A stretch of 40,889 bases of DNA from Candidatus Omnitrophota bacterium (GTDB lineage Bacteria; Omnitrophota; Gorgyraeia; Velamenicoccales; Velamenicoccaceae), in NCBI GenBank assembly GCA_020052645.1, contig JAGVOQ010000011.1, forward strand, positions 1 through 40,889, written 5' to 3'. A program made the position numbers and the translations under genes. The notes under the pieces are model-generated. The model worked only from the letters and a program-made list of their open reading frames with translations, had not been told where the DNA came from and did no database searches. Positions 1-40,889 of the stretch are shown in pieces. Position 1 is the stretch's first letter; each line of letters starts with the position of its first letter.

Positions 1-55
1 CAACTGGTTTATTCTATGTTATAAACTTCTTCCATAAGAAAGGAGTTACATTTCC

Positions 56-319
56 ATGCCACAAAGAAAATGCGCAGCTAAAAGACTAAGAATTGATAAA
101 AAACTCAAGCTCCATAACAACCAGCTGAAAATTGATATTAAAAAAGAACTTAAGAGTTTTCGTGCATTGGTTGCTGACGGTAAAAAAAGTGAAGCTCAGG
201 AAAAAATAAAGATTGTCTTTGCAAAACTGGACCGAGCCTCTACAAAAGGTATTTTACACAAAAACACGGCAGCCAGACGCAAATCGAATCTTTCAACAGC
301 CCTTAACTCAATTAAATAA
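56..319 (+). CDS. rpsT: 30S ribosomal protein S20
   Basis: Small basic protein of 87 residues, the usual S20 length, which binds 16S rRNA early in 30S assembly. The sequence shows the family pattern: a Lys/Arg-rich N-terminus (PQRKCAAKRLR), a charged helical middle, and the C-terminal stretch STKGILHKNTAARRKSNL that matches the conserved 'KG-hkntAaRkKS' signature. The start is supported by an AAAGGAG ribosome site about 10 bases upstream. It converges on the holA operon, and rpsT next to holA/lptE is a common bacterial neighbourhood. A solitary hairpin and a strong intrinsic terminator follow it. Confidence 0.95.
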   Translation: MPQRKCAAKRLRIDKKLKLHNNQLKIDIKKELKSFRALVADGKKSEAQEKIKIVFAKLDRASTKGILHKNTAARRKSNLSTALNSIK

Positions 320-330
320 TTTTTTTTACA

Positions 331-357
331 CCGTTAGAGAACTATGTTCTCTAACGG
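331..357 (+). repeat. Solitary perfect hairpin related to the ~115-bp repeat
   Basis: CCGTTAGAGAAC (331-342) and GTTCTCTAACGG (346-357) form a perfect 12-bp stem with a TAT loop, 11 bases after the rpsT stop. The same hairpin begins the long repeats at 7173-7286 and 38846-38960. It has no U-run directly after it, so it is a poor terminator by itself. A proper terminator follows at 379. Confidence 0.8.
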
Positions 358-378
358 GGTTTAGTTCATTTCTTTTTG

Positions 379-412
379 AAACCGCACCCTTTTTAAAGGT
401 GCGGTTTTTTTA
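379..412 (+). terminator. Intrinsic terminator after rpsT
   Basis: The 10-bp stem AAACCGCACC / GGTGCGGTTT is followed by a T-run at 404-411. It lies between the convergent rpsT and holA and ends rpsT transcription. On the minus strand the T-run is weak. Confidence 0.88.
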
Positions 413-456
413 TTACTAAACAAGTTACGGATATACCCTGATACTTATTTTAAGAT

Positions 457-1143
457 TCAGCGCGACAAATAAGAAAGCTTAACCACAAGTGTCTCTAAAA
501 TCAGCGCTTCCCTGGCAAAAGCAGAAGAAGATGACTTTAATTTTTTGTCCGCCTCTAAAATAGCCTTTAAGCCTTTTTTATAAGAATCTAAGGAAAGACG
601 CTTTTGCGTAAAAGAACGTTCCCACTGCCAAAAAAGGGCCCCGAGAATCTTAGGCTGTTGTTCTTTATATCTCAAAAGTGCCGTTAATATCATTAAAGCC
701 GTTTCCGCCTGATGAGACATAACCGCGCGGCACAGATCAAACGCATTTGAATTAACCTCAGTCTTAAAACGGATAACCTCAGCCCCGCGCTTAACGAACT
801 CTTCAACCAGATTTTCAGAATCTTTAACTTCCGGAATATCCAAAACAAGGACCGTGCGTAAAAGAGGCTTTGATAAAAAATCACTTAAGAAAGTCTGAAG
901 ATTTTTTTTAAGCTTATGCGCCCGCTTGATCACGACCAGGCGCCGCTTAGCGCCTTCCGTAGGAAAACAATCCAAGGCATTTTTAAGTATTTCTGCAGTT
1001 AAATCTTTATCGTCGGCATACAGGAGAGTAAAGTTAAGTTCTTTGAGAGTCGTGGGGAAAAGGTTTTTTTGGAAATGTTCGATTCTTTTCAGCTTCTCAG
1101 CCTCGTCGGCGCCTAAAAAAATGGAGAGGGTTGAGTCTACCAT
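457..1143 (-). CDS. holA: DNA polymerase III delta subunit, short form
   Basis: Clamp-loader delta subunit, which opens the beta sliding clamp. The identification rests on weak but consistent features. The N-terminal part (about 1-125) has the family pattern of a disordered Walker-like region followed by 'RRLVVIKRAHKLKK' and 'LLRTVLVLDIPEV'. The C-terminal helical part (about 135-228) has 'ALLRYKEQQPKILGALFWQWERSF', typical of the delta collar domain. At 228 residues it is about 100 shorter than typical HolA (about 330-345), and the central helical domain II appears to be missing. Its ATG overlaps the lptE stop by 7 bases, so the two are co-transcribed. The neighbourhood lptE-holA-rpsT supports the call. 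Confidence 0.8.
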   Translation of the reverse strand: MVDSTLSIFLGADEAEKLKRIEHFQKNLFPTTLKELNFTLLYADDKDLTAEILKNALDCFPTEGAKRRLVVIKRAHKLKKNLQTFLSDFLSKPLLRTVLVLDIPEVKDSENLVEEFVKRGAEVIRFKTEVNSNAFDLCRAVMSHQAETALMILTALLRYKEQQPKILGALFWQWERSFTQKRLSLDSYKKGLKAILEADKKLKSSSSAFAREALILETLVVKLSYLSR

Positions 1144-1676
1144 ACCTCAACGGTCGTCTCTACGATCCTGCGGGCCAGATCCTGACAGGCGTCATCCAAT
1201 CCCTGGCTTTCCGATTTGGCTGAGGGGCCTGATGCAAAATAAGACGCATCCCCGGCAAAATCATTCTTCTCCCAAAGGACTTTTTTCGTCTTGTTATCTA
1301 ACAGCACCATATGGACGAAAAGCGTGATACGGTATTCTTCCGGATTTTCATCCGAAACCCTCACAGCTTCCCGGCGATAACTGGTCAATTCGCTTTTAAG
1401 AACAACATCCGCATCTTCTTCTCTCGTAACGCGTAAATTTCCGTCCATGTTGTATTTATCAACAACAGCGTTCGTTATCTTGTTTTCAAGAAGAGGATAA
1501 TATGTCTTAAATCTTCTCCCCTCACTGTATTCAGATGTCGTATCAACCTTATTAACAAATGGTTTCACATAAATGGCTGAATACCCAGTCTTTTCAACAT
1601 AGGCACGCGTCGTATATCCGCAACCAGCGATCCCGACAGCCAACAACAAAAGAAAATACCTCAAAAGTTTGTTCAT
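1137..1676 (-). CDS. lptE: LptE-like LPS-assembly lipoprotein
   Basis: Probable outer-membrane lipoprotein that plugs LptD and helps insert lipopolysaccharide. The protein of 179 residues starts with a lipoprotein signal peptide ending in the lipobox GIAGC (Cys about 19). It continues with GYTT, a 'IYVKPFVNK' strand, 'YPLLENKITNAVVDKY' and 'DADVVLKSELTSYRREAV', the usual LptE/DUF4136-like layout of a secreted alpha/beta domain. It overlaps the upstream bamD-like gene by 4 bases (ATGA) and the downstream holA by 7 bases. The lptE-holA order is a known conserved pair. The family is divergent, so the name rests on both sequence pattern and position. Confidence 0.8.
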   Translation of the reverse strand: MNKLLRYFLLLLAVGIAGCGYTTRAYVEKTGYSAIYVKPFVNKVDTTSEYSEGRRFKTYYPLLENKITNAVVDKYNMDGNLRVTREEDADVVLKSELTSYRREAVRVSDENPEEYRITLFVHMVLLDNKTKKVLWEKNDFAGDASYFASGPSAKSESQGLDDACQDLARRIVETTVEVW

Positions 1677-2620
1677 AGCCCCTTCTTTTCAAATTCCTGC
1701 AGTTTTTCGTATGCTTTTTCAGCCCAGAGGCTGCGCGCGAAATTTTTAATCACATAATTATAATAGATCTTGGCGCTCTTGTACTCTCTTTGCTTTTCAT
1801 AAAAAGCCGCGATCTTATAGTTAGACTCAGCTTCCTTATCTTTAAGTTCAACAATCCTAGACTCGGCCTCCTTAGACAACTCCGCTTCCGGATGAGCTTT
1901 CAAAAATTCATTGAATTTATCTTTCGCTTCCTGAGTGAATGTCTGATCATAAGACGCATCTAAAGAAGATTTTGCCGCGCATTGGGCAATCTGAAATTTC
2001 GCAGGCTCAGCCCATTCACTATCGGGATATTCGTCCACAACTTTTTGAAACTCATCCGTCGCTTCCACAAAAAAACCCTTTGCTTTATAGGTCAACCCGA
2101 TTTTATATTGACTGGCCGCCGCGTATTTCCCGTAAGGCGCGTTCTCGACAATTTTTCTGAAAATCTCAATCGCGGCATTTTCTCCGGTAAAATCAATCCC
2201 GACCATCTTTTTACGATAATCCAATAATTTTTGAGCAACAATATATTCCTGCCTCAAAACATCTTCCATGCGAGTGCTGAAAGGATACTTATCCACAATC
2301 TTTTGATACGCCTGATAGGCCTCATAGTACTTACCCATCTCGTCTAAGCATAAACCCATATAATACTGGGCTTCCGGCGCCTCAACCGCATCTACGTAAT
2401 ATTTTACTAACTTTTTGAATTCCTTATGAGCCGTTGTGTAGTCTTTAGCTTCATAATAGCTTTTGGCAAATTTGAGCTGTTCCTGAGGGCTCTCTTTAGG
2501 GGCATACTTAGGGTTGGTCCATTTTTTGCTCTGTGGCGTCCAAATCCAATAGGCAAACGCTGTCGAATTCAAAGCCAACCACAAAACAAGAACAAAAATT
2601 CCTTTTTTTAGATTAATCAT
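1673..2620 (-). CDS. BamD/YbgF-like secreted TPR protein
   Basis: Periplasmic tetratricopeptide-repeat protein, most like BamD (outer-membrane protein folding) or YbgF/CpoB. A signal peptide (MINLKKGIFVLVLW...STAFA) is followed by YWIWTP and then at least five TPR-like units, for example 'AKSYYEAKDYTTAHKEFKKLVKYY', 'MGLCLDEMGKYYEAYQAYQKIVDKYP' and 'GLTYKAKGFFVEATDEFQKVVDEYPDSEWA'. The frame is open from a TTG at 2656, but the ATG at 2618-2620 places the signal peptide at the N-terminus and is preferred (315 residues). Unlike typical BamD there is no lipobox cysteine, so it would be soluble or held by partners. First gene of the lptE-holA operon. Confidence 0.78.
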   Translation of the reverse strand: MINLKKGIFVLVLWLALNSTAFAYWIWTPQSKKWTNPKYAPKESPQEQLKFAKSYYEAKDYTTAHKEFKKLVKYYVDAVEAPEAQYYMGLCLDEMGKYYEAYQAYQKIVDKYPFSTRMEDVLRQEYIVAQKLLDYRKKMVGIDFTGENAAIEIFRKIVENAPYGKYAAASQYKIGLTYKAKGFFVEATDEFQKVVDEYPDSEWAEPAKFQIAQCAAKSSLDASYDQTFTQEAKDKFNEFLKAHPEAELSKEAESRIVELKDKEAESNYKIAAFYEKQREYKSAKIYYNYVIKNFARSLWAEKAYEKLQEFEKKGL

Positions 2621-2639
2621 GACCTTTAATTTATCACAA

Positions 2640-2760
2640 CCCCAACGGGTTGTCAATGAAGGGATATGGGATCAGAATCAGGCATCGGGTATCGGCAATC
2701 TTTTCCCGCTCTTTCTGTTGCCTGTTACCCGTTCCCTGTTGCCTGAACCTGTCTATTTAC
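2640..2760. repeat. Spacer of degenerate CTGTTGCCTG-type words
   Basis: The spacer between the bamD-like gene and dusB is built of imperfect copies of short words such as CTGTTGCCTGTTACCC, TTCCCTGTTGCCTG, and partly complementary ones such as GGCATCGGG and GGTATCGG. Related words recur at 13520-13560 before purM. No reading frame or known RNA is recognisable. Confidence 0.55.
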
Positions 2761-2776
2761 CTAAAAATGATCAATC

Positions 2777-2805
2777 TAGACTAAAAATCATTTTTCTTAT
2801 ACAAT
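2777..2805 (+). promoter_or_regulatory. Sigma-70-type promoter of dusB, leaderless
   Basis: TAGACT (2777-2782), 17-base spacer, TACAAT (2800-2805). The ATG of dusB begins 6 bases after the -10 box, where transcription itself should start, so the message would be leaderless. No Shine-Dalgarno sequence is present. Confidence 0.65.
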
Positions 2806-2811
2806 ACAGCC

Positions 2812-3777
2812 ATGCTAAAAATCGGAAATCTCGAGCTTGAATCCAATGTCCTTTGCGCGCCTTTGGCGGGCATCAGTGACTCTTCCTACAGGATTCTCTG
2901 CAGAAAGTACGGCGCCAAATTTACTTTTATCGAAATGATCAATGCCCGGGCTATTTCTTACAAAAGTAAGAAGACGAAAAAAATGCTCGAAACAGACCCA
3001 AAAGACTCACCCATCGGGATCCAGATATTAGGGGCAGAGCTTCCTTATCTCTTAAAGGCGCTGGATATTATCAAACCTTACGACTTCGACCTTTTGGATT
3101 TTAACGCCGCATGCCCTGTGCGGAAAGTTTGCCGCCGGCAAGAAGGCGCGGCCCTTATGAAAGATCCAAAAAAATTACAAAAGATCCTTAAAGGCATTGT
3201 GCAGCACTGGGGAAAACCCGTCACCATAAAAATTCGAAGCGGTTGGGATCAAGACAATCGAAACGCGGTCTTGGTAGGTCAACTCGCCCAGGAAGCCGGC
3301 ATTGCCGCACTCTTTATCCATGGCCGCGACAAACATCAACTTTATAAAGGCGGAGTTGACTATTCGATCATTGCAGATGTTAAAAAAGCGCTCTCTATCC
3401 CCGTCATCGCCAGCGGAGACATCTGGAATGCCGTCCTAGCAAAAAAGATGTTCGATGAAACCGGCTGTGACGGAATTTTAGTCGCCCGCGGCGCTCTCGG
3501 AAATCCCTGGATTTTTAAAGAACTGGAGGCCTACCTTAAAAACCGCCCCCTCCCGCCGCTTCCTTCGACAGAAGAAGTCATTAAGGCTTTTCACCAACAT
3601 CTTGAACTCTCTATTCAAGAACATGGCGAGGATAACGGCGCAGCTCTTATGCGAAAATACGTCGGCTGGTACTTTAAAAGCAGGCATTGCGTCCGGGTTC
3701 TTCGCCAAAAAGCTAACGGGCTAAAAACAAGGAATGATTTTTTAGCCCTTTTTGATCTGGCTTTACAAATTTCCTGA
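2812..3777 (+). CDS. dus: tRNA-dihydrouridine synthase
   Basis: FMN enzyme that reduces specific uridines in tRNA D-loops using NADPH. It has 321 residues, normal for bacterial Dus (DusB type). Motifs in order are the FMN-binding start 'APLAGISDSSYRILCRKYGA', 'FNAACPVRKV' with the catalytic cysteine, 'TIKIRSGWD' with the conserved lysine, 'FIHGRDKHQLYKG' with the histidine, and 'VIASGDIWN' and 'DGILVARGALGNPWIF' of the TIM-barrel phosphate site. The C-terminus carries the helical tRNA-binding domain. It stands alone between oppositely oriented genes with its own promoter, whose position implies a leaderless mRNA. DusB is the likely subtype, but the exact target uridine cannot be told from sequence alone. 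Confidence 0.93.
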   Translation: MLKIGNLELESNVLCAPLAGISDSSYRILCRKYGAKFTFIEMINARAISYKSKKTKKMLETDPKDSPIGIQILGAELPYLLKALDIIKPYDFDLLDFNAACPVRKVCRRQEGAALMKDPKKLQKILKGIVQHWGKPVTIKIRSGWDQDNRNAVLVGQLAQEAGIAALFIHGRDKHQLYKGGVDYSIIADVKKALSIPVIASGDIWNAVLAKKMFDETGCDGILVARGALGNPWIFKELEAYLKNRPLPPLPSTEEVIKAFHQHLELSIQEHGEDNGAALMRKYVGWYFKSRHCVRVLRQKANGLKTRNDFLALFDLALQIS

Positions 3778-3820
3778 CAATACCCTCTGCTCTTTTTTTA
3801 AAAAAAGAAAAAGCAAAATA

Positions 3821-3848
3821 TGGAAAAATCTTAAAAAAGGTTTATACT
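3821..3848 (+). promoter_or_regulatory. Promoter of the 3859 gene, leaderless
   Basis: TGGAAA (3821-3826), 16-base spacer, TATACT (3843-3848). The ATG at 3859 is only 10 bases from the -10 box, so the 5' leader would be about 4 bases at most. There is no ribosome binding site. Confidence 0.55.
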
Positions 3849-3858
3849 ATTTACTAGA

Positions 3859-4389
3859 ATGAAAAAAATCACTACAGGTATTTTTATTCTTTTTTTTATA
3901 TTCCTATTTTCGCCGCTTCTTTTCGGGGATAAATTTCAGGATGCTTTCAAAGAAAGCAACCAACCCATCGTCAAGACACAATTACCGGCCACCCCGTCAG
4001 CCAAACCGACAACGATTCAACCCATTTTTTCGACTCCTGCCTTGCCTCAATCAACAATGTCTTCAAAAAAAACATCGAATCTGATAAATATCAAACCCCT
4101 TCCTAAGGCATTGCCGTTATACACCCCAAATAAATATGAACAGCAATACCTGGATTCGCTGGCGGCTCAAGCCCTGGAGGCAGCAAAGAAAAAGAAAAAA
4201 CTGATCGAAGCGATAATAAGTGAACTTTCCGCTTATGGGCTCTATATTGTTCTCGGGCTCGTTGCTTTTGTCGTCATCTACACCATACGCAAAGATCACA
4301 AAAAACCTTCCACGCCAACCACGCCTTTCACTAGCATACCTTCAGCCTTGGACGAAAATAAAAAAGACATCTGGAGCGACGAATTCTGA
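3859..4389 (+). CDS. Secreted, tail-anchored hypothetical protein
   Basis: I do not recognise this 176-residue protein. It has an N-terminal signal peptide (MKKITTGIFILFFIFLFSPLLFG, cleavage near residue 23) and a Ser/Thr/Pro/Gln-rich region (about 35-90). A basic/coiled helix rich in Ala and Lys (about 105-120) and a second membrane segment 'LYIVLGLVAFVVIYTI' (about 128-144) follow, with a short Pro/Thr-rich, acidic tail ending KKDIWSDEF. The topology suggests an extracytoplasmic linker domain anchored to the inner membrane. The gene is monocistronic: it has its own promoter and terminator-like hairpins follow. No function can be assigned. Confidence 0.75.
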   Translation: MKKITTGIFILFFIFLFSPLLFGDKFQDAFKESNQPIVKTQLPATPSAKPTTIQPIFSTPALPQSTMSSKKTSNLINIKPLPKALPLYTPNKYEQQYLDSLAAQALEAAKKKKKLIEAIISELSAYGLYIVLGLVAFVVIYTIRKDHKKPSTPTTPFTSIPSALDENKKDIWSDEF

Positions 4390-4416
4390 ATTCGTCCTGC
4401 TTTTAGGACGAATTCA
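4387..4416 (+). terminator. Hairpin overlapping the stop codon of the 3859 gene
   Basis: TGAATTCGTCC (4387-4397) pairs perfectly with GGACGAATTCA (4406-4416). The stem includes the TGA stop. A modest T-run follows only about 13 bases later, so it may protect the 3' end rather than terminate by itself. Confidence 0.55.
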
Positions 4417-4504
4417 TCCTTGATGGTTTTTCCTCTATGCAATAATCAGGCAACTGTCAAGGATCCAAAATAAATAAAAAGATTTCGAAATATGTAGAAA
4501 TAAA

Positions 4505-4534
4505 AAAAGCCTCTCTTTAAAAAGAGAGGCTTTT
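4505..4534. terminator. Bidirectional intrinsic terminator
   Basis: AAAAGCCTCTCTTT and AAAGAGAGGCTTTT form a 14-bp stem between the convergent 3859 gene and the Nudix gene. The minus-strand side has the longer T-run, so it mainly ends the long minus-strand operon. Confidence 0.88.
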
Positions 4535-4586
4535 GAAATTAATTGAAATAACGGTTAAGCAATAAATTTCTTAGGCAAAGCCGAAC

Positions 4587-5366
4587 TTATTTCAAATTCA
4601 AATTTTTCCGCTTCAGATAATCTTCTAAAACATCTTGATGATCAAATGCCAAGTGGAGCTTCTGCCATTCATGAGGTTTAAAAATTTTGGCTTCCAGCGC
4701 GTCAGAAGCGCCGCAAGGCACACCTTTCGCCTGACAAACAAAAACAGTCGTGACGGTCTGAAAACGCGAATCACGCGACGGATGCGAATACGTATGCAGT
4801 TGTTTTAAATTCTTCACATTCAAGCCTGTTTCTTCCTTGGCTTCACGCTCAACCGCAGCCTCAAGCGTTTCTCCGTAATCCACAAACCCTCCGGGAATCG
4901 CCCAGCCAAACGGAGGATTGCTGCGCTTGATCAACACAACCCCGCGAGAAACTTCAATGATCGCGTCCACTGTTACAAACGGCCCCTGCGTCAACACATT
5001 CAAAAGATGCGATAAATATCCATGGATCGTTTTATGAAAAATTCCAAAAATATTTTTGTCGGATAGAACAATGTCAATCTTCTTTACACGCGTCTTCTCT
5101 TCTTTGACAAAACGATAGATTTCCTGAGAAATGATCTTGGCCATAGCAACTGGCGCAAAGTTTTCTGTTGCAGACCGTGACACAAAAAATTTAACCTTAC
5201 TTTTACGCAAATGTTTCGCGCACCTTAAAGCAAAAACACACGCCTGACGCACATTCCTCTCGTTCACGTGCTCTATCGCCCCTGCCAAAACCGCCTCATC
5301 CAGATCAACAACACTGGGGGTTTTCTTGCCCTCGATGATTTTAAGTTCAACGCCTTTAATAATCAT
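4587..5366 (-). CDS. Two-domain Nudix hydrolase
   Basis: 259 residues. The C-terminal half (about 128-259) is a Nudix domain: 'GPFVTVDAIIEV', then the Nudix box 'GGFVDYGETLEAAVEREAKEETGLNV', which keeps the G-x5-E-x7-RE-x2-EE-x-G metal-binding pattern, followed by 'HTYSHPSRDSRFQTVTTVFVCQA'. This resembles ADP-ribose or nicotinamide-nucleotide Nudix enzymes. The N-terminal half (about 1-125) is a separate alpha/beta domain with 'GAIEHVNERNVRQACVFALRCA' and 'IDIVLSDKNIFGIFHKTIHGYLSHL', which looks faintly like the distal part of a macro domain. That is only a hint. The start has AAGGA 6 bases upstream, inside a word-repeat spacer. Last gene of the minus-strand run. Confidence 0.82.
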   Translation of the reverse strand: MIIKGVELKIIEGKKTPSVVDLDEAVLAGAIEHVNERNVRQACVFALRCAKHLRKSKVKFFVSRSATENFAPVAMAKIISQEIYRFVKEEKTRVKKIDIVLSDKNIFGIFHKTIHGYLSHLLNVLTQGPFVTVDAIIEVSRGVVLIKRSNPPFGWAIPGGFVDYGETLEAAVEREAKEETGLNVKNLKQLHTYSHPSRDSRFQTVTTVFVCQAKGVPCGASDALEAKIFKPHEWQKLHLAFDHQDVLEDYLKRKNLNLK

Positions 5367-5369
5367 AAA

Positions 5370-5608
5370 ATTCCTTCGTCCTTCTATCTTTTAAAAGTTC
5401 CGTAATGTTGCGTCAGGTTTTTTAAGGTTTTTTGGGTTGCCTTTGCACCTTTTTTCTCTTAATCTTCTATCTTCGAACTTCTAACTTCAAACCTCGATCT
5501 TCTTTTTTACTCGTCCCTCGTCCTTTCGTCCTTCGTCTTTCAGTCTTCCGACTTCAGTTTTCGGTCTTCAGTTTTTCTTAGCCTTAACCTGAACCTTAAC
5601 CTATTCTT
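5370..5608. repeat. Degenerate word-repeat spacer
   Basis: A purine-rich (minus strand) spacer of about 240 bp with no gene, made of drifting short words. Read on the minus strand these are AGGTTAAGGTTCAGG, GAAGACTGAAAGACG, GAAGGACGAAAGGACGAG and GAACTTTTAAAAG. The first family recurs between gcvT and gcvH, and the last recurs before purF. The nearest copy supplies the ribosome site of the Nudix gene. Confidence 0.65.
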
Positions 5609-5611
5609 CTT

Positions 5612-7120
5612 TTAACTTGTGTCTTGTGACGTTGTCCCCTTCGGGGAGGCTCCGCTTCGCTTCGCACTGACTTTTTGACCTTTTGCTTTTCCCTCTTCAA
5701 CCAATTTCTTAGCTAATGCCAACGCCTCTGTCTTTGAAGTTACCTCACCCGCCGCCTGCGCTTCTTCAACAGAATTTAATAAAGTTGAAAAGAGAGGCCC
5801 TGGGGGTAGCTTTAATTTTTTGATCAGATCATTGCCATTGATCAAACGCTTGAACGGTTTTGCTTTCAACATTTCAAAGTATTTTTTGATCAAAGAAAAA
5901 GACACGTGTTCATGCCTTAAGCGGCTCTCCGCGGTGGCCATGGGACCGCGCGTGGCGCGTTGATCAGCGATAGATACAAGAAGGACACTTAAAGCCTCTT
6001 CTTTTGTATCGCGAAAATACCGATGGATCGCTCGCGCGCTCAAGATTTTATTATCCGCCAGATATCCAGGCCTTAAATGCCAAAAAATAATCGTATCTAA
6101 GGCAAATTTTTCTCTTGTTGAAAGCTTCAGCTTATCAACAACCTCGTCACAAATAATGCGGCCGATGCGTTCATGCCCGTGAAACATTGTCTTTCCGGCC
6201 TTTACTTCATAAGCCTGAGGCTTGCCGATGTCATGCAAAAGAGCCGCCATCTTAATAAGTTGACGCCGCTTTCTGCCTCCCGACATTTCTTCATCAAGAT
6301 ATTTAACGATATCTTTATCATTTTTTAACTTATCAATCAATTCTTCAATTTTTTTAAGCGTTTCTAAGGAATGCCCCCATACATCCAGATGATGATAGGC
6401 GCCCTGACGGACCTGATGCATAATGCGCACCTGTGGAATAACAATCTCTAAAATATGAAGCTCATCCAAAAGGGTAATCGTAGACCAGGCTCGATCAACG
6501 TTTAAGATCTTAAAAAGCTCATCCCGCATCCTCTCGCCCGCTACAGGACGAAGGCTCTCTTTCTTTTTTTTGATCAATTCCAAAGTTTTTTGAAAAATAC
6601 GGAACTTATGGATCGCGCTCAAACTAAAAGCCCTCAGGATCCTTAAAGCATCATCGTCAAATGAATGAACTCCGACGTGACGAACGATTCTTTTCTTCAA
6701 ATCCGAACAGGCCCCGCAGCAATCTATCAAGGGTTGGTCGTCGAAAGGAATTTTCGCGGCCAAAGTATTAATGGTGAAATCCCTTTTCAAAAGATCTTCT
6801 TTCAAGGTTGCCCCGCGAAAATCGACAAAATCAAACGTCATTGTACGATTACTTTTTTTATCTTTAAAAACGACGCGGCTGCATCCATTTTCTCTATCTA
6901 AAATAACAAATCCAGCTTTAAGTTTATTGGCGAGCCGCCGGCCAAAATCTATAGCGCCGCGGCTTACAGAAAAATCCAGATCCAAGGATTCTTTCTCAAG
7001 ACCCAACACAAAGTCCCTCAAAAACCCTCCGACCAGATAAATCTCTTTTTTTTCTTCTTTAGCTAAAGAAACGAGGGTTAAGAATGGTTTTGATTTAAAA
7101 ATGGGGTGGTTGAGGACCAT
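5612..7120 (-). CDS. CCA-adding / poly(A) polymerase family nucleotidyltransferase with HD domain
   Basis: Class II nucleotidyltransferase, predicted to build or repair the 3' CCA end of tRNA or to add A residues. In order: the head domain with 'YLVGGFLRDFVLG' and the metal-binding 'LDLDFSV' (about 28-52), 'DLLKRDFTINTLA' (about 108-120), the RNA-binding 'HSFDDDALRILRAFSLSAI', and an HD domain 'MAALLHDIGKPQAYEV...HGHERIGRII' (about 290-325). It has 502 residues. The final 20 or so residues (SAKRSGASPKGTTSQDTS) are encoded by a small palindromic element also found inside purQ and are probably not part of the ancestral enzyme. No clear ribosome site precedes the ATG. The gene lies 52 bases after the end of the 7173-7286 repeat. 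Sequence does not decide between CCA and poly(A) activity. Confidence 0.88.
   Translation of the reverse strand: MVLNHPIFKSKPFLTLVSLAKEEKKEIYLVGGFLRDFVLGLEKESLDLDFSVSRGAIDFGRRLANKLKAGFVILDRENGCSRVVFKDKKSNRTMTFDFVDFRGATLKEDLLKRDFTINTLAAKIPFDDQPLIDCCGACSDLKKRIVRHVGVHSFDDDALRILRAFSLSAIHKFRIFQKTLELIKKKKESLRPVAGERMRDELFKILNVDRAWSTITLLDELHILEIVIPQVRIMHQVRQGAYHHLDVWGHSLETLKKIEELIDKLKNDKDIVKYLDEEMSGGRKRRQLIKMAALLHDIGKPQAYEVKAGKTMFHGHERIGRIICDEVVDKLKLSTREKFALDTIIFWHLRPGYLADNKILSARAIHRYFRDTKEEALSVLLVSIADQRATRGPMATAESRLRHEHVSFSLIKKYFEMLKAKPFKRLINGNDLIKKLKLPPGPLFSTLLNSVEEAQAAGEVTSKTEALALAKKLVEEGKAKGQKVSAKRSGASPKGTTSQDTS
5616..5671 (-). repeat. Palindromic element in the 3' end of the CCA gene
   Basis: On the minus strand a hairpin TCCCC-GAA-GGGGA sits inside a block whose two ends also match the element in purQ: GTCAG-GCG on one side, GGGGACAACG and GTCAC on the other. 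It is read in the frame giving ASPKGTTS, the same frame as the purQ copy (ASPEGTTR). The reading frame ends directly after the element. Confidence 0.7.
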
Positions 7121-7172
7121 GGGAATTTTAAAATAATTTTAGCTTTTCAAGCAGCACTTCTATTTTTGCTTA

Positions 7173-7286
7173 CCCCGTTAGAGAAAGCCGCCGACTTTGT
7201 GTCGGCTGTTATCCAGCCATAAAGCTGACGGTGATCTAAGACATCAGTTAAGCGCAGACCGTTAGAGAACATAGTTCTCTAACGGG
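7173..7286 (-). repeat. Structured ~115-bp repeat, copy 1
   Basis: Read on the minus strand it starts 2 bases after the stop of the bifunctional-nuclease gene with CCCGTTAGAGAAC, TAT, GTTCTCTAACGG. It continues with a core identical to copy 2 (including CGCTTAACTGATGTCTTA) and two small hairpins (CAGC/GCTG, and GCCGAC ACAAA GTCGGC). It ends TTTCTCTAACGGGG, an inverted copy of its own start. GTAAG lies on both flanks. It has terminal inverted repeats of about 12 bp and no coding content. The 5' arm can pair either with its neighbour or with the far end. Confidence 0.82.
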
Positions 7287-7288
7287 AC

Positions 7289-7696
7289 TTACTGGCCCTT
7301 ATGAAAGATTTCGGAGCGTTTAATAACTTCTTCTTCAACAAAAATAGGAGCCTTCACGCGTACGGCCAACGCGATACTATCGGAAGGGCGGGCGTCGATG
7401 ATCTTTTCACCTGAATTTTTTTTAAGGATGATCTTGGCATGGAACGTATTGTCCTCCAGCTTATCGATGACAATACGCTTAACCTCTGTCTCCAACGCTT
7501 CTAAAATATTTTTTAAGAGATCATGCGTCAGTGGCCTCGGAGGCGCAACACCTGAGATCTTCATCTTAATGGCGCTGGCTTCTAAGAAACCGATCACAAT
7601 GGGCAAAAAACGCTCACCAGACTTTTCTTTCAGGACAATGATCTGGTCCTGCCTTTTCTCGTCAATAATGATCTTGCTTAATTCCATTTCAACCAT
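7289..7696 (-). CDS. Bifunctional nuclease (BFN/DUF151) family protein
   Basis: 135 residues matching the BFN domain over nearly its whole length: 'RFLPIVIGFLEASAIKMKISGV', 'PPRPLTHDLLKNILEAL', 'FHAKIILKK', and the diagnostic 'DARPSDSIALAVRVKAPIFVEEEV'. Members have been reported with DNase/RNase activity in plants and are widespread in bacteria, where the cellular role is unclear. The start (ATG GTT GAA ATG) has AAGGAG about 10 bases upstream; a second ATG three codons on is also possible. It lies 28 bases downstream of nrdR, so is probably co-transcribed. It is followed immediately by the long structured repeat. Confidence 0.9.
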   Translation of the reverse strand: MVEMELSKIIIDEKRQDQIIVLKEKSGERFLPIVIGFLEASAIKMKISGVAPPRPLTHDLLKNILEALETEVKRIVIDKLEDNTFHAKIILKKNSGEKIIDARPSDSIALAVRVKAPIFVEEEVIKRSEIFHKGQ

Positions 7697-7724
7697 AGGT
7701 TAAAAACTCCTTAAAAAATATGCC

Positions 7725-8186
7725 TCACTCATTTGTTTTTTTCAACAACCCTCTTAATTCATTCATAAACTGATTCACGTCTTTAAATTGCCGGTAGACC
7801 GAGGCAAAACGAACATATGCCACTTCATCTAAGGCAGCGAGTTTCTCCATGACCAATTCGCCAATGTCGCGGGAATTTGCCTCCCGGTCAAACTTTCGAT
7901 AAATTTCACGTTCGATAGAACCCACTAACTCTTCAATTTTTTCGGAAGAAACCGGCCTCTTCTCGCACGCTTTTTGAACACCAGAAAAGATCTTTTTTCT
8001 GTCAAAAGGCTGCCGCCTCCCATCTTTTTTGACGACAAAAAGGGACATCTCCTCAACCACCTCGTACGTAGTGAATCTTTTCCCACACTCAATACATTCA
8101 CGGCGCCGACGAACTGCGTTACCATCAGAGCTCGAGCGGGAATCAATCACCTTATCATCCATAAATCCACAAAAAGGACACTTCAT
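7725..8186 (-). CDS. nrdR: Transcriptional repressor NrdR
   Basis: Represses ribonucleotide reductase genes when ATP/dATP is bound. The N-terminal zinc ribbon has '[15 protein letters not shown]' and '[18 protein letters not shown]' (four Cys ligands). The ATP-cone follows from about residue 47 ('[30 protein letters not shown]'). The length of about 153 residues is normal. The ATG at 8186 gives the standard MKCPFC start; a GTG two codons upstream is possible. No nrd genes are in the window, so its targets lie elsewhere. It sits with dCMP deaminase, fitting a DNA-precursor role. Confidence 0.95.
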
Positions 8187-8200
8187 AGGCACTTCGCTTG

Positions 8201-8339
8201 AAACTCAAAACTCTAAACCTTAAATTCTAAAAAAATAGAAAAATCAAAAATCCAAATATTTAAAAACTTATTGATTGCCTGTTTTGAGTTTTTTATTTTG
8301 AATTTACTTAGGATTTAGTGTTTTGGGTTTAGAGTTTAA
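8201..8339. repeat. Long nested inverted repeat between nrdR and dCMP deaminase
   Basis: AAACTCTAAACC (8208-8219) matches GGTTTAGAGTTT (8326-8337), and AAACTCAAAAC (8201-8211) matches GTTTTGAGTTT (8281-8291), all perfect. The interior is made of A/T-rich words. One arm overlaps the stop codon of the deaminase gene. Confidence 0.65.
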
Positions 8340-8826
8340 TTTTGTGCTCATGCTGTTTTACTTTTCTCACCCTAATCTTTGCTTCTTTCAAAAATTCCAA
8401 AGCTATTGCGTCCGGATAATGATCCGCCATAACGACTTCTTTGATCCCTGCGTTAATGATCATCTTGGTGCAGATAAGGCACGGTTGATTGGTTACATAA
8501 AGACTGGAGTCTTTTAAAGAAACTCCATGCAAAGACGCCTGAAGAAGAACGTTTTGTTCGGCATGAAGCCCACGGCAGAGCTCATGGCGCTCCCCTGACG
8601 GCACTTTTAACTTATCCCGCAAGCATCCTGTATCAAAACAATGTTTTATTCCTGATGGCGTGCCATTATATCCCGTAGCCAGGATCCGGCGGTCCTTAAC
8701 CACCAAGGCCCCAACCTTACGCCGAAGACATGTCGAACGCTCTGCGACAAGCCGCGCAATTCCTAAAAAATACTCATCCCATGTTGGACGGTTATCAAGA
8801 TTTTTTTTCTTCTGTTTTGAGCTCAT
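8329..8826 (-). CDS. comEB: dCMP deaminase family protein
   Basis: Zinc enzyme that converts dCMP to dUMP, the substrate of thymidylate synthase. It has 165 residues. Zinc and catalytic motifs are '[13 protein letters not shown]' (His and Glu) and '[17 protein letters not shown]' (PCxxC). An N-terminal family region has '[42 protein letters not shown]', and the insertion 'CRGLHAEQ' is typical of the ComEB/dCMP type rather than cytidine deaminase. It overlaps glyA by 4 bases (ATGA), so translation is probably coupled. With ThyX (25151) it gives a dUMP to dTMP route. Confidence 0.92.
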
Positions 8827-10094
8827 GGCTTATATTCCTTGATCAATGGTTTGTATAAAGGAAATTTACGGACTAAAGAAGCGACTTTTTTTCTCGACTT
8901 TTCCAACGCGCCCTCATCCCCCTTATTTAAAATGACCTCTGAAATTATATCAGCGATCAGGCGCATTTCTTTCGGCCCCATCCCCCGCGTGGTCGCAGCA
9001 GGCGTCCCCAGCCTTAATCCACTGGTCAAAAATGGGCTTAATTTATCATAAGGAATCAGATTTTTATTGACGGTGATCCGTGCTTTATCCAGGAAAGCAG
9101 CCGCTTCCTTGCCATTGATCAGCTTGTCCGAAAGATCTACGAGCAGCAAATGCGTGTCCGTGCCGCCGGAAACGATCCGAAAACCTTTTTTGGCCAAACT
9201 CTCCGCCAACGTCTTCGCGTTAACAATAATCTTTTTTTGGTAAACTTTAAATTCAGGAGTAAGCGCTTCTTTTAAAGCGACCGCCTTAGCCGCGATCACA
9301 TGCATCAACGGCCCGCCCTGAATACCGGGGAAAACCATGCTATCAATCTTTTTGGCGAACTCATTTTTGCACAAGATCATCCCCCCGCGCGGACCCCGTA
9401 AGGTCTTATGCGTCGTGGTCGTGACAAAATGAGCATACGGCACAGGTGACGGATGCAATCCTGCTGCAACCAACCCCGCAATATGCGCCATATCTACAAA
9501 AAGATACGCGCCCACGGAATCTGCAATCTCGCGGAATCTCTTAAAATCCAGCTGACGCGGATACGCCGAAGCACCGGCTAAAATCATGCGCGGTTTAAAT
9601 CTTTTAGCCAGATCTTCAACTTCGTCATAATCAATTGTTTCTGTCTTAGGTCTTACACCGTAAGATACTATTTTATAAAATTTACCTGAAAAATTGTGGG
9701 CCAATCCATGCGACAGATGCCCTCCGCAGGCCAAATCCATGGCCAGGACCGTGTCGCCTAAATTCAACGCGGCAAAATATATGGCCATGTTCGCTTGCGT
9801 GCCTGAGTGCGGTTGAACGTTCGCATGTTCTGCGCCAAAAAGTTCCTTGGCGCGTTCGCGCGCAAGCGTCTCAGCGTCATCAACAAATTCACAGCCGCCG
9901 TACCAACGTGCCTTAGGATACCCTTCGGCATACTTATTAGTCAAGACCGACCCCTGAGCTTGCAAAACAGCCAATGAAGTAAAATTTTCACTGGCGATCA
10001 ATTCGATATTCTCGTTTTGACGCCGCAATTCCCGACGAATAGCTTCGTAAATAAGAGGATCAACCTTTTTTAAAACATTCAGGGATTTAGACAT
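8823..10094 (-). CDS. glyA: Serine hydroxymethyltransferase
   Basis: PLP enzyme that converts serine and THF to glycine and 5,10-methylene-THF, the main one-carbon source. The length of 423 residues is typical. Motifs are '[12 protein letters not shown]', '[15 protein letters not shown]', '[11 protein letters not shown]', '[17 protein letters not shown]' and '[15 protein letters not shown]' with the PLP lysine. Its start overlaps the rpiB stop by 16 bases, and its stop overlaps the dCMP deaminase start. Sua5, LMW-phosphatase, rpiB, glyA is the order of ywlC-ywlE-ywlF-glyA in Bacillus subtilis (ywlG intervening there), so the arrangement is an old conserved cluster. Confidence 0.97.
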
Positions 10095-10540
10095 AGCTCT
10101 TCAATCCTTTCAATTTTTTTAATCCGCCTTGAATGCCTGCCGCCCTCAAAAGGCGTTTTCAACCAAACCGCGCATATCTTTTTGGCGAGTTTTTCATCAA
10201 CGAACAAAGCGCCTAACACTAAAATGTTAGCATCATTATGCGCCCGCGACAGGCGCGCTGTTTCGACATCACGACAAAGCGCGGCGCGCACTCCTTTTAA
10301 CTTATTAGCCACAATGCAATTTCCTATGCCGGTCTTACAAATAAGAATTCCCCGTGCCGCCGTTTTATTAGATATACTCTGCGCCACTTTAAAAGCCGTG
10401 TCAGGATAATCCATGGACTCTTCGGAGAATGTGCCAAAATCCCGAACGCTGTATTTTTTCGTTTTTAAGAACTTGACGATCTTTGCTTTCAGCAAAAAAC
10501 CGCCATGATCACTGCCTATCGTGATTTTTTCAAGGCTCAT
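10079..10540 (-). CDS. rpiB: Ribose-5-phosphate isomerase B
   Basis: Interconverts ribulose-5-P and ribose-5-P, feeding PRPP for the purine genes upstream. The 153 residues contain '[18 protein letters not shown]' at the N-terminus, '[13 protein letters not shown]', '[26 protein letters not shown]' with the active-site Cys region, and '[17 protein letters not shown]'. It overlaps the Sua5-phosphatase fusion by 4 bases and glyA by 16. The family includes allose and galactose isomerases, but the operon context favours the ribose role. Confidence 0.94.
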
Positions 10541-11598
10541 ATTAAATCTCCTAATTTATCTATCGCTGCTTTAATTTTTTGAAAACTCATTTTATAAAAA
10601 TCTTCGGATTTTCCCAAAGGATCATGGACTTCATGATCACATGAATCCAATTTTACGAATTCCGCCAGAAGACGGATACGATCTTTACCTTCAGGATAGA
10701 TGCGCACAACTTCATCCCTGTGATGCGTCTCCATCGCAAGGATCAAATCGCATTTTTTTAACAACTCCAAGTTTATCTTTTGCGCATGGTGGCCAGAAGC
10801 ATCCAAGCCGATACCTTCGACGAGCCTTATCGTTTCACGCGTAGGTCCCATGCCAAAAAAAGCGAAAGTCCCTGCGGAAAGGACCTCAACATCATTACGT
10901 CCTTTATCAATAAGCGTCTTCTTTAAAAGATACTCTGCCATGACGGAACGGCAGGAATTCCCCGTGCAGACAAAGAGAACGGTTTTCTGATTCGCGACCT
11001 CCAATAGCTCTTCTTTCTTAAGCACCCCCTCGCGCAACACAACAAAAGGCAGAACCCGCGCGTCCAGGACGCTCGACTCATGTCCCAATTCTGTAGGGCC
11101 CCCGTCTAAAACAAGATCAACAAGCCCATCCATCTCTTTTAAAGCCTCTTGGGCATTAACCGGCGGTGCCTGCCCCGCCCGATTGGCTGAAGGAACAATG
11201 ACAGGAAAATCAACCCGCCACAGAAGACTTAAAGCAATCTCATTTCTGGGTAAGCGCAATCCTATACTCTTGCCGCGAGGGGCATTTAAAATCAAAGTCA
11301 ATGGCCCCGGCCAAAACATTTCCATTATCTTATAAACCCGGGGGAGAATATTAACCGCGTAATCTTCAATATCGGTTTTATCCGCCAAATGAATCGAGAA
11401 AAATTTACCTTCAGGCCGATCCTTAATTTTTTTTAAGCGCTCAACCGCACTCTTGTCCAAAAGATTAGCCGCGATCCCGTAGACCGTTTCCGTCGGAATC
11501 ACAACAAGACCGCCTTTATCCAAAACTGCCGCGGCCTCGACAATGGCCTTTTGATCGATTGAATCAGGATTACATTTAATGACTTTAGTATGAAACAA
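10537..11598 (-). CDS. Sua5/TsaC - low-molecular-weight phosphatase fusion
   Basis: A fusion of 353 residues. Residues about 1-200 are a YrdC/Sua5 domain ('GGLVVIPTETVYGIAANL', 'KIKDRPEGKFFSIHL', 'PVIVPSANRAGQAP'), which makes threonylcarbamoyl-AMP for tRNA t6A. Residues about 206-353 are an LMW phosphatase with the P-loop CTGNSCRS (Cys211, Arg217) and the acid 'HDPLG' (Asp326). Position 215 is Ser where phosphotyrosine enzymes usually have Ile and the arginine phosphatase YwlE has Thr, so arginine phosphatase activity is conceivable. The start is TTG at 11598, chosen because AAGGGGG lies just upstream. In B. subtilis the two activities are neighbouring genes (ywlC, ywlE). Confidence 0.9.
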   Translation of the reverse strand: MFHTKVIKCNPDSIDQKAIVEAAAVLDKGGLVVIPTETVYGIAANLLDKSAVERLKKIKDRPEGKFFSIHLADKTDIEDYAVNILPRVYKIMEMFWPGPLTLILNAPRGKSIGLRLPRNEIALSLLWRVDFPVIVPSANRAGQAPPVNAQEALKEMDGLVDLVLDGGPTELGHESSVLDARVLPFVVLREGVLKKEELLEVANQKTVLFVCTGNSCRSVMAEYLLKKTLIDKGRNDVEVLSAGTFAFFGMGPTRETIRLVEGIGLDASGHHAQKINLELLKKCDLILAMETHHRDEVVRIYPEGKDRIRLLAEFVKLDSCDHEVHDPLGKSEDFYKMSFQKIKAAIDKLGDLI

Positions 11599-11630
11599 AA
11601 TACCCCCTTAAAAATTTTAAGACAAGAAAA

Positions 11631-12113
11631 CTATATCTTAATTTTTTTTATAGCAGCGGCTTGCTTCGCTCGGAATTTTTTGATTTTACTAAAGGTATCT
11701 TTTGAGTCAAGGGCTATCAACGAAAGAGCAAACAAGGCCGCGTTTTTAGCGCCGCTTGAACCGATGCCAAAAGTAGCGACAGGAATGCCCGCAGGCATCT
11801 GCACAATGGACAATAAAGAATCAAGACCTTTTAAACTTTTTGTTTCTATCGGAACACCTAAAACCGGTAGCGTGGTAAAAGAAGCAATAACTCCCGGCAA
11901 GGCCGCAGCGCCACCAGCGCCTGCGATAAACGCTTTAACGCCGACTTTTTCCATGCCAACAACAAAAGCTTCCAGTTCCTTAGGAGTTCGATGCGCCGAC
12001 AAAACTTTCGCGACAAACAGCACATTAAAACTTTTTAAGATATCAATAGATGCCTTCATCGTCTCTAGATCTGAAACACTACCCATCACAATCGCTATAT
12101 CAGGTTTTTTCAT
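11631..12113 (-). CDS. purE: N5-carboxyaminoimidazole ribonucleotide mutase
   Basis: Class I PurE, converting N5-CAIR to CAIR. The 160 residues carry 'MGSVSDLETM' (phosphate site) and 'SAHRTP' (catalytic His41), plus 'VLGVPIETKSLKGLDSLLSIVQMPAGIPVATFGIG'. The oddity is 'AGAGGAAALPG': the usual motif is GGAAHLPG, and the conserved His is Ala71 here (GCC codon at 11901-11903). No purK is visible in the window. It follows purD after a triple-hairpin spacer and precedes the Sua5 fusion by 32 bases. Confidence 0.93.
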   Translation of the reverse strand: MKKPDIAIVMGSVSDLETMKASIDILKSFNVLFVAKVLSAHRTPKELEAFVVGMEKVGVKAFIAGAGGAAALPGVIASFTTLPVLGVPIETKSLKGLDSLLSIVQMPAGIPVATFGIGSSGAKNAALFALSLIALDSKDTFSKIKKFRAKQAAAIKKIKI

Positions 12114-12131
12114 AGATCTCGCCTCACTTTT

Positions 12132-12206
12132 AATTGTTAATTGTTTCAGCCGTAGGCTGATCCCTGACTGCCGTCAGGCAGGCGCCTTCGGCGGAAATTG
12201 TTAATT
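12132..12206. repeat. Triple-hairpin element flanked by 11-bp direct repeats
   Basis: Three consecutive hairpins lie between purE and purD: TCAGCC/GGCTGA (12146-12160), CCTGAC/GTCAGG (12163-12178) and CGCC/GGCG (12183-12193). The block is flanked by perfect direct repeats AATTGTTAATT at 12132-12142 and 12196-12206. The second repeat contains the purD stop codon. It looks like a small mobile palindromic element with a duplicated target. Confidence 0.65.
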
Positions 12207-13478
12207 CTTTAATGCTCTCCAGCCGATGTCGCAACGAAAATGCATCTCATCAAATTTTATTGTTTTAACTGTCTTGTATGCCGTATCAATGGCTTTTTTT
12301 AAATTTTCACCCAAGGCCGTCACGCCCAGCACGCGTCCGCCGTCCGTTAAATATTCGAGAGCCTTCTCACCGGACTTTTTTGTCCCTGCATGAAACACCA
12401 CCGCATCCTTGATTTTCGCCGCTTTATCCAATCCCTGAATCACTTTCCCTTTTCTATAACTACCCGGGTAACCCCCTGAGGCAACAACAACGCAAACCGA
12501 CGGCCTTGAATCCCATTTAAGCGTTGGCGCTTTTTCTTTCCCCAACGTCCACAACAAAGCCTCCACTAAATCACTTTCAAGCCTCACTAAAACCGCCTGG
12601 GTTTCAGGATCGCCGAATCGAACGTTAAATTCTAAAACTTTCGGCCCGGACTTTGTAATCATGATGCCCGCATAAAGAATCCCGCGATACGGAGTGCCTT
12701 CCTTTTTTAATCCCTTGATGATAGGAAGGATCACTTTATCCATCACAAATTTTAATATTTCCTCAGTCACGACCGGTGCCGGAGAATAAGCCCCCATGCC
12801 GCCCGTATTAGCGCCTAGATCTTTATCAAAAACCCTTTTGTGATCCTGAGAAGACGCTAACAAGACCGCCTCGTCGCCATTTGTCAATGCCAACAGAGAT
12901 GCTTCCTCGCCTTCCAAACATTCTTCAACGACAACTGTATGGCCGGCTGGACCAAAAACTTTTTCAATGAGCATGCGGTCCGCCGTTTCCTCTACTTCAC
13001 CCGAAGTCTGACAGATAACGACACCTTTTCCTGCCGCCAATCCGTCAGCCTTTAAGACAACGGGCAAGCCAAATTTTTTCGTGGCGCTTAAAACCTCATG
13101 AACACTGCGGCAGACAACAAAATCAGCCGTTGGTACGCCGCATTTCTTCATCATAAGCTTGGCGAACATCTTGCTCGCTTCAAGCTGAGCAGCTTCTCGA
13201 CTCGGCCCAAAAATTTTTAAGCCCTCTTTTTCAAAGTCATCAACGATTCCGGCAACCAAAGACACCTCGGGACCAACAACAGTTAAATCTATTTCTTCTT
13301 TTTTTGCAAAATCAAGAAGCCCTAAAATATCATCAGCCTTTAAAGGCACACATTCAGCGCTTTCAGCTATACCCGCATTACCTGGCGCGCAATAAATTTT
13401 TTTTACTTTTTTAGATTGTGCTATTTTCCAAACAAGCGCGTGTTCACGACCACCGGACCCTATAACTAAAATTTTCAT
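12201..13478 (-). CDS. purD: Phosphoribosylamine-glycine ligase
   Basis: GAR synthetase, an ATP-grasp enzyme joining phosphoribosylamine and glycine. Motifs are 'MKILVIGSGGREHALVWKIAQS' at the start, 'FGPSREAAQLEASKMFAKLMM', 'PVVLKADGLAAGKGVVIC', 'EGEEASLLAL', 'NTGGMGAYSPAP' and 'LEFNVRFGDPETQAVL'. The frame is open from a TTG at 13508, but the ATG at 13476-13478 gives the canonical N-terminus (425 residues) and is preferred, although there is no clear ribosome site. It uses glycine, which glyA in the same series produces. Confidence 0.96.
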   Translation of the reverse strand: MKILVIGSGGREHALVWKIAQSKKVKKIYCAPGNAGIAESAECVPLKADDILGLLDFAKKEEIDLTVVGPEVSLVAGIVDDFEKEGLKIFGPSREAAQLEASKMFAKLMMKKCGVPTADFVVCRSVHEVLSATKKFGLPVVLKADGLAAGKGVVICQTSGEVEETADRMLIEKVFGPAGHTVVVEECLEGEEASLLALTNGDEAVLLASSQDHKRVFDKDLGANTGGMGAYSPAPVVTEEILKFVMDKVILPIIKGLKKEGTPYRGILYAGIMITKSGPKVLEFNVRFGDPETQAVLVRLESDLVEALLWTLGKEKAPTLKWDSRPSVCVVVASGGYPGSYRKGKVIQGLDKAAKIKDAVVFHAGTKKSGEKALEYLTDGGRVLGVTALGENLKKAIDTAYKTVKTIKFDEMHFRCDIGWRALKN

Positions 13479-13504
13479 AGATTTAATAAAATAAATTTGT
13501 TTTC

Positions 13505-13566
13505 TCAAACATCAGACATCCGCGACCTTCTTACTGTTGCCCGCTGCCTGTTCCCTGATACCTGAT
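13505..13566. repeat. Word-repeat spacer before purD
   Basis: A short spacer between purM and purD built of CTGTTGCCCG, CTGCCTGTTCCCTG and ATACCTGATT words. It belongs to the same family as the spacer at 2700-2755. No other content is recognised. Confidence 0.5.
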
Positions 13567-13567
13567 T

Positions 13568-14578
13568 TTATCTTAGAGCCACGCCGCCGGCACCACTGAC
13601 CATTTCACCAATGACGATACTTTTGACACCAGACTTCGCCAACGTACGCACAACATCCATCTTAATACTGTCCTTAACCACCAAAACCATGCCGATACCC
13701 ATGTTGAACGTCTTGAATAATTCCTTATCATCCATTTTTGCGCGTTCCTGGATCTCCAGAAATATTCCCTGCCGGGCCCAGGCATTTTTATAAATAATCA
13801 TTGTGGCATTTTTCGGCACAATGCGAGGTACCTTGTCATAAAAAGCGCCACCCGTAATATGCGCAATCGCCTTAATCCCAAAACTGCCTGAATTGAATTT
13901 TTGAATCAAGTTTAAAACGGGTTTAACATAAATACGCGTGGGCTTTAAAAAATCTTCAGCCCGAGCCTTTAATTCTTCAGGTGAAAAAATCTTACGCACA
14001 AGCGAAAAACCATTAGAATGAAGGCCGTTGGACTTAAGACCAATCACCGCGTCACCCAATTTGACGTGCGCCGGCCCTAAAATTTTTGTTTTTTCAACGA
14101 CACCCACGCAAAAACCAGCCAGGTCATAATCCCCCGGCTTATACATCCCAGGCATCTCCGCTGTTTCACCGCCAACCAAAGCACAACAGGCCTCTTTGCA
14201 GCCTGCAACAACGCCTGAAACCACATCTTTTAAAATAGCGCTATCAATTTTGGCACAAGCCACATAATCTAGAAAAAATAACGGCTCGGCCCCAGAACAC
14301 AAAACATCATTAACGCTCATGGCAACAAGATCAATACCTACCGTATGATGAAGACCTGTCGCAATGGCAATTTTTAATTTTGTTCCCACCCCATCGCAAG
14401 AAGAAACAAGAACGGGATTCTTACATTTGTTCGCAGACATGTCAAAAAAAGCCCCGAATCCGCCGATAGAACCCAAGACGCCCTGACGATGACTTTTCTG
14501 AACCATGCGCTTAAAAACATCCACTAAAAGATTTGCCTTTTCAATATCTACACCGGCTTTTTTGTAATTCATGGCCAT
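13568..14578 (-). CDS. purM: Phosphoribosylformylglycinamidine cyclo-ligase
   Basis: AIR synthetase, which closes the imidazole ring using ATP. The 336 residues hold 'YKKAGVDIEKANLLVD', 'GGFGAFFDM', 'LVSSCDGVGTKLKIA', 'HHTVGIDLVAMSVNDVLCSGAEPLFFLDY', 'LVGGETAEMPGMY', 'LKSNGLHSNGFSLVR' and 'AHITGGAFYDKVPRI', all standard PurM signatures. The ATG at 14578 has AAAGGAA about 7 bases upstream. It sits 19 bases downstream of purF in the same direction. It shares ancestry with the PurL catalytic domain. Confidence 0.96.
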   Translation of the reverse strand: MAMNYKKAGVDIEKANLLVDVFKRMVQKSHRQGVLGSIGGFGAFFDMSANKCKNPVLVSSCDGVGTKLKIAIATGLHHTVGIDLVAMSVNDVLCSGAEPLFFLDYVACAKIDSAILKDVVSGVVAGCKEACCALVGGETAEMPGMYKPGDYDLAGFCVGVVEKTKILGPAHVKLGDAVIGLKSNGLHSNGFSLVRKIFSPEELKARAEDFLKPTRIYVKPVLNLIQKFNSGSFGIKAIAHITGGAFYDKVPRIVPKNATMIIYKNAWARQGIFLEIQERAKMDDKELFKTFNMGIGMVLVVKDSIKMDVVRTLAKSGVKSIVIGEMVSGAGGVALR

Positions 14579-14597
14579 AATAGATTCCTTTTTTTGG

Positions 14598-16010
14598 TTA
14601 AATAGAACACAGTCGTTTTTTTTCTAAAGAATATTTATCGGCATGCGGGCAAGAAATAGGATACTGACCCGTAAAACAAGCGGTACAGTATCGTTCTTTT
14701 GCTTTTTTTACGGAATCGAGCATACCCTTTAAACTTAAGTAGCCCAGAGAATCCACCTCCAGGTAATCTTTGATCTGCTTCATTGAATAGCGGTTAGCGA
14801 TCAACTCTTCACTTTTGGGAAAATCAATACCATAAAAACAGGGAAATTTATGAGGCGGACAGGAAATACGCATATGCACTTCCTTGGCCCCCGCGTCCCT
14901 GAAATTTTTAACACGGATCTTCGACGTCGTGCCGCGCACAATAGAATCATCAACGATAACAACACGCTTACCGCGAACCACTTCGCGCAAAATATTGATC
15001 TTAACCTTTACGCCTAAATCACGTATATGCTGATGCGGCTGGATAAAAGTACGGCCCACATAGTGATTGCGGATAACACCCACTTCCAAAGGGATGCCTG
15101 AAGCATGGCTATAACCAAAAGCAGCTGACGTTCCTGAATCAGGAATGGGAATGACATAGTCTGCCTCAACCGGATGCTCTTTGGCCAGCGTCTCACCTAA
15201 TGTCTGGCGCACCAAATGAACCGTCTCGCCAAAAATAATAGAGTCGGGCCGCGCAAAATAAATATGTTCAAAAATACAATGGGCGCTCACATTCATCTTC
15301 GGCGCAAAGCGCACCGACTTAAGCCCTGACTTAGAAATAATGACGATTTCTCCGGGTTCCACCTCGCGGATAAATTTTGCTTCAATAAGATCAAACGCGC
15401 ACGTTTCCGACGCCAAACAATAACTATCGCCTTTTTTCCCAAGACACAAAGGTCGAAAACCATAGGGATCGCGCACCCCGATCAAAAGATCTTCCGTTAA
15501 GAAAATAAGCGAATAGGCGCCTTCAATCTTTTTTAACGCATGCAACAAACGGGTAATAATGTCTTTGGATTTTGAACGCGCCATCAGGTGAACGATCACT
15601 TCGCTGTCACAAGTCGTCTGAAAAATAGACCCAATTTTTTCCAGCTCTCTCTTAAGCGCTCCGCTGTTAACAAGATTACCGTTATGCGCCACGGCCAGAG
15701 ACGTTCCCAAATAATCAACAAACAAAGGCTGGGCATTTTTCACCAGGCTTGAGCCCGTGGTTGAGTATCTTACATGACCAATACCCCTATCCCCTTTAAG
15801 CGCCTGTAATTGTTCTTCCTTAAAAACATCCGACACCAAGCCCATATCTTTATGGATATAAAGCTCTTCGCCGTCGCTCGTCACGATGCCACAGGACTCC
15901 TCCCCGCGATGTTGCAGCGCGTAAAGCCCCAGATAAATTAAATATTTAGCATCCGGAACCCCAAAAATACCAAAAAGTCCGCAGTAATGCTTTGGATGGT
16001 TTTGATTCAT
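14598..16010 (-). CDS. purF: Amidophosphoribosyltransferase
   Basis: First committed enzyme of purine synthesis, converting PRPP and glutamine to phosphoribosylamine. A short propeptide precedes the catalytic cysteine (MNQNHPKHY then CGLFGIFG). The glutaminase part has 'LQHRGEESCGI' and 'GIGHVRYSTTG'; the PRTase part has 'VVIVDDSIVRGTTSKI'. Cysteines at 'CIFEHIYFARPDS', 'RISCPPHKFPCFYG' and 'YCTACF' match the 4Fe-4S ligands of the Bacillus-type enzyme, so an iron-sulfur cluster and oxygen sensitivity are expected. A strong ribosome site AAAGGAGAG precedes the ATG. 470 residues. Confidence 0.96.
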   Translation of the reverse strand: MNQNHPKHYCGLFGIFGVPDAKYLIYLGLYALQHRGEESCGIVTSDGEELYIHKDMGLVSDVFKEEQLQALKGDRGIGHVRYSTTGSSLVKNAQPLFVDYLGTSLAVAHNGNLVNSGALKRELEKIGSIFQTTCDSEVIVHLMARSKSKDIITRLLHALKKIEGAYSLIFLTEDLLIGVRDPYGFRPLCLGKKGDSYCLASETCAFDLIEAKFIREVEPGEIVIISKSGLKSVRFAPKMNVSAHCIFEHIYFARPDSIIFGETVHLVRQTLGETLAKEHPVEADYVIPIPDSGTSAAFGYSHASGIPLEVGVIRNHYVGRTFIQPHQHIRDLGVKVKINILREVVRGKRVVIVDDSIVRGTTSKIRVKNFRDAGAKEVHMRISCPPHKFPCFYGIDFPKSEELIANRYSMKQIKDYLEVDSLGYLSLKGMLDSVKKAKERYCTACFTGQYPISCPHADKYSLEKKRLCSI

Positions 16011-16029
16011 AAAGATCTCTCCTTTTAAA

Positions 16030-16135
16030 GTTTCGTCATGTTCCTTAAGGTTTCTTTAGGTTGCTTAATGTTGCTTTTTGCAACTTCAAGAAACTTAACG
16101 TAACTTTAAGAAACTTCCCGTAACCTAAAAAATTC
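16030..16135. repeat. Word-repeat foldback spacer before purF
   Basis: The spacer between purQ and purF reads on the minus strand as repeated words of the GTTACGTTAAG/GTTTCTTGAAGTT type, a central GTTGC TTTTT GCAAC foldback (plus strand), and then CAACATTAAG, GAAACCTTAAGG and GAAACTTTAAAAGG. The last family resembles words at 5380-5440. The final word supplies the purF ribosome site. Confidence 0.55.
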
Positions 16136-16143
16136 TCTCTTCT

Positions 16144-16965
16144 TTACTTTCTAAAATAATTGACCGCGTTCAAAAATATAACAAACCCATCTCCGTGTTT
16201 TTTTAAGCCTTCGCGAGTCCAACGAGGATGCTGAAGACTGATCAAGTGCCTCTCAGGATGCGGCATGAGCCCAAAAACTCTTCCTGTCGAATCACAAATA
16301 CCGGCGATATTATCTATAGAACCGTTAGGATTCGAGGGATACCCGGACACAACTCCTTCTTTATCACAATATTGAAAAACAATTTGGCCCGAATTTTTAA
16401 GTCTTTCCAAAACTTCTTCATTCTTTGGAATAAACTTTCCTTCACCGTGAGCGATGGGCAGATAAATGACATCCCTCACCCCTTGAGTCCACACACACTT
16501 TGCTGGTGGCTGGTGACGGGTTGTCCCCTCCGGGGAGGCTTGCGCTCTGACGGATGACTTTAGATACACCCACCGATCCTGAAAAAATCCCGAATCATTT
16601 CCGGACAATGTCACTTCCTGCTCAAAAGACGCGCACCCGGGAAGGATTCCGGCTTTCACCAAAATCTGAAAACCGTTACAAATCCCGATGATAAGCTTTC
16701 CATCATCGACAAACTTCTTCAATGAATCGAATAATTTACATTTTAGCTCATTGGCCAGGATCTTGCCAGCGGCGATATCGTCGCCGTACGTGAAGCCGCC
16801 GGATAAGGCCAAGATCTGATACTCGCTCAATTTTTTTTCTAAACTCACAAGCTGATTGATGTGAACAAACTCCGTCGCGGCACCGGCGCTCTCAAAAGCA
16901 AAAGCCGTTTCCTTGTCGCAATTAATACCCGCGGCTTTCAATATTAAAACTTTTGGTTTAGCCAT
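16144..16965 (-). CDS. purQ: FGAM synthase glutaminase subunit with in-frame palindromic insert
   Basis: Class I glutamine amidotransferase that supplies ammonia to PurL. Motifs are 'KVLILKAAGINCDKETAFAF', 'LSGGFTYGDDIAAG', 'IGICNGFQILVKAG' with the catalytic Cys, 'NDSGFFQDRW', 'LPIAHGEGKF' and 'GLMPHPERH' with the His-Glu pair. From the ATG at 16963-16965, one base after the LOG stop, it has 273 residues, against about 225-260 for relatives. Between 'WVYLK' and 'KCVWTQG' about 19 extra residues (SSVRAQASPEGTTRHQPPA) are encoded by a palindromic element shared with the CCA gene. The insert falls on a surface segment between conserved strands, so activity may survive. Confidence 0.93.
   Translation of the reverse strand: MAKPKVLILKAAGINCDKETAFAFESAGAATEFVHINQLVSLEKKLSEYQILALSGGFTYGDDIAAGKILANELKCKLFDSLKKFVDDGKLIIGICNGFQILVKAGILPGCASFEQEVTLSGNDSGFFQDRWVYLKSSVRAQASPEGTTRHQPPAKCVWTQGVRDVIYLPIAHGEGKFIPKNEEVLERLKNSGQIVFQYCDKEGVVSGYPSNPNGSIDNIAGICDSTGRVFGLMPHPERHLISLQHPRWTREGLKKHGDGFVIFLNAVNYFRK
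16503..16551 (-). repeat. Palindromic element inside purQ
   Basis: On the minus strand TCCCC-GGA-GGGGA forms a hairpin flanked by GTCAGAGCG on one side and ACAACCCGTCACC on the other. The block aligns to 5616-5671 with the stem kept and the loop changed. It is translated as VRAQASPEGTTRHQP, in the same frame as the other copy. Confidence 0.7.
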
Positions 16966-16966
16966 A

Positions 16967-17650
16967 TTAATTTTTTTGGTAAAAAGCGTTGATGGTCCGA
17001 ACAACATCTTCAGGGGTATCAACAAGCGAAAACAAACTTAAGTCATGCTTGCTGATGCAGCCTCTTCGTAAAACCGTCGACATCAACCAATGCAGGAGTC
17101 CCTGCCAATACCGGCTGCCGACTAAAATAACAGGAAACTTCGGACTTCGTTCTGTCTGCATCAAATTGATGGATTCAAATAATTCATCCAGCGTACCGTA
17201 ACCGCCGGGAAAAATAACAAATGCCTTGGCATAGCGAACGAACATAACCTTGCGAACAAAAAAATAATGAAATTCTAGCAAGGTCGTGACATACGGATTA
17301 GACCTCTGTTCCGTCGGAATATAAATATTAAGCCCGATGGAAACAGCCTTTGCCTTTTTAGCGCCCTTATTGGCAGCCTCCATAATCCCAGGACCGCCGC
17401 CTGAAATGATCTCATATCCCGAACGACCCAAAAGATACGCGGTCTTTTCAGCCAATTTATAATGTTCATCCTCGGGCTTAAGACGCGATGAACCAAAAAT
17501 AGAGATGGCATTTTTATAGTTTTTTAAACGTTGGAAGCCATCGACAAACTCATCCTTAATACGTTGGATGCGGTGCTGTTCATCTTCTTCAAAAACATCT
17601 ATTTTTTTGTACGGCCGTCTTTGTTTTTTATTATTTAAACTTTTTTTCAT
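16967..17650 (-). CDS. LOG-family nucleotide 5'-phosphate phosphoribohydrolase
   Basis: TIGR00730/LOG family, whose members cleave nucleoside 5'-monophosphates to free base and ribose-5-phosphate (PpnN, LOG). The 227 residues contain 'ISIFGSSRLK', 'ISGGGPGIMEAANKGAKKA', 'YFFVRKVMFVRYAKAFVIFPGGYGTLDELFESI' with the family PGGxGTxxE motif and catalytic Arg/Glu. The N-terminal 40 residues are basic and charged. It lies between purL and purQ with 4-bp and 1-bp spacing, so it is certainly co-expressed with purine genes. It may recycle AMP/GMP or AICAR-type nucleotides to ribose-5-phosphate. The substrate is unknown, and the family was formerly annotated as lysine decarboxylase. Confidence 0.9.
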   Translation of the reverse strand: MKKSLNNKKQRRPYKKIDVFEEDEQHRIQRIKDEFVDGFQRLKNYKNAISIFGSSRLKPEDEHYKLAEKTAYLLGRSGYEIISGGGPGIMEAANKGAKKAKAVSIGLNIYIPTEQRSNPYVTTLLEFHYFFVRKVMFVRYAKAFVIFPGGYGTLDELFESINLMQTERSPKFPVILVGSRYWQGLLHWLMSTVLRRGCISKHDLSLFSLVDTPEDVVRTINAFYQKN

Positions 17651-17654
17651 AATC

Positions 17655-20582
17655 CTAAACGCTTTTTAACGGTTTCTGCCACGCCTCTTTTAATTGCTCA
17701 AGCTTTGCTTGAAGGCAAATATTGCCACAGAGGCCGTAAACCTTAAACTCATCGGAGTCGGTCACGCAACCCATAAGGCTCAGACTACAGCCCTTCAACG
17801 CTTTTTCAAAAGCCTTCTGGTTGAGGCGTTCCACTTCAACGACAAACCGTGTATTGGATTCAGAGAAAAGGATCACGTCATCCCGCTTTTCTTTTCCCTT
17901 ATAGCAAACATCGTTTAAAAATATATTCACGCCTAATCCGCCGGAAAAAGCCATTTCTGCGACGGTTACGCCCAAGCCTCCTTCAGAACAATCATGGGCA
18001 GAACGAATAAGGCCCTTAGCCGTAGCTTTTGATAATTTCTGCATAAGGCTGCGCGCTTTTTTAAAATCAACTTGAGGCACAATACCGCCCTTGATCTTTA
18101 AAATATCATAATAGTGCGATCCACCTAATTCCTGAAAAGTCGCGCCCACCAGATATAAAAGATTCCCGGATTTTTTCAAATCCATGGTTATGGACCGATG
18201 AACATCATCCATCACGGCCATCGCTGAAATCAAAAGTGTGCCTGGGATAGAAATCGACTTATTATGAACACTGAATTCATTATTCAGGCTGTCTTTACCG
18301 GAAATAAAAGGAACGCTAAAAGCTTTGGCCGCGTCATAACAGCCGTACGACGCGCGCACAAGACTTCCTAAACGATCCGGCTTGTCAGGATTTCCCCAGC
18401 AGAAATTGTCTAAAATTGCGGCCTGAGCCAAAGAACCGCCCACGCAAATAATCTGGCGCAAAGCCTCGTCGATACAGCTGGCCGCCATCCAGTATGGGTC
18501 AAGATCGCCGTACTTAAAATTAATACCATTGGAAACAGCCAATCCTTTTAATGAATCAAATCGGGGCTTAACCACACACGCGTCCGACGGACCGTCATTG
18601 GCAACACCCACCAATGGCTTTACAACTGTCGCGCCCTGCACCTCATGATCATACTGACGGATGACCCATTCCTTAGAAGCAATATTGGGATGGGATAATA
18701 ATTTTAAAAGTGAACCGGTGCAATCTTTTGAAACACGGAAATTTTTAGTTTTATGCGGCAGCGCCGTCCAGACCGCCGACCGCGTGATCTGAGGAACCCC
18801 TTCATGAAGAAATTTCATATCAAGCGTGCAGACGCGGTGGCCGTCATAATCAAGTTCAAGTTTTTTCGAGCGCGTGAATTCTCCCAAAACCGTTGCCTCA
18901 ACGTCTTCTTTGGCAAACATCTCCAAAAGCTTTTTCACTTTATTTTTAGGAACAGCTAAAACCATGCGCTCCTGAGCCTCAGAAATCCATATCTCAGGAT
19001 AACTCAAGCCGTGATATTTAAGCGGAACGCGCTTAAGATCCACTCTGGCCCCTGTCGTTTCGCCCATTTCACCTATAGCGCTTGATAATCCGCCAGCGCC
19101 ACAATCGGTGATCGCACCATAAAGTCCCGCATCCCGGGCTTTAAGCAAACAATCCAATACCTTTTTTTCCGTAATCGCGTTACCTATTTGGACAGCGCCT
19201 GAAGAAATATTTTCAGACTCATGCGTCAGTTCACCAGAAGAAAAAGTAGCGCCATGGATACCGTCCCGTCCGGTCCGACCGCCCACAACAACAATCGCGT
19301 CTTGCGGACGAACTTTTTTAAACGATTCTTTTTTTGGCAAAATACCAACTGTGCCGCAATAGACAAGCGGATTTCCGATAAAGCGTTCATCAAAAAGAAC
19401 CGCGCCATTGGCCGTCGGGATACCCATGCGGTTTCCATAATCGCGCACACCGCTCGTCACACCTTTCATCACACGCCGCGGCGACAAGGCTCCCGGAGGC
19501 AAAGATTGAGGAGCAAAGTCCAAAGGACCAAAACAAAATACATCTGTATTTAAAATAGGTTTCGCGCCCATCCCCGTTCCCATGGGATCACGGATAACTC
19601 CGCCGATACCGGTGTTAGCGCCTCCATAAGGCTCTAGGGCCGACGGATGATTATGCGTCTCCACCTTAAAACAGACATTGTATTCATCGTCGAACTTAAT
19701 GATCCCCGAATTATCCTTAAAAACAGAAACGCAATAAGGCTTCTTCAACTCTGTCGTGACTTTCGCAATCGTAGATTTCAAAAGATTGTGAATTTTTTTA
19801 CTTCCCAGTTTTTTGACAAATCGCGCCCCAGGCAAACGCCGTACACCCTTTTCCTTATAATCAATCAGGCCGCGAAAAGTCTTATGCACGCAATGCTCTG
19901 ACCAAGTCTGAGCAATCGTTTCCAGTTCGCAATCAGTCGGGTTTCTTTTTAATTTCTTAAAATAACTCTGAATGGTGCGCATCTCATGAACATTTAAATA
20001 AAGTTGCCCTTCGCGACTCAAACGCATAAGCTCCTTGTCGCTTTTATCCAGGAGATCTACGATTTTTAGTTGGAATTTATAGTCAGGCAGATGAGCGAAA
20101 TCATAGAGATGATGCTCATCTTCAGGCAAAACGATCTGTATCAATTTATTATAAAGAAGCTTTTCAGCGATTAAGAGAAGCGCTTCTTTCTTTTCAATGC
20201 CTTTTAAAAGATACCTTTTGGCCGTGCGCACGGATTCAACGGATACGATTCCTAAATCTTTAATGCCTTTTAGCGTTGAATCCTCGACAGGGTCCATCAC
20301 TCCCGGCTTATAAAGGATCTGGAGAGATTTATATTTTTCGTAACCTTTCGGAGCGTCGTTTTCAGCCAAAAGATCAAATTCCTGGATAACTTTATCGCTC
20401 AAAAGATCGCCAGCAATACGGCACGCTTCGTCCCGGCTCAATGTTCCTATCAAAAAATAAACAGCCCTGATACGAACATCCTCAATTTCAGAACATCCTA
20501 ATTCCCTAATCTCAGACTTAAGGCTTTCCGCAGCAGAATTAAAAACACCTTCCTTATCCTTAATTTCAATACGCCAATACAT
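17655..20582 (-). CDS. purL: FGAM synthase: tandem PurS fused to PurL
   Basis: Converts FGAR to FGAM with ATP and ammonia from PurQ. The protein has 975 residues. Residues about 1-75 and about 86-155 each look like a PurS unit (the second has 'LYKPGVMDPVEDSTLKGIKDLGI', the PurS signature). From about 165 follows a small-type PurL: 'ELETIAQTWSEHCVHKTF', 'CFKVETHNHPSALEPYGGANTGIGGVIRD', 'GNRMGIPTANGA', 'ITDCGAGGLSSAIGEMGE', 'FISGKDSLNNEF' and 'HDCSEGGLGVTVAEMAF'. There is no C-terminal glutaminase, which remains separate as PurQ. The arrangement mirrors large PurL, whose N-terminal domain resembles a PurS dimer. It has its own promoter upstream; AAAGGA precedes the ATG. Confidence 0.95.
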   Translation of the reverse strand: MYWRIEIKDKEGVFNSAAESLKSEIRELGCSEIEDVRIRAVYFLIGTLSRDEACRIAGDLLSDKVIQEFDLLAENDAPKGYEKYKSLQILYKPGVMDPVEDSTLKGIKDLGIVSVESVRTAKRYLLKGIEKKEALLLIAEKLLYNKLIQIVLPEDEHHLYDFAHLPDYKFQLKIVDLLDKSDKELMRLSREGQLYLNVHEMRTIQSYFKKLKRNPTDCELETIAQTWSEHCVHKTFRGLIDYKEKGVRRLPGARFVKKLGSKKIHNLLKSTIAKVTTELKKPYCVSVFKDNSGIIKFDDEYNVCFKVETHNHPSALEPYGGANTGIGGVIRDPMGTGMGAKPILNTDVFCFGPLDFAPQSLPPGALSPRRVMKGVTSGVRDYGNRMGIPTANGAVLFDERFIGNPLVYCGTVGILPKKESFKKVRPQDAIVVVGGRTGRDGIHGATFSSGELTHESENISSGAVQIGNAITEKKVLDCLLKARDAGLYGAITDCGAGGLSSAIGEMGETTGARVDLKRVPLKYHGLSYPEIWISEAQERMVLAVPKNKVKKLLEMFAKEDVEATVLGEFTRSKKLELDYDGHRVCTLDMKFLHEGVPQITRSAVWTALPHKTKNFRVSKDCTGSLLKLLSHPNIASKEWVIRQYDHEVQGATVVKPLVGVANDGPSDACVVKPRFDSLKGLAVSNGINFKYGDLDPYWMAASCIDEALRQIICVGGSLAQAAILDNFCWGNPDKPDRLGSLVRASYGCYDAAKAFSVPFISGKDSLNNEFSVHNKSISIPGTLLISAMAVMDDVHRSITMDLKKSGNLLYLVGATFQELGGSHYYDILKIKGGIVPQVDFKKARSLMQKLSKATAKGLIRSAHDCSEGGLGVTVAEMAFSGGLGVNIFLNDVCYKGKEKRDDVILFSESNTRFVVEVERLNQKAFEKALKGCSLSLMGCVTDSDEFKVYGLCGNICLQAKLEQLKEAWQKPLKSV

Positions 20583-20649
20583 ACGTCAACGATCCTTTTG
20601 TACCTGAAAAAGACGTCCCAAACATCTAGAAGAATGGCTTCTAAAAGGA

Positions 20650-20706
20650 GCCTTTTAAAAAGGCAGGGATAAAAAAATGGTTTTGGTTTCTCGGGATCAA
20701 ATCCCG
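20650..20706 (-). promoter_or_regulatory. Structured leader of the purL message
   Basis: The predicted transcript begins near 20709 with a perfect hairpin CGGGAT-TTG-ATCCCG (20692-20706) at its extreme 5' end. About 30 bases later GCCTTTTTAAAAGGC folds back (20650-20664) and is followed by CTCCTTTT. It could stabilise the message or act as a weak attenuator. It does not match a known purine riboswitch. Confidence 0.45.
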
Positions 20707-20715
20707 CAGGCTAGT

Positions 20716-20744
20716 ACTATATCAAAAAAAACCCTTAAAATCAA
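20716..20744 (-). promoter_or_regulatory. Promoter of the purL-led operon
   Basis: On the minus strand TTGATT (20739-20744), a 17-base spacer and TATAGT (20716-20721). The -35 box overlaps the stop codon of the glycosyltransferase gene, so purL and the genes after it can be transcribed separately from purB. Confidence 0.75.
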
Positions 20745-21463
20745 CCCTCGGGAAAGCGCCTTGGCAAATGTCTTAATCGCAGGATTCTCTTTAAAGCCTC
20801 CCAGGCCACCTTCGAAGAAAACTTTGATTCACCCGTGCGCCGGGCGTAAAAAATAATAGGGGCCTCTGCCAGGCGAAAGCCGGCGCGAAGCGCCAGCATT
20901 TTTAATTCTACCTGAAAAATAAAATTTCTCGATTCTATCGACAAAAAATCAACTTTTTGCAATACACGGCAATGGATACAATTAAAACCACCTGTCATAT
21001 CCTGAATCAGGCTTCCTGTCTTCATCCTGACAACCATGTTGGCCGCGCGACTGATAAAAAGCCGAAAAGGCTTAAGTCCTTGGGCGCTGCCCTGAGACAC
21101 ATAGCGCGAACCCACAACCCAATCCGCTTTATCCTGACAAGAAAAAAAACGGCTTATTTCAGAAGGATCGTGAGAAAAATCCCCGTCCATACAAACAATC
21201 CACTCATACCCCTGCGCCAATGCATAGACAAACCCTGTCTTGTATCCATTGGCCAACCCGTGTTCCGGATATTGGTTGCTCAAAAGCTTAACACGAGGGG
21301 TCTTCTCAACCAAAGCACCTACAGCTTGTGCTGTTTGGTCCGTCGAATGATCATCAACAACAAGGACATCAAGAGATAGTTCGGATAAAGATAGAATCTT
21401 CTGGATAAGAGGCGTGATGTTAGCTTCTTCATTAAAGGCAGGAATAATAACTATGCTGGCCAT
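20741..21463 (-). CDS. Dolichol-phosphate mannosyltransferase-like glycosyltransferase
   Basis: GT2-family transferase of the DPM1 type, which moves a sugar from a nucleotide donor to a polyprenyl phosphate at the inner membrane. The 240 residues hold 'IVIIPAFNEEANI', 'VLVVDDHSTDQTA', 'CMDGDFSHDP' (DxD-like metal site), 'WVVGSRYVSQGS', 'QDMTGGFNCIHCRVL' and 'FQVELKMLALRAGFRLAEAPIIFYARRTGESKFS'. It lacks the C-terminal membrane helices of some bacterial homologues. It lies between purB and purL but has no obvious purine role. No clear ribosome site precedes its ATG. Confidence 0.9.
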   Translation of the reverse strand: MASIVIIPAFNEEANITPLIQKILSLSELSLDVLVVDDHSTDQTAQAVGALVEKTPRVKLLSNQYPEHGLANGYKTGFVYALAQGYEWIVCMDGDFSHDPSEISRFFSCQDKADWVVGSRYVSQGSAQGLKPFRLFISRAANMVVRMKTGSLIQDMTGGFNCIHCRVLQKVDFLSIESRNFIFQVELKMLALRAGFRLAEAPIIFYARRTGESKFSSKVAWEALKRILRLRHLPRRFPEG

Positions 21464-21570
21464 CTTAAAAAATATATATGTATTTTTCGCCGACTACGAA
21501 CAGAAAAAATTGGGCTTTACACCCATGAACCCCATGCCGCGCTAAAAAAATCCTTCACGCTAAAAAATCC

Positions 21571-22869
21571 TCAAGACTCCAAGCCCAGATTCTTAAAAAT
21601 CGTCGGGATATGCCGTAAATAATGCTTGATATCAAAACACCCAACGACATCGCCTGCCGATAAATGTCGCTTGACCCTTGGGTCATTCAAAAGAACATCT
21701 TTAAAATCACGATTCATGGAAATAGCGACAAAGGCGTCTTTTTGAACAATGTCATAGGCGATCGGCCGTTCTAATCCTTTTTTCATTAATTCCAAAAGAA
21801 CTCTTTGAGAATAAATGACACCGTTGGTTTTACCGAGATTCGCAAGCATATTCTTAGGATAAACATTCAACCCTTCTACAATATTTATAAATAGATTGAG
21901 CATATAATCCAAAACAATCGTGCTATCAGGAAGGATGACCCGCTCAACGGATGAATGACTGATATCCCGTTCGTGCCAAAGGCTCATATTTTCAAGGCCG
22001 GCCATCGCATTCGAACGAAGCAGACGCGACAAACCACAGATTCTTTCGCAAACAATAGGATTTCTCTTATGAGGCATAGCAGAAGAACCCTTCTGGTCTT
22101 TACCAAACGGCTCTTCAGCTTCCAAGACTTCTGTTTTTTGCAAATGCCTGATCTCAGTAGCAAAACGCTCCAGCGACCCGCCTACAATAGCGATTTTCGC
22201 CAAACAAACAGCATGCCTATCTCGAGGAATCACTTGCGTGGATCCATAAGAAACCTTTAAACCCAGCTTTGTACAAACATATTCCTCTATTTGGGGTTCA
22301 ATATTCGTATATGTCCCGATCGTCCCAGAAAGTTTTCCTACGGCGATACCATTTTTAGCATCTTTAAGCCGGTCAAGATTGCGCTTCATTTCATCATACC
22401 AAAGCGCAATTTTTAAACCGAATGTTGTCGGCTCAGCATGAACTCCATGAGTACGGCCGATGCAAGGCGTATTTTTATATTTTTTAGCGGTTTTGGCTAA
22501 AATATTTAAAAGCACTTCTATATCTTCGATCAATATATCAAAAGCCTCAGACATCTGAAGCCCCAAGGTCGTATCCAAGACATCGTTAGACGTCAAGCCC
22601 ATATGAATATACCTAGCTTCCTTACCAACGTTTTCCGATAAATTATTAACAAAAGCAACAACATCATGTTTTGTTTTTTCCTCTATTTCTTTTATTTTTT
22701 CAATATTAATCTTAGCCCGGGACTTAATGGACAAAAGGTCTTTTTTGGGAATTTTCCCGAATTTAGACCAAGCCTCACAAACAAGAAGCTCAATCTGAAG
22801 CATCTTATTAAACTTGCTCTCTTCGCTCCAAATTTTATTCATCTTGGGAAGGCTGTAGCGCTCTATCAT
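21571..22869 (-). CDS. purB: Adenylosuccinate lyase
   Basis: Acts twice in purine synthesis, splitting fumarate from SAICAR and from adenylosuccinate. The 432 residues include 'WSEESKFNKMLQIE', 'HDVVAFVNNLSENVG', 'IHMGLTSNDVLDTTLGLQM', 'PCIGRTHGVHAEPTTFGLKIALWYDEM', 'GKLSGTIGTYTNI' and the signature 'GSSAMPHKRNPI' with the catalytic Ser. GAGGTG lies 6 bases before the ATG. A good promoter is present upstream, just beyond a strong terminator. It heads the minus-strand purine series. Confidence 0.97.
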   Translation of the reverse strand: MIERYSLPKMNKIWSEESKFNKMLQIELLVCEAWSKFGKIPKKDLLSIKSRAKINIEKIKEIEEKTKHDVVAFVNNLSENVGKEARYIHMGLTSNDVLDTTLGLQMSEAFDILIEDIEVLLNILAKTAKKYKNTPCIGRTHGVHAEPTTFGLKIALWYDEMKRNLDRLKDAKNGIAVGKLSGTIGTYTNIEPQIEEYVCTKLGLKVSYGSTQVIPRDRHAVCLAKIAIVGGSLERFATEIRHLQKTEVLEAEEPFGKDQKGSSAMPHKRNPIVCERICGLSRLLRSNAMAGLENMSLWHERDISHSSVERVILPDSTIVLDYMLNLFINIVEGLNVYPKNMLANLGKTNGVIYSQRVLLELMKKGLERPIAYDIVQKDAFVAISMNRDFKDVLLNDPRVKRHLSAGDVVGCFDIKHYLRHIPTIFKNLGLES

Positions 22870-22913
22870 TGTTCACCTCAGATTTTGTTAAAAAATAGAA
22901 ATTAAGTAGGCAC

Positions 22914-22942
22914 AATATACCAAAAAAAGCGTGCAACGTCAA
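22914..22942 (-). promoter_or_regulatory. Promoter of purB
   Basis: Minus strand TTGACG (22937-22942), 17-base spacer, TATATT (22914-22919). This is close to the sigma-70 consensus, with about 35-40 bases of leader before the purB ribosome site and start. Confidence 0.82.
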
Positions 22943-22944
22943 TA

Positions 22945-22980
22945 AAAAAGGGGTGATTTTTGAAAAAATCACCCCTTTTT
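22945..22980 (-). terminator. Strong intrinsic terminator before purB
   Basis: AAAAAGGGGTGATTTTT (22945-22961) pairs perfectly over 17 bp with 22964-22980, with a T-run on the minus strand. It ends transcription of the small membrane protein gene; the purB -35 box begins directly beside it. Confidence 0.9.
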
Positions 22981-23024
22981 CTACCTAATCTATTGCAATA
23001 TAATAAGTTACGACTTAAAAAGAG

Positions 23025-23291
23025 CTAAAAAACAACAACTCCTGACACAAGAAGAAATAATGAACAACATATCAGGATGATGCCAACTGCGCGCGGATGA
23101 TTCAATAAAAGCTGAGACACATTCTTTCTTTCATTGAGCATTTTCTCAAGCTTATCTGTTGAAAATGTCTTATCCAATTTTTTCTCTATCCTGCCAACAA
23201 CATGCGGAATAAAGAAAATTCCTAATCCTATAGCAAGAGTTATGGAGCCGATAATAATATCAAAAAACCTCAAAAATACAACATCTTCCAT
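23025..23291 (-). CDS. Small two-helix membrane protein
   Basis: I do not recognise this 88-residue protein. It has two hydrophobic segments, 'IIIGSITLAIGLGIFFIPHVV' (about 12-32) and 'AVGIILICCSLFLLVSGVVVF' (about 68-88). They flank a charged, probably helical loop (RIEKKLDKTFSTDKLEKMLNERKNVSQ). A near-perfect ribosome site AAGGAGG 5 bases before the ATG, its own promoter and a strong terminator support a real, separately expressed gene. Confidence 0.8.
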   Translation of the reverse strand: MEDVVFLRFFDIIIGSITLAIGLGIFFIPHVVGRIEKKLDKTFSTDKLEKMLNERKNVSQLLLNHPRAVGIILICCSLFLLVSGVVVF

Positions 23292-23333
23292 CGTACCCTC
23301 CTTATATATTATCCTGTATTTGGAACTTTAAAT

Positions 23334-23362
23334 ATTTTATCGCACCTATCGCCTTTTAGCAA
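23334..23362 (-). promoter_or_regulatory. Promoter of the small membrane protein gene
   Basis: Minus strand TTGCTA (23357-23362), 17-base spacer, TAAAAT (23334-23339), about 45 bases upstream of the ATG at 23291. Confidence 0.6.
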
Positions 23363-23386
23363 GAAAAACTTACCACTCAATACATT

Positions 23387-23896
23387 CTAAAGCCAGCCGA
23401 CCCATACAAGACCCGCGATCGTCTTGGCATCAATGATCTTGCCCTTCTTGAACAATCGCTTCACTTCCTTTTTCGTAAGGATAAAGGTTTCGATGATCTC
23501 ATCTTCATCAGCCTCTTCCTTGTGAGCCTTAAGCCCGCCAGCCTTAAAAATAAATATCTTCTCCGTAGAATACCCGGGGGCCAGATAAATCGAACCCACG
23601 CGCGTCATCCGTTTTGCCTGAAAACCGATTTCCTCCATAACTTCTCGATGGGCACACGCCTGAGGCGATTCATTTGCATCGATCGTCCCTGCAGGCAATT
23701 CAAAAAGATATTCTTCCACCACAGGTCTGTACTGTTTTAAAAAAACGACACGCGAGGAATCGAGAAAAGGGATTATTAAAACGGCTCCGGGGTGACGGAT
23801 GATATCCAGTTGCGCCACATGTCCGTTGGGCAAGACCCTGGCCTCTTTAAAAACCTGAACCACCCGTCCTGAATAGATCAGCTTTCTTTTTTTCAT
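23387..23896 (-). CDS. nudF: ADP-ribose pyrophosphatase-type Nudix hydrolase
   Basis: Nudix enzyme that cleaves ADP-ribose-type compounds to AMP and a phosphorylated sugar. The 169 residues have 'KLIYSGRVVQVFKEARVLPNG' and 'IIRHPGAVLIIPFLDSSRVVFLKQYR' (substrate-dimer region). The Nudix box is 'GTIDANESPQACAHREVMEEIGFQ' (G-x5-E-x7-RE-x2-EE-x-G), followed by 'SIYLAPGYSTEKIFIFKAGGL', whose YxxPG spacing is typical of ADP-ribose pyrophosphatase. It overlaps the EamA gene by 4 bases (ATGA). Confidence 0.9.
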   Translation of the reverse strand: MKKRKLIYSGRVVQVFKEARVLPNGHVAQLDIIRHPGAVLIIPFLDSSRVVFLKQYRPVVEEYLFELPAGTIDANESPQACAHREVMEEIGFQAKRMTRVGSIYLAPGYSTEKIFIFKAGGLKAHKEEADEDEIIETFILTKKEVKRLFKKGKIIDAKTIAGLVWVGWL

Positions 23897-24312
23897 CTCA
23901 ACAAAATGAGGCCCGCGAGAACAAGACCAATACCGGCAGTTTTTGCCAAAGTTATTTTTTCACCCAATAAAAATACGCCCATAAAAAATGCGACTAAAGG
24001 ATATGCTCCGGCGATGGGGACAACTTTAGAGGCTTCTCCGTTTTTTAAAGCGTTATAGAAAAGAAGCTGGCCTAAAAAATTCGCCGTAAACCCTCCAGCT
24101 ACGATCAAAGCAATATTTTTTATCGGGGCATGGGATAATTCATTTAAAAGCGCGGGATTAAATAAGAATAGAATAACCGCGCCGATTGAAACAGAAAGAC
24201 AGCGCACAAAAATACCGGCCGCAGGCGTTAATTTAGAAAGCCCCATTTTTTCAAAAACAGGCACAATCCCCCAAAGAAGAGCCGTTAATAAAGCAAAGTA
24301 GTATGGTTTCAT
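23893..24312 (-). CDS. Half-size EamA/DMT-family transporter
   Basis: A 139-residue membrane protein with about four to five helices and a single EamA unit: 'YFALLTALLWGIVPVFEKMGL', 'AAGIFVRCLSVSIGAVILFLF', 'FLGQLLFYNALKNGEASKVVPIAGAYPLVAFFMGVFLLGEKIT' and 'AGIGLVLAGLILL'. Full-size family members have two such units, so this one presumably works as a dimer, like EmrE-type half-transporters. The substrate is unknown. It lies 7 bases after the amidase gene and overlaps nudF by 4 bases. Confidence 0.9.
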   Translation of the reverse strand: MKPYYFALLTALLWGIVPVFEKMGLSKLTPAAGIFVRCLSVSIGAVILFLFNPALLNELSHAPIKNIALIVAGGFTANFLGQLLFYNALKNGEASKVVPIAGAYPLVAFFMGVFLLGEKITLAKTAGIGLVLAGLILLR

Positions 24313-24319
24313 GATTTTT

Positions 24320-25114
24320 TTATCTCTTATCTCTTAGACGATTTTTTAATTCTTGCCATGGAAAGCTATTTCCGGGACAAGCCGTTCTTTTTCCAGGGAC
24401 ATCCTTGTGACGAATCACATGGCTTAAGGGAATGTTATAATAATTACTCAGTGTATTAATTAAAAGAACAAGGGAATCCATCTGTTTGCGCGAGGGGCGC
24501 TCATGTGTAAAATCTCCGACTAAGCAAATCCCAATACCAAAAGAATTCATCCCGGCAGCATTGCAATGGGCTCCGTCAAGCTGCTTGATCCAGCGGGGAG
24601 ATGCTTCAATCTGGCCATCAACTCTTGTCTTAGTGCCATTATCAATCACAAAATGATACCCCAGGCCACGGTCAAAACCGCGCTGACGATGAATAGAATC
24701 TAAAAGGCTCGCATCACCTGTATCCGTGACACTATGATGAATAACGATATATCTCCATCTATGGGAAGGATAAAGAGGGATCACGCAACGCAACGAAGCC
24801 GCATCCGGAACAAGGATAGACTGCCCTATTCTTAATTCTTTTGGGTCAGCAATGCGATTGGCCTTTAGGATAGCATCCATAGGCACATCATACATCTTGC
24901 TCACACGAAATACCGTCTCTCCAGGCCCCATGACGTGACGAATATCCTGGCGCGGCAAAGAGGCGCCTGGAAAAGATGCGTAGAAATTTCCCGTTTGTAT
25001 CGCCGCAGGTTTTGAGGGCACGGTCCCGCACGAAACAAGAAAAAACCCAAGCACACAAGAAATAAAACAACGGATCCCGTCCCGAACAAAATTGATTTTT
25101 TTATTTTTCAGCAT
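24320..25114 (-). CDS. LysM - N-acetylmuramoyl-L-alanine amidase lipoprotein
   Basis: Peptidoglycan amidase cutting between MurNAc and the stem peptide. A lipoprotein signal peptide ends at LVSC (Cys about 29), so it is probably anchored in a membrane leaflet of the periplasm. A LysM domain (about 60-102, 'MGPGETVFRVSKMYDVPMDAILKANRI') binds glycan. The amidase-2 domain follows (about 118-260) with 'YIVIHHSVTD', 'LGYHFVID', 'DGAHCN' and 'VIRHKDVPGKRTACPG', giving zinc-ligand His/His/Cys. It has 264 residues, lies 36 bases after thyX and is likely in its operon. Confidence 0.92.
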   Translation of the reverse strand: MLKNKKINFVRDGIRCFISCVLGFFLVSCGTVPSKPAAIQTGNFYASFPGASLPRQDIRHVMGPGETVFRVSKMYDVPMDAILKANRIADPKELRIGQSILVPDAASLRCVIPLYPSHRWRYIVIHHSVTDTGDASLLDSIHRQRGFDRGLGYHFVIDNGTKTRVDGQIEASPRWIKQLDGAHCNAAGMNSFGIGICLVGDFTHERPSRKQMDSLVLLINTLSNYYNIPLSHVIRHKDVPGKRTACPGNSFPWQELKNRLRDKR

Positions 25115-25150
25115 AATTTTAAAAAAATTATCGCTTATTCCTTTTTGTCC

Positions 25151-25897
25151 TTATGTCTTTTCCTTCGACGTAAGTACGACTTCCTTTAAAGGAAGTCGTC
25201 CGCAGCCAAAATCTTTACCCTCAGGGCAGTATCCTAGAAAATCACACTTGGCGGCAGTCTGGCCAAAGACTTCTGGTAATTTTTGGCGGCATATCTCAAG
25301 CATCTGGTCTGCCAGCCTCTTAATTTCCCACTGTGCCCGCGCGCAACAACGCTGATGGAAAAAATGGATCAACTCCCGGCAATTCATCGTAACAACGATC
25401 TTCGTCTCAGCTGCCTGCGGCAAGACAAAACGTACATCCTGATTCGCACGCGCGCCAACGCGCCCTTTTAACGTAAATTGCTCCAATAATTTATTGTAAC
25501 TGGACTGGATCAACTCCATGGTTGAAACAAATTCCTTTTTCAATTCTTCGTCCTCTGCAATGGAAGGCGGAACGACATAATCAAACTTCGTCTCTTTGAC
25601 ATAACGCTGGCTTTGCTGAGAAAAAGAAGCGATGCGATGCCGGACCAACTGGTGGGTCAGCGCCCTTGAAACGCCTTCAATAGCAAAAGTAAACTTAACA
25701 TGCTCTAAAGGGCTCTCATGACCTGAGGCCACCACTTTTCTTATAAATTCCGTCTGCTGTTCGGCGTTTTGAACTTTCTCGTCGAATAGTTCTCCGGAAA
25801 ATTTCGAAGAATAACATTGTCTGCAAGCGGCAAAAATAAGGGCGACCGCGTTCTGCGACATTTCCAATAATCTAACATTCAACTGAACTTCCGGCAC
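25151..25897 (-). CDS. thyX: Flavin-dependent thymidylate synthase
   Basis: Makes dTMP from dUMP using FAD, NADPH and methylene-THF. The ThyX signature RHRIASFSQQSQR (RHRx7S-type motif) is intact, with 'SPLEHVKFTFAIEGVSRALTHQLV' before it and 'ETKIVVTMNCRELIHFFHQRCCARAQWEIKRLA' after. The 248 residues are typical. The start is GTG at 25895-25897, chosen because GGGAGG lies 4-5 bases upstream. ThyX leaves THF rather than DHF, matching the absence of a thyA/folA pair in the window. Its upstream region carries a striking inverted repeat that includes the ribosome site. Confidence 0.96.
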   Translation of the reverse strand: MPEVQLNVRLLEMSQNAVALIFAACRQCYSSKFSGELFDEKVQNAEQQTEFIRKVVASGHESPLEHVKFTFAIEGVSRALTHQLVRHRIASFSQQSQRYVKETKFDYVVPPSIAEDEELKKEFVSTMELIQSSYNKLLEQFTLKGRVGARANQDVRFVLPQAAETKIVVTMNCRELIHFFHQRCCARAQWEIKRLADQMLEICRQKLPEVFGQTAAKCDFLGYCPEGKDFGCGRLPLKEVVLTSKEKT

Positions 25898-25899
25898 AC

Positions 25900-25970
25900 A
25901 TCCTCCCTATCTATGAAAAACTTAACGAATGCATAATATAATAGCATTCTTAAGAAAAATTAGGGAGGAT
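25900..25970 (-). promoter_or_regulatory. Dyad in the thyX leader that can mask its ribosome site
   Basis: ATCCTCCCTA (25961-25970 read on the minus strand) is perfectly complementary to the thyX ribosome-site sequence TAGGGAGGAT (25900-25909). Between them lies an inner dyad GAATGC/GCATTC (25927-25932 and 25944-25949) around an A/T core resembling a -10 box. A transcript starting above 25970 would hide the ribosome site, whereas one starting at the inner -10-like box would not. Confidence 0.55.
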
Positions 25971-26047
25971 TATTTTCTTCAAAAACGCCGCCCTCTTTTT
26001 TAAAGCTTAAACAAAAAACGTTTTAAAACGAATATCATTAATTTTTA

Positions 26048-26075
26048 TTTACAGCCTTAATTTCTCTGTTATAAT
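26048..26075 (+). promoter_or_regulatory. Promoter of the gcv-lip operon
   Basis: TTTACA (26048-26053), 16-base spacer, TATAAT (26070-26075). Transcription would start near 26082, immediately before the riboswitch-like structure. The gene-free stretch 25898-26234 therefore contains the thyX leader dyad, this promoter and the riboswitch. Confidence 0.85.
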
Positions 26076-26085
26076 AAATTTGATC

Positions 26086-26187
26086 GTTCGGCTACAACTT
26101 CTGGCGACATGGAATAAACCATGAGGAAGTTCGCGTAGAAAGAAAATCGTCAGCCTGGGTTTTCGATATCCAGGCTTTATTATTTTT
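26086..26187 (+). ncRNA. ZTP (pfl) riboswitch-like element with terminator
   Basis: An outer stem AACTTC/GAAGTT (26096-26101 and 26126-26131), extended by CTAC/GTAG, encloses CTGGCGA and a hairpin CATGG/CCATG. The 3' part (26145-26160) has TCGTCAG and then GCCTGGG. CTGGCGA can pair with TCGTCAG or with GCC to form the pseudoknot expected of ZTP riboswitches, and the CUGGCG and GCCUGGG blocks are the family's most conserved sequences. The GCCTGG run is also the 5' arm of a terminator (AGCCTGG 26152-26158, CCAGGCT 26170-26176, then a T-rich tail). Ligand binding would block this terminator. ZTP/ZMP accumulates when 10-formyl-THF is short, so switching on glycine cleavage makes sense. Confidence 0.72.
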
Positions 26188-26234
26188 AGCATCGCAACGC
26201 CGATTTTTTAAAAGATTCAACCCATTAAGTTGAT

Positions 26235-27329
26235 ATGGACACAACAACTGCCCTTAAAAATACGCCTCTGTCCGCCTTTCATGAATCCCTTGGCGCGCAA
26301 ATGGCGCCTTTCGCCGGCTGGAACATGCCTATCCAATACGAAGGGATCATTAACGAAACACTCGCAACCAGAAAATCTGTTTGCGCTTTTGATATTTGCC
26401 ATATGGGAGAATTTCTCATTAAAGGCCATTACAAGAAATCGGGTTTAGACAGGATCATTTCCGCCCCTCTTGAAAATCTGGCCATCGGGGCCTGCCGCTA
26501 CAGCTCTATACTTAACGCGGAAGGCGGGATCATCGATGACCTTATTGTCTACCGCAAAGGCCTCCAAGAGTGGATGATCGTTATCAATGCGGCAACAATC
26601 GAAAAAGACAAAGCTCACTTTTTAAAAAACCTTACCCCGGAAACGCATTTCGAGGACCCTTCATGCGCGCTCGGAAAGATTGATCTTCAGGGCCCTTTGA
26701 GTCGATCTGTTTTAGAAACGTTCATCCCAACCGCCAAAAATTTAAAATATTTCACTTTTTGCGAAACAGACGTATGCAATGAAAAAAATATCGTCAGCCG
26801 CACAGGATACACCGGAGAGCTTGGATTTGAGATCTACGCATCAGACAGCCATATTCAAACAGTCTGGAAAAAACTTTTAGAAAATAAACTCGTTAAACCC
26901 GCAGGGTTAGGCGCGCGCGATGTTTTGCGGCTTGAAATGGGCTACAGCCTTTACGGCCAGGATATTGACGAAACTATAACACCTTTAGAGGCGGGCCTTG
27001 AAAAATTCATCGATTTTGAAAAAGATTTCATCGGCAAAGACGCGCTATTAAAACAAAAAAAACAAGGCCTTAAACGGCAGCGCTTTTTTTTCAAATCCCT
27101 TTCGCGCCGCTCACCGCGCCATCTCCATAAAATTTACCTTAAAAACCGCGAGATAGGCCTCGTCACCAGCGGCACATTCTCACCGCACTTAGAGTGCGGC
27201 ATTGGTATGGGATTTGCATCACAAGCGCTTGAAATCGGTGAAAATATTTCTTTTGGCGACGAACGCATAAAAATAGAAGCCGTTGTGTGTGAAAAACCGT
27301 TTGTCAAAAAGACGTCGATAAAGAACTAA
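26235..27329 (+). CDS. gcvT: Glycine cleavage system T protein (aminomethyltransferase)
   Basis: Transfers the aminomethyl carbon from lipoyl-GcvH to THF, releasing ammonia and 5,10-methylene-THF. The 364 residues include 'TPLSAFHESLGAQMAPFAGWNMPIQYEGI', 'FDICHMGEFLIKG', 'YSSILNAEGGIIDDLIVYR', 'DLQGPLSR', 'SRTGYTGELGFEIYA', 'GLGARDVLRLEMGYSLYGQDIDETITPLEAGL' and 'FIGKDAL'. The start at ATG 26235 has no recognisable ribosome site. First gene of the riboswitch-led operon with gcvH, gcvPA, gcvPB, lipM and lipA. Confidence 0.95.
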   Translation: MDTTTALKNTPLSAFHESLGAQMAPFAGWNMPIQYEGIINETLATRKSVCAFDICHMGEFLIKGHYKKSGLDRIISAPLENLAIGACRYSSILNAEGGIIDDLIVYRKGLQEWMIVINAATIEKDKAHFLKNLTPETHFEDPSCALGKIDLQGPLSRSVLETFIPTAKNLKYFTFCETDVCNEKNIVSRTGYTGELGFEIYASDSHIQTVWKKLLENKLVKPAGLGARDVLRLEMGYSLYGQDIDETITPLEAGLEKFIDFEKDFIGKDALLKQKKQGLKRQRFFFKSLSRRSPRHLHKIYLKNREIGLVTSGTFSPHLECGIGMGFASQALEIGENISFGDERIKIEAVVCEKPFVKKTSIKN

Positions 27330-27330
27330 G

Positions 27331-27408
27331 GCTAAGGTCAAGGTTAAGGTTAAGAAATTTTTTATGCTTTTTCTAAACCTCAACCTTAACCTCAACCTAA
27401 ATATTACA
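27331..27408 (+). repeat. Word-repeat foldback spacer between gcvT and gcvH
   Basis: AAGGCTAAGG, TCAAGGTTAAGG and TTAAG words are followed, after a T-rich loop, by complementary ones such as AACCTCAACC and TTAACCTCAACC. The whole spacer can fold back on itself. The same AGGTTAAGG family occurs at 5580-5605 in the same orientation relative to its genes. Confidence 0.6.
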
Positions 27409-27419
27409 CAGGAGTCATT

Positions 27420-27809
27420 ATGAACATCCCAAACAACCTCTGCTTTACAAAAGAGCACGAGTGGATCAAAATTGAAGGCGACACAGGCACCATGGGCATT
27501 ACAGACTACGCCCAGCACGCGTTAGGCGACGTTACCTTTGTCGAGATTCCTAAAAAAGATTGTGAGGTCAAACAATTCAACATCATAGCGACGATTGAAT
27601 CCGTAAAAGCAGCCAGCGATATCTATAGCCCGCTTTCAGGAACCATCACACTTAATAACTCAGAACTTGAAAACAATCCGGCCCTTATTAATCAATCTTG
27701 CTATGACCAGGGATGGATCGCGAAAATAAAAATTAAAGATATTGCTGAGAAAAAAAATCTTATGGATAGCACAAGTTATCAAAAATTTGTTGAGGGGCTA
27801 GCCCATTGA
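27420..27809 (+). CDS. gcvH: Glycine cleavage system H protein
   Basis: Lipoyl carrier that shuttles the aminomethyl group between the P, T and L proteins. The 129 residues have the start 'NNLCFTKEHEWIKIEGD', 'GITDYAQHALGDVTFVEIP', the lipoylation site 'ATIESVKAASDIYSPLSG' with the modified lysine, and 'NPALINQSCYDQGWIAKIKI'. AGGAG lies before the ATG. The stop overlaps the TTG start of gcvPA. LipM and LipA encoded downstream would build the lipoyl group on this protein. Confidence 0.97.
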   Translation: MNIPNNLCFTKEHEWIKIEGDTGTMGITDYAQHALGDVTFVEIPKKDCEVKQFNIIATIESVKAASDIYSPLSGTITLNNSELENNPALINQSCYDQGWIAKIKIKDIAEKKNLMDSTSYQKFVEGLAH

Positions 27810-29146
27810 GCGACTTTATAGCTAACACAGAAAAAGACACCAAAGAAATGCTTGAGGCCATCGGCGCCAAAACATTAGAGGATCTTTTTTCTGACATTCG
27901 AGAACACCAAAAACCAAAATCTTTTGAGCTTGTAAGCGGCAAATCCGAATTTGAGGTCATTGATCATATAAAAAAATTAGCCGCCAAAAATGCCACAAAC
28001 CTGGTTTGTTTTCTCGGGGCCGGCTATTACGACCATCTAATCCCTTCGGTTGTCGATCATTTAAGCTCTAGAAGCGAATTCACCACAGCCTACACACCTT
28101 ACCAGCCGGAATGCTCTCAAGGAACTTTACAGGCCATTTTTGAATATCAAAGCTCTATCTGCCGTCTTACAGGCTTAGAGATCGCCAACGCGTCGCTCTA
28201 TGACGGCGGCACCGCTCTCTATGAAGCCATGATGATGGCCCGCCGGATCACCGGACGCAACCGCGTTCTTGTCGATAGCGCGGTAAGCCCCATCTATCGC
28301 ACGATCATCTACTCCTATACAAAAAATTTAGACATTGAATTTTTAGAAATCCCTGTTGTGCACGGACAGACAGACCGCAATTCTTTAAGAAAAAACTTAA
28401 ACGACCAGGTGGCCTGCGTCATTCTGCAAAATCCTAATTTTTTCGGAGCCATTGATGACCATGCGGATATTGTTGAAGACATTCATCGTGTCAAAGCCCT
28501 TGCGATCGAATCCGTATACCCCCTCTCTCTTGGCCTGCTTAAAACACCAGGTGAAATGGGCATTGATATCGCGACAGGTGAAGGCCAAAGCTTAGGCCTG
28601 CCCCTTTCTTTCGGCGGACCCTACTTAGGCTTCATGGCCACAAAAAGAGAATTTGCGCGCAAGATGCCGGGCCGTATCGTCGGACAAACAACCGATGCCG
28701 CAAACCGTACAGGTTATGTCCTAACGCTTCAGGCTCGTGAACAACACATCCGCCGCGAAAAAGCCACCTCAAATATTTGTTCAAACGAAGCCCTCTGCGC
28801 CCTTCGAGCCCTCATTTACTTAACAGCTTTAGGCAAAAACGGACTCCTGGAAGTAGCACGCTTAAACTACGAAAAAGCTGAATTTGCCAAAAGCCTTCTT
28901 TCTAAAATCAAGGGGGTCACCGTTAAACAAAGTTCCCCTACTTTCAATGAATTCACGGTCCTCTTGCCCAAAGATCCGGCTCATGTGATCGCGCGCATGA
29001 TCGAAAAAGGCTTTGCCGCCGGATTCAGTTTAGAGAGATATTATAAAGATATGAAAAATTACATGCTTATCGCCGTCACCGAAAAACGCACGAAAGAAGA
29101 AATTGTCCGCTACGCAGAAAGCCTGGAGTCCGCGCTATGGAGCTGA
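27806..29146 (+). CDS. gcvPA: Glycine dehydrogenase (decarboxylating) subunit 1
   Basis: N-terminal half of the split P protein, which with GcvPB decarboxylates glycine and loads the aminomethyl group onto GcvH. The 446 residues contain 'CFLGAGYYDHLIPSVVDHL', 'FTTAYTPYQPECSQGTLQAIFEYQ', 'NASLYDGGTALYEAMMMARR', 'QNPNFFGAIDD', 'FGGPYLGFMATK' and 'RKMPGRIVGQTTD'. The start is TTG at 27806, in a TTGA overlap with the gcvH stop. It ends 10 bases inside gcvPB, so the two subunits are translationally linked. This half lacks the PLP lysine. Confidence 0.96.
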   Translation: MSDFIANTEKDTKEMLEAIGAKTLEDLFSDIREHQKPKSFELVSGKSEFEVIDHIKKLAAKNATNLVCFLGAGYYDHLIPSVVDHLSSRSEFTTAYTPYQPECSQGTLQAIFEYQSSICRLTGLEIANASLYDGGTALYEAMMMARRITGRNRVLVDSAVSPIYRTIIYSYTKNLDIEFLEIPVVHGQTDRNSLRKNLNDQVACVILQNPNFFGAIDDHADIVEDIHRVKALAIESVYPLSLGLLKTPGEMGIDIATGEGQSLGLPLSFGGPYLGFMATKREFARKMPGRIVGQTTDAANRTGYVLTLQAREQHIRREKATSNICSNEALCALRALIYLTALGKNGLLEVARLNYEKAEFAKSLLSKIKGVTVKQSSPTFNEFTVLLPKDPAHVIARMIEKGFAAGFSLERYYKDMKNYMLIAVTEKRTKEEIVRYAESLESALWS

Positions 29147-30582
29147 TATTCAACAAAAGCGTTTCCGGCCGTCGTTGCACACAATTCCCTGCAAACGATG
29201 TGCCTGTCCTTAAAGAAATTCCAAAAAAATACTTAAGAAAATCTCCTTGCAACCTGCCGGAAGTTTCCGAAATGGACGTCGTGCGGCACTTCACCAATCT
29301 TTCTAAATTGAATTTTTCGGTTGATTCGAATTTTTATCCCTTAGGCTCCTGCACCATGAAATATAATCCGAAATTTACGGAAGACGTTGCGCGGTTGGAA
29401 GGCTTTACCAAACTCCACCCGCTTCTGCCTCAATTAAGGCTTGGCGGCATCCTTGCCCAAGGGGCTCTAGAAGTCCTCTATGAAATGGACCGGATCTTAA
29501 GCGAAATCACGGGAATGGATGCTTTTACGCTTCAACCTGCAGCCGGGGCGCACGGAGAGCTGGCAGGCGTTATGCTGATCGCAGCCTATCACCGCTCTTT
29601 AAACCAAAAAAGAAAATATATCCTGGTTCCTGATTCAGCCCATGGGACAAATCCCGCAAGCGCCGCCATCGTCGGATATGAAATCATCAATATTGCGTCA
29701 AATAAAAATGGCACCATGGATATCGAAGCTCTTAAAGCCCACTTAAACCAAGATGTGGCCGCTATTATGATGACATGCCCTAACACGTTGGGCCTCTTTG
29801 AATCGGATATTGACACAATCGCCAAGCTCGCGCATGCCCAAGGTGCGCTCATGTATTACGACGGCGCGAATTTAAACGCTATTTTAGGGAAATGCCGACC
29901 CGGAGACCTTGGCTTTGACGTCATCCATTTGAATCTTCATAAAACATTTGCAACACCTCATGGCGGCGGAGGGCCGGGGTCAGGACCTGTCGGAGTCAAA
30001 AAAGAATTGATAGAATTTTTACCGATTTCACGCATTGAAAAACGTGATGATGGAACATTGTATCTGGACTATAAAAAACCTCAATCCATCGGCTATATAT
30101 CTTCTTTTTACGGAAACTTCCTCGTCATTTTAAAAGCCTATGCCTATATTTTACTCTTAGGCAAAGAGGGGCTCATTCGAACAAGCGAACACGCGGTCCT
30201 AAACGCCAACTACGTTTTAGCTAAACTCAAAGACATTTATGAACCGGCCGTCGAGAAAACATGCATGCATGAATGCGTTTTTTCTGCCAGCCGACAGATC
30301 CTTAAAAACGTCCATGCATTAGACATCGCCAAATACCTCATTGACTGCGGCATACATCCGCCTACGATTTATTTTCCCTTGATTGTCAAAGAAGCCCTGA
30401 TGATCGAACCTACAGAAACGGAATCAAAAGAAACACTCGATCATTTCATCCATTGCATGAGAGAAGCCAATCGTCTCACACAGGAAAATCCCGAAGTGCT
30501 TAAAAAAGCGCCACAAACAATGCCCATATCACGGCTTGACGAAACCAAAGCTGCACGCGACATGAATTGCGCATCACTGTAA
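29137..30582 (+). CDS. gcvPB: Glycine dehydrogenase (decarboxylating) subunit 2
   Basis: C-terminal, PLP-binding half of the P protein. The 481 residues contain 'FYPLGSCTMKYNPK', 'LQPAAGAHGELAGVMLIAAYH', 'VPDSAHGTNPASAAIVGY', 'MMTCPNTLGLFE', 'YYDGANLNAILG', the PLP-lysine motif 'HLNLHKTFATPHGGGGPG' and 'PTIYFPLIVKEALMIEPTETESKETLD'. It overlaps gcvPA by 10 bases. A foldback spacer of about 200 bp follows before lipM. The L protein (dihydrolipoamide dehydrogenase) is not in the window and must be encoded elsewhere. Confidence 0.97.
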   Translation: MELIFNKSVSGRRCTQFPANDVPVLKEIPKKYLRKSPCNLPEVSEMDVVRHFTNLSKLNFSVDSNFYPLGSCTMKYNPKFTEDVARLEGFTKLHPLLPQLRLGGILAQGALEVLYEMDRILSEITGMDAFTLQPAAGAHGELAGVMLIAAYHRSLNQKRKYILVPDSAHGTNPASAAIVGYEIINIASNKNGTMDIEALKAHLNQDVAAIMMTCPNTLGLFESDIDTIAKLAHAQGALMYYDGANLNAILGKCRPGDLGFDVIHLNLHKTFATPHGGGGPGSGPVGVKKELIEFLPISRIEKRDDGTLYLDYKKPQSIGYISSFYGNFLVILKAYAYILLLGKEGLIRTSEHAVLNANYVLAKLKDIYEPAVEKTCMHECVFSASRQILKNVHALDIAKYLIDCGIHPPTIYFPLIVKEALMIEPTETESKETLDHFIHCMREANRLTQENPEVLKKAPQTMPISRLDETKAARDMNCASL

Positions 30583-30589
30583 AAAAATC

Positions 30590-30705
30590 CCAAATGACAA
30601 ATCTTAAAAATTCAAATAAATTCCAATAACCGAAAAGAAATTCCAACACCCAAAGATGATTTAAAATTTTTGTATTTTTGAATTTGAAGCTTATTTGTCA
30701 TTTGG
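30590..30705. repeat. Long foldback spacer between gcvPB and lipM
   Basis: CCAAATGACAAAT (30590-30602) is perfectly inverted at 30693-30705 as ATTTGTCATTTGG. Inside, TTCAAAT (30611-30617) faces AATTTGAA. The interior repeats short words of the ATTCCAA type. It could slow or end transcription between the glycine cleavage genes and the lipoylation genes, but it has no typical U-run. Confidence 0.65.
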
Positions 30706-30783
30706 TGCTTGTGATTTAAAATTTAACTACAACCTTACGACTTTTTACTAAACACTCCCTACTAACCGCTATACGCTAACAAC

Positions 30784-31614
30784 ATGCTTAATGCCCGTCT
30801 TATTCAATCCGGATTTTGCAATGCAGCCACAAACATGGCCATTGACGAAGCTTTGTTTCTCTCGTATCGAGAAAATATTTCAACGCCCATATTACGCCTC
30901 TACGGCTGGATGCCTGCCTCTCTTTCCATCGGCTGCTTTCAAGACCCTGAAAAAATCTTAAATCTAGAAGCATGCGAAAAAGAAAATATATCTTTTGTGC
31001 GCAGACCCACAGGAGGCGGCATTATTTTTCATGACCATGAATTAACCTACAGCCTGATTTTGGCCCAATCCGACATAAAACTATGCGCTGGCGTTAAGGC
31101 ATCCTTCGAAAAAATAACTCAATTCCTGATTTCAGCTTATCGCAGCCTTAGGCTCGAAACAAATTTTGCAAAAGATATATTAAAAAAGATACCCCTTAAG
31201 AATACGCGCGCTGAATTTTGTTTTTCAAGAAGCGAAGAATACGACATCTTGATCTGTGGAAGAAAAATAGGCGGGAACGCTCAGAAACGCAAAAAAAATA
31301 TCATCCTCCAGCATGGCTCCATTCCTTTCTCTTTTAATAAGCAACGTGTTCAAAAATTCATCAAAGATCCTAAAATTTTTGAAACACTCAACATCACCCA
31401 CCTTGACGAACAAACAAAAAGCCCGATTGATTTTAAGAACCTCTCTAAGCACCTCATCTATGCTTTTGATCAAAACTTTGGCTTAAAACTACAAAAATCT
31501 GATTTAACGACTGAGGAAAAAGAACTCACAGTAAACCTCTTCGTAAACAAATACGCAAATCCAAAATGGAGCTTCCATAAGAAACCCTTGGAATATTCTC
31601 ATTCATATCTTTAA
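30784..31614 (+). CDS. lipM: Lipoate/octanoate transferase, LipM-like
   Basis: Member of the lipoate-protein ligase A fold, likely an octanoyltransferase that primes GcvH. The 276 residues contain 'AATNMAIDEALFLSY', 'PASLSIGCFQDP', 'SFVRRPTGGGIIFHDHELTYS' (lipoate/octanoate pocket), and 'DILICGRKIGGNAQKRKKNIILQHGSI' with the invariant lysine. Cys146 in 'AEFCFSRSEEYDIL' aligns with the active-site Cys150 region of B. subtilis LipM, which favours LipM over ATP-using LplA. The next gene is lipA, completing a two-step lipoyl pathway. Confidence 0.88.
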   Translation: MLNARLIQSGFCNAATNMAIDEALFLSYRENISTPILRLYGWMPASLSIGCFQDPEKILNLEACEKENISFVRRPTGGGIIFHDHELTYSLILAQSDIKLCAGVKASFEKITQFLISAYRSLRLETNFAKDILKKIPLKNTRAEFCFSRSEEYDILICGRKIGGNAQKRKKNIILQHGSIPFSFNKQRVQKFIKDPKIFETLNITHLDEQTKSPIDFKNLSKHLIYAFDQNFGLKLQKSDLTTEEKELTVNLFVNKYANPKWSFHKKPLEYSHSYL

Positions 31615-31623
31615 GGTTAAAAA

Positions 31624-32469
31624 ATGGAAAACCTTCGCCGTCCGGAATGGCTAAAAAAGAAAATCGATTTTGATAAAAACCGAGAAACTTCGCTTTTGTT
31701 GAACAGCCTCCAGTTAAACACCGTCTGCCAAGAAGCCAAATGCCCCAACATCTCTGAATGTTTCAAAAACCACCACGCCACATTCCTTATTTTAGGAAAA
31801 TACTGCACCCGTCATTGCAAATTCTGTGCTGTTGAAAAATCAACGCTTGAAAACCCGGATCCGAAAGAACCGCAAACGATCGCCGCATGCGTAAAACAGA
31901 TGGGCTTAAAACATGTCGTCATCACCAGTGTCACGCGCGATGACCTAAGCGATGGCGGAGCGGCACATTTTGCCAAAACAGTTTTAGAAATCAAAAAACT
32001 AGAAAATAACCCGAGTATCGAACTTTTGATCCCGGACTTTAAAGGCCAAAAACATTCTTTAAAAACAATTGTCAAAAGTAAACCTGACATCATCGGACAC
32101 AACATCGAAACAATCCCAAGGCTTTATTCTCTTAGGCCCGAAGCCTCTTACAAAACATCCCTGGAAGTCCTTGAAAACCTTAAAAGAACAGATAAAACGA
32201 TCTATACAAAATCAGCGCTGCTTTTAGGACTTGGAGAAAATAAAGATGAAGTCTTAGATACCTTAAAAGATTTAAAAAAAGTGCGGTGTGATTTCCTAGC
32301 GCTAGGCCAATATTTACAGCCAACCCTGAATAATGTGGCGGTAGCCGAATACATCAGGCCTGAACAATTTTTAAACTACAAAAACGAAGCTTTAAATCTT
32401 GGATTCAAACACGTTGAAAGCAATCCTTATGTGCGCAGCTCTTACAACGCTGCAAATTATCTTTCTTAA
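31624..32469 (+). CDS. lipA: Lipoyl synthase
   Basis: Radical-SAM enzyme that inserts two sulfurs into the protein-bound octanoyl chain. The auxiliary cluster cysteines are in 'CQEAKCPNISEC' and the radical-SAM cluster in 'CTRHCKFC'. Other signatures are 'VITSVTRDDLSDGGAAHF', 'LIPDFKG', 'HNIETI' and 'SALLLGLGENKDEV'. Near the C-terminus 'YVRSSY' supplies the conserved serine ligand of the auxiliary cluster. The 281 residues are typical. It is 9 bases after lipM, and a terminator follows. Confidence 0.97.
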   Translation: MENLRRPEWLKKKIDFDKNRETSLLLNSLQLNTVCQEAKCPNISECFKNHHATFLILGKYCTRHCKFCAVEKSTLENPDPKEPQTIAACVKQMGLKHVVITSVTRDDLSDGGAAHFAKTVLEIKKLENNPSIELLIPDFKGQKHSLKTIVKSKPDIIGHNIETIPRLYSLRPEASYKTSLEVLENLKRTDKTIYTKSALLLGLGENKDEVLDTLKDLKKVRCDFLALGQYLQPTLNNVAVAEYIRPEQFLNYKNEALNLGFKHVESNPYVRSSYNAANYLS

Positions 32470-32488
32470 AAATTCCATCCTCTTAAAA

Positions 32489-32517
32489 AAAGGCCACCTT
32501 TTTAAAAGGTGGCCTTT
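32489..32517. terminator. Bidirectional terminator after lipA
   Basis: AAAGGCCACCTTTT pairs with AAAAGGTGGCCTTT between the convergent lipA and the coiled-coil gene. The longer T-run is on the minus strand. Confidence 0.85.
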
Positions 32518-32539
32518 GAATTTAACCAGGATTAAATAT

Positions 32540-32932
32540 CTATTTTTTTACAGGAATTTCTCCCAATTCAATAGTACCTGCCTTGGGAGAAGCGCTAGCC
32601 TTAGAGCCGCCCTTAAGCCTCTCCACATCCAAAGCCAACTCATCTATTTTGGCTGCGATATCTTTACGCTCTAAATCTGCAGCACTGATCTTGCCTTCAA
32701 TATTCTTAAAATTCTCAGAATAAGCCTTAGCCTGCACGTTGATCTCTTTTATTTTTGATTGCAAAACCCTGAATGTCGAACGAAAACCATTCACCTCTAA
32801 CTTCAGCAGCGAGATCTCATCTCTACTAGACACCTGCTGCTCTTTAAGCGCAAGAAAAGCAGCGCCAAGCGATGCAATGACAACGATGATAACTACTAAA
32901 AAAATAACCCTGTCTGTCGTCTCACTCTTCAT
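32540..32932 (-). CDS. Membrane-anchored coiled-coil protein
   Basis: I do not recognise this 130-residue protein. A single N-terminal membrane helix ('VIFLVVIIVVIASLGAAFLAL', about 9-29) is followed by a long heptad-rich helix to about residue 108 ('EISLLKLEVNGFRSTFRVLQSKIKEINVQAKAY', 'ISAADLERKDIAAKIDELALDVERLK'). A short low-complexity tail rich in Ser, Ala and Lys follows. It is probably an inner-membrane protein with a periplasmic coiled coil. It has its own promoter, a good AGGGGG ribosome site and a terminator, so it is monocistronic. Confidence 0.8.
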   Translation of the reverse strand: MKSETTDRVIFLVVIIVVIASLGAAFLALKEQQVSSRDEISLLKLEVNGFRSTFRVLQSKIKEINVQAKAYSENFKNIEGKISAADLERKDIAAKIDELALDVERLKGGSKASASPKAGTIELGEIPVKK

Positions 32933-32968
32933 GACATCCCCCTATTCTTTTGCCTCATCTTTTGTTTT

Positions 32969-32997
32969 ATATTACCTCAAAAAATAAGATACTTCAA
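32969..32997 (-). promoter_or_regulatory. Promoter of the coiled-coil gene
   Basis: Minus strand TTGAAG (32992-32997), 17-base spacer, TAATAT (32969-32974), about 35 bases upstream of the start. The divergent gene-free stretch of about 313 bp, 32933-33245, otherwise holds AAGATAT direct repeats (33020-33055), a small GGCTT/AAGCC hairpin near 33105 and the ispH promoter. Confidence 0.7.
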
Positions 32998-33180
32998 CAA
33001 GTAATTAGATGATTCCACTTCGTAAGATATCTAAAAAAATCTCTTAAGATATTTCATACGACACTCATGCAAAGATGTCATCGCGACTTCATCCTTAGGC
33101 TTAAAAAGCCTTAAAGGTTTCGCGCTTCGATTTAAACTAAAAAAACGCTTGTCCAATAATCTTGAAAACATAAGCTTTGC

Positions 33181-33209
33181 TTGGCTTTTAATCAAATAAA
33201 TTGTAAAAT
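33181..33209 (+). promoter_or_regulatory. Promoter of ispH
   Basis: TTGGCT (33181-33186), 17-base spacer, TAAAAT (33204-33209), about 20 bases upstream of the ribosome site AAGGGG. Confidence 0.6.
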
Positions 33210-33245
33210 AGGTTCTAATAGATTTTAAAAAAGGGGATGCAATTC

Positions 33246-34085
33246 ATGGAAATAAAAATCGCGAAATCCGCAGGATTCTGTTTCGGCGTTAAAAGGGCGA
33301 TTGACATCGCCTTTCAAATAGCCCACAGGAAACAACACGTTTACATGCTTGGAGACATCGTCCATAATGAAGACGTTGTCAAAAAAATTAAAGAAGCTGG
33401 CATTAAAAATATTCGCCGCCTGGCTTGCGGAAAAGGAAAAATCCTTGTCTTAAGAGCCCATGGAGCAAGCATTGCCATCCGCCAAAATGCCGAAGCTGCA
33501 GGCTATGCGATCATTGATGCCACCTGCCCCATGGTCAAAGAAATCCACACAATAGTCAAAAAAATGGAACAGGATGGCTACCGTATCATCGTCATCGGCG
33601 ATAAAAAACATGAAGAAGTCGAAGGCATCGTCGGCCAAATCCGAGGGAAAGCCCTCGTGATTGATAATATAAAAAACATTCCCTGGACTAACATCAAAAA
33701 AATACGAAAAGCCTGTATCGTCGTTCAATCAACCCAAAACCTTGAAAAAACCCTCGCGATCGTTCACACCTTTAAGCCTCATATCAAAGATTTAAAGTTT
33801 TTTAACACAATCTGCCGCACCACAATGACCAAGCAGAACGAGATACGTAAAATGCCTCTTCAAAATGATGTCATGATCATCATCGGTTCCAAAAAAAGCG
33901 CTAACACGAAACGGCTTTATGAAATTTCCCGTTCCTTAAACAAACGAACGCACTGGTGCCAATCCAAAAAAGATATCCAACCAAAGTGGTTCATAAACGT
34001 TCAACGCGTAGGCATTACAGCAGGTGCCTCAACACCTGATGAAACCATCCAGGCCATTGTGGCCACTTTAAAAAGGATGCCCTAA
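33246..34085 (+). CDS. ispH: 4-hydroxy-3-methylbut-2-enyl diphosphate reductase
   Basis: Last enzyme of the MEP isoprenoid pathway, a 4Fe-4S reductase giving IPP and DMAPP. Motifs are 'SAGFCFGVKRAID' (first cluster Cys), 'LGDIVHNEDVV', 'VLRAHGASI', 'DATCPMVKEIH' (second Cys), 'KHEEVEGIVGQ', 'NTICRTTMTKQNE' (third Cys), 'SKKSANTKRLYE' and 'GITAGASTPDETI'. The frame also has an ATG at 33237, but AAGGGG sits directly against it. The ATG at 33246 has proper 9-base spacing and gives the usual N-terminus (279 residues). Confidence 0.96.
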   Translation: MEIKIAKSAGFCFGVKRAIDIAFQIAHRKQHVYMLGDIVHNEDVVKKIKEAGIKNIRRLACGKGKILVLRAHGASIAIRQNAEAAGYAIIDATCPMVKEIHTIVKKMEQDGYRIIVIGDKKHEEVEGIVGQIRGKALVIDNIKNIPWTNIKKIRKACIVVQSTQNLEKTLAIVHTFKPHIKDLKFFNTICRTTMTKQNEIRKMPLQNDVMIIIGSKKSANTKRLYEISRSLNKRTHWCQSKKDIQPKWFINVQRVGITAGASTPDETIQAIVATLKRMP

Positions 34086-34132
34086 AAACATCCCTTTTCT
34101 TAGTCTATATTTTAAAATGTTAAAAAATAATT

Positions 34133-35365
34133 TTAGAACCGGACGATAGCGCTGGATATGCTGAAATAAATAGCGAGGGTTTGGAGATCGCAAATGGCCA
34201 AAACAAGCGGGCCTGAGGCCATCGCAGGATCAATCTTGAAACGTTTAAATAATATCGGTAAAAGCGGCCCTATGGATGCCGAAATAATAATAGCAACAGC
34301 CATCGACACCCCTAAGGCGATGCCCAGAAGATAATCGCCCCTCCATAAATAAGCAACAGAACCGACAAAAGCACCACAGGAAAATCCGGTACAGATACCC
34401 ACAAAAGCTTCCCGAATAAATATTGAACGCAGATGTTTTAACGACACGCGCCCCATGGCGATATTTCGCACAATAATGGTCGCACCCTGAACTCCGGCAC
34501 TTTCAGAAAGCCCTAAAACAACCGGAACGAAAAGAAAAAATGTTGCCAACGTTTTAAAATCTTTATGAAATAATCCCGTAATATACGCACAAAGAAGCCC
34601 TGAAACAATATTGATCGAAAGCCATGGCAATCTTGAAAAAATGACTGTCCCGATAGAACCGGTCCTGAATTCTTCAGTGCTTGTACCAACCATCTTCGCC
34701 AAATCATCAATAGCCTCATTTTCAAAAACCTTTAGAGCAGTGTCCGCGCTAATAACACCCACAAGCTTCTGCTCTTCATTGACAACCGGAAGGCCTAGAT
34801 AATGATGCCTCTGCAACAGGCGCGCCACATCAAGCTGAGACATGCCTGTTTCAACCTGCACCACAGGGCTTTTTAAGATCTCCTTAACCAATCTGTCCGA
34901 CGCATAAAAAATAAGGTCCCTGACCTGGATAACCCCCATAAGCCGTTGATTATGATCAACCACATAAATATAAGAAACTTTACCCTTTTTGTCTTCTGGC
35001 AAGGTCTGCAAGTAACGGATCGCAGCGCCGATCGTTGACTCAAAAGGCACCGCCAAAACTTCTTTGGCCATCAAAGCGCCGGCAGTCTGCGGCGCATATG
35101 ATAAAATTTCTCTTAAATACCCTGCCCTATCCGACGGAAGCTTTCTTAATATTTTTTCGCTGAGATCTTCGGGGAGATTTCTTAATAGATCTGCTGCCCT
35201 GTCTGTCTCAAGGCGCAAAATAATGTCTGAAAAATAAATATCCCCCAAAGATTCAGCAATAACCGCTATTTCCTCAGGTGTCAATTCACAAAATTCAGAC
35301 GCGGCCTGATTGATGTCGTATTTAAAATAATCGAGCCATTTTTGAATATCTATGGATTCTGTCAT
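34133..35365 (-). CDS. mgtE: MgtE-type magnesium transporter
   Basis: Mg2+ channel gated by cytoplasmic domains. The N-terminal superhelical domain is about 1-120 ('IRLETDRAADLLRNLPEDLSEKILRKLPSDRAGYLREIL'). A CBS pair follows (about 122-250: 'TAGALMAKEVLAVPFESTIGAAIRYLQ', 'HYLGLPVVNEEQKLVGVISADTAL') and then five membrane helices beginning 'RLPWLSINIVSGLLCAYITGLF'. The family residues in 'SESAGVQGATIIVRNIAMG' match the pore-domain signature. The ATG at 35363-35365 overlaps the upstream stop as ATGA and is preferred over an in-frame TTG at 35374. 410 residues, slightly short for the family. Confidence 0.94.
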   Translation of the reverse strand: MTESIDIQKWLDYFKYDINQAASEFCELTPEEIAVIAESLGDIYFSDIILRLETDRAADLLRNLPEDLSEKILRKLPSDRAGYLREILSYAPQTAGALMAKEVLAVPFESTIGAAIRYLQTLPEDKKGKVSYIYVVDHNQRLMGVIQVRDLIFYASDRLVKEILKSPVVQVETGMSQLDVARLLQRHHYLGLPVVNEEQKLVGVISADTALKVFENEAIDDLAKMVGTSTEEFRTGSIGTVIFSRLPWLSINIVSGLLCAYITGLFHKDFKTLATFFLFVPVVLGLSESAGVQGATIIVRNIAMGRVSLKHLRSIFIREAFVGICTGFSCGAFVGSVAYLWRGDYLLGIALGVSMAVAIIISASIGPLLPILFKRFKIDPAMASGPLVLAICDLQTLAIYFSISSAIVRF

Positions 35366-35943
35366 AATCCGCAAACGCTTTTTTCGGTTCTTGAAAGATG
35401 ACTTTCTACGTAACTTGAAAGAATTTCCTGAACCTTAGACGACACAGGAACAACGAAATAAAGTGACACAATGGATCGCGCTATCTCATGCGCCAATATA
35501 TCAATGCTCAAGTCATTCAAAGAGACGTAAATTGTATTTATATCCGAAACAAAAACGGATTTCCCGGAAAAATCTTTATGGTACGTCGATAGTATAAAAG
35601 AGGCGAGCGCTAAAGAATCAGGAAACACAACTATTTCGGCATGATAACTGGGGATATGAATGTCTAAGATGTCCGACACTTCCGTGAAAATGTCATCGAT
35701 CGGATTTCCTAAAATATCGCAGACACCTTCTTTTTCTGCACCAAAAATTCTTTCCGGTTGGCAGATCGCCCTAAAACGAATTTTAGAAACAAAGGAGGCA
35801 GAGCTTACCTGTTCACTGCCATAAACAGAAAAATATTTCGTCTCAAGGATCAAGGCCCGATCTTTTTCCTCAGCGTTCAGACGGCCAGCTTGGAAAAAAA
35901 TACTACTAGCCAGAATAATAGAGAAAAACAATTTTTTTTTCAT
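35362..35943 (-). CDS. Secreted protein resembling a degenerate zinc metallopeptidase
   Basis: Unrecognised 193-residue protein with a signal peptide (MKKKLFFSIILASSIFFQAGRLNA). The mature part has 'AEIVVFPDSLALASFIL', 'KSVFVSDINTIYVSLNDLSIDILAHEIARSIV' and 'VQEILSSYVESHL'. This layout is that of small secreted gluzincins, where a strand is followed by HExxH and then a helix reading roughly EgLA-Y. Here the site is H152-E153-I-A-R156, so the second zinc histidine is Arg and the enzyme is probably inactive. It is the middle gene of a tight trio with the HAMP protein upstream and mgtE downstream. The start is at ATG 35943 (TGATG); an adjacent TTG is possible. Confidence 0.72.
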   Translation of the reverse strand: MKKKLFFSIILASSIFFQAGRLNAEEKDRALILETKYFSVYGSEQVSSASFVSKIRFRAICQPERIFGAEKEGVCDILGNPIDDIFTEVSDILDIHIPSYHAEIVVFPDSLALASFILSTYHKDFSGKSVFVSDINTIYVSLNDLSIDILAHEIARSIVSLYFVVPVSSKVQEILSSYVESHLSRTEKSVCGL

Positions 35944-36512
35944 CAAACCTTAAAATACTCTAAGGCCTTATCCATCTCATTTAAAAGAAACTCTAATTCC
36001 TTTTTTTCTTCTCCGGAAATAAGACCTTCTTTTTGCCTCAAGTAAAGCCTGATCTTATTGGACTTCTCCCTGATTTCCGATTGGCGATGTTTCAAAACAG
36101 CCCCCATGTCATTCAGGCTCTGCGCAAGACCTTGAAGCTGATCCTTGGTGCGAATAGTAAAATTCCTGCACAAATCACCTTCTTTTAAACCATCTATTTC
36201 TTTGCGCATACGGTAAAGAGGCCCGGCGATCCTATGAGAAACAAGGCCGGCCAAGATTATAACCGCCAGACTCGAAAAAATCGTCACCAGAATAATGGTT
36301 TGGAGAGCTATGGGAAAAATAAAATCAGCGGTTTTTTTAACAACCACCTTTGTGTCAACGATAGCAACAGTTGTCGAATTTTGAGACAACCCCAGCAGAA
36401 TCCCTCCTATTAAAATCGATGAAATAACAACAACCAGGCAAAATTTAAAAATAAAACCCAATTGGAATTTCTTATCAATAAGATACGTTCTTCGCTTTCC
36501 AGAACCCTTCAT
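35943..36512 (-). CDS. HAMP-domain membrane protein without output domain
   Basis: 189 residues. A basic N-terminus ('RRTYLIDKKFQLGFIFKF') and a first helix ('LVVVISSILIGGILLGLS', about 25-42) lead to a short periplasmic loop. A second helix ('TIILVTIFSSLAVIILAGLV', about 73-92) follows, then a HAMP domain ('SHRIAGPLYRMRKEIDGLKEGDLCRNFTIRTKDQLQGLAQSLNDM', about 93-137) and a coiled tail. No kinase, cyclase or methyl-accepting domain follows, so it must signal through partners. AAGGGGG precedes the ATG. It is translationally linked to the peptidase-like gene. Confidence 0.88.
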   Translation of the reverse strand: MKGSGKRRTYLIDKKFQLGFIFKFCLVVVISSILIGGILLGLSQNSTTVAIVDTKVVVKKTADFIFPIALQTIILVTIFSSLAVIILAGLVSHRIAGPLYRMRKEIDGLKEGDLCRNFTIRTKDQLQGLAQSLNDMGAVLKHRQSEIREKSNKIRLYLRQKEGLISGEEKKELEFLLNEMDKALEYFKV

Positions 36513-36581
36513 AAAACCCCCTTGCTTTTGACATTCAAAATTTTCTTAAAATTTCTGGATTAGACAAAAAACAATACCTTC

Positions 36582-37136
36582 TTATTGAAGCCCAAGCTTT
36601 TTCTCGTCCACAAAAATAGTCGTTTTCTTTCTTAAGCCTTCCACCCAGCGCTGCATCAATCTGCGGTTCTTTTCGTTTAAAAGGATCCACCGGATGTGCC
36701 CATAAACCTCTGAAACATCTTTGGTATTAGCAAAGTGCTTTTCTTTGTTATTAGCGTAAAATTCTTTTATCTCAACATCTGTGACTTTAGCGTGCATGCC
36801 AATCTCATTAGCCTGATGCGCCAAGACAGACTTCAAGAGAGACTGCTCCCAAAAAAGCTGAATGTTCTGCAAGAACGAAGGATCTTTGTCGAGCCCTAGA
36901 TTTTCAGCTTCGCGCAGCATTAATTTTCTAGTAATAAAAATATCTAAAAACATCTTTTTGGCATTTGGATCACTGGAAACATACCGCGACATTCCGAAAG
37001 CCCGTTCGAATTCTTTAGCCGTAACCTCAATGGTTCCGATCTTTATAACCGCAGCTTCTTTCTTCGCGCATCCGAAAACAACAGAGCCAAATAATAAAAT
37101 GCATCCTGATAATATTAAAAACATGGTCCTTTTCAT
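36582..37136 (-). CDS. SurA-N-like lipoprotein lacking a PPIase domain
   Basis: 184 residues. A lipoprotein signal peptide ends at VFGC (Cys about 23). The rest looks like the N-terminal helical chaperone domain of SurA/PrsA-type peptidyl-prolyl isomerases: 'IKIGTIEVTAKEFERAFG', 'MFLDIFITRKLMLREAENLGLDKDPSFLQNIQLFWEQSLLKSVL' and 'VTDVEIKEFYANNKEKHF'. The parvulin domain that normally follows is absent. Only a terminal helix ('NRRLMQRWVEGLRKKTTIFVDEKKL') follows, so it may act purely as a chaperone. AAAGGAG lies before the ATG, and the leader upstream is highly structured. Confidence 0.82.
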   Translation of the reverse strand: MKRTMFLILSGCILLFGSVVFGCAKKEAAVIKIGTIEVTAKEFERAFGMSRYVSSDPNAKKMFLDIFITRKLMLREAENLGLDKDPSFLQNIQLFWEQSLLKSVLAHQANEIGMHAKVTDVEIKEFYANNKEKHFANTKDVSEVYGHIRWILLNEKNRRLMQRWVEGLRKKTTIFVDEKKLGLQ

Positions 37137-37141
37137 AGAAT

Positions 37142-37310
37142 CTCCTTTTAATGGAGCCCACCTTAGGGCTTTAGCCTAAGGGTTCCTTTGAGGCGCAATA
37201 CCCAAGCGACCATCCTTAATGTGATTACAGGAAGTCCTGCCATAAGCAGGGCGGCCACAACTATCCCTGCTTTTCAAAGGCTCAGGTTTTTAGGCCGCGG
37301 GGTATAAATC
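37142..37310 (-). other. Structured leader of unknown type
   Basis: A GC-richer, gene-free stretch between the outer-membrane protein and the lipoprotein gene. Read on the minus strand, GCCTTTGA (37273-37280) pairs with TCAAAGG (37184-37190), enclosing CCTGC/GCAGG and GCAGGG/CCCTGC alternatives. GCGGCC near 37297 can pair with GGCCGC near 37253. CCTTAGG/CCTAAGG forms a further hairpin. GGGCTCC next to the start can pair with the GGAG of the ribosome site. It resembles a riboswitch or regulatory RNA in layout, but I cannot match it to a known class. Confidence 0.5.
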
Positions 37311-37383
37311 CACCTTAAAACATTTAAAAAGAATACGGCAAAAACTTCTTCTGTGTCCGCCTGTTTTAAGTATTGTAAAATTC

Positions 37384-38385
37384 TTAAAAACCGTAGGTTA
37401 TGCCTGCCATAACACCCAGCTCATTCGTATTGCTATCAGGCTCGTAGTAAGATGTCCCGCTGATAACAACCGAATTTGAATGAGAGATGTGCCAATAAGT
37501 ATAATAAGGCGTAACATCCAGCGAAAGGCTTTTTAAAAGATAATATTTTATCGGGGCCTTCACCTCAGTTCCCCACACGTTGCCTAATTTAAAAGTGCCG
37601 CCCTCATAGAGATAAGCTTTCATTTTCGGATCAATGGCCAACCAACCCGCCCAATCAATACCCAAAGAAAGTCTTGGTATAACAAAATAATTAATCCCTG
37701 CGCCAACGCCATAATACGCCCACTCGTAAGTTTCCTTATAGCACGTAACCCCGGAGATTACTTCATTTTCTCCTCGATTCCACTTTCTTTTTCCCATATC
37801 AACATAAAGATAAGTTTCAACGTCCTTAATAAGATCCACGTAAGAACCTAGCTTGGCCCCGTAGCGCGTAATGACAGATTTTTGATCGCAATTAAAAGGA
37901 GCGCCACCCGTAGTCGCTCCCTTATAATTAATCACATCGCTATATTTTCTGAAATAAGCCTCTAGAAAAGGACGCCCAAAAAATAATGCGTGATAGTTAG
38001 GACTTTTGTATCCGATGCTTGCATATAAACCATCTTCATACCCATAATCCTCATCAAGTTTGTCCCCACTCTCCCATTCGGAATAATGTATATGATTCCT
38101 ATCAAATCCTATTGATACGGAAAGCGCCTGATCAACAGCCTTTCTCTTCTTTAAGGCAGCTACTTCTTCTTCATAATCTTTAGGGGTTTTACGATGCTCC
38201 TGCGGCTTAGGGATATGCCGCTCGGCAACCCGATAAGAATCCAGCACTTTCGTGGTTGTAAGCGCTTTATCTGTTTCTATTTCCGTTAATGTTGTATTGA
38301 TAACATCCAAACGGGTCGCAGCAAAAGAAAATAAGGGAGAGAAGAAAAGAATTAAAACAGTGATCAGAAGAACCACGAGGTTCAT
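37384..38385 (-). CDS. Probable outer-membrane beta-barrel protein
   Basis: Unrecognised 333-residue secreted protein. A signal peptide (MNLVVLLITVLILFFSPLFSFA) leads to a charged, probably helical periplasmic segment (about 28-80, 'TPKDYEEEVAALKKRKAVDQ'). Alternating aromatic/hydrophobic strands follow ('YASIGYKSPNYHALFFGRPFLEAYF', 'TRYGAKLGSYVDLI', 'TYLYVDMGKRKW', 'EWAYYGVGAGINYFVIPRLSLGIDWAGWL'). It ends in GVMAGITYGF, the terminal Phe typical of barrels recognised by Bam. Two or more cysteines occur. The promoter abuts the ATG, so the message would be leaderless. Confidence 0.78.
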   Translation of the reverse strand: MNLVVLLITVLILFFSPLFSFAATRLDVINTTLTEIETDKALTTTKVLDSYRVAERHIPKPQEHRKTPKDYEEEVAALKKRKAVDQALSVSIGFDRNHIHYSEWESGDKLDEDYGYEDGLYASIGYKSPNYHALFFGRPFLEAYFRKYSDVINYKGATTGGAPFNCDQKSVITRYGAKLGSYVDLIKDVETYLYVDMGKRKWNRGENEVISGVTCYKETYEWAYYGVGAGINYFVIPRLSLGIDWAGWLAIDPKMKAYLYEGGTFKLGNVWGTEVKAPIKYYLLKSLSLDVTPYYTYWHISHSNSVVISGTSYYEPDSNTNELGVMAGITYGF

Positions 38386-38391
38386 GAATTA

Positions 38392-38419
38392 ATTTTATTG
38401 ATTTTTAGCTTTATGTCAA
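38392..38419 (-). promoter_or_regulatory. Promoter of the outer-membrane protein gene, leaderless
   Basis: Minus strand TTGACA (38414-38419, perfect consensus), 16-base spacer, TAAAAT (38392-38397). Only 6 bases separate the -10 box from the ATG at 38385, and no ribosome site exists. Confidence 0.78.
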
Positions 38420-38442
38420 TAGCGGATTAATAATAAAAAACT

Positions 38443-38826
38443 TTAAGTCAAATATTGTTCAATCTCTAAGGCAAACGTGCGTGTATTAATAGGCTTAGAG
38501 ATAAAACCTATGGAACCGAATTTCTTCAAAGCTTCAATTTCATCCAAACCATCTGTTATAACCGACGCCGTCACAAAAATAATAGGGATATTACATGTCT
38601 CAAGTTCTGAGCGGAGCTTTCTGGCAATTTCCGTGCCCCTGGCATCAGGAAGGCGTACATCCATCACGATGAGGTCTGGTCTTTCTTTTTTGGCCATCGC
38701 AAAACCGCTTGCGGCATCAACAGCCTCTAAAACCTCAAAACCAGCGACTTCCAAAAGGTCTTTTTCTAACGTGCGGTTTCTATCATTATCCTCAACCAGC
38801 AAAATTCTCTTTTTTCTTTTACCCAT
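38443..38826 (-). CDS. Single-domain response regulator
   Basis: 127-residue CheY/DivK-like receiver with no output domain. 'RILLVEDNDRNR' supplies the acidic pocket, 'PDLIVMDVRLPDARGTEIA' the phospho-acceptor Asp (about 55), 'PIIFVTAS' the switch Thr, and 'GSIGFISKPINTRTF' the invariant Lys. It likely receives phosphate from the histidine kinase encoded just upstream on the same strand. The two are separated by copy 2 of the long structured repeat. An AGGGG ribosome site lies after the repeat. Confidence 0.95.
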   Translation of the reverse strand: MGKRKKRILLVEDNDRNRTLEKDLLEVAGFEVLEAVDAASGFAMAKKERPDLIVMDVRLPDARGTEIARKLRSELETCNIPIIFVTASVITDGLDEIEALKKFGSIGFISKPINTRTFALEIEQYLT

Positions 38827-38845
38827 TTGATCACCCCTTGTTTTA

Positions 38846-38960
38846 CCCCGTTCGAGGAAGCCGCCGACTTTATGTCAACGGTTATCCAGCGATAAAGCCG
38901 ACGGTAGTTTAAGACATCAGTTAAGCGCAGACCGTTAGAAAACCAAGTTCTCTAACGAGG
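38846..38960 (-). repeat. Structured ~115-bp repeat, copy 2
   Basis: On the minus strand it runs from CCTCGTTAGAGAAC to CCTCGAACGGGG, co-oriented with copy 1 at 7173-7286 and sharing a 30-base identical core (38904-38933). Substitutions between copies keep the pairings: the first stem swaps C for T opposite G, and CAGC becomes CGGC opposite GCTG. The first bases of the element encode the last residues and TAG stop (38952-38954) of the histidine kinase. Confidence 0.82.
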
Positions 38961-40889
38961 TTTAATGGGCACGGTAAACTTAAAAGTAGACCCTTTCCCC
39001 ACACCTTCGGATTCCACCCAAATTTTTCCTCGATGCAATTCAATAAGCTTACGGGAATACGCGAGCCCCAAACCCGTACCTTCCGTCAACCTCGTAAAAG
39101 GGTTATCCAGGCGTGTGAACGCTTCAAAAATCTTAGGCACATTTTCTTTAGAAATTCCTATACCACTATCTTGAATAGTTACCTCAATCTCTGACTCCAT
39201 CCTGACAGCTCCTATTTTAATCCTCCCGCCATCAGGTGTAAATTTGATAGCATTGGAAAAAAGATTATAAACCACTTCTTTTATTTTGCGCTCATCGGCA
39301 TCGATACACCCGATGTCTTGCGGCAAATCCAAACATGTTATTATCTTCTTTTTAAGAGCCATTTCCTGAATCAGGGCCACGCTTTCTTCAAGCAAATCTT
39401 TCATAAATATGACTGATATCACAAGCTTCTCTTTTCCAGCCTCCATCTTAGCCATCTCAAGAACGTCGTTAATGAGAGAGAGCAGATGTTTTCCGCTGAT
39501 TAGGACATAGTTCAGATACTCTTTCTGCTTTAAGTTAAGGGGCCCAAAAGTTTCATCAACCAAAACTTCAGAAAAACCAATGATAGAATTAAGAGGGGTT
39601 CTCAGCTCATGGCTTATATTAGCCAAAAATTCAGACTTAACTTTCATGGACCGCTTAAGCTCCTCTGCTGTCTCTACAAGCTTCTGGTTAGCGGCTTCCA
39701 ATTCAATCGTGCGCAACTTAACCTTAGTTTCAAGGTTTTGATACGATTCTCTAAGCTCTTTCTCACTGCGCTTACGTTCCGCTATATCGCGAATAACACC
39801 CAAAATTCCTACGGGATGATTTTCTTCATCCCGCAAAAAACTGGCCTTAATCTCCACATCAATCAGCGAACCGTCTTTACAATATTCCCGAACCTCAAGA
39901 ACCCTCGTTCTCTGTAAATCCACATTTCCGGATTGCTCGTCCCCCAGCTCTTCACCGATGGCCGATAGGACGATCTGAAAAGAATCAGGATCCAATACTT
40001 CATCCACTCTTTTAAGCAGCATCTCTTCAGGAGTAAACCCGAATTTCTGCTTAATTGAAGGACTGAAATAAGTAAAATGCATATTCAGATCCAGGATAAA
40101 AATAACATCCGAAATATTATCCGCCAGCAATCGATAGCGCTGTTCGCTTTCTTTTAACGCCACCTCACCCTGTTTACGCTTAGTGATATCCCGGGTAATA
40201 CCCATGAAACCGATCGCATTTTTCGATGAATCACACAACAAGCTGCAGGTAAGATCGCACCAAATAGCAGAACCATCCTTACGATAATGCTCAAGCTCCA
40301 TATGGACTGGTTCCTGTTTCTGGCCCGCCTTCGCCTTAACAGCAGCTTCATTAAATATTTTAAGCGCCGGAAAAAGAGAAACTGGAGTTAATGTCTGTCC
40401 CATAGTCAACGCCATTGCCTCTTCAACCGTATAACCGCGCTGTTGCTGCACCGAAGGACTGAAATAAGTAAATCGTCCGTCTAAATCCATAGTCCAAATA
40501 ACATCACTGGCATTTTCAGCTAAAAGCCTATAACGTTCTTCACTAGCGCGTAAATCATCTTCCATGCGCTTGCGCTCAGTGACATCGCGGATTGTCCCAA
40601 AATATTCTTTCTCCGAGGTATCCTTGTTTATCCGAACCCCAGATATGATCAATGCGTCTATGACTCTCCCATCCTTACGCTTCAGTCGAGAAAAATTTTC
40701 CTGAACAGAACCTTGTTGATCAATAGCTCTAAGGAACACGACGCGATCCTCTTCGTTAACATACAGCGTTGGGACAGCGACCGAAAATAATTCCTCCCGG
40801 CTTCCGTATCCGAACATTTCCACTGCGGCATCATTAAAATCAATCCATTTCCCAGAATCAGAAGTAATAAAAACGCAATCCCTGGATGT
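38952..40889 (-). CDS. Multi-PAS sensor histidine kinase (5' end beyond window)
   Basis: Partial: the frame stays open to the window edge ('SRDCVFITSDSGKWIDFNDAAVEMFGY' precedes the first internal start), so at least one more N-terminal part is missing. Visible are three PAS domains, the first incomplete, with PAC-type ends ('FGTIRDVTERKRMEDDLR', 'FMGITRDITKRKQGEVALK', 'ILGVIRDIAERKRSEKEL'). A coiled segment, HisKA with 'FLANISHELRTPLNSIIGFSEVL' and HATPase with 'VVYNLFSNAIKFTPDGG', 'DSGIGISKENVPKIFEAFTR' and 'GTGLGLAYSRKLIELHRG' follow. No membrane helix is visible, so it may be cytoplasmic. It pairs with the downstream response regulator. Its stop codon lies in the structured repeat. Confidence 0.95.
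   Translation of the reverse strand, partial: TSRDCVFITSDSGKWIDFNDAAVEMFGYGSREELFSVAVPTLYVNEEDRVVFLRAIDQQGSVQENFSRLKRKDGRVIDALIISGVRINKDTSEKEYFGTIRDVTERKRMEDDLRASEERYRLLAENASDVIWTMDLDGRFTYFSPSVQQQRGYTVEEAMALTMGQTLTPVSLFPALKIFNEAAVKAKAGQKQEPVHMELEHYRKDGSAIWCDLTCSLLCDSSKNAIGFMGITRDITKRKQGEVALKESEQRYRLLADNISDVIFILDLNMHFTYFSPSIKQKFGFTPEEMLLKRVDEVLDPDSFQIVLSAIGEELGDEQSGNVDLQRTRVLEVREYCKDGSLIDVEIKASFLRDEENHPVGILGVIRDIAERKRSEKELRESYQNLETKVKLRTIELEAANQKLVETAEELKRSMKVKSEFLANISHELRTPLNSIIGFSEVLVDETFGPLNLKQKEYLNYVLISGKHLLSLINDVLEMAKMEAGKEKLVISVIFMKDLLEESVALIQEMALKKKIITCLDLPQDIGCIDADERKIKEVVYNLFSNAIKFTPDGGRIKIGAVRMESEIEVTIQDSGIGISKENVPKIFEAFTRLDNPFTRLTEGTGLGLAYSRKLIELHRGKIWVESEGVGKGSTFKFTVPIKPR

Follow-up and report, generated by a model that had tools for sequence, protein, structure and literature searches.

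Accessible accounts of Rickettsia palindromic elements (RPEs; Ogata et al. 2000, 2002) describe palindromes of ~100-150 bp that fall into several families and sit both between genes and in frame within protein genes (PMC10969869, PMC2229807). Their target duplication is given as '?' (PMC2229807), and we found no experimental answer in reviews to the question of how in-frame palindromic elements of this kind move. For the RUP and Correia/NEMIS elements, the proposed movers are conventional transposases, IS630-Spn1 in the case of RUP (PMC2229807). CPR rRNA genes harbour non-intron GIY-YIG insertions as well as short insertions devoid of ORFs, mostly <200 bp (PMC11270868). A literature search on GIY-YIG with inverted repeats, prepilin, CPR and Omnitrophota, covering few subscription papers and preprints, returned no description of the element reported here.

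The window, by which we mean the whole 40,889-nucleotide stretch analysed (Candidatus Omnitrophota bacterium, contig JAGVOQ010000011.1, positions 1 to 40,889), carries two 115-bp copies of this element with inverted ends and an identical 30-base core, TAAGACATCAGTTAAGCGCAGACCGTTAGA. A first-pass annotation made from the sequence had recognized both and placed them correctly, except that the right end of copy 1 is 7287, one base beyond the 7286 it gave. Its count of two falls short: a third, 31-bp hairpin copy is present in the window, and at least 40 relatives occur in the genome. The GTAAG it had noticed on both sides of copy 1 reflects a 4-bp target-site duplication. Both long copies lie between genes, and their 115 bp is a frame-breaking length. 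In copy 1, the right terminal inverted repeat forms the outer arm of the right-end hairpin, which resembles the 31-bp short form. The features of the window are as follows.

329..359, no strand assigned: third copy, 31-bp hairpin-only short form, TTTA on both sides (extracted copies)
7169..7172, no strand assigned: copy 1 left target-site duplication CTTA (sequence; same as 7288-7291)
7173..7287, plus strand: copy 1, 115-bp type I element, frame-breaking, intergenic (sequence, own-genome BLAST, alignment)
7173..7184, plus strand: copy 1 left terminal inverted repeat CCCCGTTAGAGA (sequence, extracted copies)
7187..7211, plus strand: copy 1 internal hairpin 1, GCCGCCGACTTTGTGTCGGC... (folding, covariation analysis)
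7257..7287, plus strand: copy 1 right-end hairpin ACCGTTAGAGAACATAGTTCTCTAACGGGA (sequence, extracted copies, folding)
7288..7291, no strand assigned: copy 1 right target-site duplication CTTA (sequence)
38842..38845, no strand assigned: copy 2 left target-site duplication TTTA (sequence)
38846..38960, plus strand: copy 2, type I element, 115 bp (sequence, extracted copies)
38961..38964, no strand assigned: copy 2 right target-site duplication TTTA (sequence)

A BLAST search of the element's own genome (a 1.7 Mb MAG in 55 contigs, ~90% complete) with copy 1 as query yielded 64 matches; 40 fall on the long element, with E values of 4e-13 to 4e-69. The two window copies are thus far beyond chance. 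Some 60 stretches around the matches gave 53 elements of the long kind (104-134 bp) and 20 of the short kind (31 bp). The long elements comprise the window's type I (~40 copies aligned) and several other interiors that have only the ends in common. Overall, the family consists of elements of 29-310 bp whose common part is the ends alone, CCCCGTTAGAGA...TCTCTAACGGGG, found in essentially all copies; the duplicated flank is usually TTTA within TTTAC, and in the own genome TTTA stands on both sides almost always. As in MITEs, the copies are short, numerous and without a mobility gene of their own, and are bounded by terminal inverted repeats and a target-site duplication. Of 384 genomes sampled across the phylum, 69 contain the exact 16-base end TTTACCCCGTTAGAGA and 0 its reversed pattern. 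Among the matches listed for GTDB genomes, record titles name Omnitrophota, Elusimicrobia, Nitrospirae, Deltaproteobacteria, Planctomycetota/Phycisphaerae, Ratteibacteria and many Patescibacteria. The same end was present in only 6 stretches among 2.9 million viral contigs, which lends little support to phage-borne spread by a viral vector.

TTTA flanks can be read as part of the element or as a duplication, so we examined duplication in elements with both flanks other than TTTA/TAAA, drawing on 210 unique elements over all loci. Identical 4-mers stood on both sides of 16 of 25 such elements, against 2.5 expected (matched by 0 of 10,000 shuffles); the duplicated 4-mers were CAAA, CTTA, TAAG, TTAA, TGAA, TTGA, CGAG and CAAG, and the 16 include copy 1 of the window, which has CTTA on each side. 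Because the flanks covary, we rejected duplication-free insertion of the IS200/IS605 kind. Three nested insertions yield a reconstructed empty site: when the inner element is taken out together with a single 4-mer, L235 and L107 regain an intact GIY-YIG frame, and L012 takes on the sequence of its relative L011. The 4-mers of L107 are unlike (TTTA/TAAA), and its frame is therefore restored without a clean duplication. Unlike flanks, such as TTCA/TAAA, also surround some coding copies. The target is polar, with C following the right TTTA in 29 of 34 cases and an unbiased base preceding the left TTTA.

We sought a coding partner among clustered ORFs from 113 loci picked by end sequence. GIY-YIG was the only recurrent ORF family filling elements there: the coding member, 270-310 bp long, consists of the two ends and one gene for a single-domain GIY-YIG nuclease of ~86 amino acids, with little else. 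The partner sharing the window's ends thus encodes a GIY-YIG protein, not a known transposase. It matches Pfam PF01541 at 6e-16 and 1e-17; the best PDB sequence match is 1zg2 (UPF0213, E 2e-6), and the nearest NCBIfam model, a group I intron endonuclease, falls below its cut-off. The nuclease gene runs into the right end, which forms its last codons (TCTCTAACGGGG = S-L-T-G); several coding copies take their stop from the TAAA next to it. We counted 201 distinct elements under the strict end definition and found GIY-YIG in 22 of 22 elements of at least 250 bp, in 0 of 4 measuring 150-250 bp and in 1 of the 175 below that size; the 22 are not all independent, because several were retrieved by a GIY-YIG search. 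In an unselected end-pattern scan, all nine strict elements listed (L107, L118 twice, L143, L175, L185, L192, L210 and L216, in a locus range ending at L219) encode GIY-YIG. A looser definition of the ends admitted one 310-bp element (L142) without the gene. The single short exception, a 136-bp element at L119 4775-4910, holds a GIY-YIG remnant as in a deletion derivative and is likely an intermediate between coding and non-coding forms. No terminal-inverted-repeat (TIR) pairs spanning 400-6000 bp were found, no TIR-bounded element is longer than ~390 bp, and no classical transposase was seen inside a TIR-bounded element. A candidate long autonomous element, L176 (A1068..B3572), was dismissed as ordinary genes with a chance end match.

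In relatives from the window's own class, four GIY-YIG elements (L227, L229, L235 and L247) carry the window's own ends, and one genome, G025, holds both such an element (L235) and a window-type MITE (L011). A sister type in this class (L230, L231, L232, L236 and L237) is bounded by CCCGTTAGACC ends with TGAA on either side. A tree of 65 GIY-YIG proteins shows that nuclease and end type go hand in hand: end type requires 11 label changes, where shuffled labels need 30.6, and the sister GTTAGACC/TGAA type makes up a single clade (support 100/97). Flanking inverted repeats with a score of at least 14 were present at 13 of 37 GIY-YIG loci and at 9 of 746 control positions. In the window's own genome, as represented by the ~90% complete MAG, 0 of 7 GIY-YIG matches have the window's ends, which leaves no visible source of mobility at present; its copies are therefore non-autonomous and may be stranded, barring a coding copy in the tenth that the assembly lacks.

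Other repeats came to light around such genes. The own genome has a second GIY-YIG element of 288 bp with ends ACCCTTGACATTTTGA, present as two full copies (G000:C5:8858-9145 and 15570-15857; L223 and L224) and a few weak ends. In relatives, L238, L249 and L251 show GIY-YIG genes within further, unrelated inverted repeats (CCCCCACACCAATT type; CCCCGCACCTTTGCCCGCA), which suggests that GIY-YIG TIR elements may form a broad class. At L221 in the own genome, and at L243, L245 and L252, a GIY-YIG gene adjoins a tRNA gene, with a partial tRNA-like repeat on the opposite side. The own genome also contains a RAYT-like Y1 gene (L009 1380-2470, C26) lying between copies of its own, different repeat (GGGTCAGACCTC type).

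Insertion adds the element length plus 4 bp, and we scored read-through as at least 40 further codons. In the own genome, 19 of 25 long elements of in-frame length, those whose sum is divisible by three, are read through versus 1 of 28 others (Fisher p 4e-8); an independent set from other genomes gave 47 of 77 versus 2 of 55 (p 1e-12). The typical product, ...KKGFTPLEKAADFSRRLSSDKADGGLRHQSAQTVRERSSLTGFTLIELMLVV..., is a type IV pilin (PF07963) split exactly at the prepilin cleavage site. Here TTTACCCCGTTAGAG translates as F-T-P-L-E, and S-L-T-G↓F-T-L is regenerated by the right end. Prepilin cleavage sites are occupied by about a dozen own-genome copies and by 18 in the other-genome set; in L118, pilin leaders contain the complete GIY-YIG gene in frame. 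In-frame copies in the own genome also have non-pilin hosts, which include, as named by inspection of their sequences, apparently a radical-SAM methylthiotransferase (L064 ~1271-1383) and apparently an acyltransferase (L100 ~1222-1334). These inserts should make the two cytosolic enzymes 39 residues longer.

The first-pass annotation, which had weighed a MITE-like element against a regulatory RNA between genes of an operon, or both, is partly supported. Its mobile-element side is borne out by high copy number, terminal inverted repeats, 4-bp duplications, nested insertions with empty sites and a coding partner in relatives. We conclude that the window element is probably a non-autonomous member of a family of very small, GIY-YIG-linked TIR transposable elements, its copies reading as MITE-like because every strict element of at least 250 bp encodes GIY-YIG. 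That the nuclease drives mobility is our inference; the gene could also be cargo. In the mechanism we propose, the nuclease would recognize the element ends and/or the target and cut TTTAC with a 4-nt stagger, after which host repair would seal the element in, either copied or released as a palindrome, and so create the 4-bp duplication. Non-coding copies would be mobilized in trans. The observed placement of insertions near gene ends or in frame within genes would reflect survival where they are least harmful, with in-frame survival favoured above all at the prepilin signal G↓FTL. Because the left end encodes FTPLE and SLTG↓FTL is recreated by the right end, an insert there would lengthen the leader only, and prepilin peptidase would remove the extended leader. 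GIY-YIG enzymes are known as hydrolytic nucleases and are not known to cut with a 4-nt stagger or to join strands.

Regulation had been suggested by position, the first-pass annotation placing both copies immediately after the stop codon of an upstream gene. This holds for copy 1, where the duplicated TAAG supplies the TAA of the gene at 7289-7696 on the minus strand and for that reason puts the element directly after the stop. It does not hold for copy 2, whose right end itself supplies the TAG stop (38952-38954) of a minus-strand histidine-kinase gene, so that the stop falls inside the element. Among 73 own-genome copies, 9 have a stop within the duplicated bases, 5 in the element end (CGTTAG) and 21 more within 40 nt. 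The target accounts for this placement, since TTTAC reads GTAAA on the other strand and overlaps TAA stops. Most copies do lie between co-directional genes and the hairpins of copy 1 are strong (z -5.5 relative to shuffles), as a conserved intercistronic regulatory RNA or terminator would have it, but the predicted fold of copy 2 barely improves on shuffled sequence (z -1.2). The claim that differences between copies preserve pairing proved weak, with two-sided change in only 3 of 25 predicted pairs over 40 copies and a covariation term of -0.15 over 40 aligned copies. An Rfam search gave no match at family threshold, the same ends enclose several unrelated interiors, and many copies are read through within coding genes. 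With no Rfam match, little covariation and stop placement explained by the target, we set aside an RNA family or riboswitch and regard the regulatory reading as barely credible.

The main rival concerns the enzyme: a conventional transposase (DDE, or Y1/RAYT as in REPs and REPINs) might act in trans on what are ordinary MITEs, with GIY-YIG as a frequent passenger. Inverted ends and a short duplication of fixed length are typical of DDE elements, and Y1 transposases are common, being present in 31 of 39 relatives. However, the 113 end-picked loci offered no recurrent element-filling family besides GIY-YIG, and no element exceeds ~400 bp. We searched the own genome and 38 relatives for a RAYT/Y1 partner and rejected it, the palindrome being absent within ~1.5 kb of all 31 Y1 loci fetched (L009, L010, L018-L046), several of which have their own, different repeats; a 4-bp duplication, moreover, is not a feature of REP/REPIN elements. 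We consider movement by a conventional transposase unlikely. Alternatively, the GIY-YIG protein might act as a homing-type endonuclease that cuts element-free sites, which are then repaired from an element-bearing copy by gene conversion. Homing endonucleases with a GIY-YIG domain are already known, the closest NCBIfam model points the same way despite its sub-threshold score, and the unlike flanks of some coding copies could reflect swapped interiors of resident elements. Yet homing requires flanking homology and makes no 4-bp duplication, whereas duplications are clear here and the many insertion sites are unrelated, with differing flanks that share only TTTA(C). This makes homing quite improbable in our view.

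Returning to a GIY-YIG-linked transposable element, we lean, with less assurance than for the window element's membership, towards a new class of prokaryotic DNA transposon: ~280 bp long, with a single-domain GIY-YIG protein as sole enzyme, it would shed 29-130 bp hairpin MITEs, duplicate 4 bp, persist in genes and have sister families. Persistence within genes would follow because the ends are translatable and mimic the prepilin cleavage motif; in pilins the insert, even a whole nuclease gene as in L118, would become part of a removable leader. The sister families would comprise GIY-YIG genes bounded by different inverted repeats, such as CCCGTTAGACC with TGAA duplications. The family supplies an enzyme candidate open to testing, and both its target (TTTAC) and its duplication are defined. 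Should it be confirmed, it would represent a nuclease-only transposon class near the minimal possible size and account for many small orphan GIY-YIG genes in uncultured phyla. The cleavable pilin leader would then be a hiding place, one that also misleads gene annotation in carrier genomes.

The elements can be set beside several known systems. Integron attC sites (5' RYYYAAC ... GTTRRRY 3') were rejected: the core order is reversed, with GTTAGAG on the left and CTCTAAC on the right, and by inspection the copies lie among ordinary genes, not cassettes. REP/REPIN-RAYT systems likewise comprise short multicopy palindromes in single-hairpin and double forms near gene ends (PMC2817692, PMC3116915). 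Their tag, however, is GTAG rather than TTTA/GTAAA, and here duplication is present, the partner is GIY-YIG and no Y1 partner was found, none of the 31 Y1 loci having a RAYT gene flanked by or sharing the palindrome. RUP and Correia/NEMIS MITEs are also non-autonomous, with inverted ends, target duplication and some in-frame fusions (PMC2229807), but here a GIY-YIG nuclease is all that the larger relative encodes, and copies go down to hairpins of 29-31 bp. The catalytic domain (PF01541) is that of GIY-YIG homing endonucleases and UPF0213 single-domain proteins, and of the CPR rRNA GIY-YIG insertions (PMC11270868). Homing endonucleases act on one homologous site, whereas the present gene lies within a TIR-bounded, duplication-making element at many unrelated sites. 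Judged by architecture, the closest analogue appears to be the RPEs, which are palindromic and found in frame in coding genes as well as between genes; the present family differs from them in its 4-bp target duplication, its GIY-YIG coding partner, its strong preference for prepilin signals and its occurrence across many phyla.
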